Source: a virus. Taken from it: a stretch of DNA of 64,000 nt. The stretch covers positions 1 through 64,000 of IMG/VR virus record IMGVR_UViG_3300025120_009955; one strand, given 5' to 3'. The position numbers and the translations under genes are program-made. The notes below the pieces were generated by a model. It saw nothing but the letters and a program-made list of their open reading frames with translations. It had not been told where the DNA came from and ran no database searches. Below are positions 1 through 64,000 of this stretch, in pieces (position 1 is the stretch's first letter; each line of letters begins with the position of its first letter).

Positions 1-6
1 CACATA

Positions 7-1242
7 ATGAAACTATTTGAAATTAAAGGCCAAACTCCAAACTTTTTACTAACAGAAAGTAAAAATACCCATATGGAACATCTAGAAGATCTAGTGTTTA
101 ATAACGGATATGCAGGCGGAGTAGAAGCATTGAACTATGCTGACAGTGTACGATCGATGTTAGCAGATGGTCAAGGAAATATAGGAAAGATAACAGTTAA
201 GTGGGACGGCAGTCCTGCAATCATATGTGGCACTGATCCTAAAGACGGTAAGTTCTTTGTAGGCACCAAGTCAGTTTTTGCAAAGACACAACCAAAGTTA
301 TGTAAATCAAAGAGAGACGTTGATAAGTTTTATGGTGAAGTTCCTGAACTAGCAAACATATTACTAACAGCATTATCCAATCTTAAAAAATTAGGGATTG
401 GCCAAGTGCTACAAGGCGATATGATGTTTATGGAAGGTACTAAACAAACAGACGATATCGATGGAGAGAACTATATTACATTTACTCCAAACACTATTAC
501 ATATGCAGTAGAATCCAACAGCAAGCTAGGACAACAGATATCAAATGCTAAATTTGGTATAGTGTTTCATACAACATATAAAGGTGATAGTCTTGAAGAA
601 ATGAAAGCAGACTACTCAGTGAATATAGAAGGACTTAATAAAACTAGTGATGTATGGTTTGATGATGCAACATATAAAGATTTAACAGGTATTGCTAGTC
701 TGACTCCTGCAGAAGATAAAAATCTTACTGCGTTAATGGGTGCTACTATGCGAACAATGGAAAAACTTGGGCCACAGAGATTTAACGTGGTATTAGAAAA
801 CAAAGAATTTGCTAAGTTTATAAAACCATTTATTAATAAGTCAGTACGTGGCGGCAACCAAACGCCAAATCCATCACAGTTTATTAAAGATTTTGTTACT
901 TATTATAATGACCAGATGATGAAAGATATTGAGCCTAGTGACAGTGATAGTCGTAAGGCCAAAAATAGATTAGAAAAGATAGAAAGTAAAAAACAATGGA
1001 TAGGGGATAATGTAAACAATCTCGTTGGTGTACTTGCAGTGTACAAACGATTAGTCGAAATTAAACAGATTCTAATAGAAAAACTACAACAGGTAGAAGG
1101 TATTAGAACATTCCAAAAAACCAATGATGGATATAAAGTAACTAATCCAGAAGGATTTGTAGCAATTGGGCACGAAGGTGGTGCTGTTAAATTAGTAGAT
1201 CGTTTAACATTTAGCAGACAGAACTTTCAAAAAGCACGATAG
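7..1242 (+). CDS. Phage protein with nucleotidyltransferase/RNA-ligase-like motifs
   Basis: A 411-residue protein. Residues 65-68 read K-W-D-G, followed by S-P-A-I, which matches motif I (KxDG) of covalent nucleotidyltransferases (ATP-dependent ligases and capping enzymes). GTKS lies about 25 residues later, LQGDMMF near residue 135 could be motif III, and PEGFVA plus VKLV close to the C-terminus resemble motifs IV and V. The order and spacing suit an RNA or DNA ligase-like fold, but I know this protein only as a conserved unknown in T4-like marine phages (I think DUF6267). The function is therefore inferred from motifs. The ATG is only six bases from the window edge, so the upstream context is unseen. 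An upstream in-frame start cannot be excluded. Confidence 0.6.
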   Translation: MKLFEIKGQTPNFLLTESKNTHMEHLEDLVFNNGYAGGVEALNYADSVRSMLADGQGNIGKITVKWDGSPAIICGTDPKDGKFFVGTKSVFAKTQPKLCKSKRDVDKFYGEVPELANILLTALSNLKKLGIGQVLQGDMMFMEGTKQTDDIDGENYITFTPNTITYAVESNSKLGQQISNAKFGIVFHTTYKGDSLEEMKADYSVNIEGLNKTSDVWFDDATYKDLTGIASLTPAEDKNLTALMGATMRTMEKLGPQRFNVVLENKEFAKFIKPFINKSVRGGNQTPNPSQFIKDFVTYYNDQMMKDIEPSDSDSRKAKNRLEKIESKKQWIGDNVNNLVGVLAVYKRLVEIKQILIEKLQQVEGIRTFQKTNDGYKVTNPEGFVAIGHEGGAVKLVDRLTFSRQNFQKAR

Positions 1243-1253
1243 ACAGGACAAGG

Positions 1254-1261
1254 CATAAATA
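1254..1261 (+). promoter_or_regulatory. T4-type late promoter box
   Basis: CATAAATA, a one-base variant of the T4 late -10 box TATAAATA, lies 35 bases before the next ATG. A GGAG ribosome-binding site stands between them. Confidence 0.5.
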
Positions 1262-1296
1262 ATAGAAAGCAGTAAATTTATAAACGGAGATACAAG

Positions 1297-1773
1297 ATGG
1301 CTGTACAACAACAAAAATACTTTGCTAATGGTGTGATACAAGGAAACGGTGTAGTAGGTACTCGTACACTAGCAGACACACTATACGGGCTAAACTCAAA
1401 ATTAGTAATCGTTACAGTTAACGGTGGCGGGTCAACAACAACTACAACACCACGTGGTAACGTATTAATGCAGGTAGATCAAATTGGTGGAGCACCTGAG
1501 TTAATTATTAAAGAAGTTAATCCATCAGCTTGGTTCTATAGTTATGTTCATCCAGCTAATCTTTATTGTGTAGTTGGTCCTGAAGTTTCAACTGCTGACT
1601 TACAGCATAGAATTAGACAGATTGGTGCTAATGCAGATGCAGTACGCTCGTCAGTAAACTCATTTACATATGCAAACACTAGTATAATTAGTTCTGCGGC
1701 ATCACCAGGTGATAATTCACAGGATATTAGTGGTACTGTAGTCGCTGAAGCGTCATCAATATTACTTACATAG
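1297..1773 (+). CDS. Unknown phage protein, probably virion-associated
   Basis: A 158-residue protein of low complexity: Gly/Thr-rich around residues 45-55 (a run of Thr after GGGS), then a central segment ending in a Ser/Ala-rich tail. It has no signal peptide or membrane segment. A CGGAGATACAAG ribosome-binding region precedes the ATG. It has its own late promoter box and terminator, so it is a monocistronic late unit, as is usual for structural genes of T4-like phages. I do not recognise the family. Confidence 0.6.
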   Translation: MAVQQQKYFANGVIQGNGVVGTRTLADTLYGLNSKLVIVTVNGGGSTTTTTPRGNVLMQVDQIGGAPELIIKEVNPSAWFYSYVHPANLYCVVGPEVSTADLQHRIRQIGANADAVRSSVNSFTYANTSIISSAASPGDNSQDISGTVVAEASSILLT

Positions 1774-1790
1774 TATATAAATTTATAAAA

Positions 1791-1814
1791 AGGGTCACTA
1801 GTGGCTCTTTTTTT
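1791..1814 (+). terminator. Rho-independent terminator
   Basis: The hairpin AGGGTCACTAGTGGCTCT (with G-U pairs) is followed by seven T. It sits just after the stop of the 158-residue gene. Confidence 0.75.
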
Positions 1815-1832
1815 ATGACTAAACATTTGGCC

Positions 1833-1840
1833 AATAAATA
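1833..1840 (+). promoter_or_regulatory. Late promoter box variant
   Basis: AATAAATA lies eight bases before the ATG of the next gene. Transcription would start almost at the start codon, leaving little or no leader. Confidence 0.45.
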
Positions 1841-1848
1841 CGTATATA

Positions 1849-2289
1849 ATGAATTCATACTTATACAGTGGCTATACTCTGATAGATATAACAGAGACAA
1901 AAATAACCAGATTCACGCCAAAAAAAGAATTTGAACGGAACCAGCAACGTAACTGGGAAACTCTGTTACAGGTAATTGGGTTACGTACACAGGTGATTGA
2001 TCCAGCACAGTCTATGGTCGAGGACGACGTCAGTGAATACAAATTTGGATCTAGTTACAGCGGTCGTCATACTATATGGCATTTTGAATTTGGTGTTGAA
2101 TTAAAAGACCAATTTCTTACTGTGACTACTAAAAACCATAATGAAATAGAAAATCCAATTGGTACGTTACTACTGGATCTTAATAATGTACCGATAATAC
2201 CAAGTCTTAAGGCAACTGCAGAATTTACAATTCCTGTATTTACTATGGATGGTGTCAATAAAAATACCTATGTTACTGCTATTAAATAA
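1849..2289 (+). CDS. Unknown conserved-type phage protein
   Basis: A 146-residue soluble protein with alternating hydrophobic pattern. It begins MNSYLYSGYTLIDITETKITR and contains a W-E-T-L-L-Q-V-I-G-L-R-T-Q segment. No catalytic motif, signal peptide or membrane helix is visible. It lies alone between a terminator and the next late promoter, in a run of small late genes. A virion or assembly role is possible, but nothing in the sequence proves it. Confidence 0.55.
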   Translation: MNSYLYSGYTLIDITETKITRFTPKKEFERNQQRNWETLLQVIGLRTQVIDPAQSMVEDDVSEYKFGSSYSGRHTIWHFEFGVELKDQFLTVTTKNHNEIENPIGTLLLDLNNVPIIPSLKATAEFTIPVFTMDGVNKNTYVTAIK

Positions 2290-2298
2290 GCTGTAACG

Positions 2299-2306
2299 TA
2301 TAAATA
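2299..2306 (+). promoter_or_regulatory. T4-type late promoter
   Basis: An exact TATAAATA box, 71 bases before the 154-residue gene. Confidence 0.65.
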
Positions 2307-2377
2307 ACAGTATGTATATCTTCACGTGAATACAGAGAATTAGAATTAATATTAATTAAGAAACAGGAGAGATTTAA

Positions 2378-2842
2378 ATGGGTTATCAAACTAACACAAA
2401 CCAAAGATTTGGTCCAGAAGATGGGTCATCATTTGGTAATGCTATGGCCACTGGTGGTAGAACGTTATCACACTTTACAATAACAGCGGCAAATATGTAT
2501 GCGACTTCGGGAGCGGCGGCAGGTAAAGTAAATTGGGCAACAGCAGGATCAGTATACTACAAAATTATGGCAGGACTACAAGTTGTGCCTGGTACAATTG
2601 AACTATTAGGTGTGCCAACTACTGGTAATATCTTTAACATTGCTTATTCAGGACTAGAACCTGAGTTCACTGCTAACAACGTATCATGGGGTGGAAGAGC
2701 GGCAACAACTAGAGAGCTACAAATTCAGTCTTATGCTAACGGTGCTGTTTCAGGTGCTGAAGTAGGTAATGGCGTAGGTTGGGCATTAGCTAATGTTGTT
2801 TTAGGCTACACAGAAGCAGAGGTAATAGTTGCTACAGTGTAA
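2378..2842 (+). CDS. Unknown phage protein, probably structural
   Basis: A 154-residue protein rich in Gly, Ala, Thr and Asn (start MGYQTNTNQRFGPEDGSSFG), with no signal peptide or membrane segment. ACAGGAGAG is a clear ribosome-binding site. The composition is typical of phage virion proteins. It has its own late promoter and a strong terminator, implying high late expression. The family is not recognised. Confidence 0.6.
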   Translation: MGYQTNTNQRFGPEDGSSFGNAMATGGRTLSHFTITAANMYATSGAAAGKVNWATAGSVYYKIMAGLQVVPGTIELLGVPTTGNIFNIAYSGLEPEFTANNVSWGGRAATTRELQIQSYANGAVSGAEVGNGVGWALANVVLGYTEAEVIVATV

Positions 2843-2847
2843 TTAAA

Positions 2848-2862
2848 CTGTAACAGTTACAG
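2848..2862. repeat. 15-bp near-perfect palindrome
   Basis: CTGTAACAGTTACAG is palindromic around its central A. It lies between the stop codon and the terminator of the 154-residue gene. Confidence 0.6.
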
Positions 2863-2870
2863 TAATACAA

Positions 2871-2894
2871 AAAAGGATCTTCGGATCCTTTTTT
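2871..2894 (+). terminator. Rho-independent terminator with TTCG loop
   Basis: AAAAGGATC, TTCG loop, GATCCTTTT: a perfect 9-bp stem running into a T tract. Confidence 0.9.
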
Positions 2895-2932
2895 ATTGAT
2901 GATATAATATACTATTACAGTAATCTCTAGAT

Positions 2933-2940
2933 TATAAATA
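2933..2940 (+). promoter_or_regulatory. T4-type late promoter
   Basis: An exact TATAAATA box, 99 bases before the 85-residue gene. It leaves an unusually long leader that contains the AAGGCACA repeats. Confidence 0.6.
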
Positions 2941-2977
2941 CTACTTGAAACAGTAATAGATGCAAAAACAAAACATT

Positions 2978-3007
2978 AAGGCACATATTAAGGCACACAA
3001 AGGCACA
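2978..3007 (+). repeat. Three short direct repeats AAGGCACA
   Basis: Copies start at 2978, 2990 and 3000 (periods 12 and 10), in the leader of the 85-residue gene. They could be a protein or RNA binding array or simple slippage. Confidence 0.6.
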
Positions 3008-3039
3008 ATAAAGCATCGCTCCACTTTTAGGAAAGCGAG

Positions 3040-3297
3040 ATGGCCAAGCCAAACGAAATTGAAAAACAAAACTTAGAAGCTCACGTCGAGCTTTGTGCTA
3101 TAAGGTACTCTCACTTGGAAAGCAAACTAGAAAATTTAGAACATAGAATGGATAAACTTGAAACACATCTAGTGGATATCAAGGGACATCTCTCAAAGAA
3201 AGTTGCTGGAACAGATGCTAAAATCTGGAAAGTCGTCCTCACACTGTTAAGTATAGCATTAGCAGGCATCATGGGTTTTCTTTATCACTCCATATAG
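3040..3297 (+). CDS. Small coiled-coil protein with C-terminal membrane anchor (XhlA-like)
   Basis: An 85-residue protein. Residues about 5-55 form a charged coiled coil (HLESKLENLEHRMDKLETHL), and residues about 62-82 form one transmembrane helix (VVLTLLSIALAGIMGFLYH). This layout resembles the haemolysin XhlA / phage holin-associated family, but similarity in layout is all I can claim. It could work in lysis or at the membrane during assembly. Confidence 0.55.
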   Translation: MAKPNEIEKQNLEAHVELCAIRYSHLESKLENLEHRMDKLETHLVDIKGHLSKKVAGTDAKIWKVVLTLLSIALAGIMGFLYHSI

Positions 3298-3303
3298 AAG
3301 TCG

Positions 3304-3311
3304 TATAAATA
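3304..3311 (+). promoter_or_regulatory. T4-type late promoter, leaderless arrangement
   Basis: An exact TATAAATA box only five bases before the ATG at 3317, where the start of transcription would be expected. Confidence 0.65.
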
Positions 3312-3316
3312 GTTGT

Positions 3317-3526
3317 ATGAAGATCATTGAACTAAAAAATAAAATATTAACTCCCATTACTAATGAAGAAAGTGCTCTGCTAAAACGATTTATCGGTAAT
3401 ACTCCTGTTCCAAAAAGTCATCTAGGCCTAAGAGAACAAGAATTAGCATACAAGCTGACTATTAAGGATGCACTAGTTCGAACAAACACTGATGGCAAAA
3501 TCTATTACACAAAAATCATCGACTGA
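3317..3526 (+). CDS. Unknown small phage protein
   Basis: A 69-residue basic protein (MKIIELKNKILTPITNEESA) with no recognisable domain. The ATG lies five bases after a TATAAATA box and lacks a Shine-Dalgarno, so translation is probably leaderless. It overlaps the next gene by 35 bases in another frame, suggesting translational coupling. Confidence 0.55.
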   Translation: MKIIELKNKILTPITNEESALLKRFIGNTPVPKSHLGLREQELAYKLTIKDALVRTNTDGKIYYTKIID

Positions 3527-3986
3527 ACAATTCGATATTGAAAAAATCAAAAGGTTTACTCAAGAAGAATTAAAAAATCTGGCTCAAGTACCTAGTGAAC
3601 TTCCTTTCTGTTATCAAATTGGCAAGGATCTTTTGGTAGGAAACTATCGCATTAATTATATAAACAACGACTGTTGGCGTGTTATGCACGTAGATAGTCA
3701 GCTATTTGATTTTTTTAATCGTAAAGACGCAATATACTATTGCGTAGCATTACATAAAGATCAACACAGCCTGGCAAAAGATATTCGAGACTGTGATGCC
3801 TTACTAAATAAATTAGAGTTCGAAGCACAATTGTATCGTATTCGTTATAAGAAGGCTAAGAAAGCTCAAGATAGTTGGGGACAGGAATTTGCTACAACCA
3901 AGTATAAAGATATTATGTTACGTATAGATCTAGCCAGAGAAGAAATTAAAAAAAATATAGATATTGCTAAATATATAAAAGTTTAA
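3492..3986 (+). CDS. Unknown phage protein
   Basis: A 164-residue soluble protein, acidic in the middle and Lys-rich in a helical C-terminal half (RIRYKKAKKAQ...). No known motif. The start lies inside the previous gene with GATGG just before the ATG region. The overlap makes both genes one transcription unit from the late promoter at 3304. Confidence 0.5.
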   Translation: MAKSITQKSSTEQFDIEKIKRFTQEELKNLAQVPSELPFCYQIGKDLLVGNYRINYINNDCWRVMHVDSQLFDFFNRKDAIYYCVALHKDQHSLAKDIRDCDALLNKLEFEAQLYRIRYKKAKKAQDSWGQEFATTKYKDIMLRIDLAREEIKKNIDIAKYIKV

Positions 3987-4012
3987 AAGTATCTAAAAAT
4001 TAGGAAATAACA

Positions 4013-4690
4013 ATGAAACTACAAGAAATGTCTACTAAAACAGCAAAAAAGTTGAACAAACTAATGGAAAGCCGTTTTGGTTTCACTATTAATTACGATA
4101 ATCTAGATGTAACTAAAGCTACTAAGCTAAATGAAAAGATTACAGCCAATCTAGACAACATCCGCCATAGCGTTGATTTGCATACAGCAGAAAAGAATCC
4201 ACGTTATATGGAATTACTTACAGTGCAAGAAGGACTTTCGACCTGGTTAAAAGAAAATAGTGAAACTGAAGTTATCACTGAAGGCGAAGTTGGTAGTGCT
4301 GAAGTATTACTAGCCGCTAAGAGTATGGTAGATGAAGTTCAGGATATGATTGAAACAGCAGGTAAAATGCAAAACGAGCAACTACCACAATTACTAGATA
4401 GTATCCGTGATCAACTTGGTAGTGAACAAGCTGATGCTTTCCAACAGTCAGTTGGCGGAACATTAGAACAATTAATGCCAGCACTACAAACAGCTAGAGA
4501 TGGTGTCGATGGTGGTGTCAGAGTACTATCCGGTGAGCAAGTTGATACTCCAATGGATATGCCAACTCCAGATAGTGATCTTGATCTTGAAGTTGATGAT
4601 GTCGAAACAGTTACTCCGGACGCAGATGGCTTTGATGCTACTGGTGCCGCAGTAGGTGGTGATACAGAACTTGGTCGCGAATTAAGATAA
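4013..4690 (+). CDS. Acidic helical phage protein, possibly head/scaffold-associated
   Basis: A 225-residue protein. The first 150 residues are helical, with Gln/Glu-rich stretches. The tail from about residue 180 is strongly acidic (repeated D with V, T and E) and ends in GRELR. Such helical-plus-acidic proteins are common as phage scaffold or core proteins, but the family is not recognised and this role is a guess from composition. TAGGAAATAACA is the ribosome-binding region. The next gene starts two bases after its stop. Confidence 0.5.
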   Translation: MKLQEMSTKTAKKLNKLMESRFGFTINYDNLDVTKATKLNEKITANLDNIRHSVDLHTAEKNPRYMELLTVQEGLSTWLKENSETEVITEGEVGSAEVLLAAKSMVDEVQDMIETAGKMQNEQLPQLLDSIRDQLGSEQADAFQQSVGGTLEQLMPALQTARDGVDGGVRVLSGEQVDTPMDMPTPDSDLDLEVDDVETVTPDADGFDATGAAVGGDTELGRELR

Positions 4691-4692
4691 TC

Positions 4693-5067
4693 GTGCGAGT
4701 TGATGAATTTGCTAACAGTAGTTCAAATCCAGAAGATAACTTAGTAACAGCTCTGGAACTTATTCGTAATCGCTACAAAGATGATGAAACACTTCCAAAA
4801 ATTTCTACACAGAGTATAATCAAGCTAGTACTAAACACAGATCGTACTTTTGATTATGATGCTCTAGTATCAGCAAACGAAAACAATCCAGCAGTAAAAA
4901 CCCTAATTAAAAGTTTTAACAAAGACTATGTTGAATTACACCCTGCAGGCAATGATGGTGAAAACGACTCAACAACAACTAACACCGATGGTAAAACTGG
5001 AACAGCAAACACTGTAAACAAGATGGCCAAACGTGCCGCTAAAAAAAGAAGTAAATCTACTTTTTAA
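4693..5067 (+). CDS. Unknown phage protein, GTG start
   Basis: A 124-residue protein. The start is GTG (encoding MRVDEFANSSSN), immediately after the previous stop, so it is probably coupled. The N-terminal 85 residues are compact and helical. The C-terminal 40 residues are disordered (D/N/T-rich), ending in a basic stretch KMAKRAAKKRSK that could bind nucleic acid. The family is not recognised. Confidence 0.5.
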   Translation: MRVDEFANSSSNPEDNLVTALELIRNRYKDDETLPKISTQSIIKLVLNTDRTFDYDALVSANENNPAVKTLIKSFNKDYVELHPAGNDGENDSTTTNTDGKTGTANTVNKMAKRAAKKRSKSTF

Positions 5068-5088
5068 ATACAATCCTTGACAATCCCT

Positions 5089-5096
5089 TATAAATA
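5089..5096 (+). promoter_or_regulatory. T4-type late promoter before iscU
   Basis: An exact TATAAATA box, 36 bases before iscU. A TTGACA at 5077 and a TATAAT at 5105 are also present but 22 bases apart, too far for a good sigma70 promoter. The late box or an extended -10 is more likely. Confidence 0.55.
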
Positions 5097-5132
5097 GTGT
5101 AGTATATAATATACTAACTTGAGAGAAATAAT

Positions 5133-5516
5133 ATGGCTTATAGCGATAAAGTATTAGATCATTACGAAAATCCAAGAAATGTTGGCTCTTTTGACAAAAA
5201 AGACTCAGACGTTGGAACTGGTATGGTTGGTGCACCTGCTTGTGGTGATGTTATGAAACTACAAATTAAAGTAGACAAAGGGGTAATAACAGATGCAAAG
5301 TTTAAAACTTATGGCTGTGGTAGTGCTATTGCATCTAGTTCACTGGTCACAGAAATGCTTAAAGGTTGCACTTTGGATGAAGCACAAGCTATCAAAAACA
5401 CATCCATAGTTGAAGAGTTAGCTCTTCCTCCTGTAAAGATACATTGTTCTGTACTTGCTGAAGATGCAATTAAAAGTGCAATAGTCGATTACAAGAAAAA
5501 ACAAGAAACAGTTTAA
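5133..5516 (+). CDS. iscU: Iron-sulfur cluster scaffold protein IscU
   Basis: A 127-residue, full-length IscU. The three cluster-ligand cysteines are present: C37 in APACGDV, C62 in YGCGSA and C105 in KIHCSVLAE, with the neighbouring Asp of the ACGD motif. IscU assembles 2Fe-2S clusters from IscS-derived sulfur in the cytoplasm. No iscS is in the window, so the phage protein would depend on host desulfurase. It is paired with iscA one base downstream. Phage need may come from ribonucleotide reductase reactivation or from the Fe-S-rich formate dehydrogenase encoded at 35949-38783. Confidence 0.95.
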   Translation: MAYSDKVLDHYENPRNVGSFDKKDSDVGTGMVGAPACGDVMKLQIKVDKGVITDAKFKTYGCGSAIASSSLVTEMLKGCTLDEAQAIKNTSIVEELALPPVKIHCSVLAEDAIKSAIVDYKKKQETV

Positions 5517-5517
5517 T

Positions 5518-5841
5518 ATGATTTCATTAACTGACATAGCCGCTGAGAAAGCTAGCAATGCAATAGCCAGCAGAGAAAACACTATAGGACTTCGCATAGG
5601 AGTTAAGACTACAGGCTGTTCAGGTATGGCATATGTATTAGAGTTTGTTGACACTCTGGAAACAGATAATGATCAAACATATCAAGACAAAGGCATTACT
5701 CTAGTAGTAAGTAAAAAAGATTTAACCTATCTAGAAGGTATGCAACTAGACTATCAAAAGAAAGGACTCAATGAAGGCTTTGAGTTTATCAATCCAAATG
5801 AATCAGCACGCTGTGGGTGTGGAGAAAGTTTCACAGTCTAA
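5518..5841 (+). CDS. iscA: Iron-sulfur assembly protein IscA (HesB family)
   Basis: A 107-residue A-type carrier protein. The three conserved cysteines are C34 (TTGCSGMAY) and the C-terminal C-G-C pair C99/C101 (SARCGCGESF). A-type carriers hand Fe-S clusters from IscU to client enzymes. The start codon follows the iscU stop by one base, so the two genes are coupled. HesB/IscA homologues are known in marine cyanophages and pelagiphages. Having the IscU scaffold next to it is less usual. Confidence 0.92.
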   Translation: MISLTDIAAEKASNAIASRENTIGLRIGVKTTGCSGMAYVLEFVDTLETDNDQTYQDKGITLVVSKKDLTYLEGMQLDYQKKGLNEGFEFINPNESARCGCGESFTV

Positions 5842-5861
5842 TTAGTTGACTACTTTTATTA

Positions 5862-6812
5862 TTACCGTTTGGATTCAATCCATTCTAACATAGGATGTAT
5901 TATTTCTTTTAATATTCTTTCTTTTACAATACCCTCATTAAAAAACAAGTTATGATTGTGTGCTAATTTTTCTAGTGTTAAAGAATCATATTTGTGTTTC
6001 TGGAAAGATTTAACATTGTTGATTACTGCCGACAGTCGATCTTGGTCGTTTTGTATTAGATCGTAGCTTTCATCGAATAGATTTTCAAAAGTTTCAAACC
6101 CTAAATCTTTTAGGAAATGTAAAGTACCAGGTTGCCCCCAAACGATAAAAGGGTGATAGTAGGCCATGGGCTTAAAGGATTTTTCCGTAACGTGTGTCCC
6201 TCCTAAAAGATCTTTCGTAGTTTCAGCAACGAGACTAAAATACGTGTCATTATACCACATTGGATTAAAATATCTTTGTTGTTGGCCAGTCACTCCTGCA
6301 CTTGCTGGAAATAGAGGATCAGCATCCTCGGGCAAGTATTTTCCTAATCGTTCTACATAACTGTAATAGAAATCGTCAAGGTATGGAATCATCCTTTCAT
6401 ACAACATTTCAAAATGAGGTTTAATCAGCCCCATTGGCATCAAGCCCATTTTCTTGTATGTCTTGTTTGGACGGTAATCGTTGTAGCCCATATCCCTGTA
6501 GGTAAGAGATTCGTAATACCAAAACCAATTACGGTTGCTTACATTGTATTCGTTTATACCAGCGTGATCTCCCATACACCAAAGAGAATCAACGAAGGTT
6601 AGATATCCTTGATCCTTAAGATAGTCACACCAAGTTTTACCGTTGGTTATCACTTCCATACAGTCCGCTACCAGAAAACAGTTTTTACTATCCATCTTAT
6701 CAATCCTTTCAATGAAAGACACATCAAAATACTCTGTAAAAGTATTAGTAAAATATTTTGAATGGAAACTGTTAAAATGTTTTTCGGATATTACCAAATT
6801 ATATTTTTTCAT
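5862..6812 (-). CDS. Glycosyltransferase-like protein (paralogue 1 of 3)
   Basis: A 316-residue protein. Near residue 210 it has the signature ETTKDLLGGTHVTEKSFKP, followed by a hydrophobic strand, G-x-P and LGFETF...DESYD. The T-E-K-x-x-x-P pattern resembles the donor-binding motif of fucosyltransferase-type (GT10-like) enzymes. Two further genes in the window (47632-48840 and 55445-56419, also reverse strand) carry the same signature, so this is a dispersed family. The start is the ATG at 6812, with a GTAAATA box five bases upstream on the same strand. It is isolated between forward genes. A role in glycosylating virion or host surface is inferred. Confidence 0.6.
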   Translation of the reverse strand: MKKYNLVISEKHFNSFHSKYFTNTFTEYFDVSFIERIDKMDSKNCFLVADCMEVITNGKTWCDYLKDQGYLTFVDSLWCMGDHAGINEYNVSNRNWFWYYESLTYRDMGYNDYRPNKTYKKMGLMPMGLIKPHFEMLYERMIPYLDDFYYSYVERLGKYLPEDADPLFPASAGVTGQQQRYFNPMWYNDTYFSLVAETTKDLLGGTHVTEKSFKPMAYYHPFIVWGQPGTLHFLKDLGFETFENLFDESYDLIQNDQDRLSAVINNVKSFQKHKYDSLTLEKLAHNHNLFFNEGIVKERILKEIIHPMLEWIESKR

Positions 6813-6817
6813 ACATA

Positions 6818-6824
6818 TATTTAC
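6818..6824 (-). promoter_or_regulatory. Degenerate late promoter box on reverse strand
   Basis: GTAAATA (reverse strand), five bases before the ATG of the glycosyltransferase-like gene, in the same geometry as other leaderless late starts in the window. Confidence 0.35.
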
Positions 6825-6853
6825 TTGACTTTACTCTAATGAACATATATACT
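6825..6853 (+). promoter_or_regulatory. Sigma70-type promoter for the PD-(D/E)XK nuclease
   Basis: TTGACT, 17-base spacer, TATACT. The ATG at 6860 follows six bases later, so the transcript should be leaderless. Confidence 0.7.
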
Positions 6854-6859
6854 AATACT

Positions 6860-7543
6860 ATGCTTATAAAAAAATACGATTACACACCCATATCACGAAA
6901 ATCAGTAGATGGTAAAAGATTATACAATTTACCCGATGGTAGTAAAGTTCCTAGTGTTACTACTATACTGGATAAAACTAAGTCAAAAGAAAAGCAAGAA
7001 GCACTAGCAAATTGGCGTAAACGTGTAGGTACTGCCAAAGCACAAGAAATAACTACAGAGGCCGCTAACCGTGGAACTCGTATGCACAAATGGTTAGAAG
7101 ACTATGTCGAGAATGATAGAAATATGGGAGCTCCTGGAACTAATCCATATAGTCAACAAAGTTATAAAATGGCAGAAGTAATTGTTGAAAAAGGTTTAAC
7201 ACACGTAGATGAAGTATGGGGCATTGAAGTACCTTTATACTTTCCAGGATTATACGCAGGTACTACAGATGCGTGTGGAGTATACAAAGGTCAGCCAGCA
7301 ATAATTGATTATAAACAGACTAATAAACCTAAGAAAACAGAGTGGGTTGATGACTATTTTATACAATTATGTGCATATGCTGAAGCACATAATGAGGTCC
7401 ATGGTACAGACATTAAAACCGGAGTTATATTAATGTGTAGCAAGGACTATGAATTTCAAACGTGGACAGTACAAGGAAACGAATGGAATATCTGGCGAGA
7501 TCGATGGTTTGACAGGGTTGAGCAGTATTATAAGTTAGCATAA
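6860..7543 (+). CDS. PD-(D/E)XK exonuclease (RecB/Cas4-like fold)
   Basis: A 227-residue nuclease. The core motif GTTDACGVYKGQPAIIDYKQ gives the Asp, then D-Y-K of the PD-(D/E)XK catalytic site, followed by a Gln-containing helix (YFIQLCAYAEAHN) typical of RecB-like nucleases. The N-terminal part has GTRMHKWLE, the conserved helix of this superfamily. I chose the ATG at 6860 because a sigma70 promoter ends six bases before it; a longer reading from 6839 would overlap that promoter. It is probably an early gene that processes host or phage DNA. Confidence 0.8.
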   Translation: MLIKKYDYTPISRKSVDGKRLYNLPDGSKVPSVTTILDKTKSKEKQEALANWRKRVGTAKAQEITTEAANRGTRMHKWLEDYVENDRNMGAPGTNPYSQQSYKMAEVIVEKGLTHVDEVWGIEVPLYFPGLYAGTTDACGVYKGQPAIIDYKQTNKPKKTEWVDDYFIQLCAYAEAHNEVHGTDIKTGVILMCSKDYEFQTWTVQGNEWNIWRDRWFDRVEQYYKLA

Positions 7544-7572
7544 TCTCTCTAAGCTCATTGTTTTTATCTGAG

Positions 7573-7580
7573 CATAAATA
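7573..7580 (+). promoter_or_regulatory. Late promoter box variant
   Basis: CATAAATA followed by C, 25 bases before the fibre-like gene. Confidence 0.5.
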
Positions 7581-7604
7581 CTAGTTATAAAGTAAGGTGA
7601 GAAT

Positions 7605-8144
7605 ATGGCTGTAATACAAATATCAAAGATACAGGTCCGAAGAGGACTACAAGAAAATTTACCAAATTTGGCAAGTGGCGAGTTCGGCTGGTCAATTGAT
7701 GAACGCAGATTATTCATTGGTAATGGTACACTTACAGAAGGAGCACCGCAATTAGGTGTTACTGAAATACTTACTCAGTATAGTGATCTAGATAATCTTA
7801 TAGCTAACATTACAGCGTCTAATCTATCATTTAACACTACTACTATTCTCAACAATACTACACAACAGACAAACATTACAGTCGGTAATCTTAAACAAAG
7901 AATAATTGACTATGATCTAGTTAGAGGATCATTTACTCGAGTTGGTTCAATGAAAGTAACTAACATCGGTGGAGTATCACAGCTAGAAGACGACTACGTA
8001 GAAACAGGCAACACAGGAGTTATACTAACTTTTGCGGCTAACACATCAAATGCCTCTAACGTATCATTACAGTATGTTTCAACCAATACTGGTACAAATG
8101 CCACATTCAATTATTATCTGAAATCATTCCAAGTAGAAGCGTAA
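7605..8144 (+). CDS. Tail-fibre-type protein with Mtd-like N-terminus
   Basis: A 179-residue protein. The N-terminus IQISKIQVRRGLQENLPNLA with GEFGWSIDERRLFIGNGT is the pattern of the major tropism determinant N-terminal domain found in many phage fibres. The rest is Thr/Asn/Ser-rich beta-strand sequence. It is probably a virion adhesin or fibre piece exposed at the tail. GTAAGGTGAG precedes the ATG. Confidence 0.7.
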   Translation: MAVIQISKIQVRRGLQENLPNLASGEFGWSIDERRLFIGNGTLTEGAPQLGVTEILTQYSDLDNLIANITASNLSFNTTTILNNTTQQTNITVGNLKQRIIDYDLVRGSFTRVGSMKVTNIGGVSQLEDDYVETGNTGVILTFAANTSNASNVSLQYVSTNTGTNATFNYYLKSFQVEA

Positions 8145-8145
8145 G

Positions 8146-8616
8146 ATGTCTATGACCTGGCAGGACTTCTGGACCCTACGAGTGAATGATCGATTAAGGC
8201 AATGGACCGATTTCAGGCAACAACTAGACAAATTGCCGTTTGATTTAGCACTTGTAGAACTAAACGAAATGTGGAGCAGTGCTCCGCAAGTCAACTATGC
8301 TTTAGACCAAAGTAGTAATAAAAATTGGCCAACTCCGTGGGAATTGTTAGCCGAAACCAACTATTGTACCATTGCAAAAGCTCTAGGAATAATGTATACT
8401 ATATACTTTACTAGACATAGATCCACCGATGTAGAGTTACGTGTATACTATAACTATGATGACAAGGAAAGGCACGCTGTAGCGTGGTTTAAGGGTGGTG
8501 AATATATTCTTAACTACTGGCCATTTGAAATAGTAAATACAAAACAGATACAAGAAAAGCAGTTGAAGTTGCTTTATCAATACACGAGTAAAGATTTAAA
8601 ATTGGAAAGTTATTAA
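8146..8616 (+). CDS. Unknown Trp/Tyr-rich phage protein
   Basis: A 156-residue soluble protein rich in Trp and Tyr (MSMTWQDFWTLRVNDRLRQW). No signal peptide or known motif. It starts one base after the fibre-like gene's stop, so the two are co-translated. It could be a fibre chaperone or assembly protein by position, but there is no sequence proof. An internal ATG at 8152 is an alternative start. Confidence 0.5.
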   Translation: MSMTWQDFWTLRVNDRLRQWTDFRQQLDKLPFDLALVELNEMWSSAPQVNYALDQSSNKNWPTPWELLAETNYCTIAKALGIMYTIYFTRHRSTDVELRVYYNYDDKERHAVAWFKGGEYILNYWPFEIVNTKQIQEKQLKLLYQYTSKDLKLESY

Positions 8617-8646
8617 ACATAAACATATAGAAAATAGAGGGTTCAA

Positions 8647-10992
8647 GTGAGTAGTATTCAAGTTAAAAAACGTAGTGGTGATGTTGTTCCGTTAGACCTA
8701 GTCAAATGGCAAACTCAAGTAGCGAAGGTCTGTCGAGGTACTGCAGACGTTAGTCAATCAATGATAGAGATTAAGGCACAGCCTCATTTTTATGATGGTA
8801 TCAGCACCAGAGAGATTGATGAGATTACTTTACGTGCTGTAGTTGATCTAATTGATATAGAACACGAGCCAGAAGTAGGACACACCAATTACCAATTTGT
8901 AGCAGGCAAGCAACGCCTAAGTATGTTACGTAAAGATATATATGGTACCTATCTCCCACCTAAACTGTATGAAATTGTTAAAAAAAATGTAGACACTGGC
9001 CTGTATACAGAAGAATTACTAAAATGGTATTCAGAAGATGAATGGAACGATATGGAAAATATCATCGACCATAGTAAAGACGAAGATTATAGTTATGCGG
9101 CCATTGAACAGTTAATTGCAAAATATCTTGTTAAGAATAGATCAACAAAAGAAATTTATGAGACTCCACAGATTCGTTATATAATTGCCGCGGCAACAGT
9201 ATTCCATAAAGAAGAAACAAATAAAAGATTAAAGTTTATTAAAGAGTACTATACCTGCGCCAGCGATGGATTGTTTACCCTAGCAACTCCCGTACTGGCT
9301 GGCCTAGGTACCCCTACAAAACAGTTTAGCTCGTGTGTATTAATTAAAGCAGACGACAACTTAGACTCAATATTTGCATCAGGTGAAATGATGGCAAAAT
9401 ATGCGGCTAAACGTGCAGGCATTGGCCTAGAGGTAGGAAGATTAAGACCATTAGGTAGTCCCATTAGAGGTGGTGAAGTTATGCACACTGGTATGATTCC
9501 ATTTTTAAAGAAATGGTTTGGTGACCTACGATCGTGTAGCCAAGGTGGTATACGTAATGCTTCAGCAACAGTATTTTATCCCATATGGCATCATCAATTT
9601 GATGATCTAATAGTATTAAAAAACAACCAAGGAACAGAAGAAACTCGTGTACGTCATATGGACTATGGTGTAGTATTGAATGCTTTCTTTTTTAGACGAT
9701 TCAAGAACAAAGAAAATATTACATTCTTTGATCCAAACGAAGTTCCTGATTTGTATGAAGCATTTTATACAGACACAAAACTATTTGAAGACTTATATAT
9801 ACAGTACGAAAAACAAAGAAACTTACGTAAAAAAGTAATATCAGCTGAAGAAGTATTTAAAGCAGGCATACTTAAAGAACGTACAGATACTGGTAGAATA
9901 TATCTTGCATTTACTGACAACGTAATGAAACAAGGACCATTTGATCCTGAACATCATCCAATATATCAAAGTAATCTATGTTGTGAAATACTGTTACCAA
10001 CTAAACCGTTTAAGAGATTAGATGATCCTAATGGACGTATTGCTTTATGTACTCTAGGAAGTATTAATTGGGGTAGTTTTAGAAATCCAGAAGATATGCG
10101 TAGAGCCTGTCGTATATTACAACGTTCATTATGCAACATATTAGATTATCAAGATTTCTTAAGTGTACAAAGTAAATTGTCAAATGATGAGATATCACCA
10201 CTAGGTGTTGGTGTTACTAATTTAGCTTACTGGCACGCTAAACGAGGAATGAAGTACGGAGAGAAAGAAGCATTACAAGAAGTTAAAACTTGGATGGAGC
10301 ATCAAGCATTTTATCTAACTCAAGGTACTGTTGAACTAGCTAAAGAACGTGGTGCCTGTAAACATAGTGCATACACACGTTATGGACGAGGAGAATTTCC
10401 CTGGGAAAATCGTGCTAAAGGTGTTAATAAACTAACAGACTTTACTCCAACAAATGATTTAAACTGGGAAACTCTACGTCATGATATGAGGATGTATGGT
10501 GTGCGTAATGCTACACTAATGGCTATTGCTCCAGTTGAATCAAGTTCTGTTGTAGTTAGTAGCACCAATGGTATTGAGATGCCAATGAGCTTGATATCAG
10601 TTAAAGAATCCAAAGCAGGATCGTTAATACAGGTAGTTCCGGAGTATAATAAATTAAAGAATAAATATGAACTGATGTGGGACCAAAAGGATTGTGAAGC
10701 ATACCTTAAAACGGCCGCGGTACTAGCCGCTTATGTGGATCAAAGCATAAGTACAAATACCTTTTATAATCCAGCACATTTTCCGGAACGTAAGGTACCA
10801 ACAACTATAATTGCTAAGAATCTAATGCAGGCACACGCCTGGGGCATCAAAACCTTCTATTACAGTCTTATTAACAAGGCTGGTAGTAAAAACATAGATG
10901 ACGTATTAGATGAAAGTAATCTTTTACCCTTGTCTGATACTGTAAGACAAGATTTTATTGACGATGATGACTGTGAGGCGTGTAAACTATAA
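8647..10992 (+). CDS. nrdA: Class Ia ribonucleotide reductase, large subunit
   Basis: A 781-residue alpha subunit that reduces ribonucleoside diphosphates to deoxy forms. An N-terminal ATP cone (residues about 1-95) carries allosteric control. FSSCVLI and ALCTLGSINWG supply the active-site disulfide pair, NLCCEILLPT supplies the radical Cys with its Asn and Glu, TFYYSLI gives the two radical-transfer Tyr, and the C-terminal DCEACKL carries the shuttle cysteines. The GTG start follows GAGGGTTCAA, and no ATG fits as well. nrdB overlaps its stop codon and a glutaredoxin follows, a complete dNTP-supply operon as in T4. Confidence 0.97.
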   Translation: MSSIQVKKRSGDVVPLDLVKWQTQVAKVCRGTADVSQSMIEIKAQPHFYDGISTREIDEITLRAVVDLIDIEHEPEVGHTNYQFVAGKQRLSMLRKDIYGTYLPPKLYEIVKKNVDTGLYTEELLKWYSEDEWNDMENIIDHSKDEDYSYAAIEQLIAKYLVKNRSTKEIYETPQIRYIIAAATVFHKEETNKRLKFIKEYYTCASDGLFTLATPVLAGLGTPTKQFSSCVLIKADDNLDSIFASGEMMAKYAAKRAGIGLEVGRLRPLGSPIRGGEVMHTGMIPFLKKWFGDLRSCSQGGIRNASATVFYPIWHHQFDDLIVLKNNQGTEETRVRHMDYGVVLNAFFFRRFKNKENITFFDPNEVPDLYEAFYTDTKLFEDLYIQYEKQRNLRKKVISAEEVFKAGILKERTDTGRIYLAFTDNVMKQGPFDPEHHPIYQSNLCCEILLPTKPFKRLDDPNGRIALCTLGSINWGSFRNPEDMRRACRILQRSLCNILDYQDFLSVQSKLSNDEISPLGVGVTNLAYWHAKRGMKYGEKEALQEVKTWMEHQAFYLTQGTVELAKERGACKHSAYTRYGRGEFPWENRAKGVNKLTDFTPTNDLNWETLRHDMRMYGVRNATLMAIAPVESSSVVVSSTNGIEMPMSLISVKESKAGSLIQVVPEYNKLKNKYELMWDQKDCEAYLKTAAVLAAYVDQSISTNTFYNPAHFPERKVPTTIIAKNLMQAHAWGIKTFYYSLINKAGSKNIDDVLDESNLLPLSDTVRQDFIDDDDCEACKL

Positions 10993-12095
10993 TGAGTAAA
11001 GAACAATATAACTTAAAAACAAAAACTGATTATCTAAATAGAAAGATGTTCCTTGACCCCCAAGGTCCTGTAACAATACAGAGATTCGAAGAAGTAAAAT
11101 ACAACAAGATAGTTAGTCTAGAACAGACTGCTAGAGGATTCTTTTGGATTCCTGAAGAAATTAGCTTAACAAAAGATTCAAATGATTTTAAAACTGCTAG
11201 TGATACAGTTAAACATATATTCACATCAAATCTGTTAAGGCAAACAGCGTTAGATAGTCTGCAAGGGCGTGGCCCAGCACAGGTATTTACACCAGTAGTT
11301 GGACTGCCTGAACTAGAAGCGTTGATGTTTAATTGGTCATTCTTTGAAACTAACATTCACTCTAGAAGTTACAGTCATATTATACGTAACATCTACAATG
11401 TGCCTAAAGAAGTTTTTAATACAATTCACGACACCAATGAAATTATTGATATGGCTTCTAATATTGGTGAATACTACGACAAATTGCACGTAATTAATTG
11501 TAAGAAAGAATTAGGACACAAGATTGCCGAGCAGGACCATATCAATGCAATATGGCTAGCACTAAATGCAAGCTATGGTCTAGAAGCATTCCGATTTATG
11601 GTATCATTTGCTACAAGTCTTGCAATGGTAGAAAATAGAATCTTTATGGGTAACGGAAATATTATTAGCCTAATCCTACAAGATGAATTACTGCATAAAG
11701 AATGGACTGCTTGGATGATTAAACAGGTAGTTAAAGAGGACAAGAGATTTGCAAAAGCTAAAGAACAATGTGAAGCTGAAGTATATCAAATGTATATAGA
11801 TGTTATAGCTGAAGAAAAAGCCTGGGCAGACTATCTATTCAAATTGGGCCCGGTTATTGGTCTTAATGCAAACATACTTAAAGAGTTTGTTGACTACACA
11901 GCAGTTAGTGCCCTTAAAGATATTGGTATTAAGTATCAAGATCCAGCACCTAAGACTACTCCGATACCGTGGTTTAATAAACACAGTGATACTAGTAAAA
12001 AACAAACAGCACTACAAGAAAACGAATCAACTAATTATGTCATTGGTGTAATGGACGGAAGTCTTGAATACGATGAATTACCGGAGTTAGATTAA
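10992..12095 (+). CDS. nrdB: Class Ia ribonucleotide reductase, small subunit
   Basis: A 367-residue beta subunit holding the diiron-tyrosyl radical. The iron ligands are visible as the Asp in TALDSLQGRG, the Glu and His in SFFETNIHSRSY, the Glu in MVENRIF, and the Glu/His in LQDELLHKEW. The radical Tyr is in SRSYSHI. It starts on the last base of the nrdA stop. The C-terminal YDELPELD is the expected tail that docks in NrdA. The presence of the radical Tyr makes it the classic class Ia type. Confidence 0.97.
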   Translation: MSKEQYNLKTKTDYLNRKMFLDPQGPVTIQRFEEVKYNKIVSLEQTARGFFWIPEEISLTKDSNDFKTASDTVKHIFTSNLLRQTALDSLQGRGPAQVFTPVVGLPELEALMFNWSFFETNIHSRSYSHIIRNIYNVPKEVFNTIHDTNEIIDMASNIGEYYDKLHVINCKKELGHKIAEQDHINAIWLALNASYGLEAFRFMVSFATSLAMVENRIFMGNGNIISLILQDELLHKEWTAWMIKQVVKEDKRFAKAKEQCEAEVYQMYIDVIAEEKAWADYLFKLGPVIGLNANILKEFVDYTAVSALKDIGIKYQDPAPKTTPIPWFNKHSDTSKKQTALQENESTNYVIGVMDGSLEYDELPELD

Positions 12096-12096
12096 A

Positions 12097-12360
12097 ATGC
12101 TCAAGATATACACAAGAAATACCTGTCAATATTGTAGTTCAGCAAAAGCTGTATTAACCAATAAAGGAATTACCTACGAAGAAGTTAACGTAGATAAAGA
12201 TCCAACTGCCCGTGAGTGGCTAATGGAAAAAGGTCATCGATCAGTACCTCAATTATACATTGGGGAAACACTGTTTGTAGAAGGTGGCTTTCAAGGACTG
12301 ACTAAGTTGTCAGATGAAGAAATCAACGAAAGATTAGGAGAAACAGATGTTAGTGAATAA
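12097..12360 (+). CDS. Glutaredoxin
   Basis: An 87-residue glutaredoxin with redox motif C10-Q-Y-C13, the conserved cis-Pro in RSVPQLYIG and the GG of VEGGF. It most likely reduces the NrdA C-terminal cysteines. It starts one base after the nrdB stop and overlaps the next gene by 14 bases. Confidence 0.93.
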   Translation: MLKIYTRNTCQYCSSAKAVLTNKGITYEEVNVDKDPTAREWLMEKGHRSVPQLYIGETLFVEGGFQGLTKLSDEEINERLGETDVSE

Positions 12361-12661
12361 GTATGAAGCAGATCAAATAGTAAGTTTTAAATTAGTTAAT
12401 GGTGACGAGATAGTTGCTAAATTAATTGAAGAAAACAATGATACCTATACAATTGAAAAACCTTGTACAGTGATGCCTAGCCAACAAGGTCTAGGATTAA
12501 TTCAAAGTTTATTTACTAGCGAGTTAAATAAGAATGTAACACTAGAAAAGAAACACGTAATGTTACATCAAGCAACGATGCAAAAAATTGTAGATCATTA
12601 TATTAAAACAACTACAGGTATTGAAACAGCTGGGGCATCAAGCGAAATTTTACAAGCATAG
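12347..12661 (+). CDS. Unknown phage protein, LSm-like N-terminus possible
   Basis: A 104-residue protein. The opening strands (IVSFKLVNGDEIVAKLIEENNDTYTIEKPCTV) have the alternating pattern and VNGDEI turn of an Sm-like or small beta-barrel protein. The rest is helical. The ATG lies inside the glutaredoxin gene, indicating coupling to the nrd operon. Proteins of this shape are found as unknowns in T4-like marine phages. An RNA-binding role is only suggested by the fold pattern. Confidence 0.5.
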   Translation: MLVNKYEADQIVSFKLVNGDEIVAKLIEENNDTYTIEKPCTVMPSQQGLGLIQSLFTSELNKNVTLEKKHVMLHQATMQKIVDHYIKTTTGIETAGASSEILQA

Positions 12662-12673
12662 GACAAGTTAAAA

Positions 12674-14113
12674 ATGGCTGATACTACCGCCGCAGATTTA
12701 ATTGTAACAAGCAAATCCGGAACAGTAGTTGCGGACAACTTGCTGTTGACATTAAGTACAGCTAGTGGTAGTTCAATTACTCCTAGTACTATTAAGGCAA
12801 TGAGTGGCATTAATCAAAATTTAGCCCTTGGTGTTGCTCCTGTTGTTACAACAGCTATTGCTAAACTACAAGTTGTAGCAGATAGCTCAAGCAGTCCAGC
12901 AAATGCCGCCGCGGCCAATCTTATTGCTAATCTAAATTCAACCAACTCAACACTTGCTCCAACTAATGCAGGGTTTGGTTCATTTATAAATCAAGCACGG
13001 GGCCACGTCTCAGATGCCAATGAGATAAAAAAAGCAACTAACTTTATGGCTAATACTCCTAACTTTCCAGACTACGGCAGTGGCATAACTAATATGAGCT
13101 CATTAAGCTGTCAAGGACTTAATAACGAATTTGGTGATCTAAACAAAGCTGGTAGTATAATGAGCAAGGCTGGATCTTGTTATGACACAACTGATATGTC
13201 AACATTTGGTCAAGGCACAGGATTTATTGATAAAATTAATAAAGTTAAGATGGGAACTAGTACAGGATTAGATTCTGCACTTACAAGTAATGGAGTAGAC
13301 ATTACTAGCCTTAACGATCCAGTATATACTGAACAAATTCAAAAAACACTGCAACAGCAAAACGATCCACTAGTATTACAATCAATAACAGATCAACTTG
13401 GTGTTAGTCCGGTCGGCGATATTAATAATATGTCCGATTATCTCAACATAAACAAATTAGTTGGGCCTGAAGATTTAAACGGATTCGATAGTTCATTATC
13501 TGGTATAGGTACAAAGTTTGGTGATATGGGTGCTAGCTTTAGTAATCCAGCACAGGCTGACGTAATGTTAGGAGGACTCCAGATACCAAATGTTCCTACA
13601 CTAGATGCTAGTACTCCTTCACTAACTGAATTAGTTAGCAGTGAACAAGCACAACTAGATAGTATGACTGGAACCGGACAAGGCCCACTAGGAATGCCAA
13701 GTCTGACTGATTTCTTCCAAAGCATAAGTGGCGGTCCAGATATAGATGCACTAAACAATAGTGATATTGATATGACTAGTATAGCTAATATGGAAACAGC
13801 ATTAAACAAGCAAACTACTTTGTTTGGTCAAGCAGGGATAGATCTTTCAACACCACCACCGAACAATCTTAACAGTTCGAAGACCTTTGCAACTAACCTA
13901 CATAAATTTGGTACAGACGATATATCAAATCAACTGCTAGGCAATATGGCAAGTAATAACGAATACGGAGACTCTATTAAAAGTAGTCTCGCAGAAGGCA
14001 AAAACAACGATTTATTGGGTCAATATGGTGTCAAAAGGCCTGATTTTAACCCGTTTGAAGGAGTTCCGTCATCCGGTGGTCCAGTAGCTACACAAGGATC
14101 ATTTGGAACATAA
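12674..14113 (+). CDS. Large Ser/Asn/Gly-rich phage protein, probably virion-associated
   Basis: A 479-residue protein of low complexity (rich in S, N, T, D and G, poor in charged residues), with no signal peptide or membrane helix and only three or so Cys. Repeated short motifs such as MSSL, NNMSD and SLTEL occur, but no regular repeat. The size and composition suggest a virion protein. No family recognised. It follows the nrd operon with a 12-base gap and overlaps the HExxH gene by 11 bases. Confidence 0.55.
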   Translation: MADTTAADLIVTSKSGTVVADNLLLTLSTASGSSITPSTIKAMSGINQNLALGVAPVVTTAIAKLQVVADSSSSPANAAAANLIANLNSTNSTLAPTNAGFGSFINQARGHVSDANEIKKATNFMANTPNFPDYGSGITNMSSLSCQGLNNEFGDLNKAGSIMSKAGSCYDTTDMSTFGQGTGFIDKINKVKMGTSTGLDSALTSNGVDITSLNDPVYTEQIQKTLQQQNDPLVLQSITDQLGVSPVGDINNMSDYLNINKLVGPEDLNGFDSSLSGIGTKFGDMGASFSNPAQADVMLGGLQIPNVPTLDASTPSLTELVSSEQAQLDSMTGTGQGPLGMPSLTDFFQSISGGPDIDALNNSDIDMTSIANMETALNKQTTLFGQAGIDLSTPPPNNLNSSKTFATNLHKFGTDDISNQLLGNMASNNEYGDSIKSSLAEGKNNDLLGQYGVKRPDFNPFEGVPSSGGPVATQGSFGT

Positions 14114-14801
14114 ACATCTACATCTTAATCCAGTAACAGAGTATGAAACTATCAAAGACTGGGTTTTTAAACTAATTGGAAAAGAAATAACTCCTCGCAA
14201 TTTAGTTAAAGTTCTAGGTAAACAACTTAATAAACATCACCCTATTAGGGTAAAGCTGGCACAAACTAATGATCTTGATGAGGGAGATTGGTGCATTGGA
14301 GCAGAGTATGATCCAGGACTTGACGAAGCAGGCAAAAAACAGTTTATAATTGACTTTATAATTAATCATCTAAAAACAAAGCCTTTATTAATTACCGAAC
14401 AAGTAGCCGGAAAATTAGCATTTGATTTAACAGAAGTACTAATACACGAGTATGAACATCAAAGACAGTATAGGAATAGAAGATATAAACAGAATAAAAA
14501 TTTATACAAAAGCACACATCAAAATATTAAGATAAAGCAGGATCAGGAATATCTAGGTAATCCAGATGAAATAGAAGCATATGGAATGAATATAGCGGCC
14601 AGATATTACCTGATGGAATATAAGTTAAATATTACTAACGAGAAAGAGATACACAGTCCGGACTTAGAAACATACTATAAAGCATTTGGTAAGAAACACG
14701 CAATAACTAAACAGCTACAAGAAAAGATAAGAGAAAATATAGAATATTATAAGGAGAACGACAATGGCAAAAAAAGAAAATACTTCAAAAGACCTAGGTA
14801 A
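14103..14801 (+). CDS. Putative zinc metallopeptidase-like protein (HExxH)
   Basis: A 232-residue protein with H115-E-Y-E-H119, the HExxH zinc site, within LTEVLIHEYEHQRQYRNR. NPDEIEAYGMNIA follows about 38 residues later, where E156 or E158 could be the third zinc ligand as in gluzincins. There is no signal peptide, so it would act in the cytoplasm or in the virion. The start is TTG with AAGGA four bases upstream inside the previous gene. The next ATG would delete much of the N-terminus. The protease activity is inferred from the motif only. Confidence 0.6.
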   Translation: MEHKHLHLNPVTEYETIKDWVFKLIGKEITPRNLVKVLGKQLNKHHPIRVKLAQTNDLDEGDWCIGAEYDPGLDEAGKKQFIIDFIINHLKTKPLLITEQVAGKLAFDLTEVLIHEYEHQRQYRNRRYKQNKNLYKSTHQNIKIKQDQEYLGNPDEIEAYGMNIAARYYLMEYKLNITNEKEIHSPDLETYYKAFGKKHAITKQLQEKIRENIEYYKENDNGKKRKYFKRPR

Positions 14802-15003
14802 AGATGACATTGAGTTTGAAAGTAACGATGAAGGTTTTAGTGCTGAAGATTATATATTTGTTTGTACTCCAAACGGAGAGTTGAAAGAAGTTGTATTTCC
14901 AGTAACAGATTCAATGAGATATCCAGCTAAACTGTTAGAAGTGTTTGAACATTTTGGAATTGACGATCCTGACAGTTTGCTTGTACCAAAAGTACTACAC
15001 TAG
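14764..15003 (+). CDS. Unknown small acidic phage protein
   Basis: A 79-residue protein: a Lys/Asp/Glu-rich N-terminus, then a compact domain (YIFVCTPNGELKEVVFPV). It overlaps the HExxH gene by 38 bases with a clear AAGGAG ribosome-binding site six bases before the ATG. It ends tail-to-tail against the reverse-strand nucleotidase gene with a 4-base overlap. Confidence 0.6.
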   Translation: MAKKENTSKDLGKDDIEFESNDEGFSAEDYIFVCTPNGELKEVVFPVTDSMRYPAKLLEVFEHFGIDDPDSLLVPKVLH

Positions 15004-15512
15004 CCAAGCATACGACGTAGCTGACGTAAAGTATCAGCTACATCATCTTTAAACAATATAGCTTTCCCCCCAACACTTTCCCATTCTTCGATATTACTGA
15101 TTCTATCATCAATTAATACATCATTTTCTTCTTTATGATGAGATTTCTTATCTACAGTATAAGGTCCTAAGAATAAAGGAATACCTGGAAAACGCTTTTT
15201 AATCCAATGTGTTTTATCCCAGAATACCCATTGCATATTATTTTCACGTGGCACTGCTGAGAGGAATGCAATATTCATTTCCTTATCGTTAGCTATTTTT
15301 TTTAATTCATTTACTAGTTTAACAGCATCAGGCATTAGTTCTAGTTTACTGTAAATTCTTTCATCAACACAAATTTTAAACCAATCGTCAGTACTGTATC
15401 TATGCCCTCTTTTCGGCCGATGCCCAACAACTGCTTCTGCGTATCCTTCGAAGTCTGCTACTACACCATCCATATCTAAATATATTGTTGACATTGTTTT
15501 TTTATCTGACAT
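15000..15512 (-). CDS. HAD-family 5'(3')-deoxyribonucleotidase-like phosphatase
   Basis: A 170-residue HAD hydrolase. Motif I is YLDMDGVVADFEG (nucleophile Asp and acid/base Asp), motif II is the Ser of FLSAVPR, and motif IV is LIDDRISNI. This matches small deoxyribonucleotidases that dephosphorylate dNMPs, and phage versions may tune dNTP pools. It is the last gene of the long reverse-strand operon. Confidence 0.8.
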   Translation of the reverse strand: MSDKKTMSTIYLDMDGVVADFEGYAEAVVGHRPKRGHRYSTDDWFKICVDERIYSKLELMPDAVKLVNELKKIANDKEMNIAFLSAVPRENNMQWVFWDKTHWIKKRFPGIPLFLGPYTVDKKSHHKEENDVLIDDRISNIEEWESVGGKAILFKDDVADTLRQLRRMLG

Positions 15513-15520
15513 TATTTTTC

Positions 15521-16672
15521 CTAAATTTCAATTTGTTGGTTACCGCGATTGGGGAAATAATCCTTTTGTTCACCTACTCTATTAAGGTCTGATGTGATAC
15601 AATGTAACCCACCATCCCAAAAGTATCTATGACGGAAATTTATAATATGTGGAGTAATACCATGGCGATCAAACGCTTCGAACACTTCCTTGTTATAGTT
15701 ATTAACTACTACATTTTGTTCGTTTATAACCAGAACATTAACATCAAACACAGTCTCTTCTACATATCCAACCCAATGGCCCATCCATTCATTTACGTAA
15801 TCTGTAAATTCATCATTAGTCTCTTCACCAGGTACCCACCATTTACCTTCGTTTTTATCTTTAAGACCAAGAAATTCCGGGATCTTACCCCAACTCTGTT
15901 CTGGAAGATACACAACTTCCCATCCTGGAAATGTTTCACTATATGTTTGTACATCTCGTAGACTTAGAATTAAACCTGGTTTAACCGGACAAAAAATACC
16001 GTCACTGTGTCCACCTGAGTTTACAATATGATTGCGATGGTCAGGGAATAGTGCTTGTCTTTCACTCAGTATTGGTTTGAAGTCATCAGTTTTAACGTTA
16101 GTACCATGGTATAAATCTTTACCAATTCGTGTTGTGAAAGCGCCATTAACAGTATTTTTCTCTTTAACCAACTCGCATTTATCTCCAAGACTATCTAGCA
16201 TACCTTTCCAACCAAAATAGTGAGACCCAGGATCACTTATACCAAATTGATTAAAAGCTTCATCGAGAATCCATTGTGGAATATCTTTTGGGGATTCTGG
16301 CCGATCTCCCCAGCTTTCGCCTTTAATGGCATCCCATTTAATCATAAGGTCATGAAAATTAAAAAAGAACCTATTACCAATCATAGCAGTATGATCTCTA
16401 GGTACCATTGGCGGAGGAACAATTTTACCATTATAATCTAGATAATTTTTATAATCAGTGCTGACATACGGTCTGTGAATTTCTATATCAAATGATTTTA
16501 ATAATGCGATTACCTTCTGATAGTCTTCTTCTGTTTCTTCAGCAATACGTTCCATAACTGTACGTGCTTTACTATTTTTAATCCACGAATAGAACTCTGG
16601 TGCATATGATTTCCCTACAGCACAGACTTTGAGTGGATCCCAATGTTGATTTACACTATATTTTGTGATCAT
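15521..16672 (-). CDS. Amidinotransferase-family protein (paralogue A)
   Basis: A 383-residue member of the guanidino-group-modifying superfamily (glycine or inosamine amidinotransferase type). The catalytic His lies in SGGHSDGIF and the catalytic Cys in WDGGLHCITSDL near the C-terminus, with an Asp-rich PRDHTAMIGN at the N-terminal face. Such enzymes form a covalent amidino-Cys intermediate with arginine. Its neighbour 16669-17790 is a clear tandem paralogue (same WDPLKVC start and WDGGLHCIT end) with a 4-base overlap. Substrate unknown. Amidinotransferases occur in other marine T4-like phages. Confidence 0.82.
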   Translation of the reverse strand: MITKYSVNQHWDPLKVCAVGKSYAPEFYSWIKNSKARTVMERIAEETEEDYQKVIALLKSFDIEIHRPYVSTDYKNYLDYNGKIVPPPMVPRDHTAMIGNRFFFNFHDLMIKWDAIKGESWGDRPESPKDIPQWILDEAFNQFGISDPGSHYFGWKGMLDSLGDKCELVKEKNTVNGAFTTRIGKDLYHGTNVKTDDFKPILSERQALFPDHRNHIVNSGGHSDGIFCPVKPGLILSLRDVQTYSETFPGWEVVYLPEQSWGKIPEFLGLKDKNEGKWWVPGEETNDEFTDYVNEWMGHWVGYVEETVFDVNVLVINEQNVVVNNYNKEVFEAFDRHGITPHIINFRHRYFWDGGLHCITSDLNRVGEQKDYFPNRGNQQIEI

Positions 16673-17790
16673 TTGAAATATTCCTTTTGTTTACCTTCTC
16701 TGTAAAGGTCTAATGTAATGCAGTGCAATCCGCCGTCCCAGAAATATCTATGGCGCCATGGCACATACACCGGTTCTACATTATGCTTTTTTAAAAATGT
16801 ATTTACTTGTTCGTTGTTAGGGTTTGATATACAACAATGATGTTCATCTAACATTAGCACGTTAACGTCGAACACTGTTTCTTCAACATAACCAACCCAA
16901 TCTTGTAACCAAGTTTCGACGAAGTGTGTAAACTCCGCATTATCTTCCTCACCAGCAAGCCACCACTTGCCAGCATTTTTCCTTTTTAGATCTAAAAAGC
17001 CTTTCACTTTGTTCCAACTTTGATCCTGCAAATAACATACGTCCCAGCCAGGAAACATTGTTTCATATGTCTGCACGTCATACAAACTTAATATTGCTCC
17101 AGGCTTTATAGGATGATAGTTTCCATCACTATGTCCTACCAATGGCACAAAGTTTACATCAGTAAAAAGTCCAGTAGGATCATATGTTCTTTTAAAATCA
17201 AATGTTTTATCAGCAACAGTCTCCATACCAATGTCAATACGTTTCCCTAGAGGAAAACTTCCTGCACTAGATAAGTCAAAAGTTTTTACATAATCCTTTT
17301 GTAGTTCTTGCCAAATGTCCGGCTGGAAAAAACTCTCGTTAGTAAAGTTGTTTTTATAATCATCATAACTAGGATAATCTGCTCCAGCAATTAGATCATA
17401 ATCAGTATCAGTGAGAAGCATTGCAACTCCTGTATCTAAATCTCCATATTTTTCTAAACATCTATGGATAGCATAATGATCAGTTTTATTTGACCAAGCA
17501 CGATTCCCTAGAACTAGTTGAGAATCTCTAGGTTGTAGTGGGCCACGTGGGTATTCTTTAGGATTATCTATAAAGCGTTCAGTGTTATCCAATTCAGGTT
17601 GTATAACCTCTACACCAAAGTCTAGTAAAATATTTTTGAAACCTTCAAGGTCTTCAAGTGTTTCTTGACATATTCGTTTAAGCGGAGATTCTGCTCGAGT
17701 ACCTAGCCCGTCAAAAAACTCTGGTGCATAGTTGTTTCCTAGCATACATACTTTGAGTGGATCCCATTTGTTCCATATGTTATACTTCAT
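16669..17790 (-). CDS. Amidinotransferase-family protein (paralogue B)
   Basis: A 373-residue protein with the same architecture as the following gene: WDPLKVCMLG at the N-terminus, PRDSQLVLGNR, VGHSDGNYHP (catalytic His) and WDGGLHCITLDL (catalytic Cys). The first His-containing motif is VGHSDG rather than GGHSDG, a small difference that may alter the substrate. The tandem arrangement with 4-base overlap points to gene duplication. Both could act as a heteromer or on two acceptors. Confidence 0.82.
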   Translation of the reverse strand: MKYNIWNKWDPLKVCMLGNNYAPEFFDGLGTRAESPLKRICQETLEDLEGFKNILLDFGVEVIQPELDNTERFIDNPKEYPRGPLQPRDSQLVLGNRAWSNKTDHYAIHRCLEKYGDLDTGVAMLLTDTDYDLIAGADYPSYDDYKNNFTNESFFQPDIWQELQKDYVKTFDLSSAGSFPLGKRIDIGMETVADKTFDFKRTYDPTGLFTDVNFVPLVGHSDGNYHPIKPGAILSLYDVQTYETMFPGWDVCYLQDQSWNKVKGFLDLKRKNAGKWWLAGEEDNAEFTHFVETWLQDWVGYVEETVFDVNVLMLDEHHCCISNPNNEQVNTFLKKHNVEPVYVPWRHRYFWDGGLHCITLDLYREGKQKEYFK

Positions 17791-18112
17791 CCGGGTAATC
17801 TCGGTATAAGGCGTGTTGTATCGTTGCAGTATCTACAAATCTATTAAAGCTCATATGTTTTTCTTCTAGCTCACCTTTAAGAGGTGCAACCCTGGTGTGG
17901 GCTTTGTCTAACTGTTCCATATTTTTAAACTCCATCATGATATGCCATTCAGGTATATCCATACTCCTAAACCCTAGTTTCATACGCATCACACGAAACT
18001 TTTCCATTATGCCTTCGTCGACTAACTGCTGTAAGAAAGCATTCATATTATCAATCCATTGTTGATCATCTATGTTGCCTTTCTTGTCGGCCCAAATATT
18101 GTATACGTCCAC
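17780..18112 (-). CDS. DUF6614-like small protein
   Basis: A 110-residue protein. The core IPEWHIMMEFKNMEQLDKAHTRV followed by FNRFVDTATIQHALYRDYPDE fits a family of small dimeric alpha/beta-barrel-like proteins that I recall as DUF6614. The family number is from memory. It overlaps the amidinotransferase downstream by 11 bases and the gene upstream by one base. It is possibly an accessory to the amidinotransferase pathway, by position only. Confidence 0.6.
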   Translation of the reverse strand: MDVYNIWADKKGNIDDQQWIDNMNAFLQQLVDEGIMEKFRVMRMKLGFRSMDIPEWHIMMEFKNMEQLDKAHTRVAPLKGELEEKHMSFNRFVDTATIQHALYRDYPDEV

Positions 18113-18561
18113 TATATTTCTCCTAATAATTCAAATCCATCAAACTTACTTTTATACTTGTGTGCTTCACCTAGGTAATAATACTTGTATCCTTGGTCTT
18201 TATAATATGCACATTCATTTTCCAAACTTATACGTCCTAAACTTAGTTTAGGTTTTGCATAGTCCCAAGCAAATTGAACGGCATACACTACATCTTTATT
18301 ATACTTGGTTACTACACTCCACGCAACCAATTTAGCATCATCATAATAACCAACGACATCGTTATGATTCCACATAAACTCATTTTCCCACATTGGTTCA
18401 ACACTAAGAAACTTTTTATAGTTACAATACTTCTTAAAGATTGATTGGAGTTCATCGATATCGGGATTAATAATTATCTTAAAGTCGGCTTTGGAAGTAT
18501 AGTTAGTCTTAGATAGATCGATCCTAGCGTAATATAGATTCTGGTCGTTGGGTGAAAGCAT
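18112..18561 (-). CDS. GNAT-fold acyl/aminoacyl-transferase-like protein
   Basis: A 149-residue protein. The C-terminal ENECAYYKDQGYKYYYLGEAHKYKSKFDGFELLGE resembles the end of arginyl/leucyl-tRNA-protein transferases and other GNAT proteins (Y-L-G-x, then K-x-K-x-x-F-x-G-x-E-x-L). The mid-part WSVVTKYNKDVVYAVQFAWDY suits GNAT beta strands. Whether it modifies proteins or another acceptor is unknown. Its stop overlaps the next start by one base. Confidence 0.5.
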   Translation of the reverse strand: MLSPNDQNLYYARIDLSKTNYTSKADFKIIINPDIDELQSIFKKYCNYKKFLSVEPMWENEFMWNHNDVVGYYDDAKLVAWSVVTKYNKDVVYAVQFAWDYAKPKLSLGRISLENECAYYKDQGYKYYYLGEAHKYKSKFDGFELLGEI

Positions 18562-18592
18562 ATGTTGAAGTTTTAAATAATAGTAATTAAAA

Positions 18593-19057
18593 CTATTTAT
18601 AACGCCATGATACTACACTATCAACTTCCGATTTACTCCAATGATCATAATAACCTTTGTCTCTAATCTTGTCAGCGGCCGCATTCAATTCTTTCAGCCG
18701 TTGTACTATTAGTAATGCTGAATGTCCAAAGTTCATACTAACACCGTTTACTGTTTCGACTAATTCAGGATGATCTTCTAGTATCACAATGTCATCTGGC
18801 ATATAAGAATCATTGAGATCTTGTGCTATTTGCCTAAATTCTTGTGCTGTAAATTCTTCAGTTGGATACCAAAACACATAAACTTCCTGTGTCCAGTTTA
18901 TACTTTCAATATCTATTAGAGGATTAGTACCTTGCTGTATGTTAATTTGATTGTTTATACGTGCGGCCCGTGCATACGGACAGGGTGCCCAATTACCTAA
19001 TTTAGGATTAGGTTTTTCAACAAAATCTTTCATCCATTGTACAATTTTTTCTTGCAT
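18593..19057 (-). CDS. Unknown protein with W-x-P-C-P-Y motif
   Basis: A 154-residue protein. NWAPCPYARAARINN near residue 22-36 and the strand VYVFWYPTEEFT are shared in pattern with the forward gene at 53544-53954 (NVCPYNTTAKIKK and VIIFWYASISI), so the two look like distant paralogues. A Cys-Pro-Tyr with following Arg/Lys is reminiscent of DUF1415-type proteins, but I cannot confirm this. It starts within the stop of the upstream microprotein (TGATG). Confidence 0.5.
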   Translation of the reverse strand: MQEKIVQWMKDFVEKPNPKLGNWAPCPYARAARINNQINIQQGTNPLIDIESINWTQEVYVFWYPTEEFTAQEFRQIAQDLNDSYMPDDIVILEDHPELVETVNGVSMNFGHSALLIVQRLKELNAAADKIRDKGYYDHWSKSEVDSVVSWRYK

Positions 19058-19158
19058 CAGTTACCTAACAGCCATGGATTATTAATAATCCACCCTAGTG
19101 TATATAACGCTAGTACGACAAAAGTTACTACTGTGACATTTAATATATAACGTATCAT
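19057..19158 (-). CDS. 33-residue membrane microprotein
   Basis: An ORF starting at 19158 (ATGATACGT) and ending at 19057. It encodes a 33-residue peptide with one hydrophobic helix (YILNVTVVTFVVLALYTLGWII). Its ATGA overlaps the stop of the upstream gene and its stop overlaps the next start, so it sits in a fully coupled chain. That is good evidence it is translated. Function unknown. Confidence 0.65.
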   Translation of the reverse strand: MIRYILNVTVVTFVVLALYTLGWIINNPWLLGN

Positions 19159-19427
19159 GATTTTATCTCGGTAGGAGTATCGAATAATTCTAACTGTACA
19201 GGCAAGCCATAGTTCCTAACCATCTCCACTAGTGGATCGTATAGATTATCAGTTGAATCCACAAGTTCAAAATCGTCATCATAGTAATCATACCAATCAC
19301 CTATCTCACAGTCGTCTGAATCGCCACTTTGAACTCTTTTCCAAGCTTCTTTTTTTGTGTTAGCTTCGATGTAAGTAAATTCTTGATAAATTACTCTGCG
19401 TTCAAATGTGTATTGATTAATAGCCAT
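19155..19427 (-). CDS. Unknown small acidic phage protein
   Basis: A 90-residue protein, strongly acidic in the middle (SGDSDDCEIGDWYDYYDDDFELVD). Its N-terminal half (TFERRVIYQEFTYIEANTKKEAWKRV) resembles small unknown proteins common in phages. No catalytic motif. Part of the reverse-strand operon. Confidence 0.6.
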   Translation of the reverse strand: MAINQYTFERRVIYQEFTYIEANTKKEAWKRVQSGDSDDCEIGDWYDYYDDDFELVDSTDNLYDPLVEMVRNYGLPVQLELFDTPTEIKS

Positions 19428-19462
19428 ACGTTATTATAACATTATTTGGTAAAAATTGCAAG

Positions 19463-19708
19463 TCAAGTTGCCCATATTAATTTAAAGTAAGTTGCATCAC
19501 GTGGATCTTCAAATCTATACGCAAATCCTTCGTTTGACTCGTCCTTACCAGATCGCCAGCCGTGTAAGTGATAGTGGCCATGGCCAGGAGCGGTCTCTAA
19601 CCATTCTGCTATCAAAGGCGGTTTATGTGTAGGCTTCGTATTCATAGTGTCCCAAGTAATAATAACTTCGGTCCATTCCGGTGGAGGCCATTGCGAATCG
19701 TGTTTCAT
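19463..19708 (-). CDS. Unknown small phage protein
   Basis: An 81-residue protein rich in Pro, Trp and His (GHGHYHLHGWRSG). Clustered His could bind metal, but there is no family match. It overlaps the gene before it by four bases. Confidence 0.6.
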   Translation of the reverse strand: MKHDSQWPPPEWTEVIITWDTMNTKPTHKPPLIAEWLETAPGHGHYHLHGWRSGKDESNEGFAYRFEDPRDATYFKLIWAT

Positions 19709-19977
19709 TTTACAGCTGAATATTTCATTTTGAAAAAAAGGTATTTCTTTTCGTCGACTATGTCATAATTTGGTAGTATACCGATATCTACATCATAGTA
19801 TATTTTTATACCATAACGTTCGGTTAGCCAAAATTGAAAGTCGACTGGATCTCCATCGGTTTCTTTATATTCTTCCTGGCACTTTGCTATACTAGCCCAC
19901 CAAACATCGCCTAGTATAGTGCCAATCCTATCTAGTTTACTATCATACAAGTAATTGTTATTAGTTCGCTTTGTCAT
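19705..19977 (-). CDS. Unknown small phage protein
   Basis: A 90-residue soluble protein. FQFWLTERYGIKIYYDVDIGI is its conserved-looking core. It overlaps the deformylase gene by 17 bases and the next gene by four. No function can be assigned. Confidence 0.6.
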   Translation of the reverse strand: MTKRTNNNYLYDSKLDRIGTILGDVWWASIAKCQEEYKETDGDPVDFQFWLTERYGIKIYYDVDIGILPNYDIVDEKKYLFFKMKYSAVK

Positions 19978-20404
19978 GAAATACTATTCCGTTACAGTGA
20001 TCTAATTCGTGTTGATAACATATACTACCTAGGCCTTCAAACTGTCTAATAACTTCGTTCCCTTCATGATCCCAGAATCTAGCTACTACAGTTTTTGGTC
20101 TTTCTATCTTTAAAAATTCATCTGGAAAACTTAGGCATCCTTCTTGGTGTGTTATTAGTTCTTCACTGGATGCTAGTATTTCTGGATTAAAGCAATGATA
20201 CTCGTCTGCATCCACTTGCATTACAAAAACTTTACGACTAATACCTATCTGAGGCCCAGCAAGTCCGATACCACCATGGGCAGTCATAAATTCGATCATC
20301 CTCTTTGCCAGCATTAGATTTTGGCCAGGATTTTTAAATGTCATCGGCTTTCCGGATCTATATAAAACTTTTTTAGTTAATTTGAACTTGTTGGGTAATA
20401 TCAT
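19961..20404 (-). CDS. def: Peptide deformylase
   Basis: A 147-residue deformylase that removes the formyl group from nascent proteins. All three motifs are present: G45-I-G-L-A-G-P-Q-I-G, EGC90LSFP (metal-ligand Cys) and Q-H132-E133-L-D-H136 (two metal His and catalytic Glu). It is slightly shorter than bacterial enzymes (about 170 residues), as usual for phage deformylases. It overlaps the upstream gene by 32 bases. Confidence 0.95.
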   Translation of the reverse strand: MILPNKFKLTKKVLYRSGKPMTFKNPGQNLMLAKRMIEFMTAHGGIGLAGPQIGISRKVFVMQVDADEYHCFNPEILASSEELITHQEGCLSFPDEFLKIERPKTVVARFWDHEGNEVIRQFEGLGSICYQHELDHCNGIVFHDKAN

Positions 20405-20648
20405 TTTTTAAAGAGTAATAAGTTATCCAGCGTTCCATTTCGTGGTAATCGTACCACACCCATTCATCATAGCCTGTCCTACTAACTTGTGGCCGGTCTT
20501 TAAGTTCTTCAACCATGGTATCAACATAATCTTTAATTTTGTATACCTTTTTTGGATCATCCCACACAGAAGTGCCGTCCTCGGCTATATATGATATAGT
20601 TAAAGTCATAGTCCATTTAGACTGGTTAACTTGTTTTATATTAAACAT
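20373..20648 (-). CDS. Unknown phage protein, first gene of the reverse operon
   Basis: A 91-residue protein (MFNIKQVNQSKWTMTLTISY). The ATG at 20648 is preferred over an upstream in-frame start at 20705 because a sigma70 promoter on the same strand ends six bases before it. The mRNA would be leaderless. A Trp/Tyr-rich segment (YDEWVWYDYHEMERWITYYS) suggests a compact fold of unknown role. Confidence 0.55.
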   Translation of the reverse strand: MFNIKQVNQSKWTMTLTISYIAEDGTSVWDDPKKVYKIKDYVDTMVEELKDRPQVSRTGYDEWVWYDYHEMERWITYYSLKNDITQQVQIN

Positions 20649-20654
20649 ATTTAC

Positions 20655-20683
20655 ATTATATACTACTCGCAATAAAAGAGCAA
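20655..20683 (-). promoter_or_regulatory. Sigma70-type promoter of the reverse-strand operon
   Basis: On the reverse strand: TTGCTC, 17-base spacer, TATAAT, then six bases to the ATG at 20648. It should drive the whole 5.6-kb operon down to 15000. Confidence 0.7.
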
Positions 20684-20694
20684 TTAAATTATAA

Positions 20695-20702
20695 GATAAA
20701 TA
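20695..20702 (+). promoter_or_regulatory. Late promoter box variant
   Basis: GATAAATA followed by C, 29 bases before the ATG of the 84-residue gene. Confidence 0.5.
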
Positions 20703-20731
20703 CATTAAACAGAAATAAGGATTTATACAAT

Positions 20732-20986
20732 ATGTCAGCTAACGGAATAGCACATTTAGTCAGTAAACAGCTAAAGCAAGTAGGTAAATTAAATATTGCT
20801 GAAGCAAAACGTCAAGGTAAAACGGTAGCCACAGACGGAACTATTAGCGGCAGTGGCAATACAGCACAACCATTCTACCGTTCATTCAACCAACTTGATA
20901 TCGATCTGCTACCAACAAAGTATAGCGGTAATGCTGTTGTGGATAATGCTGGCACATTAATTCAAGGTCGACCTTGGGAAGAGTAA
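20732..20986 (+). CDS. Unknown small phage protein
   Basis: An 84-residue protein: a Lys/Gln-rich helix followed by a Gly/Ser segment (DGTISGSGNTAQPF) and a short domain ending GRPWEE. AAGGATTT precedes the ATG. It has a late promoter box of its own. Family unknown. Confidence 0.55.
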   Translation: MSANGIAHLVSKQLKQVGKLNIAEAKRQGKTVATDGTISGSGNTAQPFYRSFNQLDIDLLPTKYSGNAVVDNAGTLIQGRPWEE

Positions 20987-21030
20987 CAATTAGGTTGATT
21001 TAAACTTATTGTTATGCAATCCACGTACCC

Positions 21031-21038
21031 AATAAATA
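21031..21038 (+). promoter_or_regulatory. Late promoter box variant
   Basis: AATAAATA, seven bases before the ATG of the membrane coiled-coil gene, a near-leaderless arrangement. Confidence 0.5.
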
Positions 21039-21045
21039 TTATACT

Positions 21046-22332
21046 ATGAATAAACTTACCTTTAGCGACAAATATCTTATACCCTGGTTAACACTATTAA
21101 GTGGACTAGCTATTTCAGCAATTGCTGTATGGTATAGTATTGCAGGACTTGTTGCTATATTTGCCGCAAGTGCAACAGCTATTATTGCAATGGGGGTAGT
21201 ACTAGAAGTAGGAAAATTAGTTACTGCTGTTTGGTTACATAGGAATTGGAACCACACAGTTCGTTGGCTTAAAAGTTATCTAGCCTTTGCTGTATTTTTC
21301 TTAATGGTTATTACATCAATGGGAATTTTTGGATTCCTATCAAAAGCACACATTGAACAAACATCAATGAGTGACGAACAGACAGCACAAATTGAAGTTA
21401 TAGATGAAAAAATTACTCGAGGCAATGCCAAGATCGATCGTTGGAATCAAGAAATGGAACGATTACTTAAAGGATCTGGTAGTAGTTCAACTGCACTAGT
21501 AGCTGGTGACCAAGATGCACTTAGCGATATTAGAGCATTAATTAAAGATGAAAAAGAAGTTGTACGTAAAGAAGCTCAAGATAGAATTAAAGTAGCACAA
21601 GACAGACGTGACGCTGATATAAAGGCCGCGGAAAATAGTAAACAGTCAGACCTAAAAGCGGCAGAAATTAGACTGAAGGACAGTTGGGGTGGTGGCGATG
21701 AATATGATAAGATAGTAGCAGGAGCCAAGCAGGCATTCAATAATCTAGTTAGCCAGGCCAAAGATAAAGAGAACACAGAAAGTACAGAAGCTAGAAAGGT
21801 ACAAAATACAAAACTAAAAGCTATTGACAAAAAGTACAAGAAAGAACTTAACGTATTAAACAAGCGTATTAACTCAGCTAATAAAGATGGTAAGTTAAAA
21901 TCTAAGCAGATTGATGTTCGTCTTAAGGAAATTGAAACAAATATTGTAACTGAACAGTCGGCACTGGATCTAGTACGTGAAGATAAAATGGTTTATGAAA
22001 AAGAATTCCGTAAACTAGAAGCTGAAGTTGGACCTGTAAAGTATATCGCTGAATTTGTTTACGGTCAACAAGCAGATAAAGAAATGCTTGAAAAAGCAGT
22101 ACGTTGGGTAATTATATTAATTATATTTGTATTTGATCCGCTAGCTGTATTAATGTTAATAGCAAGTCAATACTCATTCCGTTATGCACGAGGAGACCCA
22201 ACTGCAGAAACAAACGGAAAAACTAGGATCATCGAGAGAACTATCGAAGTTGATGCTGATGTAGATGGAGATACACCAAAAGATGTCAGAAAATTAGAAA
22301 AGAAAGTAAACAGTAAACTGGAGAAAAAATAA
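21046..22332 (+). CDS. Membrane protein with long periplasmic or cytoplasmic coiled coil
   Basis: A 428-residue protein. Three hydrophobic segments lie in the first 100 residues (about 12-34, 36-58, 76-100), a Lys/Glu/Ala-rich coiled coil spans about residues 110-345, a fourth membrane segment lies at about 350-375 (WVIILIIFVFDPLAVLMLIAS), and the tail is charged. This layout is known among unknown membrane proteins of T4-like marine phages. It could scaffold phage complexes on the host membrane, but the function is not known. There is no Shine-Dalgarno, and a late box sits seven bases upstream. Confidence 0.6.
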   Translation: MNKLTFSDKYLIPWLTLLSGLAISAIAVWYSIAGLVAIFAASATAIIAMGVVLEVGKLVTAVWLHRNWNHTVRWLKSYLAFAVFFLMVITSMGIFGFLSKAHIEQTSMSDEQTAQIEVIDEKITRGNAKIDRWNQEMERLLKGSGSSSTALVAGDQDALSDIRALIKDEKEVVRKEAQDRIKVAQDRRDADIKAAENSKQSDLKAAEIRLKDSWGGGDEYDKIVAGAKQAFNNLVSQAKDKENTESTEARKVQNTKLKAIDKKYKKELNVLNKRINSANKDGKLKSKQIDVRLKEIETNIVTEQSALDLVREDKMVYEKEFRKLEAEVGPVKYIAEFVYGQQADKEMLEKAVRWVIILIIFVFDPLAVLMLIASQYSFRYARGDPTAETNGKTRIIERTIEVDADVDGDTPKDVRKLEKKVNSKLEKK

Positions 22333-22568
22333 TGGCCGCACCACAACAAGCAATAGATAACATTTGGGAAAAGTACAGAACTGCTTTAAAAGCATTAGAA
22401 GATTCCCTAGATGAAAACAATGTTCTTGGTATAAAGAACAAACAGGCTCTGGATGAAAATGAGTTACTGAAGCAAAAATTAAAAGACGCTGGAATTGATT
22501 GGCAATCACCGGCCGATATTATTGAGCTTGAGAAAAGACTTGAAGCTAGACTAGCGAAGAATGGCTAA
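22332..22568 (+). CDS. Small helical protein, sibling of the next gene
   Basis: A 78-residue protein. Its N-terminus IDNIWEKYRTALKALEDSLDE matches residues 7-27 of the next gene (LDLIWKKYRTALIHLERALDE), showing a shared module. The rest is coiled coil. It starts on the last base of the preceding stop. Confidence 0.55.
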   Translation: MAAPQQAIDNIWEKYRTALKALEDSLDENNVLGIKNKQALDENELLKQKLKDAGIDWQSPADIIELEKRLEARLAKNG

Positions 22569-23067
22569 CGATCAAGACGCCCTGGATCTTATATGGAAGA
22601 AGTATAGAACTGCCCTAATTCATTTAGAGCGGGCTCTTGATGAGTTAGAATCAAAACCAAAAGAAATAGAAGTTATCAAAGAAGTTGAAAAGATAGTTCA
22701 ACGACCATTCGAATTACCATTAACAGACGACGATAGTGATAATGCCTATACTGGACGTATTACTAAAGATGCTGTTGCAGGATTTGGTGAAAAATTTCCA
22801 GACTTCCCTGATGTCGGAGAACTATTCCTACGTGTAGACTTTAAGCCTCATAGACTTTTTAAATGGAATGGTAAACTGTGGAGCGAGCTTGCTGACTCAT
22901 CAGAAACCGGCGGTTATGTGTTTAATGAGTCATATATAAAGTATATAACAAGAGAAGTTATACAAGGCAGATTACAATTAAGTAATCTAAGTATACCGGA
23001 AAAAGAAGCAGTATTAAATAACACAAATTACAATCAGCAACAGGTAATAGCTAGCCATCAAAAATAA
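22561..23067 (+). CDS. Unknown phage protein with duplicated N-terminal module
   Basis: A 168-residue protein. The N-terminal IWKKYRTALIHLERALDEL repeats the module of the gene before it. A linker (ELPLTDDDSDN) leads to a compact domain with RVDFKPHRLFKWNGKLWSEL, which looks like a small beta domain displayed in phage virion proteins. It overlaps the preceding gene by eight bases. Confidence 0.55.
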   Translation: MANDQDALDLIWKKYRTALIHLERALDELESKPKEIEVIKEVEKIVQRPFELPLTDDDSDNAYTGRITKDAVAGFGEKFPDFPDVGELFLRVDFKPHRLFKWNGKLWSELADSSETGGYVFNESYIKYITREVIQGRLQLSNLSIPEKEAVLNNTNYNQQQVIASHQK

Positions 23068-23078
23068 AGGAATACTCA

Positions 23079-23252
23079 ATGATCATAAAAGAAGCAGTTA
23101 GAATACTGTATGATATTAGTCGCGAAGTTGGTAATATCGATGGAGAACTAGCACGTCAAATACAGATTTGTGCCGAACAGTTAAGAATGAAAAAAGAGGA
23201 ACGTACAAGTCTCGAATGCAATAAATATCTAAGTATTAATAAAGAGGAGTAG
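23079..23252 (+). CDS. Small helical protein
   Basis: A 57-residue ORF, MIIKEAVRILYDISREVGN..., with AAAGGAA ribosome-binding sequence ten bases upstream. It is mostly helical and contains two Cys. It fills the gap between its neighbours exactly, supporting its reality. Function unknown. Confidence 0.55.
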   Translation: MIIKEAVRILYDISREVGNIDGELARQIQICAEQLRMKKEERTSLECNKYLSINKEE

Positions 23253-23256
23253 TTAA

Positions 23257-24036
23257 ATGAAGAAAGTATTATTAGCAACACTTTTAGCAATGTCAACATT
23301 GGCAGTAGCTGAAGACCAAGTAGCAGTAGAAGAAATTACTGAAGATCAAGAGTCTGGCGGTTTGTCAGCTTATGTTACAGGAACATCAGAATATCTCTGG
23401 CGTGGCCTAAAACAATCACAAGGTGATCCAGCGGCTCAAGCTGGTATTGACTATGACTTCAATAACGGCTTTTACATTGGTACTTGGGCAAGTACAGTAA
23501 AATGGACTGAAGAAGGCTATATGAATAACAATGACTTTGAAACAAATTTCTTTGGCGGTTACGCTGATCAAATTGGTGATACAGGAGTTGGCTATGATGT
23601 AGGACTTTTACAATACTATTTCCCTGGCAATAACAAAAGTGGTGTAGCAGATACAGATGCTACTGAAGCATACGTTGGTCTTAACAAAGACTTCGGTACT
23701 ACTAACCTAGCTGTAAAATATTCACAAGTATTAAGTGATGACGCTTGGGGTATTGGCGATGCTAAAGGATCAAAATACTACGAAGCCAATTGGACAGTTC
23801 CAGTGACAAGTACAATTACTGCACTAGCACACGTAGGACGTTCGAACTTCGATGGATCAGCTAATGGCTCTCTAGATTATACAGATTGGTCATTAGGTGC
23901 AGAATATGCGTGGAATGATCACCTAACACTAGGTGCTGGATGGTCGGACACTAATGCAAAAGATTCATTATGGACACTTGATGGTGAGAAACAAGGTGAA
24001 GGTCAAGCTATAATGTGGACAACCTGGGCATTTTAA
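23257..24036 (+). CDS. TorF-family putative outer-membrane porin
   Basis: A 259-residue protein with a Sec signal peptide (MKKVLLATLLAMSTLAVA, cleavage about residue 18). An acidic linker follows, then a beta-barrel pattern including AYVTGTSEYLWRGLKQSQGDPAAQ and GFYIGTWAS, the hallmark of the TIGR02001/TorF family seen in proteobacteria. It ends in an aromatic residue (WTTWAF), as outer-membrane proteins do. It is full-length. A phage could use it to change host permeability or to mask receptors. GAGGAG lies just upstream of the ATG. Confidence 0.8.
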   Translation: MKKVLLATLLAMSTLAVAEDQVAVEEITEDQESGGLSAYVTGTSEYLWRGLKQSQGDPAAQAGIDYDFNNGFYIGTWASTVKWTEEGYMNNNDFETNFFGGYADQIGDTGVGYDVGLLQYYFPGNNKSGVADTDATEAYVGLNKDFGTTNLAVKYSQVLSDDAWGIGDAKGSKYYEANWTVPVTSTITALAHVGRSNFDGSANGSLDYTDWSLGAEYAWNDHLTLGAGWSDTNAKDSLWTLDGEKQGEGQAIMWTTWAF

Positions 24037-24377
24037 TGAGTAGATTTATAACATATCCAGACGTTGTAACAGTAGATCCAGAACATCACAAGATATTAGT
24101 CGTGGGTGCAACTGCCCACGAACTAGTACAAATGGAAAGATTTATGAGTACAAGTACATTAGATTTTGATGTATATCTTTATAAAGGTGATGAACACGAT
24201 CTAGAATGGTTAAGCAATATTTCAACACACGACAATAAAGTTCCTCTTACGTTAATTAAAGAAGGTAGTGTAGTGTCAGTAACAAGTGCAACCACCTATA
24301 TGGGCGAGGATCTGTTAAGTCATTTTGAGCAAATTGAAAAAGAATCACTTGACCATACAGTGCATTCGAGTGTATAA
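24036..24377 (+). CDS. Unknown phage protein
   Basis: A 113-residue protein. I start it at the ATG overlapping the porin stop (TAATG) rather than seven codons earlier. Its alternating strands and helices (HHKILVVGATAHELVQMERFM) look like a Rossmann-like or thioredoxin-like small fold. No motif allows a function call. Confidence 0.5.
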   Translation: MSRFITYPDVVTVDPEHHKILVVGATAHELVQMERFMSTSTLDFDVYLYKGDEHDLEWLSNISTHDNKVPLTLIKEGSVVSVTSATTYMGEDLLSHFEQIEKESLDHTVHSSV

Positions 24378-24417
24378 TAACTAGATAGATAATAATAATG
24401 TTAACATAAGGAATCGA

Positions 24418-24660
24418 ATGGCTGTAAATAATTTTGATAATACGTTAAAAGGAAACACTGTCTACGTAAAAGACGGCAGAGTTGACCAAGCACTACGTAA
24501 GTTTAAAAAGAAAATCCAAGATAGTGGGTTACTACAAGAAATGCGTGACCGTGGATTTTACGAAAAACCGACATCTGTGCGTAAACGTAAAGCATCAGCC
24601 GCTAAGAACCGTTGGCAGAAAAAATTAGCTAGTCAAGTATTACCAAAGAAGTTGTACTAA
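24418..24660 (+). CDS. rpsU: 30S ribosomal protein bS21
   Basis: An 80-residue bS21. The family core is seen in [30 protein letters not shown] and the Arg/Lys-rich C-terminal helix [12 protein letters not shown]. It has a short extra N-terminus. bS21 sits near the anti-Shine-Dalgarno region and helps initiation. Phage copies are reported in several marine and giant phages and may bias ribosomes to phage mRNAs. AAGGAATCGA is the ribosome-binding site. Confidence 0.92.
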
Positions 24661-24673
24661 ACAGTAAAAAAAG

Positions 24674-24681
24674 TATAAATA
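24674..24681 (+). promoter_or_regulatory. T4-type late promoter upstream of dnaK
   Basis: An exact TATAAATA box, 65 bases before dnaK. Its transcript would begin at the base of the hairpin at 24689. Confidence 0.6.
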
Positions 24682-24688
24682 ATTGTAG

Positions 24689-24712
24689 AGAGTGCCTTAG
24701 GGGCTCTTATTT
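24689..24712 (+). terminator. Weak terminator or 5' hairpin before dnaK
   Basis: AGAG...CTCT with inner CC/GG pairs around TTA, followed by TTATTTTAT. It could end the rpsU transcript, or be the 5' hairpin of the dnaK mRNA made from the late box at 24674. Confidence 0.4.
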
Positions 24713-24719
24713 TATAGAT

Positions 24720-24737
24720 CTTGCTTAATTAAAGGAG
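24720..24737 (+). promoter_or_regulatory. Shared chaperone-gene leader box (dnaK copy)
   Basis: CTTGCTTAATTAAAGGAG directly before dnaK. Near-identical boxes precede hsp20 (26703) and groES (59866). It includes the ribosome-binding site and probably has a translation role. Confidence 0.6.
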
Positions 24738-24745
24738 AAAAAACT

Positions 24746-26701
24746 ATGTCTAAGATCATCGGTATTGATTTAGGAACCACAAACAGTTGCGTGTCAGTCC
24801 TAGAAAACAACAAACCCAAAGTAATAGAAAATGCAGAAGGTGCAAGAACAACACCTAGTATCGTCGCCTATGGCGGTGAAGAAGTGCTTGTAGGTGCCCC
24901 TGCTAAACGTCAAGCAGTATCAAATCCAAAGAAAACAATATATGGCTCGAAACGTCTAATTGGACGTAAGTTCGATGAAGAAGCAGTACAGAAAGACATC
25001 GACATAATGCCATACAGTATTGTAAAAAATAAGAATGGTGATGCTTGGGTTCAAGTAGATAAAGAAAAAATAGCACCACCGCAAATATCTGCAGAAGTTC
25101 TTAAGAAAATGAAACTTACAGCAGAGGACTATCTTGGAGAAACAGTAACTGAAGCAGTAATTACTGTTCCAGCATACTTTAATGATAGCCAAAGACAAGC
25201 AACAAAAGATGCAGGTAAAATTGCTGGGCTTGATGTTAAAAGAATTATCAACGAGCCTACAGCGGCCGCTTTAGCATTTGGAATGGATAAAAAAACTAAA
25301 GGCGACAGTAAAATTGCAGTCTATGACCTAGGTGGTGGTACATTTGATGTCTCTATTATTGATATCAGTAACATCGACGGTGAGCAACAATTTGAAGTGT
25401 TATCCACAAATGGAGATACATTCCTTGGTGGTGAAGATTTCGATCAAGCATTAATGAATTATCTAGTAGATGAATTTACTAAAGATGCTGGAGTTGATCT
25501 TTCAAAAGATCCAATAGCTTTGCAAAGACTTAAAGAAGCCGCAGAAAAAGCTAAGATTGAATTATCAAGCAACTCACAGACTGAAGTTAATTTACCGTAT
25601 ATTACTGCAGATGCAAATGGACCAAAACATTTAGCTGTTAAAGTTACTCGTGCTAAGTTTGAATCATTAACAGAAGATCTAGTTAAGCGTTCGATTGATC
25701 CTTGCAAGATAGCATTAAAAGACGCAGGAATTGATACCAGTGAGATCAATGACATTATCTTAGTTGGTGGACAAACACGTATGCCTGCTGTACAAAGTGC
25801 AGTAGAAACATTGTTTGGCAAAGCACCACGTAAGGATGTTAATCCAGACGAAGCAGTAGCAGTTGGTGCCGCGATACAAGGGGCAGTACTTGGTGGTGAT
25901 AAGAATGATGTATTGCTATTAGATGTTACTCCACTATCATTAGGTATTGAAACACTTGGTGGGGTATTAACCAAGCTAATTAAGAAAAATACAACAATAC
26001 CAACAAAAGCTAGTCAAACATTTTCAACAGCTGATGATAATCAACCAGCAGTAACAGTTGTGATAGCACAAGGCGAGCGTGATTTTGTTAAAGATAATAA
26101 AAATCTTGGACAGTTTGTGCTAGATGGTATTGAGCCAGCACCACGTGGTATGCCACAGATTGAAATTAGTCTTGATGTTGATGCTAACGGTATCTTAAAA
26201 GTAACAGCTCAAGATAAAAAAACTGGTAAAGAAAATAATATCACAATTAAAGCTAACTCAGGACTAAGCGAAGACGAAATTGAGGCAATGGTCCAAGATG
26301 CTGAAGCTAATGCTGATGCAGATAAAAAAGCTAGAGAGCTTGTTGAAACTAAGAATCAAGCAGAAGCAATGCTACATTCAGTTGATAAAGATCTTGAAGA
26401 ATACGGTGATAAAATTACTGCAGACGAACGCAAGGCAGTTGAGGAATCAATTGCTAAGTTGAGAGAAGAACTTAAAGACGGTGATAATCTAGACGCTGAA
26501 CAGGTCAAAGAATTAATTACCAAGTTAGCAGAACCATTGGGAGCATTAATGAAAGCTAAACAGGCGGCTGAAACTCCACCTGAAGTTAACCCAGGTGCTA
26601 AAACAGATTCAGGAAAAACAGCCGACGATGTAGTAGATGCTGAATATACTGAAGTTAAAGAAGACGATGATGCCGATAAAGGGTCATCTGATAAAAAGTA
26701 A
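24746..26701 (+). CDS. dnaK: Hsp70 chaperone DnaK
   Basis: A 651-residue, full-length DnaK. The ATPase domain starts [15 protein letters not shown], with phosphate loops [11 protein letters not shown] and [12 protein letters not shown] and the [10 protein letters not shown] segment. The substrate domain ([18 protein letters not shown]) and lid follow, ending in an acidic disordered tail ([12 protein letters not shown]). No dnaJ or grpE is in the window, so it must use host co-chaperones. Its neighbours Hsp20 and ClpS make a protein-quality-control cluster. It carries the shared leader box. Confidence 0.97.
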
Positions 26702-26702
26702 T

Positions 26703-26720
26703 CTTGCTTATTATAAGGAG
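26703..26720 (+). promoter_or_regulatory. Shared chaperone-gene leader box (hsp20 copy)
   Basis: CTTGCTTATTATAAGGAG, two bases after the dnaK stop, matching the boxes at dnaK and groES apart from the central AT-rich bases. Confidence 0.55.
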
Positions 26721-26728
26721 AGCAAACA

Positions 26729-27187
26729 ATGAAACAACTATATGTTAATAGCAAACTTGTAGGTGACTTGGATATGCCAAGCATCTTACGACAAGCTGTA
26801 GGATTTGATCAAATATTTAATGAACTACATAAGAATATTGGTCCAAATACTTCTAATAACTATCCACCATACAATATCATAAAGAAAAGTGATACTGCTT
26901 ACAGTATTGAAGTAGCTGTGGCTGGATTCAATGAATCAGAATTAGACATTGAGGTCGAAAACGGTCAACTACACGTGATAGGGGACGCATCAAACAGAGC
27001 TGAATCTGATAATGAATACCTACATCAAGGTATTGCACTACGCAATTTTGATAGAACATTTACTATAGCAGAAAATGTAGAAATTAAAGGAGCAGTAGTT
27101 AAAAATGGTCTATTAGCCATTGATATGGAACATATAATTCCAGAGTCAGCTAAGCCAAAAAAGATTGCAATTACCTTTCAGAAGTAG
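26729..27187 (+). CDS. Small heat-shock protein (Hsp20/IbpA family)
   Basis: A 152-residue alpha-crystallin-domain chaperone. The conserved pattern is visible: NNYPPYNIIKKSDTAYSIEVAVAGFNESELDIEVENGQLHV, then LHQGIALRNFDRTF and a C-terminal NGLLAIDM. It begins with a short N-terminal arm (MKQLYVNSKLVGDLDMPS). It holds unfolding proteins for DnaK, encoded directly upstream. Hsp20 proteins are widespread in T4-like marine phages, where some are virion-associated. Confidence 0.93.
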   Translation: MKQLYVNSKLVGDLDMPSILRQAVGFDQIFNELHKNIGPNTSNNYPPYNIIKKSDTAYSIEVAVAGFNESELDIEVENGQLHVIGDASNRAESDNEYLHQGIALRNFDRTFTIAENVEIKGAVVKNGLLAIDMEHIIPESAKPKKIAITFQK

Positions 27188-27201
27188 TATAATAACTATG
27201 T

Positions 27202-27222
27202 TGGGGTAGTTTTCCTACCCCA
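27202..27222 (+). repeat. Perfect 8-bp hairpin between hsp20 and clpS
   Basis: TGGGGTAG, TTTTC loop, CTACCCCA. No T tract follows, so a classical terminator is unlikely. mRNA stabilisation or processing is possible. Confidence 0.6.
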
Positions 27223-27258
27223 CATTAAACAATGACAATTTATAAAGAAAAGGATAAT

Positions 27259-27567
27259 ATGGGAACGAAAGTCGTAGCTAAAACAAAGCCAACCCCGAAC
27301 TTTGATCTTAAAGAACCATTACAGTATAAGGTAATTTATATCAATGATGAAGTTACCACAATGGATTTTGTCATTATGAGTCTGATAACTGTGTTTAATC
27401 ACAGTCCAGAAATGGCTCAATCATTATGTGATGAAGTTCACGAGAAAGGTGCTGGTACAGCCGCAATTATGCCATATGAAATGGCAGAACAAAAAGGTGT
27501 AGAAGTTACCCAACTTGCACGTAATGCTGGATTTCCATTACAAATCAAACTAGAACCTACTGAGTAA
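27259..27567 (+). CDS. clpS: ClpS adaptor protein
   Basis: A 102-residue ClpS, the N-end-rule adaptor that delivers substrates to ClpAP. The core YKVIYINDEVTTMDFVIMSLITVFN has the N-degron pocket residues (N-D and T-T-M), and HEKGAGTAAIMPYEMAE is the ClpA-contact helix region. I start at 27259 because AAGGATAAT precedes it; a longer reading from 27232 lacks a good site. With the phage ClpP at 57959 it could redirect host proteolysis. Confidence 0.92.
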   Translation: MGTKVVAKTKPTPNFDLKEPLQYKVIYINDEVTTMDFVIMSLITVFNHSPEMAQSLCDEVHEKGAGTAAIMPYEMAEQKGVEVTQLARNAGFPLQIKLEPTE

Positions 27568-28022
27568 TGATATTCAATAACATCAAAGAGTTAAAGAAAA
27601 AAGGATTAAAAATAGGAATAACATTTTCTACATTTGATCTACTACACGCAGGGCATATTGCTATGCTGTCAGAAGCTAAAAATCACTGCGATTATCTTAT
27701 TGCTGGTTTACAAACAGATCCTACACTAGATAGGACTAATAAAAATTCACCAATACAAACAGTTGTAGAAAGACAGATACAGTTACAGGCAACTAGATAT
27801 GTAGATGAGATTGTGGTATATCAAACTGAAAAAGACCTTGAGGATATATTACTTACTTTACCAATTGATGTTAGAATATTAGGCATAGAGTATAAAGATA
27901 AACCATTTACTGGTGATGATATCTGTGTAAAAAGAGATATTGAATTAATATTCAACGGCAGAGATCATTCATTTAGTTCAAGTAACTTACGAAAACGAGT
28001 TGCAGAAACGGAGAACAAATAA
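27567..28022 (+). CDS. Nucleotidyltransferase, glycerol-3-phosphate cytidylyltransferase-like
   Basis: A 151-residue cytidylyltransferase fold. ITFSTFDLLHAGH supplies the HxGH site (H27, H30), and a late SSSNLRKRV matches the ISTT/S-K-like end motif. The closest pattern is the TagD/RfaE-C type that activates a sugar or polyol phosphate with CTP. The substrate cannot be read from sequence. It overlaps clpS and the exonuclease gene by one base each. Confidence 0.85.
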   Translation: MIFNNIKELKKKGLKIGITFSTFDLLHAGHIAMLSEAKNHCDYLIAGLQTDPTLDRTNKNSPIQTVVERQIQLQATRYVDEIVVYQTEKDLEDILLTLPIDVRILGIEYKDKPFTGDDICVKRDIELIFNGRDHSFSSSNLRKRVAETENK

Positions 28023-28555
28023 TGGATATAATGCTAGACTTAGAAACTCTAAGCACAAAACCAGATGCAACTGTTCTTACTTTTGGTGCCTGTAAGTTTA
28101 ATCCCTATAAACAAGAAGACATAGACAAAGGTATATACTTCCGTATCAATGTAGATGAACAAATTACATTAGGAAGAGATGTTGATGACAGTACTGTTGA
28201 ATGGTGGGGTAAACAAGCAGAAGATGTGCGTGAAGAAGCACTAGGCGATGGCGATCGAATTACACTAGAGCAGTTTACAAAAGAATTAAATAGATTTATA
28301 GTAGGTGCAAAAAATATTTGGGCACAAGGTCCAGTATTTGATATTGTTATATTAGAAAACTTATATAGGCAATTAGGACTTCCGTGTCCATGGCAGTTTT
28401 GGCAAATTCGCGATAGTAGAACACTATTAAGTACACACGGTGATCCAAGAGAAAAGAACAAGGTAGGATTGCACAACGCCCTAGAAGATGCAGTTAGCCA
28501 AGCACAAGCAGTTCAACACGTATTCAATGCGTGTAGTATAACGGAGAAAAGATAA
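28022..28555 (+). CDS. DEDD-type 3'-5' exonuclease
   Basis: A 177-residue exonuclease. ExoI is MDIMLDLETLS (D6-x-E8), ExoII includes NIWAQGPVFDIVILENL, and ExoIII is HNALEDAVSQAQ (H...D). The family resembles T4 DexA and the Rv2179c-type exoribonucleases. It may degrade host DNA or RNA. It starts inside the previous stop. Confidence 0.85.
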   Translation: MDIMLDLETLSTKPDATVLTFGACKFNPYKQEDIDKGIYFRINVDEQITLGRDVDDSTVEWWGKQAEDVREEALGDGDRITLEQFTKELNRFIVGAKNIWAQGPVFDIVILENLYRQLGLPCPWQFWQIRDSRTLLSTHGDPREKNKVGLHNALEDAVSQAQAVQHVFNACSITEKR

Positions 28556-28872
28556 TGCAGTTAATATTTGGTAAAGATAATGCAGAAAAACTTAGAGAAA
28601 GGTATGTTGTACTGGATCTAGAAACTGTAGAAAAAGATGGAGTAAGCATTGAAGTATACTGTCTAATACCAGGTGATAAAATAGGACTGCCAGATATGCC
28701 ACAGATAGACAATTGGACAAAATTACATCACGAAATGATGGATGGATTTCACACTCAACAATACAAATATGTTCGTGATGCCATTGAACACCTAATGGGT
28801 AAGTTCGGTGGAGAAGTAGATACATTCTATACAGAAATACTTGGCCGAATCGACAAAGCCGAATCTGAATAA
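28555..28872 (+). CDS. Unknown phage protein next to the exonuclease
   Basis: A 105-residue protein (MQLIFGKDNAEKLRERYVVLDLETVEKDG) whose arrangement after a DEDD exonuclease is common in T4-like cyanophages, as I recall. Mostly alpha/beta, no catalytic motif. It starts on the last base of the exonuclease stop. Function unknown. Confidence 0.6.
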   Translation: MQLIFGKDNAEKLRERYVVLDLETVEKDGVSIEVYCLIPGDKIGLPDMPQIDNWTKLHHEMMDGFHTQQYKYVRDAIEHLMGKFGGEVDTFYTEILGRIDKAESE

Positions 28873-28933
28873 TATTATATAACTCCTTTTAAAACCCACT
28901 TAAATTAACAACCACTATTTCTCTAACCTAAAA

Positions 28934-28952
28934 CCACGATAAATACTCGTGG
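28934..28952. promoter_or_regulatory. Late promoter embedded in an inverted repeat (curli operon)
   Basis: CCACGATAAATACTCGTGG: perfect 6-bp arms around the late box GATAAATA (28938-28945), 11 bases before csgF. It could be an operator over the promoter. Confidence 0.6.
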
Positions 28953-28962
28953 AGACTAGACA

Positions 28963-29421
28963 ATGAGACACGTAATATTGGTGTTACTTTTCAGCTTGAC
29001 ATTTCTATTCAAGCCAGTAGTAGCACAACCACTTAAAGATTTTACATTTAAAAGCCCAGCCTTTAATGGTAATGGGTATTCTGCACACGTCTTAACAATA
29101 GAAAACCAAGAACATTCACGTAAAAAAGCTATCGCAGAAAAGATAGAAGCCAAACTAAAACAAGAACAAGCAGACGCAGAAAATACTAATGTTAAAAAAT
29201 TCATGAGCAACTTAGAATCACGTATATATGCTCAAATATCACAGGACGTTGCCACAGCAATGTTTAACGATGATGGCTCATCACCAACATCAGGTTCACT
29301 AAACTTTGAAGGAAATATTATTACTTGGGATAAAAGCTCAGGTGACATAGTGCTAGGGGTTACAGATTTAGTAGGAACAACTACTACATTGACAATACCG
29401 TTAGGTGATTTTACATTCTAA
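28963..29421 (+). CDS. csgF: Curli assembly protein CsgF
   Basis: A 152-residue secreted protein. The signal peptide MRHVILVLLFSLTFLFKPVVA is followed by the family-defining segment DFTFKSPAFNGNGYSAHVLTIE (written here in part), which inserts into the CsgG pore, then a helix and a C-terminal beta region. CsgF couples the CsgG channel to surface nucleation of curli. It starts the curli operon behind a palindromic late promoter. Confidence 0.93.
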   Translation: MRHVILVLLFSLTFLFKPVVAQPLKDFTFKSPAFNGNGYSAHVLTIENQEHSRKKAIAEKIEAKLKQEQADAENTNVKKFMSNLESRIYAQISQDVATAMFNDDGSSPTSGSLNFEGNIITWDKSSGDIVLGVTDLVGTTTTLTIPLGDFTF

Positions 29422-30236
29422 TGAAAATATTATTAATTCTATTATATGCCTTGATACTGGCAGGTTGTGCAACTGGTCAGGCAATGAAAGGTACTTATGA
29501 TCAACCGGTAACAGTGGGTGCACCAACTGTTAAAGAGTTTGATACTATACCACCACCGGCACTAGGTAAGGTAGTGGTTGCTGTTTATAACTTTACAGAT
29601 AAGACAGGACAAAGACGTCCAAGTGACACACAGTCAAGTTTTAGTACAGCAGTAACACAAGGTGCTGATGCGTTTTTAATTAAAGCATTAAAAGACGTAG
29701 GCAACAGTGGGTGGTTTGAAGTAGTAGAACGTGGAGGACTTGCTAGTCTTACACAGGAAAGACAGATTATTAGACAGATGCGTGAAGCCTACGATGGGCC
29801 AGACGCTAAGAAACTTATGCCGATGAAGTTTGCTGGTATGTTGATTGAAGGTGGTATTACAGGATATGACACTTCAACAAGAAGTGGTGGTATGGGTATG
29901 CGAGTATTAGGCATAGGGCCACAAACACAATTTAGTGAAGATATTATCACTGTGTCGTTGAGAGCAGTAAGCGTTAACACTGGTTCAGTATTAGCGGCTG
30001 TGAATGTACAGAAAACAGTATATTCTACAGCAGACAGTATAGCAGTATTAAAGTTCTTTGACAATGACACACAGGTTTTTGAATTTGAGTCGGGCATTAC
30101 ATTAAACGAACCGGCAACATTAGCAGTGAAAACTACAGTAGAGGCGGCTGTAGTTGAGCTAATAAAAGAGGGCGAACTCAAAGACGTTTGGGATTTCGCA
30201 TATGAGCCTATTAATGGCAAGGAAACAAAAGAATGA
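29421..30236 (+). CDS. csgG: Curli secretion channel lipoprotein CsgG
   Basis: A 271-residue outer-membrane lipoprotein. The signal peptide ends in the lipobox LAGC at Cys16. The pattern GKVVVAVYNFTDKTGQRRP, SSFSTAVTQGADAFLIKAL, WFEVVERGGLASLTQERQII and ITGYDTSTRSGGMGMRVLGIG follows CsgG closely from end to end. It forms the nonameric diffusion channel for curli subunits. It overlaps csgF by one base and the curlin gene by four. Known in several marine T4-like phages, usually with csgF. Confidence 0.96.
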   Translation: MKILLILLYALILAGCATGQAMKGTYDQPVTVGAPTVKEFDTIPPPALGKVVVAVYNFTDKTGQRRPSDTQSSFSTAVTQGADAFLIKALKDVGNSGWFEVVERGGLASLTQERQIIRQMREAYDGPDAKKLMPMKFAGMLIEGGITGYDTSTRSGGMGMRVLGIGPQTQFSEDIITVSLRAVSVNTGSVLAAVNVQKTVYSTADSIAVLKFFDNDTQVFEFESGITLNEPATLAVKTTVEAAVVELIKEGELKDVWDFAYEPINGKETKE

Positions 30237-31006
30237 AAAAATTAGTAAAAATATTTGGGGTGTTATTACTAACAATGTCAGTAGCATTTGCCGCTGATAA
30301 TAGTATCTATATTAATCAGGCTGGTAGTTCTAGTACTATTAATCTAAAACAAGACGGTAGTGCCAACAAAATATACGGTAAAGGTGATTCAGAAGGAACC
30401 GCGGCATTATTTACTGGTAGTAGTCAAACAGTTGACATACGTCAAGTTGGTGCCAGTAACTTGTTAGGAATTGATGTTAACAGTACGGTGGTCAGTGGTG
30501 TAGGTGTTAATTTAACATACTACATTACAGGTTCAAACTCTGTAGCAAGTATTGACATCAACGGTGATGGCTTAGGTACAGCCGCGAATAACGTATTTAA
30601 TGTACAAATGACAGGTAACTACAATGATTTAGTAGCTGACATATTAGGTACAGGTAATAGTTTAACAGCAACAGCAGTAGGAGGTAATTACAATGACTTC
30701 AACTTTACCATTGATGCTGACGACACAACTACAGGTATAGCAATCAGTGGTGGTGGTAGTAACGTTACAACATTGGTGTTAGGTACTGATGACTCAACAG
30801 TTAATTATACAGCAGTTGGTGCATCAAACACACTCAGTCTGACACAAAGTGGAGTAGGTGACGGTACTAACGGACATAACTTTGATTTAGATATTAACGG
30901 CTCATCAAACGCATTTACTGCTACACAAGCAGATACACAGTTTAATGATATTGATGTGAACATTACTGGTAACAGTAATACTTGGACAATTAATCAAACA
31001 AACTAA
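30233..31006 (+). CDS. Curlin-repeat protein (CsgA/CsgB-like amyloid subunit)
   Basis: A 257-residue secreted protein. The signal peptide MKKLVKIFGVLLLTMSVAFA precedes curlin-type repeats such as NSIYINQAGSSSTINLKQDG and QTVDIRQVGASNLLGIDV (the S-x5-Q-x-G-x2-N-x5-Q pattern, with loose later repeats ending in TWTINQTN). It probably is the fibre subunit or nucleator exported through the CsgG above it. Larger than E. coli CsgA (about 150 residues). Confidence 0.85.
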   Translation: MKKLVKIFGVLLLTMSVAFAADNSIYINQAGSSSTINLKQDGSANKIYGKGDSEGTAALFTGSSQTVDIRQVGASNLLGIDVNSTVVSGVGVNLTYYITGSNSVASIDINGDGLGTAANNVFNVQMTGNYNDLVADILGTGNSLTATAVGGNYNDFNFTIDADDTTTGIAISGGGSNVTTLVLGTDDSTVNYTAVGASNTLSLTQSGVGDGTNGHNFDLDINGSSNAFTATQADTQFNDIDVNITGNSNTWTINQTN

Positions 31007-31007
31007 T

Positions 31008-31163
31008 ATGCAAACTCAAAAACAACATCTGGTGATAATGATGCAGGACCTAAATGCTCTTAGGCAAGAAGTAGCATTGTCACCAAACGGTGTAAACTCT
31101 ATTTTAAAAGAAATAGATGAACGTGGTTGCGAGTTATTATATCAGTATCTAGCAACTCCATGA
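31008..31163 (+). CDS. 51-residue helical protein in the curli operon
   Basis: An ORF from ATG 31008, one base after the curlin stop, to TGA 31163, overlapping the next ATG (ATGA). It encodes MQTQKQHLVIMMQDLNALRQ..., a charged helical peptide without signal sequence. Tight coupling on both sides supports it. It could regulate or chaperone the curlin, by position only. Confidence 0.6.
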   Translation: MQTQKQHLVIMMQDLNALRQEVALSPNGVNSILKEIDERGCELLYQYLATP

Positions 31164-32272
31164 TCAAGTTACTCGTAGTTTTACTCATGGCTATTCCCCA
31201 AATAGCTATGGGTGCTATTGGTACTATCTCACAACAAGAACAAGATCCAGCAAGAATTACTCGTAAAGATATAACTCTCAAAGGTGTTAAAGGTGTGGGT
31301 GTAGAAATGAAAGATAGTCTACGCACAGGAGCCGGCACACTTGAAATTACATTTGAAGATGACACACAGGTACAGATGACAGAGTCAGCTAAGTTAACCA
31401 TTGATGACTTTATATACGACCCCAACAACAAGGACGCAGGCAAACTAGCAATTAAGATAGGCCGAGGCACAGCCCGTTATGCGTCAGGCCAGATAGCAAA
31501 GGATCGTCCACAAGCAGTTAAAATTAGAACACCAAGTGCAACAGTAGCAGTTAGAGGTACTGACTTTACGGCTACAGTAGATGAAATAGGTGCTACCACA
31601 GTTATTCTATTACCTAGTTGTCCTCAAGGTTGGATAGATATTCAACAAGATTGTAAGACTGGTGCTATTGAAGTTATAAGTTTAGGTGGAAGTGTTTATA
31701 TGGATAAACCATTTGAAGCAACTCGTGTACCTAATCTAGAATCAAAACCAAGTCCGCCAGTTATAGTTGATCTGACTGAAGAAATGATCCGTGCGATTAT
31801 TATAGTGGGTACACCACGAGAAGTTAAAGAAGAAGAACGTAAACAACTTGCAAAGAATGCCTTAGACCAAAATGCCTTGGACCAAGAACAATTAGAAAAC
31901 GAATTAGATAAACAAGCACAAGAACTAGAGCAATACAATGCCAGCTCAAGACTAAGTCGTAATCTATTAGACAGAGATTTTTTAGCCAACATATTAGACA
32001 TACTTAATTTGCAATTAATGAATGCACAGGCTCGTGTGTTAAGCAGTACACAAAAAAATTCAATACTACCAGACTATATTCCAGACCAAGGTGTAGAAGC
32101 TTATGTGGATAGTATGCACGTGGAACTATGTATAGACACCATTGGTAGTGACATTGCCTGTGTTAAAACACCAACCACACAAGAAAGTACTATACGTCAG
32201 ATACAGGGCACTGTAGATATAACTAACAGAGTTAATAGTGAAGGTACAACTGTTATTACTACGAGACAATAA
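31160..32272 (+). CDS. FecR-domain secreted protein of the curli operon
   Basis: A 370-residue protein. The signal peptide MIKLLVVLLMAIPQIAMG is taken from the ATG at 31160, which overlaps the previous stop; an upstream start would spoil it. A FecR domain spans about residues 40-150 (DSLRTGAGTLEITFEDDTQVQM and TPSATVAVRGTDFTATV). A Gln/Glu-rich coiled segment follows (ALDQNALDQEQLENELDKQ). Secreted FecR-domain proteins accompany surface amyloid systems in several bacteria. The C-terminal third has no recognisable domain and carries two Cys near its end. Confidence 0.75.
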   Translation: MIKLLVVLLMAIPQIAMGAIGTISQQEQDPARITRKDITLKGVKGVGVEMKDSLRTGAGTLEITFEDDTQVQMTESAKLTIDDFIYDPNNKDAGKLAIKIGRGTARYASGQIAKDRPQAVKIRTPSATVAVRGTDFTATVDEIGATTVILLPSCPQGWIDIQQDCKTGAIEVISLGGSVYMDKPFEATRVPNLESKPSPPVIVDLTEEMIRAIIIVGTPREVKEEERKQLAKNALDQNALDQEQLENELDKQAQELEQYNASSRLSRNLLDRDFLANILDILNLQLMNAQARVLSSTQKNSILPDYIPDQGVEAYVDSMHVELCIDTIGSDIACVKTPTTQESTIRQIQGTVDITNRVNSEGTTVITTRQ

Positions 32273-33786
32273 TGAGAGCCAGCATACTATTATTTTTGTT
32301 GTTAATTTTCCAGCATTTATTCGCAACAAAAGCACAAGCCTTAGATATCCTAATCTATCACAGCAACTATGTCTATACTGATTCAAAGACAGGACTTGAA
32401 GCAAAAGGTTATACAGTATCGGGTTCAACATCAACCACAGTTGCTTCAGCATCTACTCTGGCAAACTATGATATAGTATTTGATCAACTATACAACAACA
32501 ACTGTGGATCTACTTGTCGTGCTAACTATGACACCTATGTCAAGGACGGTGGCACTCTAGTTATTGTAGGAGAGAACTCAAATTTTTCTAGTAGAAACAA
32601 TACTGTTATAAGTCTCATTGAGAACAAGTTTGGTGGCACATTGGATCTAGGTTCAAATGTTTCTGGTGGTGCTACTTACTCTACAGCAGATAACACAGTC
32701 AATACATCAATCAGTGGCACTGACGATGGCGGACAATACATCTATGGTTCCAGTATAGCAAATACATCTGACGGCGTCTGGGTAGCAAAGACTGGTGGTG
32801 GTGCTGTCATTTGGATGATGTGGCGTGGCAGTAGTTTACCAAGTGGCTATACAGGTTCTGTTATAGTTACGTTTGACATCAATCAGTTCGACGATATGTA
32901 TGACACCTCTGAGACTTGGGAATTCGTTGATGATGTGATCTACTATGGTATCAACGGTGAAATGGAATCAAGTGGCACAACAACTACTACAACAACAGGA
33001 ACAAGCTCAGGTATATCAGGCGGACAGAGTACACAAGTTACTACTGATCGTGCAAGAGCGGCAACTATTAAAAGTACTTCTGGTGCTAGTGATAACTCAG
33101 TTTATATAGAACAAGCTGGTGACAGTAATACTGTGGAGATTCTACAAGATGGTTCATCAGGTAATCATATAAGAGGTATTGGACAAAATATGGCTGATAT
33201 AACAGGTGATTCAAATGATCTTGAAATAAAGCAAGGTGCTGGTACATCAGGTGATGGAGTTAATTTAATTGAATTAATGATTGATGGTGACACTAATGAC
33301 CTAAAACTATATCAAGATAGATATGATGATGGAACAGCAGATGCAGATCCGACTGGTGACCATATTATTAAACTCAATGTCGATGGTAATTTAAATGACA
33401 TTGAAGTAATTCAACGATCAAATGGCACAGATGGTCATTATGCAGATATAGATGTGACTGGCAATTCTAGTAATTTTGATATTCTACAAAAAGGTCAACA
33501 CGAAAAACAATTGTTTATAGATGTAACAGGCAATAGCAATATAATAGATGTTGAACAAAGAGATAGCACATCTAAATTTGCGGATATAAAATTAATTGGA
33601 AATGGTCATGATGTGACTGTACTACAAAAAGGAACAGGTGCTCATAACGCAACAATTGATTTAACTTTTGGTTCTGGAGCAAGCACTGTAGATTTAACAC
33701 AACAAGGTACTTCAAATCAATCATATTCGCTAGAACAAATTTGTTACAATGTATCCGGGTGTTCAACTACAGTAACACAAGAATAA
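32272..33786 (+). CDS. Large secreted protein: unknown globular domain fused to curlin repeats
   Basis: A 504-residue protein. A signal peptide (ending KAQA, about residue 23) is followed by a globular domain of about 210 residues with a Rossmann-like start (LDILIYHSNYVYTDSKTGLEAKGY, partly shown) and two Cys (NNCGSTCRANY). A Thr-rich linker (TTTTTTGTSSG) leads to at least eight curlin-type repeats (SVYIEQAGDSNTVEILQDGS, NDLKLYQD, NFDILQKG, DVTVLQKG, TVDLTQQG). It ends CSTTVTQE. It could be a surface tip or nucleator carrying a displayed domain. It overlaps the FecR gene by one base. Confidence 0.8.
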   Translation: MRASILLFLLLIFQHLFATKAQALDILIYHSNYVYTDSKTGLEAKGYTVSGSTSTTVASASTLANYDIVFDQLYNNNCGSTCRANYDTYVKDGGTLVIVGENSNFSSRNNTVISLIENKFGGTLDLGSNVSGGATYSTADNTVNTSISGTDDGGQYIYGSSIANTSDGVWVAKTGGGAVIWMMWRGSSLPSGYTGSVIVTFDINQFDDMYDTSETWEFVDDVIYYGINGEMESSGTTTTTTTGTSSGISGGQSTQVTTDRARAATIKSTSGASDNSVYIEQAGDSNTVEILQDGSSGNHIRGIGQNMADITGDSNDLEIKQGAGTSGDGVNLIELMIDGDTNDLKLYQDRYDDGTADADPTGDHIIKLNVDGNLNDIEVIQRSNGTDGHYADIDVTGNSSNFDILQKGQHEKQLFIDVTGNSNIIDVEQRDSTSKFADIKLIGNGHDVTVLQKGTGAHNATIDLTFGSGASTVDLTQQGTSNQSYSLEQICYNVSGCSTTVTQE

Positions 33787-33811
33787 TTCTACCAAAAAAG
33801 CATAATTTGTC

Positions 33812-33840
33812 TTGACTCTATTAATAAAATCCCATATAAT
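33812..33840 (+). promoter_or_regulatory. Sigma70-type promoter of xoxF
   Basis: TTGACT, 17-base spacer, TATAAT. Predicted start near 33847, leaving a leader of about 140 bases. The bases around -10 (CATATAATTAA) are identical to those of pqqA at 41752. Confidence 0.85.
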
Positions 33841-33846
33841 TAATAT

Positions 33847-33988
33847 TACAATTTTGTAACACTCTTGTTACATCTTGTATAAATAAAAGTGTAGCAGTTC
33901 TAACTGTTATATTTAGAGTGGACGCGGTTTCCAATATTCATGAAACAACCGGCACGTTTAATCAACTTTTCTCTAAAGGAAAAAATCA
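33847..33988 (+). promoter_or_regulatory. Structured xoxF leader, candidate cis-regulatory RNA
   Basis: In order: hairpin TGTAACA/TGTTACA (33855-33872); CAGTT/AACTG hairpin near 33895-33906; TGGA/TCCA hairpin (33919-33933) whose loop CGGTT (33925-33929) can pair with AACCG (33947-33951) as a pseudoknot; then AAAGGA ribosome-binding site. The first hairpin and the TGGAC...CCAAT...CCGRCA order also occur in the pqqA leader. Confidence 0.55.
33878..33885 (+). promoter_or_regulatory. T4-type late promoter inside the xoxF leader
   Basis: An exact TATAAATA box. It would start a late transcript that lacks the first hairpin, giving xoxF both early/middle and late expression. Confidence 0.55.
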
Positions 33989-35863
33989 ATGCAATTAAAT
34001 AAAATTAAACTAGCTCTTGGTTTTATCACTGTAGCGACCCTAGCTTCATCAGGTGCGTTTGCGGCGGCAGATCAAGAGAAAGCAATGGCAAATGCTAACA
34101 ACTGGGCACACCCTAGAGGTCAGCACGATAACCAGGCTTATTCTAAGTTGACTCAAATCAACAAAGGTAATATTAAAAATCTTAAAGCGGCTTGGACATT
34201 AAGTACAGGCGTAAATAGAGGACACGAAGGTGCCCCTCTAGTTATTGGTAATATGCTATATGTACATACAGCATTTCCAAATAACGTATATGCTTTAGAT
34301 TTAAACAACAACCAAAAAGTTGTATGGTCTTACTTCCCTAAACAAGATCCTAGCGTTCAAGCAGTTCTATGTTGCGATAACGTTAACCGTGGTCTTGGTT
34401 TTGGTAACGGTAAAATCTTCTTACAACAAAACGATGGTATGTTAGTAGCATTAGATGCAAAAACAGGTGCTAAAGTTTGGGACGTAAGTAATACAGATCC
34501 TAAAGTTGGTGCTACAAATACTAACGCTCCTCACGTAATTAAAGACAAAGTTCTTACTGGTTGTTCTGGTGCAGAATTTGGTGTTCGTTGCTTTATAGCG
34601 GCATATAACATTGAAGACGGTTCTTTAGCTTGGAAAGCTATGAGTACAGGTCCTGACGAAGAAGTATTAATTGGTAAAGATTTCAACAAAGAAAATCCAC
34701 TTTATTCAGCTCTATCAGTTTACGAAGATGTAAACGGTGGTAACGTTGAAGGCGGTTCTTTCAAAAGAATTCCAACTGATCAACTTGAAGCTCCAGTAGC
34801 AGACCTAGGTCTTAAGACTTGGTTGAAACCACAAGCTGTTAAAGATGGTTGGCAACACGGTGGTGGTTCTGTATGGGGTTGGTGGCCATATGATGCTAAG
34901 ACTAACTTAGTATACTACGGTACAGGTAATCCTTCAGTATGGAATCCAGATGTACGTCCAGGTGACAACAAATGGTCTATGACAGTGTTCGCACGTGATC
35001 TAGATACAGGTATGGCACGTTGGGGTATGCAAATGACACCACACGATGAATGGGATTATGACGGTATTAACGAAGTTATCCTATTTGACAAAGGTGGAAA
35101 AACATACGCTTGGCACCATGACAGAAACGGTTTTGCATACACTTGGGTAGCTAGTAACGGTACTTTAGTTTCAGCTGAAAAAGTGCATCCATTCGTTAAC
35201 TGGTCAACTGGTATTGATCTTAAAACTGGTGTGCCACAAAAAGAAGCGGCACATTCAACACACCAAGATTACAACACTAAAGGCACTTGTCCTGCGGCAC
35301 TTGGTACTAAAGACCAACAGCCTGCGGCATATTCACCTAAGACAGGTTTAATATACTCACCACTTAACCACGTATGTATGACATACGAACCAGTTGAGTC
35401 TAAGTATGTTGCTGGTCAACCTTGGGTTGGTGCTACTTTAACTATGTTTGCTGGTCCTGATGGCGTAATGGGTGGCTTTGCCGCTTATGATCCAATGACT
35501 AACAAAAAAGTATGGTACAACAAAGAGAAATTCTCAGCTTGGGGCGGTGCATTAACAACAGCTTCAGACTTAGTTTTCTATGGTACTTTAGATCGTTGGT
35601 TTAAAGCGTTAGATGCAAAATCAGGTAAAGAACTTTGGAAATTCCAAGTTGGTTCTGGCGTGATTGGTAATGCGTTTACGTACTCACACAAAGGCAAACA
35701 GCACGTTGGCGTACTATCAGGTATTGGTGGTTGGGCTGGTGTTGCTATGAACCTTGGTCTAACAAATGACACAGATGCACTTGGTGCGGCTGGTGGTTAT
35801 AAAGAGTTAACAAAGTATAATGCGGCTCCAGGTGGCGGTGCATTAACAGTGTTCTCACTATAA
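33989..35863 (+). CDS. xoxF: Lanthanide-type methanol dehydrogenase XoxF
   Basis: A 624-residue periplasmic PQQ-dependent alcohol dehydrogenase that oxidises methanol to formaldehyde (and on to formate in many XoxF). Signal peptide residues 1-26. The vicinal disulfide C128-C129 that packs on PQQ is present. Metal ligands E196 (GCSGAEFG), N314 (GTGNPSVWNPD) and catalytic D356 in PHDEWDYDG are present. D358, two residues on, is the extra Asp that marks lanthanide-using XoxF; calcium-type MxaF has Ala. It is full-length for the family (about 600). No xoxG cytochrome or xoxJ is in the window, so the electron acceptor must come from the host. Its codon choice (many GGT, GCT, AAC) looks richer in high-expression codons than in neighbours. 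Confidence 0.97.
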   Translation: MQLNKIKLALGFITVATLASSGAFAAADQEKAMANANNWAHPRGQHDNQAYSKLTQINKGNIKNLKAAWTLSTGVNRGHEGAPLVIGNMLYVHTAFPNNVYALDLNNNQKVVWSYFPKQDPSVQAVLCCDNVNRGLGFGNGKIFLQQNDGMLVALDAKTGAKVWDVSNTDPKVGATNTNAPHVIKDKVLTGCSGAEFGVRCFIAAYNIEDGSLAWKAMSTGPDEEVLIGKDFNKENPLYSALSVYEDVNGGNVEGGSFKRIPTDQLEAPVADLGLKTWLKPQAVKDGWQHGGGSVWGWWPYDAKTNLVYYGTGNPSVWNPDVRPGDNKWSMTVFARDLDTGMARWGMQMTPHDEWDYDGINEVILFDKGGKTYAWHHDRNGFAYTWVASNGTLVSAEKVHPFVNWSTGIDLKTGVPQKEAAHSTHQDYNTKGTCPAALGTKDQQPAAYSPKTGLIYSPLNHVCMTYEPVESKYVAGQPWVGATLTMFAGPDGVMGGFAAYDPMTNKKVWYNKEKFSAWGGALTTASDLVFYGTLDRWFKALDAKSGKELWKFQVGSGVIGNAFTYSHKGKQHVGVLSGIGGWAGVAMNLGLTNDTDALGAAGGYKELTKYNAAPGGGALTVFSL

Positions 35864-35890
35864 TCTAGTTAGTTAGATTGTATTACTTTA

Positions 35891-35917
35891 AAAAGGCTCT
35901 TTCGGGGGCCTTTTTTT
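35891..35917 (+). terminator. Rho-independent terminator after xoxF
   Basis: AAAAGGCTCT, TTCG loop, GGGGCCTTTT: a 10-bp stem with two G-T pairs, then T tract. Confidence 0.9.
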
Positions 35918-35935
35918 ATCAATTAAACTATAAAC

Positions 35936-35943
35936 AATAAATA
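35936..35943 (+). promoter_or_regulatory. Late promoter box variant of fdsA
   Basis: AATAAATA, with five bases to the ATG at 35949, giving a leaderless start. The earlier in-frame ATG at 35943 overlaps the box itself. Confidence 0.5.
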
Positions 35944-35948
35944 TGACT

Positions 35949-38783
35949 ATGAGCTTAACTAAACCAGTTGATTACGGCACACCATTAAAAACCACAAAAC
36001 CCACTATTACCCTCGAAATTGACGGTGTTGAAACTACTGTGCCTGAAGGTACAAGTATTATGGCGGCCGCAAAAATTAACGATACTAGTATTCCAAAACT
36101 CTGCGCCACGGATAGTCTAGAACCATTTGGTAGCTGTAGACTTTGTTTGGTTGAAATAGAAGGTAGAAAGGGTTATCCTGCAAGCTGTACCACACCTGTA
36201 AGCGAGAATATGAAGGTACGCACCCAAACACCAAAACTAGAAGAACTAAGACGTGGAGTAATGGAATTATATATTTCCGATCACCCATTAGACTGCCTAA
36301 CCTGTGCAACGAATGGTGACTGTGAATTACAAGATATGGCAGGTGCTGTTGGCCTAAGAGATGTTCGTTACGGCTTCGATGGTGAAAATCATTTAGCCCA
36401 AGAGAAAGATAAAACAAATCCGTACTTTACATTTGACCCTAGCAAGTGTATTGTGTGTTCACGATGCGTTAGAGCGTGTGAAGAAGTACAAGGTACATTT
36501 GCCTTGACTATAGAAGGTAGAGGATTTGATTCAAAGGTATCAGCAGGTAATAAAGACTTTATGGATTCAGAATGTGTTAGCTGTGGAGCCTGTGTTCAGG
36601 CCTGTCCAACAGCAACACTGATAGAAAAAACAGTAGAAGAACACGGAGTACCTGATCGTAGTGAAACAACAACCTGTGCTTATTGTGGTGTTGGGTGTAG
36701 TTTCAACGCTGAAATGAAAGGTGATCAATTGATACGTATGGTGCCAAACAAAGACGGTGGTGCTAATCACGGACACAGTTGTGTCAAAGGACGTTTTGCC
36801 TGGGGATATGCTACACACAAAGATAGAATAACAACTCCAATGATACGTAAGTCTATCAACGATCCATGGAAAGAAGTAACCATGGAAGAAGCTATTGATT
36901 ATGCCGCTACAGAAATAAAAAGATTACAGAAAGAACACGGCCGTAATTCAGTAGGTGGTATAACATCAAGTCGTTGTACCAATGAAGAAACATATGTTGT
37001 ACAAAAATTAGTACGTGCGGCACTTGGAAATAATAATGTAGACACCTGTGCTAGAGTTTGCCATTCACCAACAGGATATGGATTAAAAAGCACCTTAGGT
37101 GAAAGCTCTGGAACACAAGACTTTGACAGTATCAGAGAAACAGATGTAGCAGTTATAATAGGTGCTAATCCTACAGACGGACATCCAGTGTTTGCTAGTC
37201 ATATGAAACGTAGACTACGTGATGGAATGAAATTAATAGTAATTGATCCACGTGAGATTGACATATTACATACCATACACGGCAATGGTGGGTTACACCT
37301 ACAGCTTAAACCAGGCACTAATGTAGCAATGATAACCAGCATAGCACACGTCATAGTAACAGAAGGGCTTTGTCAAGAACAATACATAAACGATCGTTGT
37401 GAATTAGACAGCTACGAAATGTGGAAAGAATTTGTTAGTAAAAAAGAAAACAGTCCAGAAGTATTAGGACTAGAAACAGGAGTTGATCCTGAATTAATAC
37501 GTGAAGCCGCGAGAATATATGCTGAACCTGGTAATTCAGCATTTTACTATGGACTAGGAGTAACAGAACATAGCCAAGGAACAACAATGGTTATGGGAAT
37601 AGCTAACTTGGCAATGGCTACTGGTAACCTAGGTAAAAATGGAGCAGGAGTAAATCCATTACGTGGACAGAACAATGTCCAAGGTGCTTGTGATATGGGT
37701 AGTTTCCCACACGAGTTTCCAGGTTATAGGCACGTCAGCGAACAATCAACTAGAGATCTTTTTGGTAACCATTGGGGAGTTGAATTAGATCACGAGCCAG
37801 GCCTACGTATTCCTAATATGTTAGACTTTGCTATAGGTGGAAAGTTTAAAGGAATCTATATCGAAGGTGAAGACATAGCACAAAGTGATCCAAATACTAA
37901 ACACGTGACACGGGCCTTAGAAGAAATGGAATGTGTCATAGTACAGGATTTATTCTTAAATGAAACAGCTATGTATGCACACGTATTTTTACCTGGATCA
38001 AGTTTCTTAGAGAAGTCAGGTACCTTTACTAATGCCGAAAGAAGAATAAGTCCAGTAAGAAGAGTAATGGCTCCTAAGAATGGATATGAAGATTGGGAAA
38101 TAACACAGATGCTATCTAATGCACTTGGTTACAAAATGAACTATGCAAGTGCTTCAGAAATACTTGATGAAATAGCAGAACTAACTCCAACCTTTAAAGG
38201 AGTAAGTTGGGCTAAATTAAGAGAACTAGGCAGTATACAATGGCCTTGCAATGATGAGCATCCTACAGGCACTCCTATTATGCACGTCAATGAGTTTGTG
38301 CGAGGTAAAGGAAAATTTTGGATTACAGAATACATTCCAACTGATGAGAAAGTTAATCAACGCTTTCCGTTAATACTAACAACTGGGCGTATACTAAGTC
38401 ATTACAATGTAGGTGCTCAGACTAGAAGAACTAAAAACTCAGAATGGCATCAAGAAGATCTATTAGAAATACATCCAACAGATGCAGAAGCACGTGGAAT
38501 CAATGATGGTGATCCAGTTAACATTAAGAGTCGTGCAGGGCATACATCTTTAACCTGTCGTGTTACGGAACGTGTACAGCCAGGCGTAGTATATACAACA
38601 TTCCATCATCCGTGGAGTGGAGCAAATGTTATCACAACTGATAACTCAGACTGGGCTACTAACTGTCCAGAGTTTAAAGTAACAGCAGTAGAAATTAGTC
38701 TAGCAGTAGAAAACAGTGAGTGGCAGAAACAGTATGAAAAATTCAGTGACACACAAAAAACTTTAGCAGAAGTACGTGACTAA
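35949..38783 (+). CDS. fdsA: NAD-type formate dehydrogenase alpha (catalytic) subunit
   Basis: A 944-residue molybdopterin enzyme oxidising formate to CO2. In order: an N-terminal 2Fe-2S domain (KLCATDSLEPFGSCRLC...ASC), a His-Cys 4Fe-4S site (HPLDCLTCATNGDC), two ferredoxin-type 4Fe-4S sites (CIVCSRCVRAC, CVSCGACVQAC), a NapA-type 4Fe-4S site (CAYCGVGC), then the MopB domains with catalytic Cys in CARVCHSPTGYG (Cys, not selenocysteine), and the C-terminal cofactor domain. The layout is that of FdsA. The flavin/NAD subunits fdsB and fdsG and the chaperones are absent here, so it would have to join host subunits. Codon use matches phage neighbours. It starts at 35949 because of the late box. 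Confidence 0.95.
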   Translation: MSLTKPVDYGTPLKTTKPTITLEIDGVETTVPEGTSIMAAAKINDTSIPKLCATDSLEPFGSCRLCLVEIEGRKGYPASCTTPVSENMKVRTQTPKLEELRRGVMELYISDHPLDCLTCATNGDCELQDMAGAVGLRDVRYGFDGENHLAQEKDKTNPYFTFDPSKCIVCSRCVRACEEVQGTFALTIEGRGFDSKVSAGNKDFMDSECVSCGACVQACPTATLIEKTVEEHGVPDRSETTTCAYCGVGCSFNAEMKGDQLIRMVPNKDGGANHGHSCVKGRFAWGYATHKDRITTPMIRKSINDPWKEVTMEEAIDYAATEIKRLQKEHGRNSVGGITSSRCTNEETYVVQKLVRAALGNNNVDTCARVCHSPTGYGLKSTLGESSGTQDFDSIRETDVAVIIGANPTDGHPVFASHMKRRLRDGMKLIVIDPREIDILHTIHGNGGLHLQLKPGTNVAMITSIAHVIVTEGLCQEQYINDRCELDSYEMWKEFVSKKENSPEVLGLETGVDPELIREAARIYAEPGNSAFYYGLGVTEHSQGTTMVMGIANLAMATGNLGKNGAGVNPLRGQNNVQGACDMGSFPHEFPGYRHVSEQSTRDLFGNHWGVELDHEPGLRIPNMLDFAIGGKFKGIYIEGEDIAQSDPNTKHVTRALEEMECVIVQDLFLNETAMYAHVFLPGSSFLEKSGTFTNAERRISPVRRVMAPKNGYEDWEITQMLSNALGYKMNYASASEILDEIAELTPTFKGVSWAKLRELGSIQWPCNDEHPTGTPIMHVNEFVRGKGKFWITEYIPTDEKVNQRFPLILTTGRILSHYNVGAQTRRTKNSEWHQEDLLEIHPTDAEARGINDGDPVNIKSRAGHTSLTCRVTERVQPGVVYTTFHHPWSGANVITTDNSDWATNCPEFKVTAVEISLAVENSEWQKQYEKFSDTQKTLAEVRD

Positions 38784-38873
38784 AGATTACAGTTAGATTA
38801 CAAAAATGCAATTAGTGCTTGCTTTTTCTTATAATCCTAGTAAAATATAGTTTTAAATAATTAAATACAATTG

Positions 38874-39146
38874 ATGGAAACATTCAAATACTATTTCAAC
38901 AAAACTATTATCACACTTTGCATTCTCTTCTTTTTCGTATTATGGTATCAAATACTTTCTAAAATCTTGTGTAGTGTGTTTTGTGAAGTTGAGACTGCAG
39001 AAGTTGTTATAGCATATGAGGATATGACTCCTGAACAACGTCGAGCAGAATTTGAAAAACTAAAAGCACAAAGGACAGCAGAAAATGAAGAAAATAGTAG
39101 TACTCCTGACACTACTGACAGTGTCAACATTAGCTCTAGCAGATAA
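38874..39146 (+). CDS. Small inner-membrane protein with charged tail
   Basis: A 90-residue protein. One transmembrane helix (TIITLCILFFFVLWYQILSKIL) is followed by an acidic/basic helix (MTPEQRRAEFEKLKAQRTAENEE). The ATG at 38874 is preferred over TTG at 38871. Its last 62 bases overlap the signal-peptide region of the next gene in another frame. Function unknown; the layout is like small phage membrane anchors. Confidence 0.55.
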   Translation: METFKYYFNKTIITLCILFFFVLWYQILSKILCSVFCEVETAEVVIAYEDMTPEQRRAEFEKLKAQRTAENEENSSTPDTTDSVNISSSR

Positions 39147-39651
39147 GAAAGGATATTTTTACGGAGTTAAATTTGACCATAAAAATAGCATAGGCGGTAC
39201 TGATGCTAACACCTTTGGTGTAGAGTTTGGCAAACACGTATATGATTGGTTAGATGTAAAAGTAGCAACTAACTACACCGACAAAGAAGGTAGAAGCAAA
39301 GGCAATAGCTACCGTCTTGAAGCAGGCCCAAAATTCAAACATAAACTAAATCAAGATTGGTCAACTAGTTTGTTCCTAGCAACAGGACAAAAGTTTGTCA
39401 AAGATGATGACTATGGATATTGGGTAGTAACACCAGGAGTCAAATATAAAATTAATCAAGACTGGAGTGTAGGCACTAGTGTTAGATTCCGTAACAGTTA
39501 CGATACTAGTCACAATCAAAGTGATAGGACTTACGCTGTTAAACTAGGATATAAAATTACACCAGATGTCTCAGTAAGTACTCGCTATAGAATGAAACGA
39601 GGTGACAGTGAATATAACGCTATTGGCGTTGGTTTCAAGTTCGAATTTTAA
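39085..39651 (+). CDS. Outer-membrane beta-barrel protein
   Basis: A 188-residue protein. The signal peptide MKKIVVLLTLLTVSTLALA is followed by alternating amphipathic strands (YFYGVKFDHKN, LDVKVATNYTDKEG, YRLEAGPKFKH, VGTSVRFRNSYD, VSVSTRYRMKR) ending in VGFKFEF with terminal Phe, the BamA-recognition feature. It looks like an 8-10-stranded porin-like barrel. It lies between the formate dehydrogenase and the glutamine riboswitch. It may alter host permeability or receptor display. Confidence 0.75.
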   Translation: MKKIVVLLTLLTVSTLALADKKGYFYGVKFDHKNSIGGTDANTFGVEFGKHVYDWLDVKVATNYTDKEGRSKGNSYRLEAGPKFKHKLNQDWSTSLFLATGQKFVKDDDYGYWVVTPGVKYKINQDWSVGTSVRFRNSYDTSHNQSDRTYAVKLGYKITPDVSVSTRYRMKRGDSEYNAIGVGFKFEF

Positions 39652-39697
39652 TAATATTGTATAATGGTAGTCATTGAGTACTAAATATTAATGTACT

Positions 39698-39743
39698 CGT
39701 TCATCCCATCAGGGACGGAAGTAGGCATAAGCTGAAGGAACGC
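39698..39743 (+). promoter_or_regulatory. Glutamine riboswitch (glnA / downstream-peptide class)
   Basis: CGTTC (39698-39702) pairs with GAACG (39738-39742) as P1. Between them are CATCCCATCAGGGACGGAAG (shown in part), then TAGG, and GAAGGAACGC closes. These are the conserved blocks of the glutamine aptamer. It lies just before a 63-residue gene, as in the downstream-peptide class of cyanobacteria and marine phages. Confidence 0.85.
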
Positions 39744-39759
39744 TTCTTTTTAAAAGGAG
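39743..39759 (+). promoter_or_regulatory. Shine-Dalgarno-sequestering hairpin (expression platform)
   Basis: CTTCTT (39743-39748) pairs with AAGGAG (39754-39759) around loop TTTAA, hiding the ribosome-binding site of the next gene. It abuts P1, so glutamine binding could switch translation. Confidence 0.6.
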
Positions 39760-39765
39760 ATAGCT

Positions 39766-39957
39766 ATGTATACTGAAGAATATACATCCACCATATTAGA
39801 AATTGCAACACTATTAGATCTCGAAGTTAAAGAAGTAACTAACTTCCTTGAGCTAATGCTAGATGGTTACGGTTTTACTGATGCTCTTCACGGAACGCAT
39901 TTAACCAGAGATGACTGTGAACTAGTGTTAGCAGAACTTAAGAAAAGAAAAAAATAA
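39766..39957 (+). CDS. Riboswitch-controlled small protein
   Basis: A 63-residue acidic helical protein (MYTEEYTSTILEIATLLDLE, ending ELKKRKK), with no membrane segment. It lies right after a glutamine aptamer. In cyanobacteria downstream-peptide aptamers control small inhibitors of glutamine synthetase (IF17-like), so a role in host nitrogen control is an attractive guess. The sequence does not match those basic inhibitors by eye, so this remains inference. Confidence 0.65.
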   Translation: MYTEEYTSTILEIATLLDLEVKEVTNFLELMLDGYGFTDALHGTHLTRDDCELVLAELKKRKK

Positions 39958-39958
39958 T

Positions 39959-40318
39959 ATGATAGACATCTTATTCTTGTTAATGGTCAAACACTGTATC
40001 TGTGATTTAGGATTACAGAGTCAACTGCTATGGGGCAAGACCATTAACAAGCAATATTACTTTGGCTGTCATAGTCATTATTTACATCACGCTGTTGGTA
40101 CGTTCCTAGTTATACTGTTATTTTTTAATCCTTTATTGGCATTAAAAATAGCTGTCATTGACTACATAGCACATTGGCATATTGATTATACAAAACATCG
40201 GGTGCAACTCTATTGGAATCTTGGACGAAAGGACAAGGCGTTTTGGTGGGTAACAGTAGTCGATCAATTATTACATTTCTTAACATACTATATCTTTGTT
40301 GTTTACCTAGTTAATTAA
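39959..40318 (+). CDS. DUF3307-like membrane protein
   Basis: A 119-residue membrane protein with three hydrophobic segments and conserved His/Asp: KHCICDLGLQ, HSHYLHHAVGTF, DYIAHWHIDYTKHR and VVDQLLHFLTYY. The D/H positions fit the DUF3307 family as I recall it. Function unknown. It starts one base after the riboswitch-controlled gene and may share its control. Confidence 0.65.
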   Translation: MIDILFLLMVKHCICDLGLQSQLLWGKTINKQYYFGCHSHYLHHAVGTFLVILLFFNPLLALKIAVIDYIAHWHIDYTKHRVQLYWNLGRKDKAFWWVTVVDQLLHFLTYYIFVVYLVN

Positions 40319-40352
40319 TATTAACGTAGCACATAAGTTATCTACGCATATT

Positions 40353-40360
40353 TTTAAATA
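40353..40360 (+). promoter_or_regulatory. Degenerate late promoter box
   Basis: TTTAAATA followed by C, five bases before the ATG at 40366, in the leaderless geometry. Confidence 0.4.
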
Positions 40361-40365
40361 CTAAT

Positions 40366-40731
40366 ATGAAAGTAAACGAATTTTTTAAACACAATTTTGT
40401 TCTGATTCCAGTTATAGCATCAGTCATTTTTGGTACTGTAACAGGTATCAAGTATGTTATTGATCTTACAAACACTATTGATGCCAACAACCAACGTGTT
40501 GAAAAACTATTAGGTGACCTAGAAGGCATCGACGACAAATATCGAGACAAGATTGACACTCTTAAAGACGATTTGAATGAAGCTGAAAACTTGAACTCAC
40601 AAGAAATAGCTGAACTAAAAGCAGAAGTTGCTAAACTAGATTCAGCATTACGTATGGGTGAAGATCTTTATCGAGTGTTAGCAGATCAGGTTAGAGAACA
40701 ATCATATGATATTAAAGACCTTAATCGCTAG
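40366..40731 (+). CDS. Membrane-anchored coiled-coil protein (inner-spanin-like)
   Basis: A 121-residue protein. An N-terminal transmembrane helix (FVLIPVIASVIFGTVTGIKYVI) is followed by a long coiled coil (DKYRDKIDTLKDDLNEAENL and on to the end). This is the layout of an inner-membrane spanin. A secreted protein starts inside its 3' end (26-base overlap), as in embedded or overlapping spanin pairs. The partner lacks a lipobox, so the assignment is tentative. Confidence 0.5.
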   Translation: MKVNEFFKHNFVLIPVIASVIFGTVTGIKYVIDLTNTIDANNQRVEKLLGDLEGIDDKYRDKIDTLKDDLNEAENLNSQEIAELKAEVAKLDSALRMGEDLYRVLADQVREQSYDIKDLNR

Positions 40732-41407
40732 TATAATCCTACTTACTATAAGTCAATCAGTACTTGCTCGTAACGACTACCTAAACGGACAATCCTGGCA
40801 ACAGTGTAATAAAGGAACTATTTCAACCTACGGTAGTTACAATCAACAAGACAACACTAACTACAATGGGCAAAATTATCCTGGTAGGTTGAGTGATAAC
40901 TCCAGTAACTTTGGTGGCAGTCAAGGGGACAGTCAACAAATTGGCATAAACTTTACCTGGTTTTTAGGTAGTAACTGTACAGACGAAGTACAAGACTTTA
41001 TGTTTGACTCAATGAAGATCAACAGACAACTTGAACTAGCTAAAATGTGTCAACGCTACAAGCATAAAGAACTACCAGATAACTTTGCTGAACTTAGATC
41101 AGTGTGTGCAGGCTTTCCAGATGATATTGAGAATGAGCATAGACCACCAGAAGGTAGTGGTAGTTACTATGATGAACTCTTGCAAGAAATTAAAGACGGC
41201 AAACATCCTGACAAGAATCCTAAAAAATATCATTCAGACGATGTTAAGGTACCTTTCCAAGATAGTTTAAAACTAAAGTATGATGGTAAGGATACTAAAA
41301 CACATAAATTAAAAGTTCCTAAGGGAATGGATAAACCTCGTCTGACAGACGAGTATGGTCTTCCATTGCCCTACACAATACCTGAACCTAAAGTAGTGTT
41401 CGAATAA
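40706..41407 (+). CDS. Secreted protein of unknown function
   Basis: A 233-residue protein. Signal peptide MILKTLIASIILLTISQSVLA, then a Asn/Gln/Gly-rich segment, four or more Cys (QQCNKG, SNCTDE, KMCQRY, SVCAGF) likely to form disulfides, and a Lys/Pro-rich tail. The first part (QQIGINFTWFLGSNCTDE) resembles the end of a small barrel. It overlaps the coiled-coil gene, so it may be its partner. Family unknown. Confidence 0.5.
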   Translation: MILKTLIASIILLTISQSVLARNDYLNGQSWQQCNKGTISTYGSYNQQDNTNYNGQNYPGRLSDNSSNFGGSQGDSQQIGINFTWFLGSNCTDEVQDFMFDSMKINRQLELAKMCQRYKHKELPDNFAELRSVCAGFPDDIENEHRPPEGSGSYYDELLQEIKDGKHPDKNPKKYHSDDVKVPFQDSLKLKYDGKDTKTHKLKVPKGMDKPRLTDEYGLPLPYTIPEPKVVFE

Positions 41408-41466
41408 GTTCTAGTAAAATCTCATTTTTGATAGTATAATATAATTAATTTATATAGGAGTTATCT

Positions 41467-41712
41467 ATGAAAGTATTACGATTTACAGCAGTCTGGTGTG
41501 AACCGTGCAAGATGTTAGCAAAGAATTTAGACAATGTTACAACACAAGTGCCTATCCAGGTACTCGATATTGACAAAGAAGAAGATTTAGCTAGACACTT
41601 TAATGTGCGTTCAGTACCAACATTAGTTATGATTAATGAGGACAAGAAAGAAGTAAAACGTGTAGTTGGAGTGCAATCAGTAAAACAACTTAACCAGTTT
41701 ATCAATGAATAG
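41467..41712 (+). CDS. Thioredoxin-like protein
   Basis: An 81-residue short thioredoxin. The redox motif is W10-C11-E-P-C14, and the cis-Pro lies in RSVPTLVM. Compared with full thioredoxins (about 105 residues) it lacks the first strand and helix, as do other phage forms. It may reduce ribonucleotide reductase or other phage enzymes. TAGGAGTTATCT is the ribosome-binding site. Confidence 0.88.
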   Translation: MKVLRFTAVWCEPCKMLAKNLDNVTTQVPIQVLDIDKEEDLARHFNVRSVPTLVMINEDKKEVKRVVGVQSVKQLNQFINE

Positions 41713-41753
41713 AAACTAATGGTTTTCAGTATGCTTTTTATATAAAAGTATCA

Positions 41754-41759
41754 TATAAT
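41754..41759 (+). promoter_or_regulatory. -10 element of pqqA promoter
   Basis: TATAAT in CATATAATTAA, identical over 11 bases to the xoxF -10 region. No good -35 hexamer is present. TGCTT at 41732 resembles a T4 MotA box but stands slightly far away. Confidence 0.55.
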
Positions 41760-41765
41760 TAACAT

Positions 41766-41886
41766 AAGTAATAACAGTAACACGTTGTTACTCAAAGAAG
41801 CGAATCATCAAATTGGACCTGTGGTAACACTCTCCAATGATTTGGCTAGCCGACATATTATTAATTTTTTAAAAAGGAATACTATT
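41766..41886 (+). promoter_or_regulatory. Structured pqqA leader, candidate cis-regulatory RNA
   Basis: A hairpin AGTAACA/TGTTACT (41776-41792) is followed by a second hairpin: CAAA/TTTG, TTGGA/TCCAA and GTG/CAC closed by a GTAA tetraloop (41809-41844). CCGACA follows at 41850 and AAAAAGGAA is the ribosome-binding site. The order and spacing parallel the xoxF leader. Confidence 0.6.
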
Positions 41887-41958
41887 ATGTGGACTACACC
41901 TCAAGCAACTGAAATGCGTTTCGGTTTTGAAGTAACTATGTACGTAATGAACAAGTAA
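41887..41958 (+). CDS. pqqA: PQQ precursor peptide PqqA
   Basis: A 23-residue peptide, full-length for the family, containing FGFEVTMYVMNK. E15 and Y19 in the E-V-T-M-Y motif are the two residues that PqqE links to build pyrroloquinoline quinone. The N-terminal MWTTPQATEMR also matches PqqA peptides of methylotrophs. It is an independent transcription unit with its own promoter, structured leader and terminator. No pqqB, C, D or E is in the window, so it would feed the host pathway that makes the XoxF cofactor. It is too short to be found by length-based gene calling. Confidence 0.95.
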   Translation: MWTTPQATEMRFGFEVTMYVMNK

Positions 41959-41981
41959 TACCTGTTTATACAATACAGATT

Positions 41982-42012
41982 AAAAAAGCACTCTTCGGAG
42001 TGCTTTTTTTTG
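41982..42012 (+). terminator. Rho-independent terminator after pqqA
   Basis: AAAAAAGCACTC, TTCG loop, GAGTGCTTTTTT: a perfect 12-bp stem plus extra T. Confidence 0.95.
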
Positions 42013-42056
42013 ACTTATTATTCAGACTATGTTATAATAACAATTAACTCTTAACA

Positions 42057-42064
42057 GATAAATA
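42057..42064 (+). promoter_or_regulatory. Late promoter box variant
   Basis: GATAAATA followed by C, five bases before the ATG at 42070, leaderless geometry. Confidence 0.5.
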
Positions 42065-42069
42065 CTAGT

Positions 42070-42789
42070 ATGAGATACTTGTTTGCTGTAGCGTTATTAG
42101 TACTTTCATTCGTGGCTTCATCTGCACCGAATCCAGACTTATGGCCGTATGTGCAAGAAAGATTATTCAATGACCGTATAGCAGTAGAAGCAGATCCTCT
42201 AGAGCTATCTATAGATGGACCAAAAAGAGCGGCAAGTGGTGCTCAAGTTCCTATTACTATCAAAGTAAATTCAAAAAAATTCAAAAAACTATATCTTATA
42301 ATAGATGCTAATCCTACACAGCACGCCGCCACATTTACGTTAACTGAAAGCACTCAAACAACTGAGATAATGACACGTATTAGGATGGAAACAGATAGTT
42401 TTGTCCGTGTAATCGCTGAAGATGAAAATGGGCATTTATCAATGAGTGCAAAAGCTATTAGAGCATCAGGTGGTTGTAGTGGATATATGGATTCAAGCGA
42501 TCCTGAATTAACCAAAGCCTTAGGTAAAATCCTTTACAAAGCTAAAAACGGGTACCAGACGACTAGAATTAAACATCCTATGTTTACTGGACTACAAAAA
42601 GATTCAATTAACGGATGGTATGTACCAGAATGGATTATTAACCGTGTAGAATGGTATGACGGTGCTTTACTAGTAATGTCAGTAGACACTAATATTTCAA
42701 TGTCACAAGATCCATATTTTAAATTTAAATATTCAAGTCCTGTTACAATCATAGCAACAGATACTAAAGACAATAAATGGTCTAAGTAG
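42070..42789 (+). CDS. Quinoprotein dehydrogenase-associated SoxYZ-like carrier
   Basis: A 239-residue periplasmic protein. Signal peptide MRYLFAVALLVLSFVASSA. The SoxY-like first half ends IRASGGCSGYM; the Cys of the GGCSG motif marks the carrier site. The SoxZ-like second half has HPMFTGLQKD, PEWIINRVEW and SMSQDPYFKFKY. Fused SoxYZ-like proteins are known next to PQQ-dependent methanol dehydrogenases in methylotrophs (I recall TIGR04557). It lies directly after pqqA, strengthening a link with XoxF. Its precise biochemical role is not settled. Confidence 0.88.
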   Translation: MRYLFAVALLVLSFVASSAPNPDLWPYVQERLFNDRIAVEADPLELSIDGPKRAASGAQVPITIKVNSKKFKKLYLIIDANPTQHAATFTLTESTQTTEIMTRIRMETDSFVRVIAEDENGHLSMSAKAIRASGGCSGYMDSSDPELTKALGKILYKAKNGYQTTRIKHPMFTGLQKDSINGWYVPEWIINRVEWYDGALLVMSVDTNISMSQDPYFKFKYSSPVTIIATDTKDNKWSK

Positions 42790-42799
42790 TATTCTTTTC

Positions 42800-42828
42800 T
42801 TGCATTTTATCCAAAAAGAATGTATAAT
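42800..42828 (+). promoter_or_regulatory. Sigma70-type promoter of rpoZ
   Basis: TTGCAT, 17-base spacer, TATAAT; start near 42835. It excludes the upstream ATG at 42820 as the rpoZ start. Confidence 0.75.
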
Positions 42829-42861
42829 ATTGTATTATTAACGTTAACTCGGAGAAGCCAC

Positions 42862-43122
42862 GTGGAAAATGAATTAGAAACAGTAATTACTAGTGAAAGT
42901 TTAGATGTCGAACAAGCATCACAGAACATAGGCGGAAGTCGATTTGATCTAATATTAATTGCGTCACATCGGGCACGTGATATAGCAAATACACGTAAAA
43001 TTGCAGAGAGAGGTAACCCTGATAAGAAATGGTCTTGTAGACCTACTACAGAAGCATTGCACGAAATTGAAACAGGAAGTATTGGTAGAGAACTTTTAGA
43101 CCAAATAGCAAAGGAAAAATAG
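42862..43122 (+). CDS. rpoZ: RNA polymerase omega subunit
   Basis: An 86-residue omega-like protein. The family core is GGSRFDLILIASHRARDIANTRK, with RPTTEALHEIETGSIGRELL matching the conserved P-x-x-x-A-L-x-E-I. It has a short acidic N-terminal extension. The GTG at 42862 follows GGAGAAG and lies after the promoter. Omega holds beta-prime and forms part of the ppGpp/DksA site, so a phage copy may remodel host polymerase. With the TraR-like gene at 57691 this makes two polymerase effectors. Confidence 0.85.
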   Translation: MENELETVITSESLDVEQASQNIGGSRFDLILIASHRARDIANTRKIAERGNPDKKWSCRPTTEALHEIETGSIGRELLDQIAKEK

Positions 43123-43125
43123 TTT

Positions 43126-43371
43126 ATGGCAGAAGATAAAAAAGCAAAGAAGGAAGAATTACCTTTTCACGATGTAAGTCTTATAGCTAAGGCAAGGAAA
43201 GCTGAGAAAGAAAAGGAACAAAAAGAACACGAAGAAGCATTAGAAAGATTCTTTGCGGCTGGTGGTAAAGTACAGTACGTTACTGAAGGAGACGGTAACA
43301 GCGATAAAAGTACAGCGTCATCAGTATGGGGACGAAGAAAGAAAAAAGAGCCTGAAGTTAAGAAGAAGTAG
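43126..43371 (+). CDS. Unknown small highly charged protein
   Basis: An 81-residue protein dominated by Lys and Glu (AKARKAEKEKEQKEHEEALERFFAAGG, shown in part), with a basic tail GRRKKKEPEVKKK. It is helical and partly disordered. It lies three bases after rpoZ and directly before the tRNA cluster. Nucleic-acid binding is plausible from charge, nothing more. Confidence 0.55.
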   Translation: MAEDKKAKKEELPFHDVSLIAKARKAEKEKEQKEHEEALERFFAAGGKVQYVTEGDGNSDKSTASSVWGRRKKKEPEVKKK

Positions 43372-43376
43372 GTTAT

Positions 43377-43451
43377 GCACCCATCGTCTATCGGTTAGGA
43401 CACCGGGTTTTCATCCCGGCAAGGGGAGTTCGATTCTCCCTGGGTGTACCA
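43377..43451 (+). tRNA. tRNA-Glu (TTC)
   Basis: A cloverleaf with acceptor GCACCCA/TGGGTGT, D arm, anticodon stem CCGGG/CCCGG around TTTTCAT (anticodon TTC), T arm GGGGAGTTCGATTCTCCC and encoded CCA. Confidence 0.95.
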
Positions 43452-43456
43452 ATTTT

Positions 43457-43532
43457 GCCCTCTTAGCTCAGTTGGTAGAGCAACGCACTTGTAATGCGTA
43501 GGTCGTCAGTTCGAATCCGACAGAGGGCACCA
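43457..43532 (+). tRNA. tRNA-Thr (TGT)
   Basis: A cloverleaf with acceptor GCCCTCT/AGAGGGC, D arm TAGCTCAGTTGGTAGAGCA, anticodon loop CTTGTAA (TGT), T arm with GTTCGAATC and encoded CCA. It starts five bases after tRNA-Glu. Confidence 0.95.
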
Positions 43533-43538
43533 AGATAA

Positions 43539-43628
43539 GGAAGTGTGGCTGAGTGGCTTAAAGCTCTGGTTTACTAAACCAGTGATCGGGAAACTGGTCC
43601 GTGGGTTCGAATCCTACCACTTCCGCCA
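43539..43628 (+). tRNA. tRNA-Ser with anticodon ACT
   Basis: A class II tRNA of 90 bases with acceptor GGAAGTG/CACTTCC and discriminator G, long variable arm (GATCGGGAAACTGGTC), T arm GTGGGTTCGAATCCTAC and encoded CCA. The anticodon stem CTGGT/ACCAG encloses TTACTAA, which gives anticodon ACT. Bacteria normally use GCT for this box, so A34 is unusual. Confidence 0.85.
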
Positions 43629-43635
43629 ATAAATA
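43628..43635 (+). promoter_or_regulatory. Late promoter box variant
   Basis: AATAAATA followed by C, overlapping the last base of the tRNA-Ser CCA and six bases before the cyclase ATG. Confidence 0.5.
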
Positions 43636-43641
43636 CAGTAT

Positions 43642-45654
43642 ATGATTAAAAAGATATTATTAAGTCCGTGGACAGCAGTTGTTACGCTGTCCATAATTGT
43701 TTATATAGCACTAAGTAGTCCTATATTTTTAGAATCGGTTAAGTTAAGATACTTCGACCAACTAATTACCTCACAGCCTGAACAACAAACAACAATAGCA
43801 ACGGTTAACATAGATGAAGCAAGTCTAGACAAGTATGGGCAGTGGCCATTCAGTCGTGATGTATATGGTGACATAATCAAAGACCTATATGATCGTGGTG
43901 CCGGTTTAGTAGTATGGAACATATTAATGTCTGAAGAAGACCGATTGGGTATGGATCATAAGCTACAAGAAGTATTACGAGAACACCCTGTTGTTTTACC
44001 GTTAGTGGGTGCAGAAGAAACTAAAAATTCACCACGCAATCCTGGTGCAGTTATGATAGGTGATCCTACAAACAAAGTAGTAGAGTATCCAGGTATACTA
44101 TCAAGTATTGATCATCACGAAAGTCTGGCATATGGTAGTGGTATAAGTTCAGTATTTCCAGAAGTAGATGGTGTAACTCGTAGGATGCCGTTAGTAATTA
44201 AAAGTGGAGATACACTGTACCCAAGTTTAGGTTTAGAAGTCCTACGCATATTAGCAGGTGATCCAAGTTTCCAAATTAAATTTTCAGACATAGGCATTGA
44301 CAAACTACGTGTACCACAGTTTGGTATTGTTTCAACAGATCCTGTAGGGCGTATATGGATTGATCATCAACAGCGTCCTCAGAGTTATAGTCTAACAGAA
44401 TTACCAGAAACATTTGATAGTGGTATAGTTATAGTAGGAACATCAGCCGCGGGCATTGCAAATCCGATAGCAACTAGTCGTGGTGAAGTATGGCCGCAAG
44501 ACTTACAAGCGAGTGTGATAGCAACATTAGCAAGTGGTATCAATATTCAACGTCCAGACTGGGCAAGAGGTGCTGAATTATTAACACTAATTACCTTAAG
44601 TATTTTACTGCTACTACTGTCTAGATGGATATATGTAGGGCTAGGTGTAAGCATTGTTGTACTAGGTAGCCTAGTGCCAGTTACAGAATACGTATACGCA
44701 GAATATTTAATGTTGTTTGATGCTACTCTAGTACTAGGTGGCGGAATACTTGTGTTATTGCACGCATATGGTATTAAGTTTGTAAGTGAATACCTGCAGA
44801 AACAACAGATCAAGAAACAGTTTGGAACATACCTATCACCGGCTATGGTTGAGAAACTACAGAAAAATCCAGAGCTATTGAAGTTAGGTGGAGAAACAAG
44901 ACAGTTAAGCATAATGTTTACAGATGTACGTGGATTTACAACTATATCAGAACACTATGGCGATGATGTACAAGGACTTACTAGTATCATGAATCGTTAT
45001 ATGACTGCTATGACTGAGAAGATTATTGAAAACGGTGGCACAATAGACAAATATATTGGAGATGCCCAGATGGCTTTCTGGAATGCTCCTATAGACGACC
45101 CCGATCACGCAGAGAACGCTGTAAGAACAGCATTAAAGATGATAGGGAGTTTGAATGAGTTTAATGAAGAAATTAAAAAAGAAGGTATACCACCTTTTGC
45201 AATGGGATTGGGGATTAATTCCGGTTCTTGTGTCGTTGGGAATTTTGGTAGTGTTCAACGTTTCGATTATACTTGCCTCGGGGATACTGTCAACTTGGCC
45301 GCAAGGTTAGAAGGACAGAGTAAAAACTACGGAGTTGATATTATATTAGGTCAAGGCACTGTGGAATATATAAAACACAAGATTGATGTAGGATTAATTG
45401 AACTAGATAATATCGCAGTTAAAGGAAAAACACAAGGAGTTAAAATATATACAATTGGTAATGTTGAAGTGAGTAAACATCAAGAATTCCTTGACAACTA
45501 CTACGCAGGCAATTGGGAAGATGCTCTTTACATAGCTAGAAGATTTGCAAACGATGACAATGTTATCTCTGGCTATTATCAAAAAATGGTCGAAAGACTT
45601 ATACAAGGGTGCCCAGACGATTGGGACGGAACATTTCGAGCAAAAACTAAATAA
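43642..45654 (+). CDS. Membrane adenylate cyclase with CHASE2 sensor domain
   Basis: A 670-residue protein. A transmembrane helix lies at about residues 10-30, a periplasmic CHASE2 domain at about 30-305 (FDQLITSQPEQQTTIATVNIDE, shown in part, and WPFSRDVYGDIIKDL), three membrane helices at about 310-375, a linker, and a class III cyclase domain at about 415-595. Metal-binding D428 (FTDVRGFT) and D474 (DKYIGDAQMAFW) are present. K470 and the Thr of DYTCLGDTVNLAARLE are the adenine-selecting pair, so ATP is the likely substrate. The transition-state N and R are in NLAAR. Full-length and apparently active. The signal sensed is unknown. It has a late promoter box. Confidence 0.92.
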   Translation: MIKKILLSPWTAVVTLSIIVYIALSSPIFLESVKLRYFDQLITSQPEQQTTIATVNIDEASLDKYGQWPFSRDVYGDIIKDLYDRGAGLVVWNILMSEEDRLGMDHKLQEVLREHPVVLPLVGAEETKNSPRNPGAVMIGDPTNKVVEYPGILSSIDHHESLAYGSGISSVFPEVDGVTRRMPLVIKSGDTLYPSLGLEVLRILAGDPSFQIKFSDIGIDKLRVPQFGIVSTDPVGRIWIDHQQRPQSYSLTELPETFDSGIVIVGTSAAGIANPIATSRGEVWPQDLQASVIATLASGINIQRPDWARGAELLTLITLSILLLLLSRWIYVGLGVSIVVLGSLVPVTEYVYAEYLMLFDATLVLGGGILVLLHAYGIKFVSEYLQKQQIKKQFGTYLSPAMVEKLQKNPELLKLGGETRQLSIMFTDVRGFTTISEHYGDDVQGLTSIMNRYMTAMTEKIIENGGTIDKYIGDAQMAFWNAPIDDPDHAENAVRTALKMIGSLNEFNEEIKKEGIPPFAMGLGINSGSCVVGNFGSVQRFDYTCLGDTVNLAARLEGQSKNYGVDIILGQGTVEYIKHKIDVGLIELDNIAVKGKTQGVKIYTIGNVEVSKHQEFLDNYYAGNWEDALYIARRFANDDNVISGYYQKMVERLIQGCPDDWDGTFRAKTK

Positions 45655-45718
45655 TTCTTCAATCATACTTACATATTAGTAACATATATAATGGTAAGTA
45701 TATATGAGAGGGATTACT

Positions 45719-46069
45719 ATGAAAGGACTTATAGCAGTAACCATGGTGGGTATATTTGCAACTTCTACACTATTTGCAAATTCTCATCCTGACGAACTTT
45801 ACTTACGTAATTCAGCTGGTGGAGTTATTGCATTAACTCATGAGCCTTGCTCTTCACAAAAACACAAAGAACTATATCCTTACAGAGCTTATGCCACCGA
45901 AGCTAGTGGTAAAGTACACGAAGGATGCTTTACTATTCCTAGTATATCTCAAGCACCAGCAATGCCTGGTATGACTCCGATGCCTTTAGTAAATTACATA
46001 GATATCGAAAGCGATATTCCACTCGTTTGGCCAGCTGAATGGTTTGATGAGTTTGACGAGACTATTTAA
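45719..46069 (+). CDS. Small secreted protein
   Basis: A 116-residue protein. Signal peptide MKGLIAVTMVGIFATSTLFA; the mature part holds two Cys (EPCSSQ, EGCFTI) likely to be disulfide-bonded, and a Pro/Met-rich stretch (APAMPGMTPMPL). The ATG at 45719 has GAGAGGGA upstream; the in-frame start at 45704 is poorer. The next gene encodes a similar small secreted two-Cys protein. Function unknown. Confidence 0.6.
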   Translation: MKGLIAVTMVGIFATSTLFANSHPDELYLRNSAGGVIALTHEPCSSQKHKELYPYRAYATEASGKVHEGCFTIPSISQAPAMPGMTPMPLVNYIDIESDIPLVWPAEWFDEFDETI

Positions 46070-46070
46070 T

Positions 46071-46361
46071 ATGCGTAATCTTTTCATCACACTACTATTA
46101 TTCTGGCCAACGTTGGCGTTATCTGAAACATTTCTTGTTAATCAACTGTTTGAAAATGTAAGAGTTGTATTGTCAACTACTGAATCTTGTGATAGCGGAC
46201 AAGGACTTAAAGCATCAGCACAACGTATAGATAAACTATACATACCTGGCTGTTGGAATCCAGAACCTGGGAATGAACTAGTTCGTATCGATTGGCATAA
46301 CGGTGATTTTAGTGTGTTACCAGCGGATGATTTCGTTCCTACAGAAATGGAACAGAATTAA
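46071..46361 (+). CDS. Small secreted protein
   Basis: A 96-residue protein. Signal peptide MRNLFITLLLFWPTLALS; two Cys (ESCDSG, PGCWNP) in the mature part, and pattern VRVVLSTTESCDSGQGLKAS comparable with the preceding gene's IALTHEPCSSQ region, so the two may be related. The ATG at 46071 is chosen because it makes a clean signal peptide one base after the previous stop. Convergent with the reverse-strand gene that follows. Confidence 0.6.
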   Translation: MRNLFITLLLFWPTLALSETFLVNQLFENVRVVLSTTESCDSGQGLKASAQRIDKLYIPGCWNPEPGNELVRIDWHNGDFSVLPADDFVPTEMEQN

Positions 46362-46711
46362 GATTTATTACGTTTACGTAATTTTTTTGGTTTTTCGTCC
46401 ATCTCAGCGGCTTTATCTAATTGCTCAGCGGCTTTCTTAAGAACTTTTGATTCATGAAGTACACGATCACCTTCAATAACTTTACCACGCAATTGTAATA
46501 CAGTGTTTACTTTTTGATTTAGTCTGATCAGATCATTATCTAACGTTCGTATACGGTCTATTAATGCTATAAGAGTTTTACTAGTATCTCCAATCATAGG
46601 CTTAACTTCTTTAGTTGCCCATACCCAAACGTAGTATACTAGATATCCAGCACCAACTGCGGCTACTACAGGGAATCCGTACTTAGAAATTAATTCAGCT
46701 ACGTCTAACAT
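46358..46711 (-). CDS. Membrane-anchored coiled-coil protein (paralogue 1 of 2)
   Basis: A 117-residue protein. An N-terminal transmembrane helix (YGFPVVAAVGAGYLVYYVWVW) is followed by a coiled coil (IALIDRIRTLDNDLIRLNQKVNTVL) and a basic tail. The gene at 47301-47582 has the same build (VGFPIAAAMAGGYFVFL and IIKALDNRVETMNHDVIRIDTVVSTAL), so they are paralogues. The set with DUF1353 and a microprotein looks like a lysis or holin-associated cassette, by layout only. Confidence 0.55.
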   Translation of the reverse strand: MLDVAELISKYGFPVVAAVGAGYLVYYVWVWATKEVKPMIGDTSKTLIALIDRIRTLDNDLIRLNQKVNTVLQLRGKVIEGDRVLHESKVLKKAAEQLDKAAEMDEKPKKLRKRNKS

Positions 46712-46806
46712 TTATCTTCCCAAGTTTCTGTAAAAAAGATAATAAACATTGCAAAAAGCACGAGAACTATTGGCCATCCTAATATTATCCAAAGTTCCCA
46801 ATGCAT
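46705..46806 (-). CDS. 33-residue membrane microprotein
   Basis: An ORF from ATG 46806 to TAG 46705. It encodes a hydrophobic peptide (WIILGWPIVLVLFAMFIIFF) ending ETWEDKC. Its stop overlaps the start of the coiled-coil gene and it begins one base after the DUF1353 stop, so it is coupled on both sides. It could be a holin-like helper. Unrecognised. Confidence 0.65.
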   Translation of the reverse strand: MHWELWIILGWPIVLVLFAMFIIFFTETWEDKC

Positions 46807-46807
46807 C

Positions 46808-47275
46808 TTACTTGTCTGCCTCTGTTGGTGCTACTGATGATTTACCAAACCAATTAACTGCTTGATAACATAACCATTTCTTCCAACCTGACACTGGTGG
46901 CTCAGCATCATCCATAGCGTGTTTAAATACTAGGTCAGCAACTTTCTTTGCTTTAAATGCTATTTTATCGTCATTGTGATGATAGCGGAATTTTCTAATC
47001 GCGGCATATAATACATCGTGAATAACAGCGGCTCTAGCAACATCAAATGGAGCAATTAACCACCAGCAAGCTCTCGGTACTGAAGCCATATCTGTTTTTA
47101 GTCCAGCTGGTGCAGTAATTTTGCCACTACGTTTATCTATTGGTGCACCTACTAGTTTAAGATCTTCCATTTGTTGATCTGTTAGATTATCATCTTCATA
47201 CACTAGCTTTTGATCTAGTACCCAAGATCTTGGTGGATGGTATGTTGATTTTAAATACCCGTTAAACTTACTCAT
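46808..47275 (-). CDS. DUF1353 family protein
   Basis: A 155-residue protein. GLKTDMASVPRACWWLIAPF and ARAAVIHDVLYAAIR are the DUF1353 signature (T-D-x-A-S-V-P and H-D-x-L-Y). This family is common in phages, often near lysis or tail genes. Function is not established. I start at 47275, where AAAGGAAAGAG precedes the ATG; an upstream in-frame start overlaps the next gene. Confidence 0.8.
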   Translation of the reverse strand: MSKFNGYLKSTYHPPRSWVLDQKLVYEDDNLTDQQMEDLKLVGAPIDKRSGKITAPAGLKTDMASVPRACWWLIAPFDVARAAVIHDVLYAAIRKFRYHHNDDKIAFKAKKVADLVFKHAMDDAEPPVSGWKKWLCYQAVNWFGKSSVAPTEADK

Positions 47276-47300
47276 ATCTCTTTCCTTTTTAAGTTGTTCA

Positions 47301-47582
47301 TTAGTCTCTCCTCGCATCTTTCTTACCGTCGGCACGAGCAATACGATCAACATCTGGCTTTAATCCTAGTGCTGTTGATACCACAGTGTCGATTCGAATA
47401 ACATCATGATTCATTGTTTCAACTCGATTATCTAGAGCTTTGATTATATTTTGCATTCCTCTAATAGATCCAGTTACCCCTGCTAGGATAAATTTCATTG
47501 TAAGAAACACAAAGTAACCACCGGCCATTGCCGCGGCTATTGGAAAACCTACTTCCATTATAAGGTGAAAAATTCCTTCCAT
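47301..47582 (-). CDS. Membrane-anchored coiled-coil protein (paralogue 2 of 2)
   Basis: A 93-residue protein. One transmembrane helix near the N-terminus, then a helix that matches the paralogue at 46358-46711 position by position (V-G-F-P, A-x-G-G-Y, D-x-R-x-x-T, S-T-A-L-G-L), and a basic C-terminus. First gene of the reverse-strand cassette behind a late promoter box. Confidence 0.6.
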   Translation of the reverse strand: MEGIFHLIMEVGFPIAAAMAGGYFVFLTMKFILAGVTGSIRGMQNIIKALDNRVETMNHDVIRIDTVVSTALGLKPDVDRIARADGKKDARRD

Positions 47583-47608
47583 TAGGTTGTCTACTCCTGT
47601 TATAGTAG

Positions 47609-47616
47609 TATTTATT
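47609..47616 (-). promoter_or_regulatory. Late promoter box on the reverse strand
   Basis: AATAAATA followed by C on the reverse strand, 26 bases before the ATG at 47582, with AGGAG between. Confidence 0.55.
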
Positions 47617-47631
47617 GAATCAATTGAAAAA

Positions 47632-48840
47632 TTAAGACGTTAGTAGTTGGTGTATAGATTGCCAATCAACTTGGCTAGTATAGTTGATATCGTTGAATAA
47701 GGACTTAGTGTTAGTTATTAATTCTTTGGCGATAATATGCCTAAATTCACCATAAAAGTGGTTAAAATTATGTTCGATAATAGGTTTTAGATGCTCCTGA
47801 ACGTCGGTTTTGTCACTAGGTGATAGATTAGCGTACCAGTGTAGCTGACTAACTACTTTGTTGATTCTTTCTTGATTGTCTTGACAGATATCATAATCTT
47901 CGTCGATAACGCTATCAAATGTTTTAAATCCATAACTCTTAAGATAGGCAAGATTATCTGGAGCGGCCAATAACATAAATGGTTGCTTATTAACAATAGG
48001 CTTAAATATCTTTTCTGTTAGGTGCATTTTAGAATGATAAAATACTGTTTCAGTAACTACGTGCCAAAACGCATCCTGTTCACGTGGAATATCTGCACTA
48101 GCACTTCCTAGAACGCTAGCATTGTCTATTGTTAGTCTGGTAATATCTGTTAGATTACGTTCTATACTATCTTTTTGTTGTTCACTTAATCTAGTCTTTG
48201 GATCACTTACTTCATCTCGCCAATCGCTAATAGCATCAGTTACACCAAAGCTAACAAAACCTTTATCTAATAGATCATATTCTTTCAAAAGACTAACAAG
48301 GTAAATCCTGTAGCTACGGTCTTGTTTAATTAATCTATTATAGGTAATAAAATCTTTATCGTATTCTCGTACTATTTCTTTATCGTGATTTAATGCTTGA
48401 TATCCGCGAAACCAATCAAGTGCCGCAAATCCGTGATAAAAATAATATAAGTTTTCGAATCCATATTTTTCACTCATTTGTTTTTGAATTATACTTTTTT
48501 CGCTAGTAACTAATACAAAAGGCTTTTTAACAAATTTGGTATACCAAGCGATATAATCATCGAGCTCGTTACCCTCGAGTATATTGTTATATAACTCAGG
48601 GTACTGTTTTCTATTTGTTGCTATATCAGTATAAGGAATATTAAAATAATCTAGGTATGGTTCTGACAATTTGTCCAAAATAGGCTCTTGATCATAGAAT
48701 AAAATCTTACGGGGTGAGACAGTTTTGTTAAATATTATATATGAACTTTCCGTAGGCACTCCCTTATCAAATGCGTGCAGTTCAAAGTCTTTAAAGACTG
48801 AGTTATGTAAAAACTCGTAGATGTGATCAATTTGGAGCAT
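47632..48840 (-). CDS. Glycosyltransferase-like protein (paralogue 2 of 3)
   Basis: A 402-residue protein. The shared family signature lies near residue 275: VVTETVFYHSKMHLTEKIFKP, then LLAAPDNLAYLKSYGFKTF and DEDYDICQDNQER. The N-terminal part carries short alpha/beta elements (RKILFYDQEPIL). The T-E-K-x-x-x-P core is like GT10-type donor sites. The ATG at 48840 faces the divergent ATG at 48843 across two bases. It stands beside a nucleotide-sugar dehydrogenase, supporting a sugar-transfer role. Confidence 0.6.
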   Translation of the reverse strand: MLQIDHIYEFLHNSVFKDFELHAFDKGVPTESSYIIFNKTVSPRKILFYDQEPILDKLSEPYLDYFNIPYTDIATNRKQYPELYNNILEGNELDDYIAWYTKFVKKPFVLVTSEKSIIQKQMSEKYGFENLYYFYHGFAALDWFRGYQALNHDKEIVREYDKDFITYNRLIKQDRSYRIYLVSLLKEYDLLDKGFVSFGVTDAISDWRDEVSDPKTRLSEQQKDSIERNLTDITRLTIDNASVLGSASADIPREQDAFWHVVTETVFYHSKMHLTEKIFKPIVNKQPFMLLAAPDNLAYLKSYGFKTFDSVIDEDYDICQDNQERINKVVSQLHWYANLSPSDKTDVQEHLKPIIEHNFNHFYGEFRHIIAKELITNTKSLFNDINYTSQVDWQSIHQLLTS

Positions 48841-48842
48841 AT

Positions 48843-50099
48843 ATGTCAACTAAAACATTGACTGATTTTATAAAAACAGTCGGATTTATCGGTATAGGCA
48901 AGTTAGGTATGCCTTGTGCAGAAGTAATGGCACAGGAATATAAAGTAACTGGCTATGATATTTATAGCAAGACCAGTGAGAAGATTACTATATCTGACAC
49001 ACTAGAAGGTGCAGTTAAGGGTAACGATATTATATTTGTAGCTGTGCAAACACCACACGATCAAGAGTATGATGGTAGAACACCTAGCACGCATCTGGCA
49101 AATAAAGATTTTGACTACACAATAGTTAATAAAACACTAAAAGATATTAATCAATACGTAACAAAAGATCAATTGGTAGTACTAATTTCCACAGTTCTAC
49201 CTGGTACAACCCGTAGAGAACTAAAGCAAAACATTACTAATGCACGTTTCATTTATAATCCATATCTAATTGCTATGGGATCAGTTGAATGGGATATGGT
49301 TAATCCAGAGATGGTTATCATAGGTACAGAAGATGGAAGTTTAACTGGTGATGCAAAATTACTGCAAGACTTTTATGCTCCCTTAATGGAAAACAACCCA
49401 CGCTATTCTATAGGGACTTGGGACGAAGCAGAAGCTATAAAAATATTTTACAATACATTTATCTCAACAAAAATTGCATTAGTTAATATGATACAAGATG
49501 TTGCAATGAAGAACGGTAATATAAATGTTGATATTGTTACTGATGCACTAGCAAACTCAACTACACGTATTATGAGTCCTAAGTATATGACAGCAGGTAT
49601 GGGTGATGCTGGTCCTTGCCATCCTAGAGATAATATAGCACTACGTTATCTAGCAGAAAGTTTAGATCTAGGATATGATATGTTTGACACTATAATGCAC
49701 GCAAGAGAAAAACAAGCAGAAAACATAGCTAGTTTTTTAACTGACCTACAGCAAAAAGAAAATCTTCCTATCATAATACACGGTAAATCATATAAGCCAG
49801 ACGTAGATATGGTCGATGGTAGTTATAGTCTTTTGATAGGAAGTTACTTAGAACAACAAGAAGCACATTTCTTTTACTCGGATCCACTGACTAACGACAG
49901 AGTTGCTGACGATTCTATAGGTATCATATTCTTAGCACACAACAGAGACATAACCTATGGGTATACTGGAAAACATCCAGCACAACCTTTATACTTTATA
50001 CCTGCTCCGGGAAGTATCGTGGTAGATCCTTGGCGTAAATTTAAAACTAAAAATCCTTTAATTTCAATTATACAATATGGTAACACTAGAAAAACTTAA
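48843..50099 (+). CDS. UDP-glucose/GDP-mannose dehydrogenase family protein
   Basis: A 418-residue nucleotide-sugar dehydrogenase. The NAD-binding Rossmann motif is VGFIGIGKLGMP at about residues 13-24. STVLPGTTR lies near residue 117, AEAIKIFYNTFISTKIALVN holds the substrate Lys and Asn, and the catalytic Cys is in DAGPCHPRDN near residue 258. The family makes UDP-glucuronate or GDP-mannuronate. It is probably a supplier for the neighbouring glycosyltransferase-like protein. It diverges from that gene. Confidence 0.88.
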   Translation: MSTKTLTDFIKTVGFIGIGKLGMPCAEVMAQEYKVTGYDIYSKTSEKITISDTLEGAVKGNDIIFVAVQTPHDQEYDGRTPSTHLANKDFDYTIVNKTLKDINQYVTKDQLVVLISTVLPGTTRRELKQNITNARFIYNPYLIAMGSVEWDMVNPEMVIIGTEDGSLTGDAKLLQDFYAPLMENNPRYSIGTWDEAEAIKIFYNTFISTKIALVNMIQDVAMKNGNINVDIVTDALANSTTRIMSPKYMTAGMGDAGPCHPRDNIALRYLAESLDLGYDMFDTIMHAREKQAENIASFLTDLQQKENLPIIIHGKSYKPDVDMVDGSYSLLIGSYLEQQEAHFFYSDPLTNDRVADDSIGIIFLAHNRDITYGYTGKHPAQPLYFIPAPGSIVVDPWRKFKTKNPLISIIQYGNTRKT

Positions 50100-50586
50100 T
50101 CCTTTTTGGGATAGAGAGTACACAGTCTTAGACTATTCCAACGAACCTTTCAATGATTCTCACTCTGTTGATTGGTGGCTTAATGCTGGGTATCATGATA
50201 AGTTTACCGGTGATATGTGCGATATGAGAAAACCACAGCCAAGTTGGAATGATCAAATTATTAGACATTTTAGTGAACTAGGATGGCAAGACATTGGCAC
50301 TAGTTATTATAGAATGGCAACAGGAACAGTATTGCCTGAACACGTTGATACATATGAAAGATACATAAATCTATTTAATCTCAAAGATAAAGAAGATACT
50401 ATCAGACGTGCTGTTGTATTCTTAGAAGATTGGAAACCAGGACACTATCTAGAAGTAGATGAAAAGCCTATACTAGAATGGAGTGCAGGTGATTATGTTG
50501 TATGGAGTAAGAAAACTCCGCATATGGCGGCCAACATAGGACTAGAGTATCGATACACTTTACAGATAACAGGACATCAATGCTAG
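50077..50586 (+). CDS. Fe(II)/2-oxoglutarate oxygenase-like protein
   Basis: A 169-residue protein. HVD in LPEHVDTYERYINLF is the HxD iron site, the distal His may be that of KKTPHMAANIG about 80 residues later, followed by Arg in EYRYTLQITGH for 2-oxoglutarate. This resembles aspartyl/prolyl hydroxylase-type cupin proteins common in marine phages. Substrate unknown. It overlaps the dehydrogenase by 23 bases. Confidence 0.7.
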   Translation: MVTLEKLNPFWDREYTVLDYSNEPFNDSHSVDWWLNAGYHDKFTGDMCDMRKPQPSWNDQIIRHFSELGWQDIGTSYYRMATGTVLPEHVDTYERYINLFNLKDKEDTIRRAVVFLEDWKPGHYLEVDEKPILEWSAGDYVVWSKKTPHMAANIGLEYRYTLQITGHQC

Positions 50587-51491
50587 TTAATAGCCATAAT
50601 GAATGGGACAAGCTCAAGAGTGTTGTAGTTGGAACAGCTACAAATGCAAATTGGCCTATCAATGATCCAGTATTTTCACAAGAAAGTTCTAAAACTACTT
50701 GGACTGAAACACCAGTTCCGAGTGGAGCAGTTTCCCAAACGATAATAGATGAGACAAATGAAGACCTTGAATTACTAGCCAACGCTCTGTTTGGTCTCGG
50801 AGTAGAGGTGCATCGTCCTAGCGATATAGACTTTGTAGCTCAAGATGGTATGTATAACTATTGTCCTAGGGATAGGTTAATTATAGCAGGTGACCGTGTT
50901 ATAGATCCTGCTATGATGTATCCTTGTAGAGATCAAGAAATTTCTGCATACGATTTTATTACACAGGATAATCAAGTATTCAAGATGCCACGTGATCAAG
51001 GTATGACACTAGATGCCGCAAATGTATGTAGACTAGGTGACACTTGGTTAGTACTAGAAAGTGAAAGTGGTAATCGTAAAGCAATTGAATGGCTACGTGA
51101 ACAAGTACCAGATATTAAAATTGAGATCTGTAACTTCTATTCAGGAGTGCATATAGATTCAACTATTTGTCCTTTACGTGAAGGATTGGTAATGTTAAAC
51201 GCATCCAGAGTTACTACAGGCAATTGTCCGAAAGTATTTGACGGTTGGGAAAAGTATTGGATAAATGATTGCGTGCCAAAACCATTCCATGAATACCCAT
51301 ACGCATCTAAGTGGGTAGGTATGAATTGTCTAAGTGTTGATCCAAATACTGTTATTATGGATTCAGCACAAACTACTATTATTAAAGATCTAGAGGCACT
51401 AGATATTACAGTGATACCATTAAACTTACGCCATAGCCGTACACTAGGCGGGTCATTTCATTGTGTGACATTAGATTTAATAAGACAATAA
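50580..51491 (+). CDS. Amidinotransferase-family protein (paralogue C)
   Basis: A 303-residue guanidino-modifying enzyme, shorter than the two in the reverse operon. NYCPRDRLIIAGDRVID is the N-terminal Asp face, FYSGVHIDSTICPLREG carries the catalytic His, and TLGGSFHCVTLDL the catalytic Cys. The His motif is SGVHIDST rather than the GGHSDG of paralogues A and B, so it belongs to another branch (closer to arginine:glycine types). It overlaps the oxygenase gene by seven bases. Confidence 0.82.
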   Translation: MLVNSHNEWDKLKSVVVGTATNANWPINDPVFSQESSKTTWTETPVPSGAVSQTIIDETNEDLELLANALFGLGVEVHRPSDIDFVAQDGMYNYCPRDRLIIAGDRVIDPAMMYPCRDQEISAYDFITQDNQVFKMPRDQGMTLDAANVCRLGDTWLVLESESGNRKAIEWLREQVPDIKIEICNFYSGVHIDSTICPLREGLVMLNASRVTTGNCPKVFDGWEKYWINDCVPKPFHEYPYASKWVGMNCLSVDPNTVIMDSAQTTIIKDLEALDITVIPLNLRHSRTLGGSFHCVTLDLIRQ

Positions 51492-51528
51492 GGTAAATAG
51501 TTACATAACACAAATACAAGGTTCCTTA

Positions 51529-52260
51529 ATGTCAGAGAAGTTCTCGTCGTATACTGAAATATCAGTAAACGCATTACAGTTTAATCCCAAAGGGCAAGAA
51601 GTTTTAGATCGAAAAAAAGAAATTTTGCGATCTATTTCCGAGCGTCACGGTAGCTCACCTGCAAGTATTCTATTCTATGGATTCAGTCCATTACTACTAA
51701 TTTGTGATGCTGAGACTATAGCAGTAACAGAAATTAGCGATAAGATAAAAAAATACCTAGATGACAAAGGCATTAAATACACATATATTGAAGAAGACAA
51801 ATTAAAAGATCATGATAAGAAGTTTGATTGGGTAGTAGCAGTAGATGAATACTTTACATTTGCTAACAGTGAAGATCATCAACAGGGTAAGATTGCACGA
51901 TTGTGTGCTTTAGCTAAAAAGCTAGTAGTAACAACACTTAAAGATTATAAGAATCAAGACTTCCGTGATAAAGAATTTAGTTCTCCGTTAGCTGTAAGGA
52001 ATAACAAAGACAGTAAGGTATTTTTAGAACATCACAATTATGATTACCAAGATAGAAATAGTTGGAAGACAGTGGTATATGAGTTACTAGGCAATGAAGC
52101 AAATACAGCAGGACCATACAATCGACGTAGTATGTTTTTTAAACAGATGGCTAAGTTTAGTATAGATGCTGGTGCAAAAGAGTTTTACGTACATAAAAAT
52201 TTAATGTACAAAAGTCTCATAAAAAAGAATTATGAGCACGTAATATCAATTAGTTTTTAA
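51529..52260 (+). CDS. Unknown phage protein with Rossmann-like (methyltransferase-like) pattern
   Basis: A 243-residue protein. SILFYGFSPLLLI, followed by IAVTEIS and KKFDWVVAVDEYFTFANSE, follows the strand order of SAM-dependent methyltransferases (glycine-poor motif I, then D/E after strand 2), and KKLVVTTLKDYKNQ is like strand 5. It lacks the canonical GxGxG, so activity is doubtful. I recall similar unknowns in T4-like cyanophages. Confidence 0.5.
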   Translation: MSEKFSSYTEISVNALQFNPKGQEVLDRKKEILRSISERHGSSPASILFYGFSPLLLICDAETIAVTEISDKIKKYLDDKGIKYTYIEEDKLKDHDKKFDWVVAVDEYFTFANSEDHQQGKIARLCALAKKLVVTTLKDYKNQDFRDKEFSSPLAVRNNKDSKVFLEHHNYDYQDRNSWKTVVYELLGNEANTAGPYNRRSMFFKQMAKFSIDAGAKEFYVHKNLMYKSLIKKNYEHVISISF

Positions 52261-52281
52261 TATTAGTTTTTCGAGAAAAAT

Positions 52282-53544
52282 ATGGATATCAATGAATCGC
52301 TACAACCGGTAGTTGCGGGGATAATTCAAAATCTTAAGGGTGACCTTGAATCAGAACTCCGTGAACAAATAAGTCAAGAAGTTGTTAAAGCCATTGCTGG
52401 TACTGAGGTACAAGCTATAGCTGAACGTATTATCACAGGTCGTCTCAATGAGCGTATTGCAGAATTTAATATTGAAACTAAAACAAAAGATAAATTAGAT
52501 CAAGCACTAGCAAAGATTATATCTAACCTAACAGCAAACCTAACAAAGACAGCAAACGAACAAGTTAAAACAGAAATTGATGCTAGAGTAGCAACAATGG
52601 ATCTTCAATCAGTTCTAGGTGCAATGGTAGAAAGCAAGATAGGTAATCTGGTACAAACTGGAGCATTTGGAAAAGAATCTATTAACCACACAGCTATAGA
52701 TTTTAAAGGATTTAATTTTACAGGTGATCAAGTTAAAGGTGGTATCATTCAAGAATTTGGTAGTACTGGTATCGAGGATCGCTCTACCAAAATACAAATG
52801 ACTGTAATGGATACTGCTGTAGCATTTGAACAAGCAATGTGGGCTCCAAAAGCTACGATTAAAGGTGACCTAATAGTTGATGGTACACTTAAACTTACTG
52901 GAGATATAGATCCTAGTGGCCCAGCTGTTAACACTCTAGCTGAACTAACAGTAGAAAAAATTGCAGAAGATTCAACGCTACTTAGCTTGCATAGTGAAAC
53001 TATATTAAAAGATATAGGCAATCGAGGACTTGACCTAGATCGCATAACACAACAAGGTAGAGAAATAGTAGCAGGTAATCAGCTAGGATATCATATTACT
53101 GATAGTAACCTGCAGAGAGTTGGTACATTACGTGATCTACAAACCACCGGTGAATCAGTATTAAGTGATACCTTATATACTACAGGAAAACGTGTTGGAA
53201 TTAATACTATAGAACCTAGTGCTACGTTATCGATTTGGGATGAAGAAATTGAAATATCAATTGGTAAAAAATCTAAAGACAGTGGATTTATTGGAATGGA
53301 TAGATCACAATCTCTAGTAATAGGTAGTGCTGGAAATAGTAATTTAATTGTGCAACCAGATGGAAGTGTAGAAATAGAAAATTTACGTGTAGGTAATACT
53401 CCAATGAGTTCAGAGGCAGTATGTCCTAACTACAGTGCTATCACTGGAACAATAGTTTGGAATGAAGCACCAGGCCTGGGAGGCCCAGCTGGGTGGATAA
53501 ACCTAGGTGGTACAGCTTGGGGAAAATTTGGGATTATCGAATAA
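52282..53544 (+). CDS. Tail-fibre-type virion protein
   Basis: A 420-residue protein. A helical, coiled-coil N-terminal third (residues 1-130), then a beta-rich shaft with the recurrent fibre motif APKATIKGDLIVDGTLKLTGD and TTGKRVGINTIEPSATLSI, ending in a Trp-rich PGLGGPAGWINLGGTAWGKFG. These are typical of trimeric phage fibres and base-plate-attached adhesins. The next gene starts on its last base. Confidence 0.75.
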   Translation: MDINESLQPVVAGIIQNLKGDLESELREQISQEVVKAIAGTEVQAIAERIITGRLNERIAEFNIETKTKDKLDQALAKIISNLTANLTKTANEQVKTEIDARVATMDLQSVLGAMVESKIGNLVQTGAFGKESINHTAIDFKGFNFTGDQVKGGIIQEFGSTGIEDRSTKIQMTVMDTAVAFEQAMWAPKATIKGDLIVDGTLKLTGDIDPSGPAVNTLAELTVEKIAEDSTLLSLHSETILKDIGNRGLDLDRITQQGREIVAGNQLGYHITDSNLQRVGTLRDLQTTGESVLSDTLYTTGKRVGINTIEPSATLSIWDEEIEISIGKKSKDSGFIGMDRSQSLVIGSAGNSNLIVQPDGSVEIENLRVGNTPMSSEAVCPNYSAITGTIVWNEAPGLGGPAGWINLGGTAWGKFGIIE

Positions 53545-53954
53545 TGCCAGGATACAATTCAAGTGGCACAGAGGCATTACAAGCATTAGCTAAAGAAACT
53601 AAAGTCAAAAAAGAATTAATCGATTGGCTAAAAACAGCTAATGTGTGCCCATATAACACTACAGCAAAAATAAAAAAGAAATCAGATCTACGTGTAGGGA
53701 CCGATCCTTATACAGATTGCCTAACAGCAATAATGCACGACTGGAAGAAAAAAGAAGTAATAATATTTTGGTACGCTTCTATTTCTATTAATAAAGGTGA
53801 ACTCGTTGATGCAGTTGCTCGTGCAAATAAAAAACTATTACCTCGAAATATACAGGCTATACTGAATACATCATTCCAATGGTTTAATGGTCAAGGAACT
53901 ACATTAATATTACTACAACAAAACGATAAGTCTAGCCCAAATTGGTTTTCATAA
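53544..53954 (+). CDS. Unknown protein, distant paralogue of 18593-19057
   Basis: A 136-residue protein starting MPGYNSSGTEAL at the ATG that overlaps the fibre stop. LIDWLKTANVCPYNTTAKI followed by VIIFWYASISINKGELVDAV mirrors the C-P-Y...FWY pattern of the reverse-strand gene. It could be a fibre assembly factor by position, but the paralogue lies in an enzyme operon. Function unknown. Confidence 0.55.
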   Translation: MPGYNSSGTEALQALAKETKVKKELIDWLKTANVCPYNTTAKIKKKSDLRVGTDPYTDCLTAIMHDWKKKEVIIFWYASISINKGELVDAVARANKKLLPRNIQAILNTSFQWFNGQGTTLILLQQNDKSSPNWFS

Positions 53955-53958
53955 CGTC

Positions 53959-53987
53959 TTGACAAACTAGTAAATCGATAGTATAAT
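53959..53987 (+). promoter_or_regulatory. Consensus sigma70 promoter, leaderless arrangement
   Basis: TTGACA, 17-base spacer, TATAAT: a full consensus match. The ATG at 53994 follows after six bases. Confidence 0.9.
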
Positions 53988-53993
53988 ACTATT

Positions 53994-54443
53994 ATGTTTA
54001 GACCACTTGCAGATCAACTAATGGTACAACAACAGGTTTCCAATAGCTGGGAACACTTCGTTGGAGTTATTATGCTTAATCTGACAAATCGTAAACAGGT
54101 CAAGCAAACACTACCAGAATTCCTTTACTGGTTCCCACAACCTTATAATTTACTTAAAGCAGATCCAGAATTTGTTAAAACTATCCTTAGACCTTTAGGT
54201 ATGGTTAATGTGCGTTATACTAGATTAATAGGTATGACTACAGACTATCTAGACTGGGATGGTCACGATGCTCGAGAGCTTTACGGTATTGGTAAGTATG
54301 GTAGTGACTCATATGAAATCTTCTTTCGAGATAATCATAACTGTAATCCAACAGACAAAGAACTTAAAAGATATATTAACGAAAACAATCCGATTGACAT
54401 TTTGGTGAAAGGTGTGTATAATACTGATTATGAATACAACTAA
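53994..54443 (+). CDS. HhH-GPD DNA glycosylase (MBD4-like)
   Basis: A 149-residue base-excision repair protein. LGMVNVRYTRLIGMTTDYLDW and the hairpin ELYGIGKYGSDSYEIFF match the helix-hairpin-helix of MBD4-like thymine/uracil glycosylases. The catalytic Asp would lie in the downstream DNHNCNPTDKELKRYI segment. It lacks the 4Fe-4S cysteines of endonuclease III. It could remove mispaired T or U or modified bases. Start placed at the leaderless ATG. Confidence 0.78.
   Translation: MFRPLADQLMVQQQVSNSWEHFVGVIMLNLTNRKQVKQTLPEFLYWFPQPYNLLKADPEFVKTILRPLGMVNVRYTRLIGMTTDYLDWDGHDARELYGIGKYGSDSYEIFFRDNHNCNPTDKELKRYINENNPIDILVKGVYNTDYEYN
54394..54422 (+). promoter_or_regulatory. Consensus sigma70 promoter of uvdE
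   Basis: TTGACA, 17-base spacer, TATAAT inside the 3' end of the glycosylase gene; the uvdE ATG follows seven bases later. Confidence 0.8.
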
Positions 54444-55467
54444 AAAGATAGGTTTTGCTTGCAAGTGGATCGATTATCCATCTCAAGTTGATGGTATCAA
54501 GCCCAAGGACAACGCTAAAGAATACAACACACGCTCAACAACAGTGCGTTGGCTAAACAATCAAACTAAAGAAGTAGCAGAACAACGACTATGGGACCTT
54601 ATGGTTCACAACATAGAATCGTCTCGTAAACTAGTAGAACGTATAGGAGGATTAGATGAACATCTCAGAATGGTTAGACTCTCAAGTGACATATTACCTG
54701 TTTATACTCAGCACGAGTGGAGTTACTTTTGGCGCCGCAGTGACGTTGTGGCTTACGCAGAGCGGGCGTTTGGTGAGGTGGGCGAGCTTGCTCGTAGCCG
54801 CGGTGTCCGTTTATCTTTTCATCCAGGCCAGTTCACAGTTTTGGCAAGTGCTAACCCAGGCATTGTCGACCGCAGTATTGAAGAATTCGAGTATCATACT
54901 GATATGATCCGATGGATGGGCTATGGTAAGACATTCCAAGACTTCAAGTGTAACGTACACATATCAGGTAAGCTAGGTCCTCGAGGCATAATGATGGCTC
55001 TTAGAAGACTAAGCCCCGAAGCAAGAAATACACTTACAATAGAAAACGACGAAATGACTTGGGGCCTAGATGCTAGTCTAGAACTAATCAAGGACTGTGC
55101 CCTAGTGCTAGATATACATCATCATTACATTAAGACAGGCGAATATATTGAACCCACAGATGATAGATTCAAAGGCGTAGTAGATAGCTGGCGAGGTGTA
55201 CGTCCTGTTATACACTATTCATACAGTAGAGACGAATGGTTGCCCGAAGGCTTTGATCACAGTGAACTACCTAACTTAAACTTATTACTTGAGAGTGGAC
55301 ACAAGAAACAGAAGTTGCGAGCTCACAGTGATTTTTACCCTAACAGATTAGCCAATGACTGGGCATTGAAGTTTTTAGATTATTCAGATATTATGTGCGA
55401 AGCAAAAGGTAAGAACTTGGCTAGTTTCCAAGTTGCTGATAGAGCTAAAGAGCTTGGATTACTTTAG
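54430..55467 (+). CDS. uvdE: UV damage endonuclease UvdE
   Basis: A 345-residue TIM-barrel repair enzyme that nicks DNA beside UV photoproducts. Metal-site residues are in VRLSFHPGQFTVL, CNVHISGKLG, LTIENDEMTWG, LVLDIHHHYIK and VIHYSYSRDEW, and RAHSDFY closes the barrel. The ATG at 54430 is supported by a promoter ending seven bases upstream. A stretch of about 140 bases inside (54721-54840) is much richer in G+C than its surroundings. UvdE is known in pelagiphages. Confidence 0.93.
   Translation: MNTTKKIGFACKWIDYPSQVDGIKPKDNAKEYNTRSTTVRWLNNQTKEVAEQRLWDLMVHNIESSRKLVERIGGLDEHLRMVRLSSDILPVYTQHEWSYFWRRSDVVAYAERAFGEVGELARSRGVRLSFHPGQFTVLASANPGIVDRSIEEFEYHTDMIRWMGYGKTFQDFKCNVHISGKLGPRGIMMALRRLSPEARNTLTIENDEMTWGLDASLELIKDCALVLDIHHHYIKTGEYIEPTDDRFKGVVDSWRGVRPVIHYSYSRDEWLPEGFDHSELPNLNLLLESGHKKQKLRAHSDFYPNRLANDWALKFLDYSDIMCEAKGKNLASFQVADRAKELGLL
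54656..54907 (+). other. Possible overprinted membrane ORF inside uvdE
   Basis: An 83-residue reading frame (+1 relative to uvdE) with AGGAGG five bases before its ATG, the best ribosome-binding site nearby. The product would have two hydrophobic segments (YYLFILSTSGVTFGAAVTLWL and WASLLVAAVSVYLFIQ), like a small holin. The site arises from two Gly codons of uvdE, so chance is possible. Confidence 0.25.
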
Positions 55468-56419
55468 ACAACTCTTCTGCCCAGTTTGTTTCTAACATTA
55501 CCTTTTTATTATGTTCTGTTATAGGCTGTATCTCTTTTAGTATTTTACCCTGCGGAACTTCTTCTATTAACCTTTTCATTTCACGACCAGCCATATAGAA
55601 TCGATTGTTGTCATTTTCACAATTATCATAACTTTCGTCTATTATTCCATCAAAAGTTTTAAATCCAAATGAACGTAGATTACGTAACCAGTGTTGACCA
55701 CAAAAAGCTATAAACAGTCTTTCTGCTAGAATAGGTTTTACTGTCTTTTCTGTATAAAAATTAAAACGATTATCAGCATTAGTTTCTGCAATTACCGAGT
55801 ATGCTGTTTCATTATATATATCCGGGTGTATAATTTGACTTAGGGTACAATTTACTCCATTATAGCTAACCTGGGTAATAGTATTGTAGATGTTGTCTGG
55901 AATGTCGACTGGCCACACACCTTGTTGTTTTACTGGAAGCCATGAATGAAGATATGTCATCATGACCTTGTTGATAAGTTTATTTTGATTGACGTAATTA
56001 TATATGTAGTCTCTATGAGGTTTAGGTCTACCTAGTAGTATATCAAAATACTTGTCTTTTACCTGATAGGGAGTCAACTGATCTAAGATCTTAACTGATT
56101 TATTCTTATAAAAATTAACAGTATGCTGGAACCAATCTAACCATGGATGTGTATCAATATCAGCAATTGATCCGCATATAAAATATTTAATCCTAGGGTT
56201 CTGGTTTTGTTCTATAAAGCTAACAATCTTTGTATTAAGCTCCGATGATAGTATAATCACAGGCTTATCAATTGAATTTATTTTAGATTCCAGCTGGGCG
56301 TTATCGTCGAATGAAGTTTGGAATACTGCGAGATTGCAATGGTCCAAATCAGTGAATTGATCAAATCCTAGTTCTTTTAGTTGATATTCGCAAACACTAT
56401 TATCTGCATATATTTTCAT
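55445..56419 (-). CDS. Glycosyltransferase-like protein (paralogue 3 of 3)
   Basis: A 324-residue protein. The signature VIAETNADNRFNFYTEKTVKP, then FIAFCGQHWLRNLRSFGFKTF and DESYDNCENDNNRF, matches the other two paralogues. The start is put at 56419 (MKIYADNSVCEYQLKELGFD); a longer reading would run across the divergent promoter and the next gene. Its 3' end overlaps uvdE tail-to-tail by 23 bases. Confidence 0.6.
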   Translation of the reverse strand: MKIYADNSVCEYQLKELGFDQFTDLDHCNLAVFQTSFDDNAQLESKINSIDKPVIILSSELNTKIVSFIEQNQNPRIKYFICGSIADIDTHPWLDWFQHTVNFYKNKSVKILDQLTPYQVKDKYFDILLGRPKPHRDYIYNYVNQNKLINKVMMTYLHSWLPVKQQGVWPVDIPDNIYNTITQVSYNGVNCTLSQIIHPDIYNETAYSVIAETNADNRFNFYTEKTVKPILAERLFIAFCGQHWLRNLRSFGFKTFDGIIDESYDNCENDNNRFYMAGREMKRLIEEVPQGKILKEIQPITEHNKKVMLETNWAEELSKVIQAL

Positions 56420-56442
56420 ATTTTGGTTGACTTTTTGGTAAA
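56418..56442. repeat. 25-bp direct repeat, copy 1 (promoter)
   Basis: Identical to 56837-56861. Contains GGTTGACTTTTTGG and forms the -35 half of a sigma70 promoter. Confidence 0.8.
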
Positions 56443-56455
56443 ATGACTCTATAAT
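56427..56455 (+). promoter_or_regulatory. Sigma70-type promoter
   Basis: TTGACT, 17-base spacer, TATAAT, before the 102-residue gene at 56484. Confidence 0.85.
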
Positions 56456-56483
56456 TGTATTTAACAACTTAGGAGAGTAGACA

Positions 56484-56792
56484 ATGGAAACTAACAGATC
56501 AGTATTAGATTTAACTGTAACTGAAACAATAACACAACAACTTGTTAACAACGCAGAACAATTTACTCCGCAAGATCTTAAAAAGATACAAGACGCAGTA
56601 AAATATGCTAGAGAAATTGTTGGTAATAATCAAAAGCGTTCTTTAAATGTTGGTGATCGAGTTGAGTTTACTAGTAAGAATGGTCAAGTGACTCAAGGTA
56701 CTGTTAGAAAAATAGCTATCAAGTATGTAACAGTTGATACTGATCAGAATGGTTCATGGAGAGTTCCAGCTATAATGTTAACAGCAATATAG
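56484..56792 (+). CDS. Unknown early protein, KOW/SH3-like C-terminus
   Basis: A 102-residue protein. A helical first half, then LNVGDRVEFTSKNGQVTQGTVRKIAIKYVTV, which has the turn pattern of a KOW- or SH3-like beta barrel that often binds RNA or ribosomes. AGGAGAGTAGACA precedes the ATG. It is driven by one of a pair of repeated promoters, so it is probably an early gene. Function unknown. Confidence 0.6.
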   Translation: METNRSVLDLTVTETITQQLVNNAEQFTPQDLKKIQDAVKYAREIVGNNQKRSLNVGDRVEFTSKNGQVTQGTVRKIAIKYVTVDTDQNGSWRVPAIMLTAI

Positions 56793-56836
56793 TTTGTTGT
56801 TAATAATTACCGAAAAATTAACAACAAATAAATGTA

Positions 56837-56861
56837 TATTTTGGTTGACTTTTTGGTAAAT
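56837..56861. repeat. 25-bp direct repeat, copy 2 (promoter)
   Basis: Identical to 56418-56442, 419 bases downstream. Confidence 0.8.
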
Positions 56862-56874
56862 CGGTGCTATAATT
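56846..56874 (+). promoter_or_regulatory. Sigma70-type promoter
   Basis: TTGACT, 17-base spacer, TATAAT, before the 43-residue gene. Confidence 0.85.
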
Positions 56875-56904
56875 ATTATAACAAATAAGGAAAAGGAGAT
56901 TTAT

Positions 56905-57036
56905 ATGTTATTCGAAGCTACTGTATTACAAAATAAAGTACCAGTTGTTATGCAAACACAAGCACAGAATGCTACAGTTGCATTACAGTATTTTAGTAAC
57001 TTTGGTCGTGTAGTATCTGGACCAAACTTTAAGTAA
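56905..57036 (+). CDS. 43-residue early protein
   Basis: An ORF MLFEATVLQNKVPVVMQTQA..., ending GRVVSGPNFK, with AAAAGGAG ahead of the ATG and a strong promoter. Small and soluble. It is similar in scale to phage host-takeover peptides. No family known. Confidence 0.65.
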   Translation: MLFEATVLQNKVPVVMQTQAQNATVALQYFSNFGRVVSGPNFK

Positions 57037-57052
57037 CTTTAAGGAGCAGACA

Positions 57053-57409
57053 ATGGGATTAGATATGACAGCGTATGCAATAGATCCAACAGCAGATCCA
57101 AAGCAAGAACCTAAGAATCTTGCAGAGTGGAGAAAGCATCCTAACTTACACGGGTGGATGACAAAGCTATGGGTAGAAAAAACTGGCAACAAAGATGATG
57201 ATTTCAATTGTCAAGAGCTTGAATTAACTGAAGCTGACCTTGATCGTCTGTTTGAAGCTGTTGTTCTAAACAGACTTCCTGATACTACAGGCTTCTTTTA
57301 CGGCAGTGATGCTGATGACTTTTACAAGCAGAACGACAAGTTCTTTGTACAAGATGCTAAAAAAGCATTAGCTGATGGTATGCGTGTTTTTTATAACTCA
57401 TGGTGGTAG
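57053..57409 (+). CDS. Unknown early protein (MGLDM-type)
   Basis: A 118-residue protein. The start MGLDMTAYAIDP and the middle LHGWMTKLWVEK with a C-terminal YNSWW are typical of a small phage/bacterial family of unknown role (sometimes mislabelled as phosphoglycerate kinase in phage genomes, as I recall). There is no kinase motif. AAGGAGCAGACA precedes the ATG. Confidence 0.65.
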   Translation: MGLDMTAYAIDPTADPKQEPKNLAEWRKHPNLHGWMTKLWVEKTGNKDDDFNCQELELTEADLDRLFEAVVLNRLPDTTGFFYGSDADDFYKQNDKFFVQDAKKALADGMRVFYNSWW

Positions 57410-57418
57410 GAGAAACTT

Positions 57419-57487
57419 ATGAACTTTAATGAATTTGCAATTATTAGTATTAGCGTATATACAATGATATCTTTAGGTATTATTTAA
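57419..57487 (+). CDS. 22-residue hydrophobic micropeptide
   Basis: An ORF MNFNEFAIISISVYTMISLG followed by II. TAGGAG lies seven bases upstream and the next gene follows at once. Probably a membrane micropeptide. Confidence 0.45.
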   Translation: MNFNEFAIISISVYTMISLGII

Positions 57488-57498
57488 AAGGAGATAAT

Positions 57499-57639
57499 AT
57501 GTTATTTAATTTTTGGACTGGATTAATTATTGGTGCAACTATTATGGACTTTCTCTGGGCTTGGAAGATCGGTCTTGTATCAAAGTTCATAGAAACACTT
57601 AAAATAAAATGGAAACTGATTAAAGCTAGAACACTTTAA
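57499..57639 (+). CDS. 46-residue membrane micropeptide
   Basis: An ORF MLFNFWTGLIIGATIMDFLW..., one hydrophobic helix and a basic tail (KIKWKLIKARTL). AAAAGGAG precedes the ATG by six bases, a strong site. Function unknown. Confidence 0.6.
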   Translation: MLFNFWTGLIIGATIMDFLWAWKIGLVSKFIETLKIKWKLIKARTL

Positions 57640-57655
57640 TTTCGTAAGTAAATCA

Positions 57656-57684
57656 TTGACAGCAAAATAAAAAGGCTGTATAAT
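57656..57684 (+). promoter_or_regulatory. Consensus sigma70 promoter, leaderless arrangement
   Basis: TTGACA, 17-base spacer, TATAAT; ATG at 57691 after six bases. Confidence 0.88.
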
Positions 57685-57690
57685 AATCAT

Positions 57691-57957
57691 ATGGAAAATA
57701 AAAATAATGATTTACCCGACTTTGTTTATAACAACGAAGAAGAATCGGAAATGGGGCAAGTACAGGCAATTCATAATAATATGAATGCCATTGCTGAAGT
57801 ACAGAGAAAGTTACAGGCACAGTCAAAACTACCTAGTAATATGTTCTGCGATGAATGTGGAGATGAAATTCCTAAGGCACGTAGAAAACTAGTACCAGGA
57901 GTTAAACTATGTATAACTTGTCAAACAAACCAAGAAACATTTTACAAAGGAAAATAA
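57691..57957 (+). CDS. TraR/DksA-type zinc-finger protein
   Basis: An 88-residue protein. A helical first half leads to C53-x2-C56-x17-C74-x2-C77 in [19 protein letters not shown]...LCITCQ, the DksA/TraR four-Cys finger. TraR-type proteins enter the RNA polymerase secondary channel and alter initiation without ppGpp; the acidic N-terminus ([13 protein letters not shown]) could supply the channel tip. It has a full-consensus leaderless promoter, so it is probably an early host-polymerase effector. clpP starts one base after its stop. Confidence 0.82.
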
Positions 57958-57958
57958 G

Positions 57959-58549
57959 ATGCCAAATTTAGTACCAATGGTTTTAGAAAAAACTAGTGAT
58001 GGTGAGCGTAGTTATGATTTATACTCAAGACTATTAAAAGATCGTATTGTTATACTAGATACTGATGTTAATGAACACACTGCTAGCTTATTAGTAGCTC
58101 AACTGTTATTTCTAGAATCAGAAGACAGCGAAAAAGATATCTTATTTTATGTTAACTCACCAGGTGGATCGGTAACAGCAGGTATGTCAATTTATGATAC
58201 TATGCAATTCGTTAGCCCAGATATTTCAACAATAGTTATGGGGCAGGCTTGTTCAATGGGATCATTGTTAGCCCAAGCAGGTGCACCAGGTAAGAGATTA
58301 ATGTTACCACACGCAAGACATATGATACATCAACCAAGTGGTGGTGCTGGTGGGCAAGCAACTGATATGCAAATACAGGTTGATGAAATAATGAAAATGA
58401 AACAATATCTTACGCAGATATATGTTGATCACAATTCAAAAGATAAAGCATATGATACACTAGCGGCAGATATGGAACGTGATAATTTTATGTCGGCTCA
58501 AGAAGCAGTTGACTACGGATTAGTAGATGAAATTATTACTAAAAGATAA
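57959..58549 (+). CDS. clpP: ATP-dependent Clp protease proteolytic subunit
   Basis: A 196-residue, full-length ClpP. The catalytic Ser is S99 (GQACSMGS), the His is H124 (HMIHQPSGG) and the Asp lies in ADMERDNFM near residue 171. The N-terminal loop [22 protein letters not shown] fits the axial gate. No ClpA or ClpX is in the window, so it would dock host unfoldases; the phage ClpS at 27259 is an adaptor for ClpA. Co-transcribed with the TraR-like gene. Confidence 0.96.
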
Positions 58550-58553
58550 TTGG

Positions 58554-58582
58554 TTGACAGTTTGATAAAAAAACTGTATAAT
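58554..58582 (+). promoter_or_regulatory. Consensus sigma70 promoter
   Basis: TTGACA, 17-base spacer, TATAAT; start near 58589, at the foot of a hairpin. Confidence 0.9.
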
Positions 58583-58589
58583 GTAATTT

Positions 58590-58628
58590 GTAATGGCAAC
58601 ATTACGATAGGGGACTGCGATTTGCAGT
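58590..58628 (+). promoter_or_regulatory. Structured leader with GNRA hairpin
   Basis: GTAATG, GCAA tetraloop, CATTAC (58590-58605), then ACTGC/GCAGT around GATTT (58614-58628). The first hairpin begins at the predicted transcript start. Confidence 0.55.
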
Positions 58629-58653
58629 ATAGATATATTAAAGGGGAAGTAAA

Positions 58654-59043
58654 ATGTCAGTATTCAAAGTAGTAGGAGTATCTACACTTAACGGTGTAAC
58701 TAAAGTTCGATTTGCAAACGATTTTGTAAGTCGTGTTAAGATTCTGAACAAGCAAGGCCATACAGATATTAATTTATTTGAAATGCCAGAAGCACTAACT
58801 AAAGCTGAATGTGTTAAGCATTTAAAAACAACTGATCTTTATGAAAGTCATAAAGAAGCTATTGATAATAGTGATGTAAAGTATAATTACAAATCACTAT
58901 CACAATATAATAGTACTGTTAAAGTTTCAGCACCAAGTTTAGACGAGTTAAGAGCTCGTGCAATTGCAGAAACTGAAGATGTTGTTACTGAGCAAGATTT
59001 AGTCGACGAAGGATTAACAATAGTCGAAGCTGACAAAGTCTAG
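58654..59043 (+). CDS. Unknown early protein
   Basis: A 129-residue protein. A compact N-terminal beta-rich domain (FKVVGVSTLNGVTKVRFAND) then a helical acidic tail. AAAGGGGAAG precedes the ATG. Own consensus promoter, structured leader and terminator: a strongly expressed monocistronic early unit. Family not recognised beyond vague memory of similar unknowns in T4-like cyanophages. Confidence 0.6.
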   Translation: MSVFKVVGVSTLNGVTKVRFANDFVSRVKILNKQGHTDINLFEMPEALTKAECVKHLKTTDLYESHKEAIDNSDVKYNYKSLSQYNSTVKVSAPSLDELRARAIAETEDVVTEQDLVDEGLTIVEADKV

Positions 59044-59061
59044 TCGCAGGGGGATATGCTG

Positions 59062-59083
59062 AAAGGTCCTGCGGGGCCTTTTT
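59062..59083 (+). terminator. Rho-independent terminator
   Basis: AAAGGTCC, TGCG loop, GGGCCTTT with T tract. Upstream CGCAGG (59045-59050) can pair with CCTGCG (59068-59073) and would compete with it. Confidence 0.8.
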
Positions 59084-59100
59084 GTATGATAAGTATTAGT

Positions 59101-59265
59101 ATGAGTGACTCTTATACTAAATGGTCAAAAAATAATACCCTAGGATTAGTTCCAATTGAACCGACTAAACTTCAATTCGCAACTACACCATGGGAAGGTG
59201 AACTTGGGTATAATAATATTGGACAGATACAACAGTACCAAAATGGTAAATGGAGATTAAAATGA
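59101..59265 (+). CDS. Unknown small phage protein
   Basis: A 54-residue protein (MSDSYTKWSKNNTLGLVPIE...) ending with a beta-strand pattern LGYNNIGQIQQYQNGKWRLK, as found at the ends of fibre-like proteins. The ATG at 59101 is chosen because the longer reading from 59056 runs across the terminator. It overlaps the next gene (ATGA). Confidence 0.5.
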   Translation: MSDSYTKWSKNNTLGLVPIEPTKLQFATTPWEGELGYNNIGQIQQYQNGKWRLK

Positions 59266-59441
59266 GATATATAAATTGCTTTACAAAAAGCCCTACAACT
59301 AAACAGATAGTGAAACATTCACCTGGACTAGTCGCAGGAATTGCACTAATATTAATAATGAACCCATACCTAGCAATTGCAGGTATAGCATTAATTGTCG
59401 GTGAATTTGTAGGAATTGCAGACGAATTAGAATTGTTGTAA
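59262..59441 (+). CDS. Small membrane protein ending at the tmRNA gene
   Basis: A 59-residue protein. Hydrophobic segments SPGLVAGIALILIMN and YLAIAGIALIVGEFVGIA form one or two membrane helices. The start at 59262 overlaps the previous stop. Its own stop lies two bases before the first stem of the tmRNA acceptor piece, so the RNA is co-transcribed with it. Confidence 0.55.
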   Translation: MRYINCFTKSPTTKQIVKHSPGLVAGIALILIMNPYLAIAGIALIVGEFVGIADELELL

Positions 59442-59442
59442 T

Positions 59443-59774
59443 CCCTTCGAAGTGAAGGCGTTGCGGACAGGGGTTCGATTCCCCTCATCTCCACCAAAGT
59501 GTTTTTGAAACAGAGTATTTTAGGGGGATGACCAGGTTTCGACGTGGCGAGATAGCAGAGACGGCAACACGGTAGGCGATGACCGTAAATCAAGCAAAAC
59601 TTATAGATGCAGAAAAAACATCTAAATTCGAAACTGTAAAAGTAAGTATGGGCAAAGGCTTCCGCTTTGGCTCTGCTGACCGTGCAGTTGCGTTAGCGTA
59701 AAAACTAACATCGACGGGGTAGTTATACCTTGTTACCAAAAATAGCAGAAGCCCACTTCGGTGGGTTTCTTTTT
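59443..59774 (+). ncRNA. ssrA: Circularly permuted two-piece tmRNA
   Basis: The acceptor piece comes first: hairpin CCTTC/GAAGG (59444-59458), GTTGC (59460-59464), T arm AGGGGTTCGATTCCCCT, acceptor CATCTCC and ACCA ending at 59496. A 27-base intervening piece follows, then the coding piece from 59524: GGGGATG pairs with CATCTCC as a 7-bp acceptor stem (one G-U), then ACCAGGTTTCGACG, the tmRNA hallmark. GCAAC (59564-59568) pairs with GTTGC. A pseudoknot-like ACGGT...ACCGT leads to TATAGAT and resume codon GCA at 59609. The frame then runs 30 codons to TAA at 59699, starting AEKTSKFETV and ending SADRAVALA. The order 3' piece before 5' piece is the permuted type of alphaproteobacteria and SAR11, and I recall it from OM43/SAR11 myophages. 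Confidence 0.92.
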
Positions 59775-59775
59775 G
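59747..59775 (+). terminator. Rho-independent terminator after tmRNA
   Basis: AGAAGCCCAC, TTCG loop, GTGGGTTTCT (one G-T pair), then T tract. Confidence 0.88.
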
Positions 59776-59787
59776 GTTACAAAAAGG

Positions 59788-59816
59788 TTGTATAAATATT
59801 TTGACTAGTGTATAAT
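59788..59816 (+). promoter_or_regulatory. Sigma70-type promoter of groESL
   Basis: TTGTAT, 17-base spacer, TATAAT; leader of about 65 bases. Confidence 0.65.
59791..59798 (+). promoter_or_regulatory. T4-type late promoter before groESL
   Basis: An exact TATAAATA box overlapping the -35 of the sigma70-type promoter. Confidence 0.5.
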
Positions 59817-59865
59817 ATATTACAAGTATACTAGGTTTCGTGCCTATTATAGGGCGAAGCAAAAA

Positions 59866-59882
59866 CTTGCTTAATTAAGGAG
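59866..59882 (+). promoter_or_regulatory. Shared chaperone-gene leader box (groES copy)
   Basis: CTTGCTTAATTAAGGAG, identical to the dnaK copy except for one A fewer. It holds the groES ribosome-binding site. Confidence 0.6.
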
Positions 59883-59890
59883 AAATGAAA

Positions 59891-61833
<1,943 letters not shown>

Positions 61834-61860
61834 ACAAATGCCTTGGCAAGGTAACATTTA

Positions 61861-61889
61861 AAAGAGCACCTTAAGGGTGCTTTTTTTTT
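61861..61889 (+). terminator. Rho-independent terminator after groEL
   Basis: AGCACC, TTAAG loop, GGTGCT, then eight T. Confidence 0.92.
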
Positions 61890-61915
61890 ATGGTCGTAAA
61901 TGTTTTTTCCAGATT

Positions 61916-61923
61916 CGATAAAT
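61916..61923 (+). promoter_or_regulatory. Late promoter box variant
   Basis: GATAAATA, 71 bases before the tail-fibre gene. Confidence 0.45.
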
Positions 61924-61993
61924 ATTGTAAACAATAAAAGAGAGCACAAGGCATTCTTTTTGTTATAATAAATTTTATGGGGAATATGGAACC

Positions 61994-62896
61994 ATGGCAA
62001 ATCAGAATTTCGTAGTGCATAATGGACTTTCAGTAGGGCCATTAACAATTGATGCTTCGACAGGAAGTATTGACACACCAGGTGCAATATCGATTGGCGG
62101 TAACATTGGTGTTAGTGCAATCTTTAAAGGTGACTCAAGTATTAGTATTGATGATACTGGTAGTGGTAGTTTTATAGCTACTACACTTGATGGCACAGTT
62201 AGACAAATACAAAATGCAACAGTAGCAACTTTCACAAGTAACGTAATGTCCAGTGGTAATGTAACAGCACCATATTACTTTGGTAATGGTAGTCAATTGA
62301 TTGGAGTTACATCAGGATCAATCTTTACTGGTAATGTTATGGGTGGGCTGGCTCAGTTTGCTTCAATTAACGGAACGTTAATTGGTAATGCGACTCCGGT
62401 TGCTGGTGCATTTACAACAGTAACAGCGTCAAGTGTTACTAAATCAGGTACAAGTAACGTTGGTAATATTGGACAAACAGATAATAGATATCACACTCTT
62501 CACGCTAAAGCGTCATCAGCACAATACGCTGATTTGGCCGAAGTTTATGAATCAGATGCCTCATATGAAGCAGGTACAGTTGTACACTTTGGTGGGGAAA
62601 AAGAAGTATCACAATGTGATATAGATCATTGTAGAAAAGTTGCTGGCGTTGTTTCAACAAATCCAGCATATTTAATGAATGGTGGTTTTACTGCTGAAAA
62701 TATTGCTGTTGTAGCACTTACAGGACGTGTTCCAACTAAGGTAACAGGAACAGTTGCTAAAGGTGATATGATGGTATCCGATGGAACTGGTAGAGCAAGA
62801 GCAGAAGCAGATCCAAAAGTAGGTGCAGTAATTGGTAAAGCACTTGAAGCATCAGAAGGCGATGCAGTAATTGAAGTCGTAGTAGGTAAGCACTAA
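61994..62896 (+). CDS. Tail-fibre or virion adhesin protein
   Basis: A 300-residue protein. A beta-rich shaft of short strands (SVGPLTIDASTGSIDTPGAI, TAPYYFGNGSQLIGV) leads to a C-terminal domain with QYADLAEVYESDASYEAGTVV and KVAGVVSTNPAYLMN, a pattern frequent in phage fibre ends, sometimes with self-processing. It is preceded by ATGGGGAATATGGAACC and ended by its own terminator. Confidence 0.75.
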   Translation: MANQNFVVHNGLSVGPLTIDASTGSIDTPGAISIGGNIGVSAIFKGDSSISIDDTGSGSFIATTLDGTVRQIQNATVATFTSNVMSSGNVTAPYYFGNGSQLIGVTSGSIFTGNVMGGLAQFASINGTLIGNATPVAGAFTTVTASSVTKSGTSNVGNIGQTDNRYHTLHAKASSAQYADLAEVYESDASYEAGTVVHFGGEKEVSQCDIDHCRKVAGVVSTNPAYLMNGGFTAENIAVVALTGRVPTKVTGTVAKGDMMVSDGTGRARAEADPKVGAVIGKALEASEGDAVIEVVVGKH

Positions 62897-62920
62897 AAGA
62901 ACAGGAATGGAAAGGCTAAA

Positions 62921-62946
62921 ATAGGATCTTCGGATCCTATTTTTTT
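62921..62946 (+). terminator. Rho-independent terminator with TTCG loop
   Basis: ATAGGATC, TTCG loop, GATCCTAT, T tract. Confidence 0.92.
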
Positions 62947-62970
62947 GGATAAAATATTATTCTCTTTGCA

Positions 62971-62978
62971 GATAAATA
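62971..62978 (+). promoter_or_regulatory. Late promoter box variant
   Basis: GATAAATA followed by C, 26 bases before the last gene. Confidence 0.5.
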
Positions 62979-63004
62979 CTACTAAATTATAAAACGAGAA
63001 AAAA

Positions 63005-64000
63005 ATGCCATTAACCAGGCCTACCGTCGAGAACGTTAATACAACCATTACTGAGTTAACTGATCCAGTTTCAGTGCTGAATAAAGATGGTGTTTCAGCG
63101 AGACAAGATGTTGGATTTGTTATTAATCGCGATGGCGGTGGTACTGCTAATGTTGCTATATATTGGGATGAAACTAACGATCGTTTCAATCTCGTAAACA
63201 CAACTAGTTCAGGTGCTACTAACTCTAATGTTGCAATTAGCTCATATGCTAATTTAAATATACATACCCTGGATGCACTCGGATCCGTTGATACTGCAAA
63301 AGTTAACATCACTAATACATCATTAGATGATAGTATACGAATTACTACAACAGAAGCTTCAAGCACTGCGGGTCCTGTGGTTTCACTGAAGCGTAATAGT
63401 GCATCACCATCTGACTCAGACTACATTGGACAGTTAAAATTTATTGGCGAAAATGATGCAGATCAATCTATTGTATATGCTAAAATGACTGCAAAGATAT
63501 TAGATGCAAGTGATGGTACAGAAGATGGTATACTAGAATTTGCCTTTATGAAAGCTGGCTCGCAAAATATTTCTGCAAGATTTAGATCTGATTCTTTACA
63601 GTTAATAAATGGTACTTCACTAACAGTAAATGGTTTAATAAGTACTGATTCAACAATAACAGCGACATCAGATATTGAAACAACTGGCGGAGATGTTAAT
63701 ATTAAAGCTAGAGGAGAAACTAGATTTTATGACTCAGACAGTTCAAACTATGTAGCATTAAGAGCAGGATCTACAGTAGCAAGTGATGTAACATTTACGT
63801 TACCAACAGAAGATGGAGATGCTGACCAAGTCTTAAGTACAGATGGTTCCGGAACATTATCTTTTGTTGCACCGGGTGGCTCTTCTGCATATGGTAATAC
63901 TCAAGTAGGAACATTTCTTGAAACATACAATGGTGTGTTACTAGCAGTAACGACTGCCAACATTGGTCAGATAGGTTATACTGACAACAAAGTTACAACT
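63005..64000 (+). CDS. Tail-fibre-type protein, truncated by the window end
   Basis: A reading frame open from ATG 63005 to the window edge (332 codons, no stop). It starts MPLTRPTVENVNTTITELTD. The sequence is Ser/Thr/Asn/Asp-rich with fibre motifs: LTVNGLISTDSTITATSDI and TFTLPTEDGDADQVLSTDGS, the latter very common near the ends of phage tail fibres. Probably a receptor-binding or shaft fibre. The C-terminus is not in view. Confidence 0.8.
   Translation, partial: MPLTRPTVENVNTTITELTDPVSVLNKDGVSARQDVGFVINRDGGGTANVAIYWDETNDRFNLVNTTSSGATNSNVAISSYANLNIHTLDALGSVDTAKVNITNTSLDDSIRITTTEASSTAGPVVSLKRNSASPSDSDYIGQLKFIGENDADQSIVYAKMTAKILDASDGTEDGILEFAFMKAGSQNISARFRSDSLQLINGTSLTVNGLISTDSTITATSDIETTGGDVNIKARGETRFYDSDSSNYVALRAGSTVASDVTFTLPTEDGDADQVLSTDGSGTLSFVAPGGSSAYGNTQVGTFLETYNGVLLAVTTANIGQIGYTDNKVTT

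Follow-up and report, generated by a model that had tools for sequence, protein, structure and literature searches.

The leaders of xoxF and pqqA in the window (the whole stretch of 64,000 nt analysed here, from a 72-kb virus record) each carry a conserved, covarying RNA element, R1 before xoxF and R2 before pqqA. We consider these to be, with fair probability, two unrelated cis-regulatory RNAs through which a factor would set translation in a phage of OM43-type Methylophilaceae. The initial annotation had foreseen a dedicated structured leader before each gene and had suggested a covariance-model search with the two leaders; relatives were found for both, with conserved stems and compensatory changes in each. 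It had also proposed one promoter-plus-leader module common to the two genes, which did not hold, as R1 matches the xoxF leader only and R2 the pqqA leader only.

Virus, gene content and leader features

The window probably represents a T4-like phage. An OM43-type methylotroph is likely as its host, since the encoded XoxF reaches 95% identity with proteins of Methylophilaceae. No close xoxF was found in isolate phage records, where the sole matches were weak (25% identity). The virus record also carries curli genes, a CHASE2 cyclase gene with relatives in phages Melnitz and HTVC008M, a glutamine riboswitch (aptamer at 39696-39746, just before a 63-aa gene without known family at 39766-39957) and a phage-encoded two-piece tmRNA of the permuted, betaproteobacterial type (window 59387-59695). 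Directly after xoxF lies a gene for a formate dehydrogenase alpha subunit (TIGR01591; 35943-38783), a further methanol-oxidation step on the phage.

Table 1. Features of the xoxF and pqqA loci in the window.
Feature	Position	Strand	Basis
Sigma70-type xoxF promoter: TTGACT 33812-33817, 17 bp, TATAAT 33835-33840	33812-33840	+	Read in sequence; -10 alone not above chance
Putative host-type xoxF operator: TGTAAC/TGTTAC/TGTAAT repeats 11 bp apart, spanning hairpin 33856-33871	33845-33883	-	Host-trained matrix
T4-late-type promoter word TATAAATA	33878-33885	+	Exact word
Hairpin P0 (GTAGCAGT TCTA ACTGTTAT), 5' start of would-be late transcript	33891-33910	+	Minimum free energy fold
R1, divergent copy: P1 GUG/CAC, P2, bulged AA, P3 UUUC/GAAA	33915-33957	+	R1 covariance model
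CTCTAAAGGA, complement of 33912-33918 (TTTAGAG), up to ribosome-binding site; possible alternative pairing	33971-33980	+	7 bp
xoxF, lanthanide-type PQQ methanol dehydrogenase with DYD motif	33989-35863	+	TIGR03075, E 1.6e-182
Host-like pqqA promoter box TAATGGTTTTCAGTATG (host TTAATGATTTTACTTAG..)	41717-41733	+	Host and phage promoters side by side, by eye
pqqA -10 TATAAT	41754-41759	+	
5' hairpin GTAACACGTTGTTAC of pqqA transcript	41777-41791	+	Only GTAACAC-hairpin match besides that of xoxF
R2: P1 AUUGGA/UCCAAU (41812-41817/41833-41838), P2 GUG-GUAA-CAC; third helix decayed	41807-41879	+	Covariance model
pqqA, 23 aa	41887-41958	+	TIGR02107, E 8.3e-10; PF08042

The xoxF promoter region and R1

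Host xoxF promoters of the Methylophilaceae contain three TGTAAC-like repeats at 11-bp spacing. A matrix trained on hosts only (43 host xoxF promoter sites) scored 15.2 at its best window site, on the minus strand at the xoxF promoter, against 1.2 for the best site elsewhere, and its best match also fell at the xoxF promoter in the relatives L003 and L006. The window thus has, as host promoters do, three repeats 11 bp apart; unlike theirs, its set occupies the opposite strand and follows the -10. Because the host-trained matrix has its best window site there, the GTAACAC hairpin that had been described before xoxF is probably at least partly a DNA site, a host-type operator; its letters do recur in the pqqA leader, and it is the xoxF copy that is better read in this way. 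The late promoter word recurs at a similar distance in other phage leaders (L004 has it unchanged; L003, L218 and L250 each differ at one base). In the window, a late transcript from it would start at hairpin P0 and run into R1. A hairpin just 5' of R1 is likewise present in other phage leaders. As a separate observation, the xoxF leaders of host Methylophilaceae (L125-L162) share a different, strongly conserved end, AACCCTTAGTA..ACTWTGGAGAT, and CTGG..TCCTAGTACCAGT is common to a second group of xoxF paralogues; either could be a further leader RNA.

R1 is a small bulged RNA hairpin close before the start codon, with the consensus GUGG-N-CCGCGG / hairpin / CAACCGGCAY, in which P1 (GUG/CAY), a GN bulge, P2 (CCG[C]G/CCGG) and an AA bulge lead to a variable P3 hairpin. 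The R1 model matched the window at 33915-33957 with 22.1 bits (E 0.0044 in 64 kb), the only match with E below 1. The xoxF leader of the window is accordingly a member, albeit a divergent one: a conserved C is missing, and the score is 22 bits, compared with 38-53 for copies elsewhere. No other record with this C-less form was found, and its shortened form GTGGNCGCGG, used as a pattern, brought up no new leader: of the 75 stretches returned, nearly all were rich in G+C or seemed to lie in coding sequence. Pairing in R1 is well kept: 90.8% of cells pair across 15 sequences (at most 40% when the alignment is slid) and 97.3% across 29 matches (at most 43% when slid). Two-sided changes number 12 among the 29 matches, where shuffles give 3.6; most core pairs are invariant, and the covariation comes from P3 and from the end of P1, where G-C is replaced by A-U.

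A pattern scan of viral contigs yielded 69 R1-like stretches, about 46 of them A+T-rich leaders before xoxF, pqqA or a secreted-protein gene; the other 23 are G+C-rich and were read as chance matches. Methylophages have R1 upstream of xoxF, whereas marine phages with alkB have it upstream of pqqA and curli phages upstream of the secreted-protein gene. R1 occurs once in each phage record, where it precedes just one accessory gene. Nine secreted-gene loci were retrieved through their protein, and all carried R1, including six that had played no part in model building. The secreted gene is large (L474-L482 at ~3001-4998) and the last third of its product looks strand-rich; no family or solved relative was found for the protein, and its predicted structure, with a pLDDT of 29, is too poor to be informative. 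Marine T4-like phages have a gene (L224:3003-4067) that resembles alkane monooxygenases and belongs to the fatty-acid desaturase family; in one subset it is followed by pqqA with R1; R1 comes after alkB only where pqqA is next.

R1 was sought in 585 bacterial genomes; the covariance model scored few candidates, and the search was repeated by exact pattern, which gave no match in 187 Methylophilaceae genomes and two in 398 Pseudomonadota genomes, at control level. The element of the window xoxF leader is thus absent from these Methylophilaceae hosts, and so far R1 appears to be a phage-only RNA. It was not seen in the stretches of Melnitz and HTVC008M examined.

The pqqA leader, R2 and the letters common to both leaders

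An R2 model made from host and phage sequences, with the window excluded, ranked the window pqqA leader first in the window (26.5 bits, E 0.0016). This leader, placed before pqqA, has both a P1 of the form UUGRA/UYCAA and P2, and it aligns with host and phage pqqA leaders over the TTGGACC..TCCAA stem. Host leaders have the layout CTCAAG-[TTGGA]CC-hairpin-[TCCAA]YGATYTGG-helix-AAGGAG; the third helix, UUUAUGUU/AACAUAAA, beside the ribosome-binding site, is kept in hosts and other phages and broken in the window copy. P1 occurs among hosts and phages as TTGGA/TCCAA, TTGAA/TTCAA, TCGGA/TCCGA, GTGGA/TCCAC and TTAGA/TCTAA. Of 187 Methylophilaceae genomes, 24 had a match, as did related phages; 23 of the 24 were strong, sequenced OM43 strains being among these, and every one of the 23 has pqqA downstream. 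Over 28 matches 94.9% of cells are paired, with two-sided changes in 13 of 20 pairs (57 cells against 11 in shuffles). The R2 of the phage would seem to be copied from the host.

The GTAACAC hairpin at the 5' end of the pqqA transcript was not among the listed best matches of the operator matrix. At the same place the leaders of other phages have different but self-complementary hairpins, and for this reason the pqqA hairpin looks more like an RNA hairpin than an operator.

The words that had suggested a module common to xoxF and pqqA are all present in both leaders, identical in letters and order. CATATAATTAA lies at 33833-33843 (xoxF) and 41752-41762 (pqqA); as a signal the shared -10 is not above chance (8 sites with at most one mismatch, 5.4 expected). 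The hairpins GTAACACTCTTGTTAC (33856-33871) and GTAACACGTTGTTAC are the only two matches to GTAACAC-N1-4-TTGTTAC in the 72-kb record, for which such an exact pair is unusual; in viral contigs the bare pattern has many scattered matches among those listed. TGGAC..CCAAT..CCGRCA does occur in this order in the two leaders only, and R1 does stand before pqqA in marine phages, so that a single module sensing one signal had some appeal. Against it, TGGAC and CCAAT are absent from the xoxF leaders of the relatives L003, L004 and L006, which instead have GUGGUCCGCGG..CAACCGGCAC in common; CCAAT falls in the variable loop of R1 before xoxF and in the conserved R2 stem before pqqA; and it is with the pqqA leaders of hosts and phages that the window pqqA leader aligns. 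Even when run unfiltered and to an E of 10, the R1 model had no match at 41750-41890, and a decayed R1 before pqqA was dropped as a candidate. A common module is thus already contradicted and very improbable, and the shared word order is best taken as a coincidence of two RNAs.

Proposed mechanism, rival readings and known relatives

Under the reading we prefer, two separate RNAs, xoxF would be read from a sigma70 promoter bearing the host xoxF operator and probably again from the late promoter, whose mRNA would have a 5' hairpin and then R1 close to the ribosome-binding site. The pqqA gene would retain its host promoter box and the host-type leader R2, ending beside the ribosome-binding site. 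Each RNA would fold around that site, where a bound factor may set translation; R1 and R2 most likely act at this level, controlling the amount of protein. Candidates for the trans factor are a protein and a metabolite, PQQ for example. For R1, found only in phages, a protein is favoured on that account, at about even chances, with a metabolite clearly less probable and mere mRNA protection less probable again. For R2, its strict link to pqqA favours cofactor feedback, and PQQ or a PQQ-linked signal is a good candidate, if somewhat short of an even bet. A point against this explanation is that the models themselves served to fit alignments A6 and A7.

Pairing of the ribosome-binding site differs among the classes of R1 leader. 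It is clear before pqqA, exceeding shuffles (0.84 vs 0.56), long-range and weak before xoxF, and lacking in most secreted-gene leaders. Most xoxF leaders allow a different pairing, between CUUGUG, whose GUG is also part of P1, and the CACAAG immediately upstream of the ribosome-binding site; the UUUAGAG of the window can pair with CUCUAAA, over 7 bp reached in 0.08 of shuffles and not significant alone. This alternative pairing is suggestive of a switch, yet not significant leader by leader.

Other readings account for part of these observations. The GTAACA elements could be purely DNA operators for a host regulator, with the rest of the xoxF leader an ordinary untranslated region; the best window match of the host xoxF matrix lies there, as it does in L003 and L006, but this leaves unexplained both R2 and an R1 that lies 30-80 nt downstream and shows compensatory changes in phages without the operator, and we hold it to be distinctly unlikely. 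R1 could instead stabilise the 5' end of phage mRNAs or enhance their translation while sensing nothing, as its restriction to phages, its varied downstream genes and its place near the start codon would allow; its occurrence once per phage record, ahead of just one accessory gene, and invariant bulged bases too specific for such a need, make this the lesser prospect, with perhaps one chance in several. That R1 and R2 are both riboswitches for PQQ or lanthanides would fit xoxF and pqqA as downstream genes and the confinement of R2 to pqqA; R1, however, was not found in bacteria and also precedes secreted genes in (partial) phage records where no pqqA was found, and we doubt this reading. We give similarly little credence to a variant in which R2 would be a PQQ-sensing riboswitch of OM43-type methylotrophs taken over by phages and R1 a separate phage-born sensor in the same cofactor pathway. 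We know of no PQQ riboswitch.

OM43-type methylotrophs have few protein regulators, and to our knowledge the control of PQQ supply and of the lanthanide methanol dehydrogenase in them is not settled. For such control in these abundant ocean bacteria, R2 offers a short, testable candidate. R1 would be an RNA confined to phages and gating host-derived metabolic genes, and its movement between xoxF, pqqA and a secreted gene gives a handle on how phages time such genes.

In a scan against Rfam 15 no family covered the R1 or R2 regions at the gathering cut-off, manA, wcaG and glutamine included, and at relaxed E nothing came near the cut-off for either. Both appear new to Rfam and to the open literature searched, a comparison to which a 2017 survey of 224 candidate RNAs is external. 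The same gene pair, methanol dehydrogenase and pqqA, has been reported earlier on phages, in the Lake Baikal methylophage populations VP_139 and VP_266 (PMC7678222); unlike the window, these are presented without a leader RNA in the parts of that report available to us. As a kind, cis-acting leader RNAs are already known. The glutamine riboswitch (RF01739) of the OM43 phage Melnitz (PMC9004378) is likewise a leader RNA in a phage of the same host group; it differs from R1 and R2 in RNA, gene and position, and its family is known in bacteria. The nearest phage precedents are manA and wcaG of T4-like cyanophages, the former reported from gamma-proteobacteria as well (PMC2864571): R1 and R2 differ from them in sequence and fold, and resemble them as structured leaders of varied host-derived metabolic genes in marine T4-like phages.
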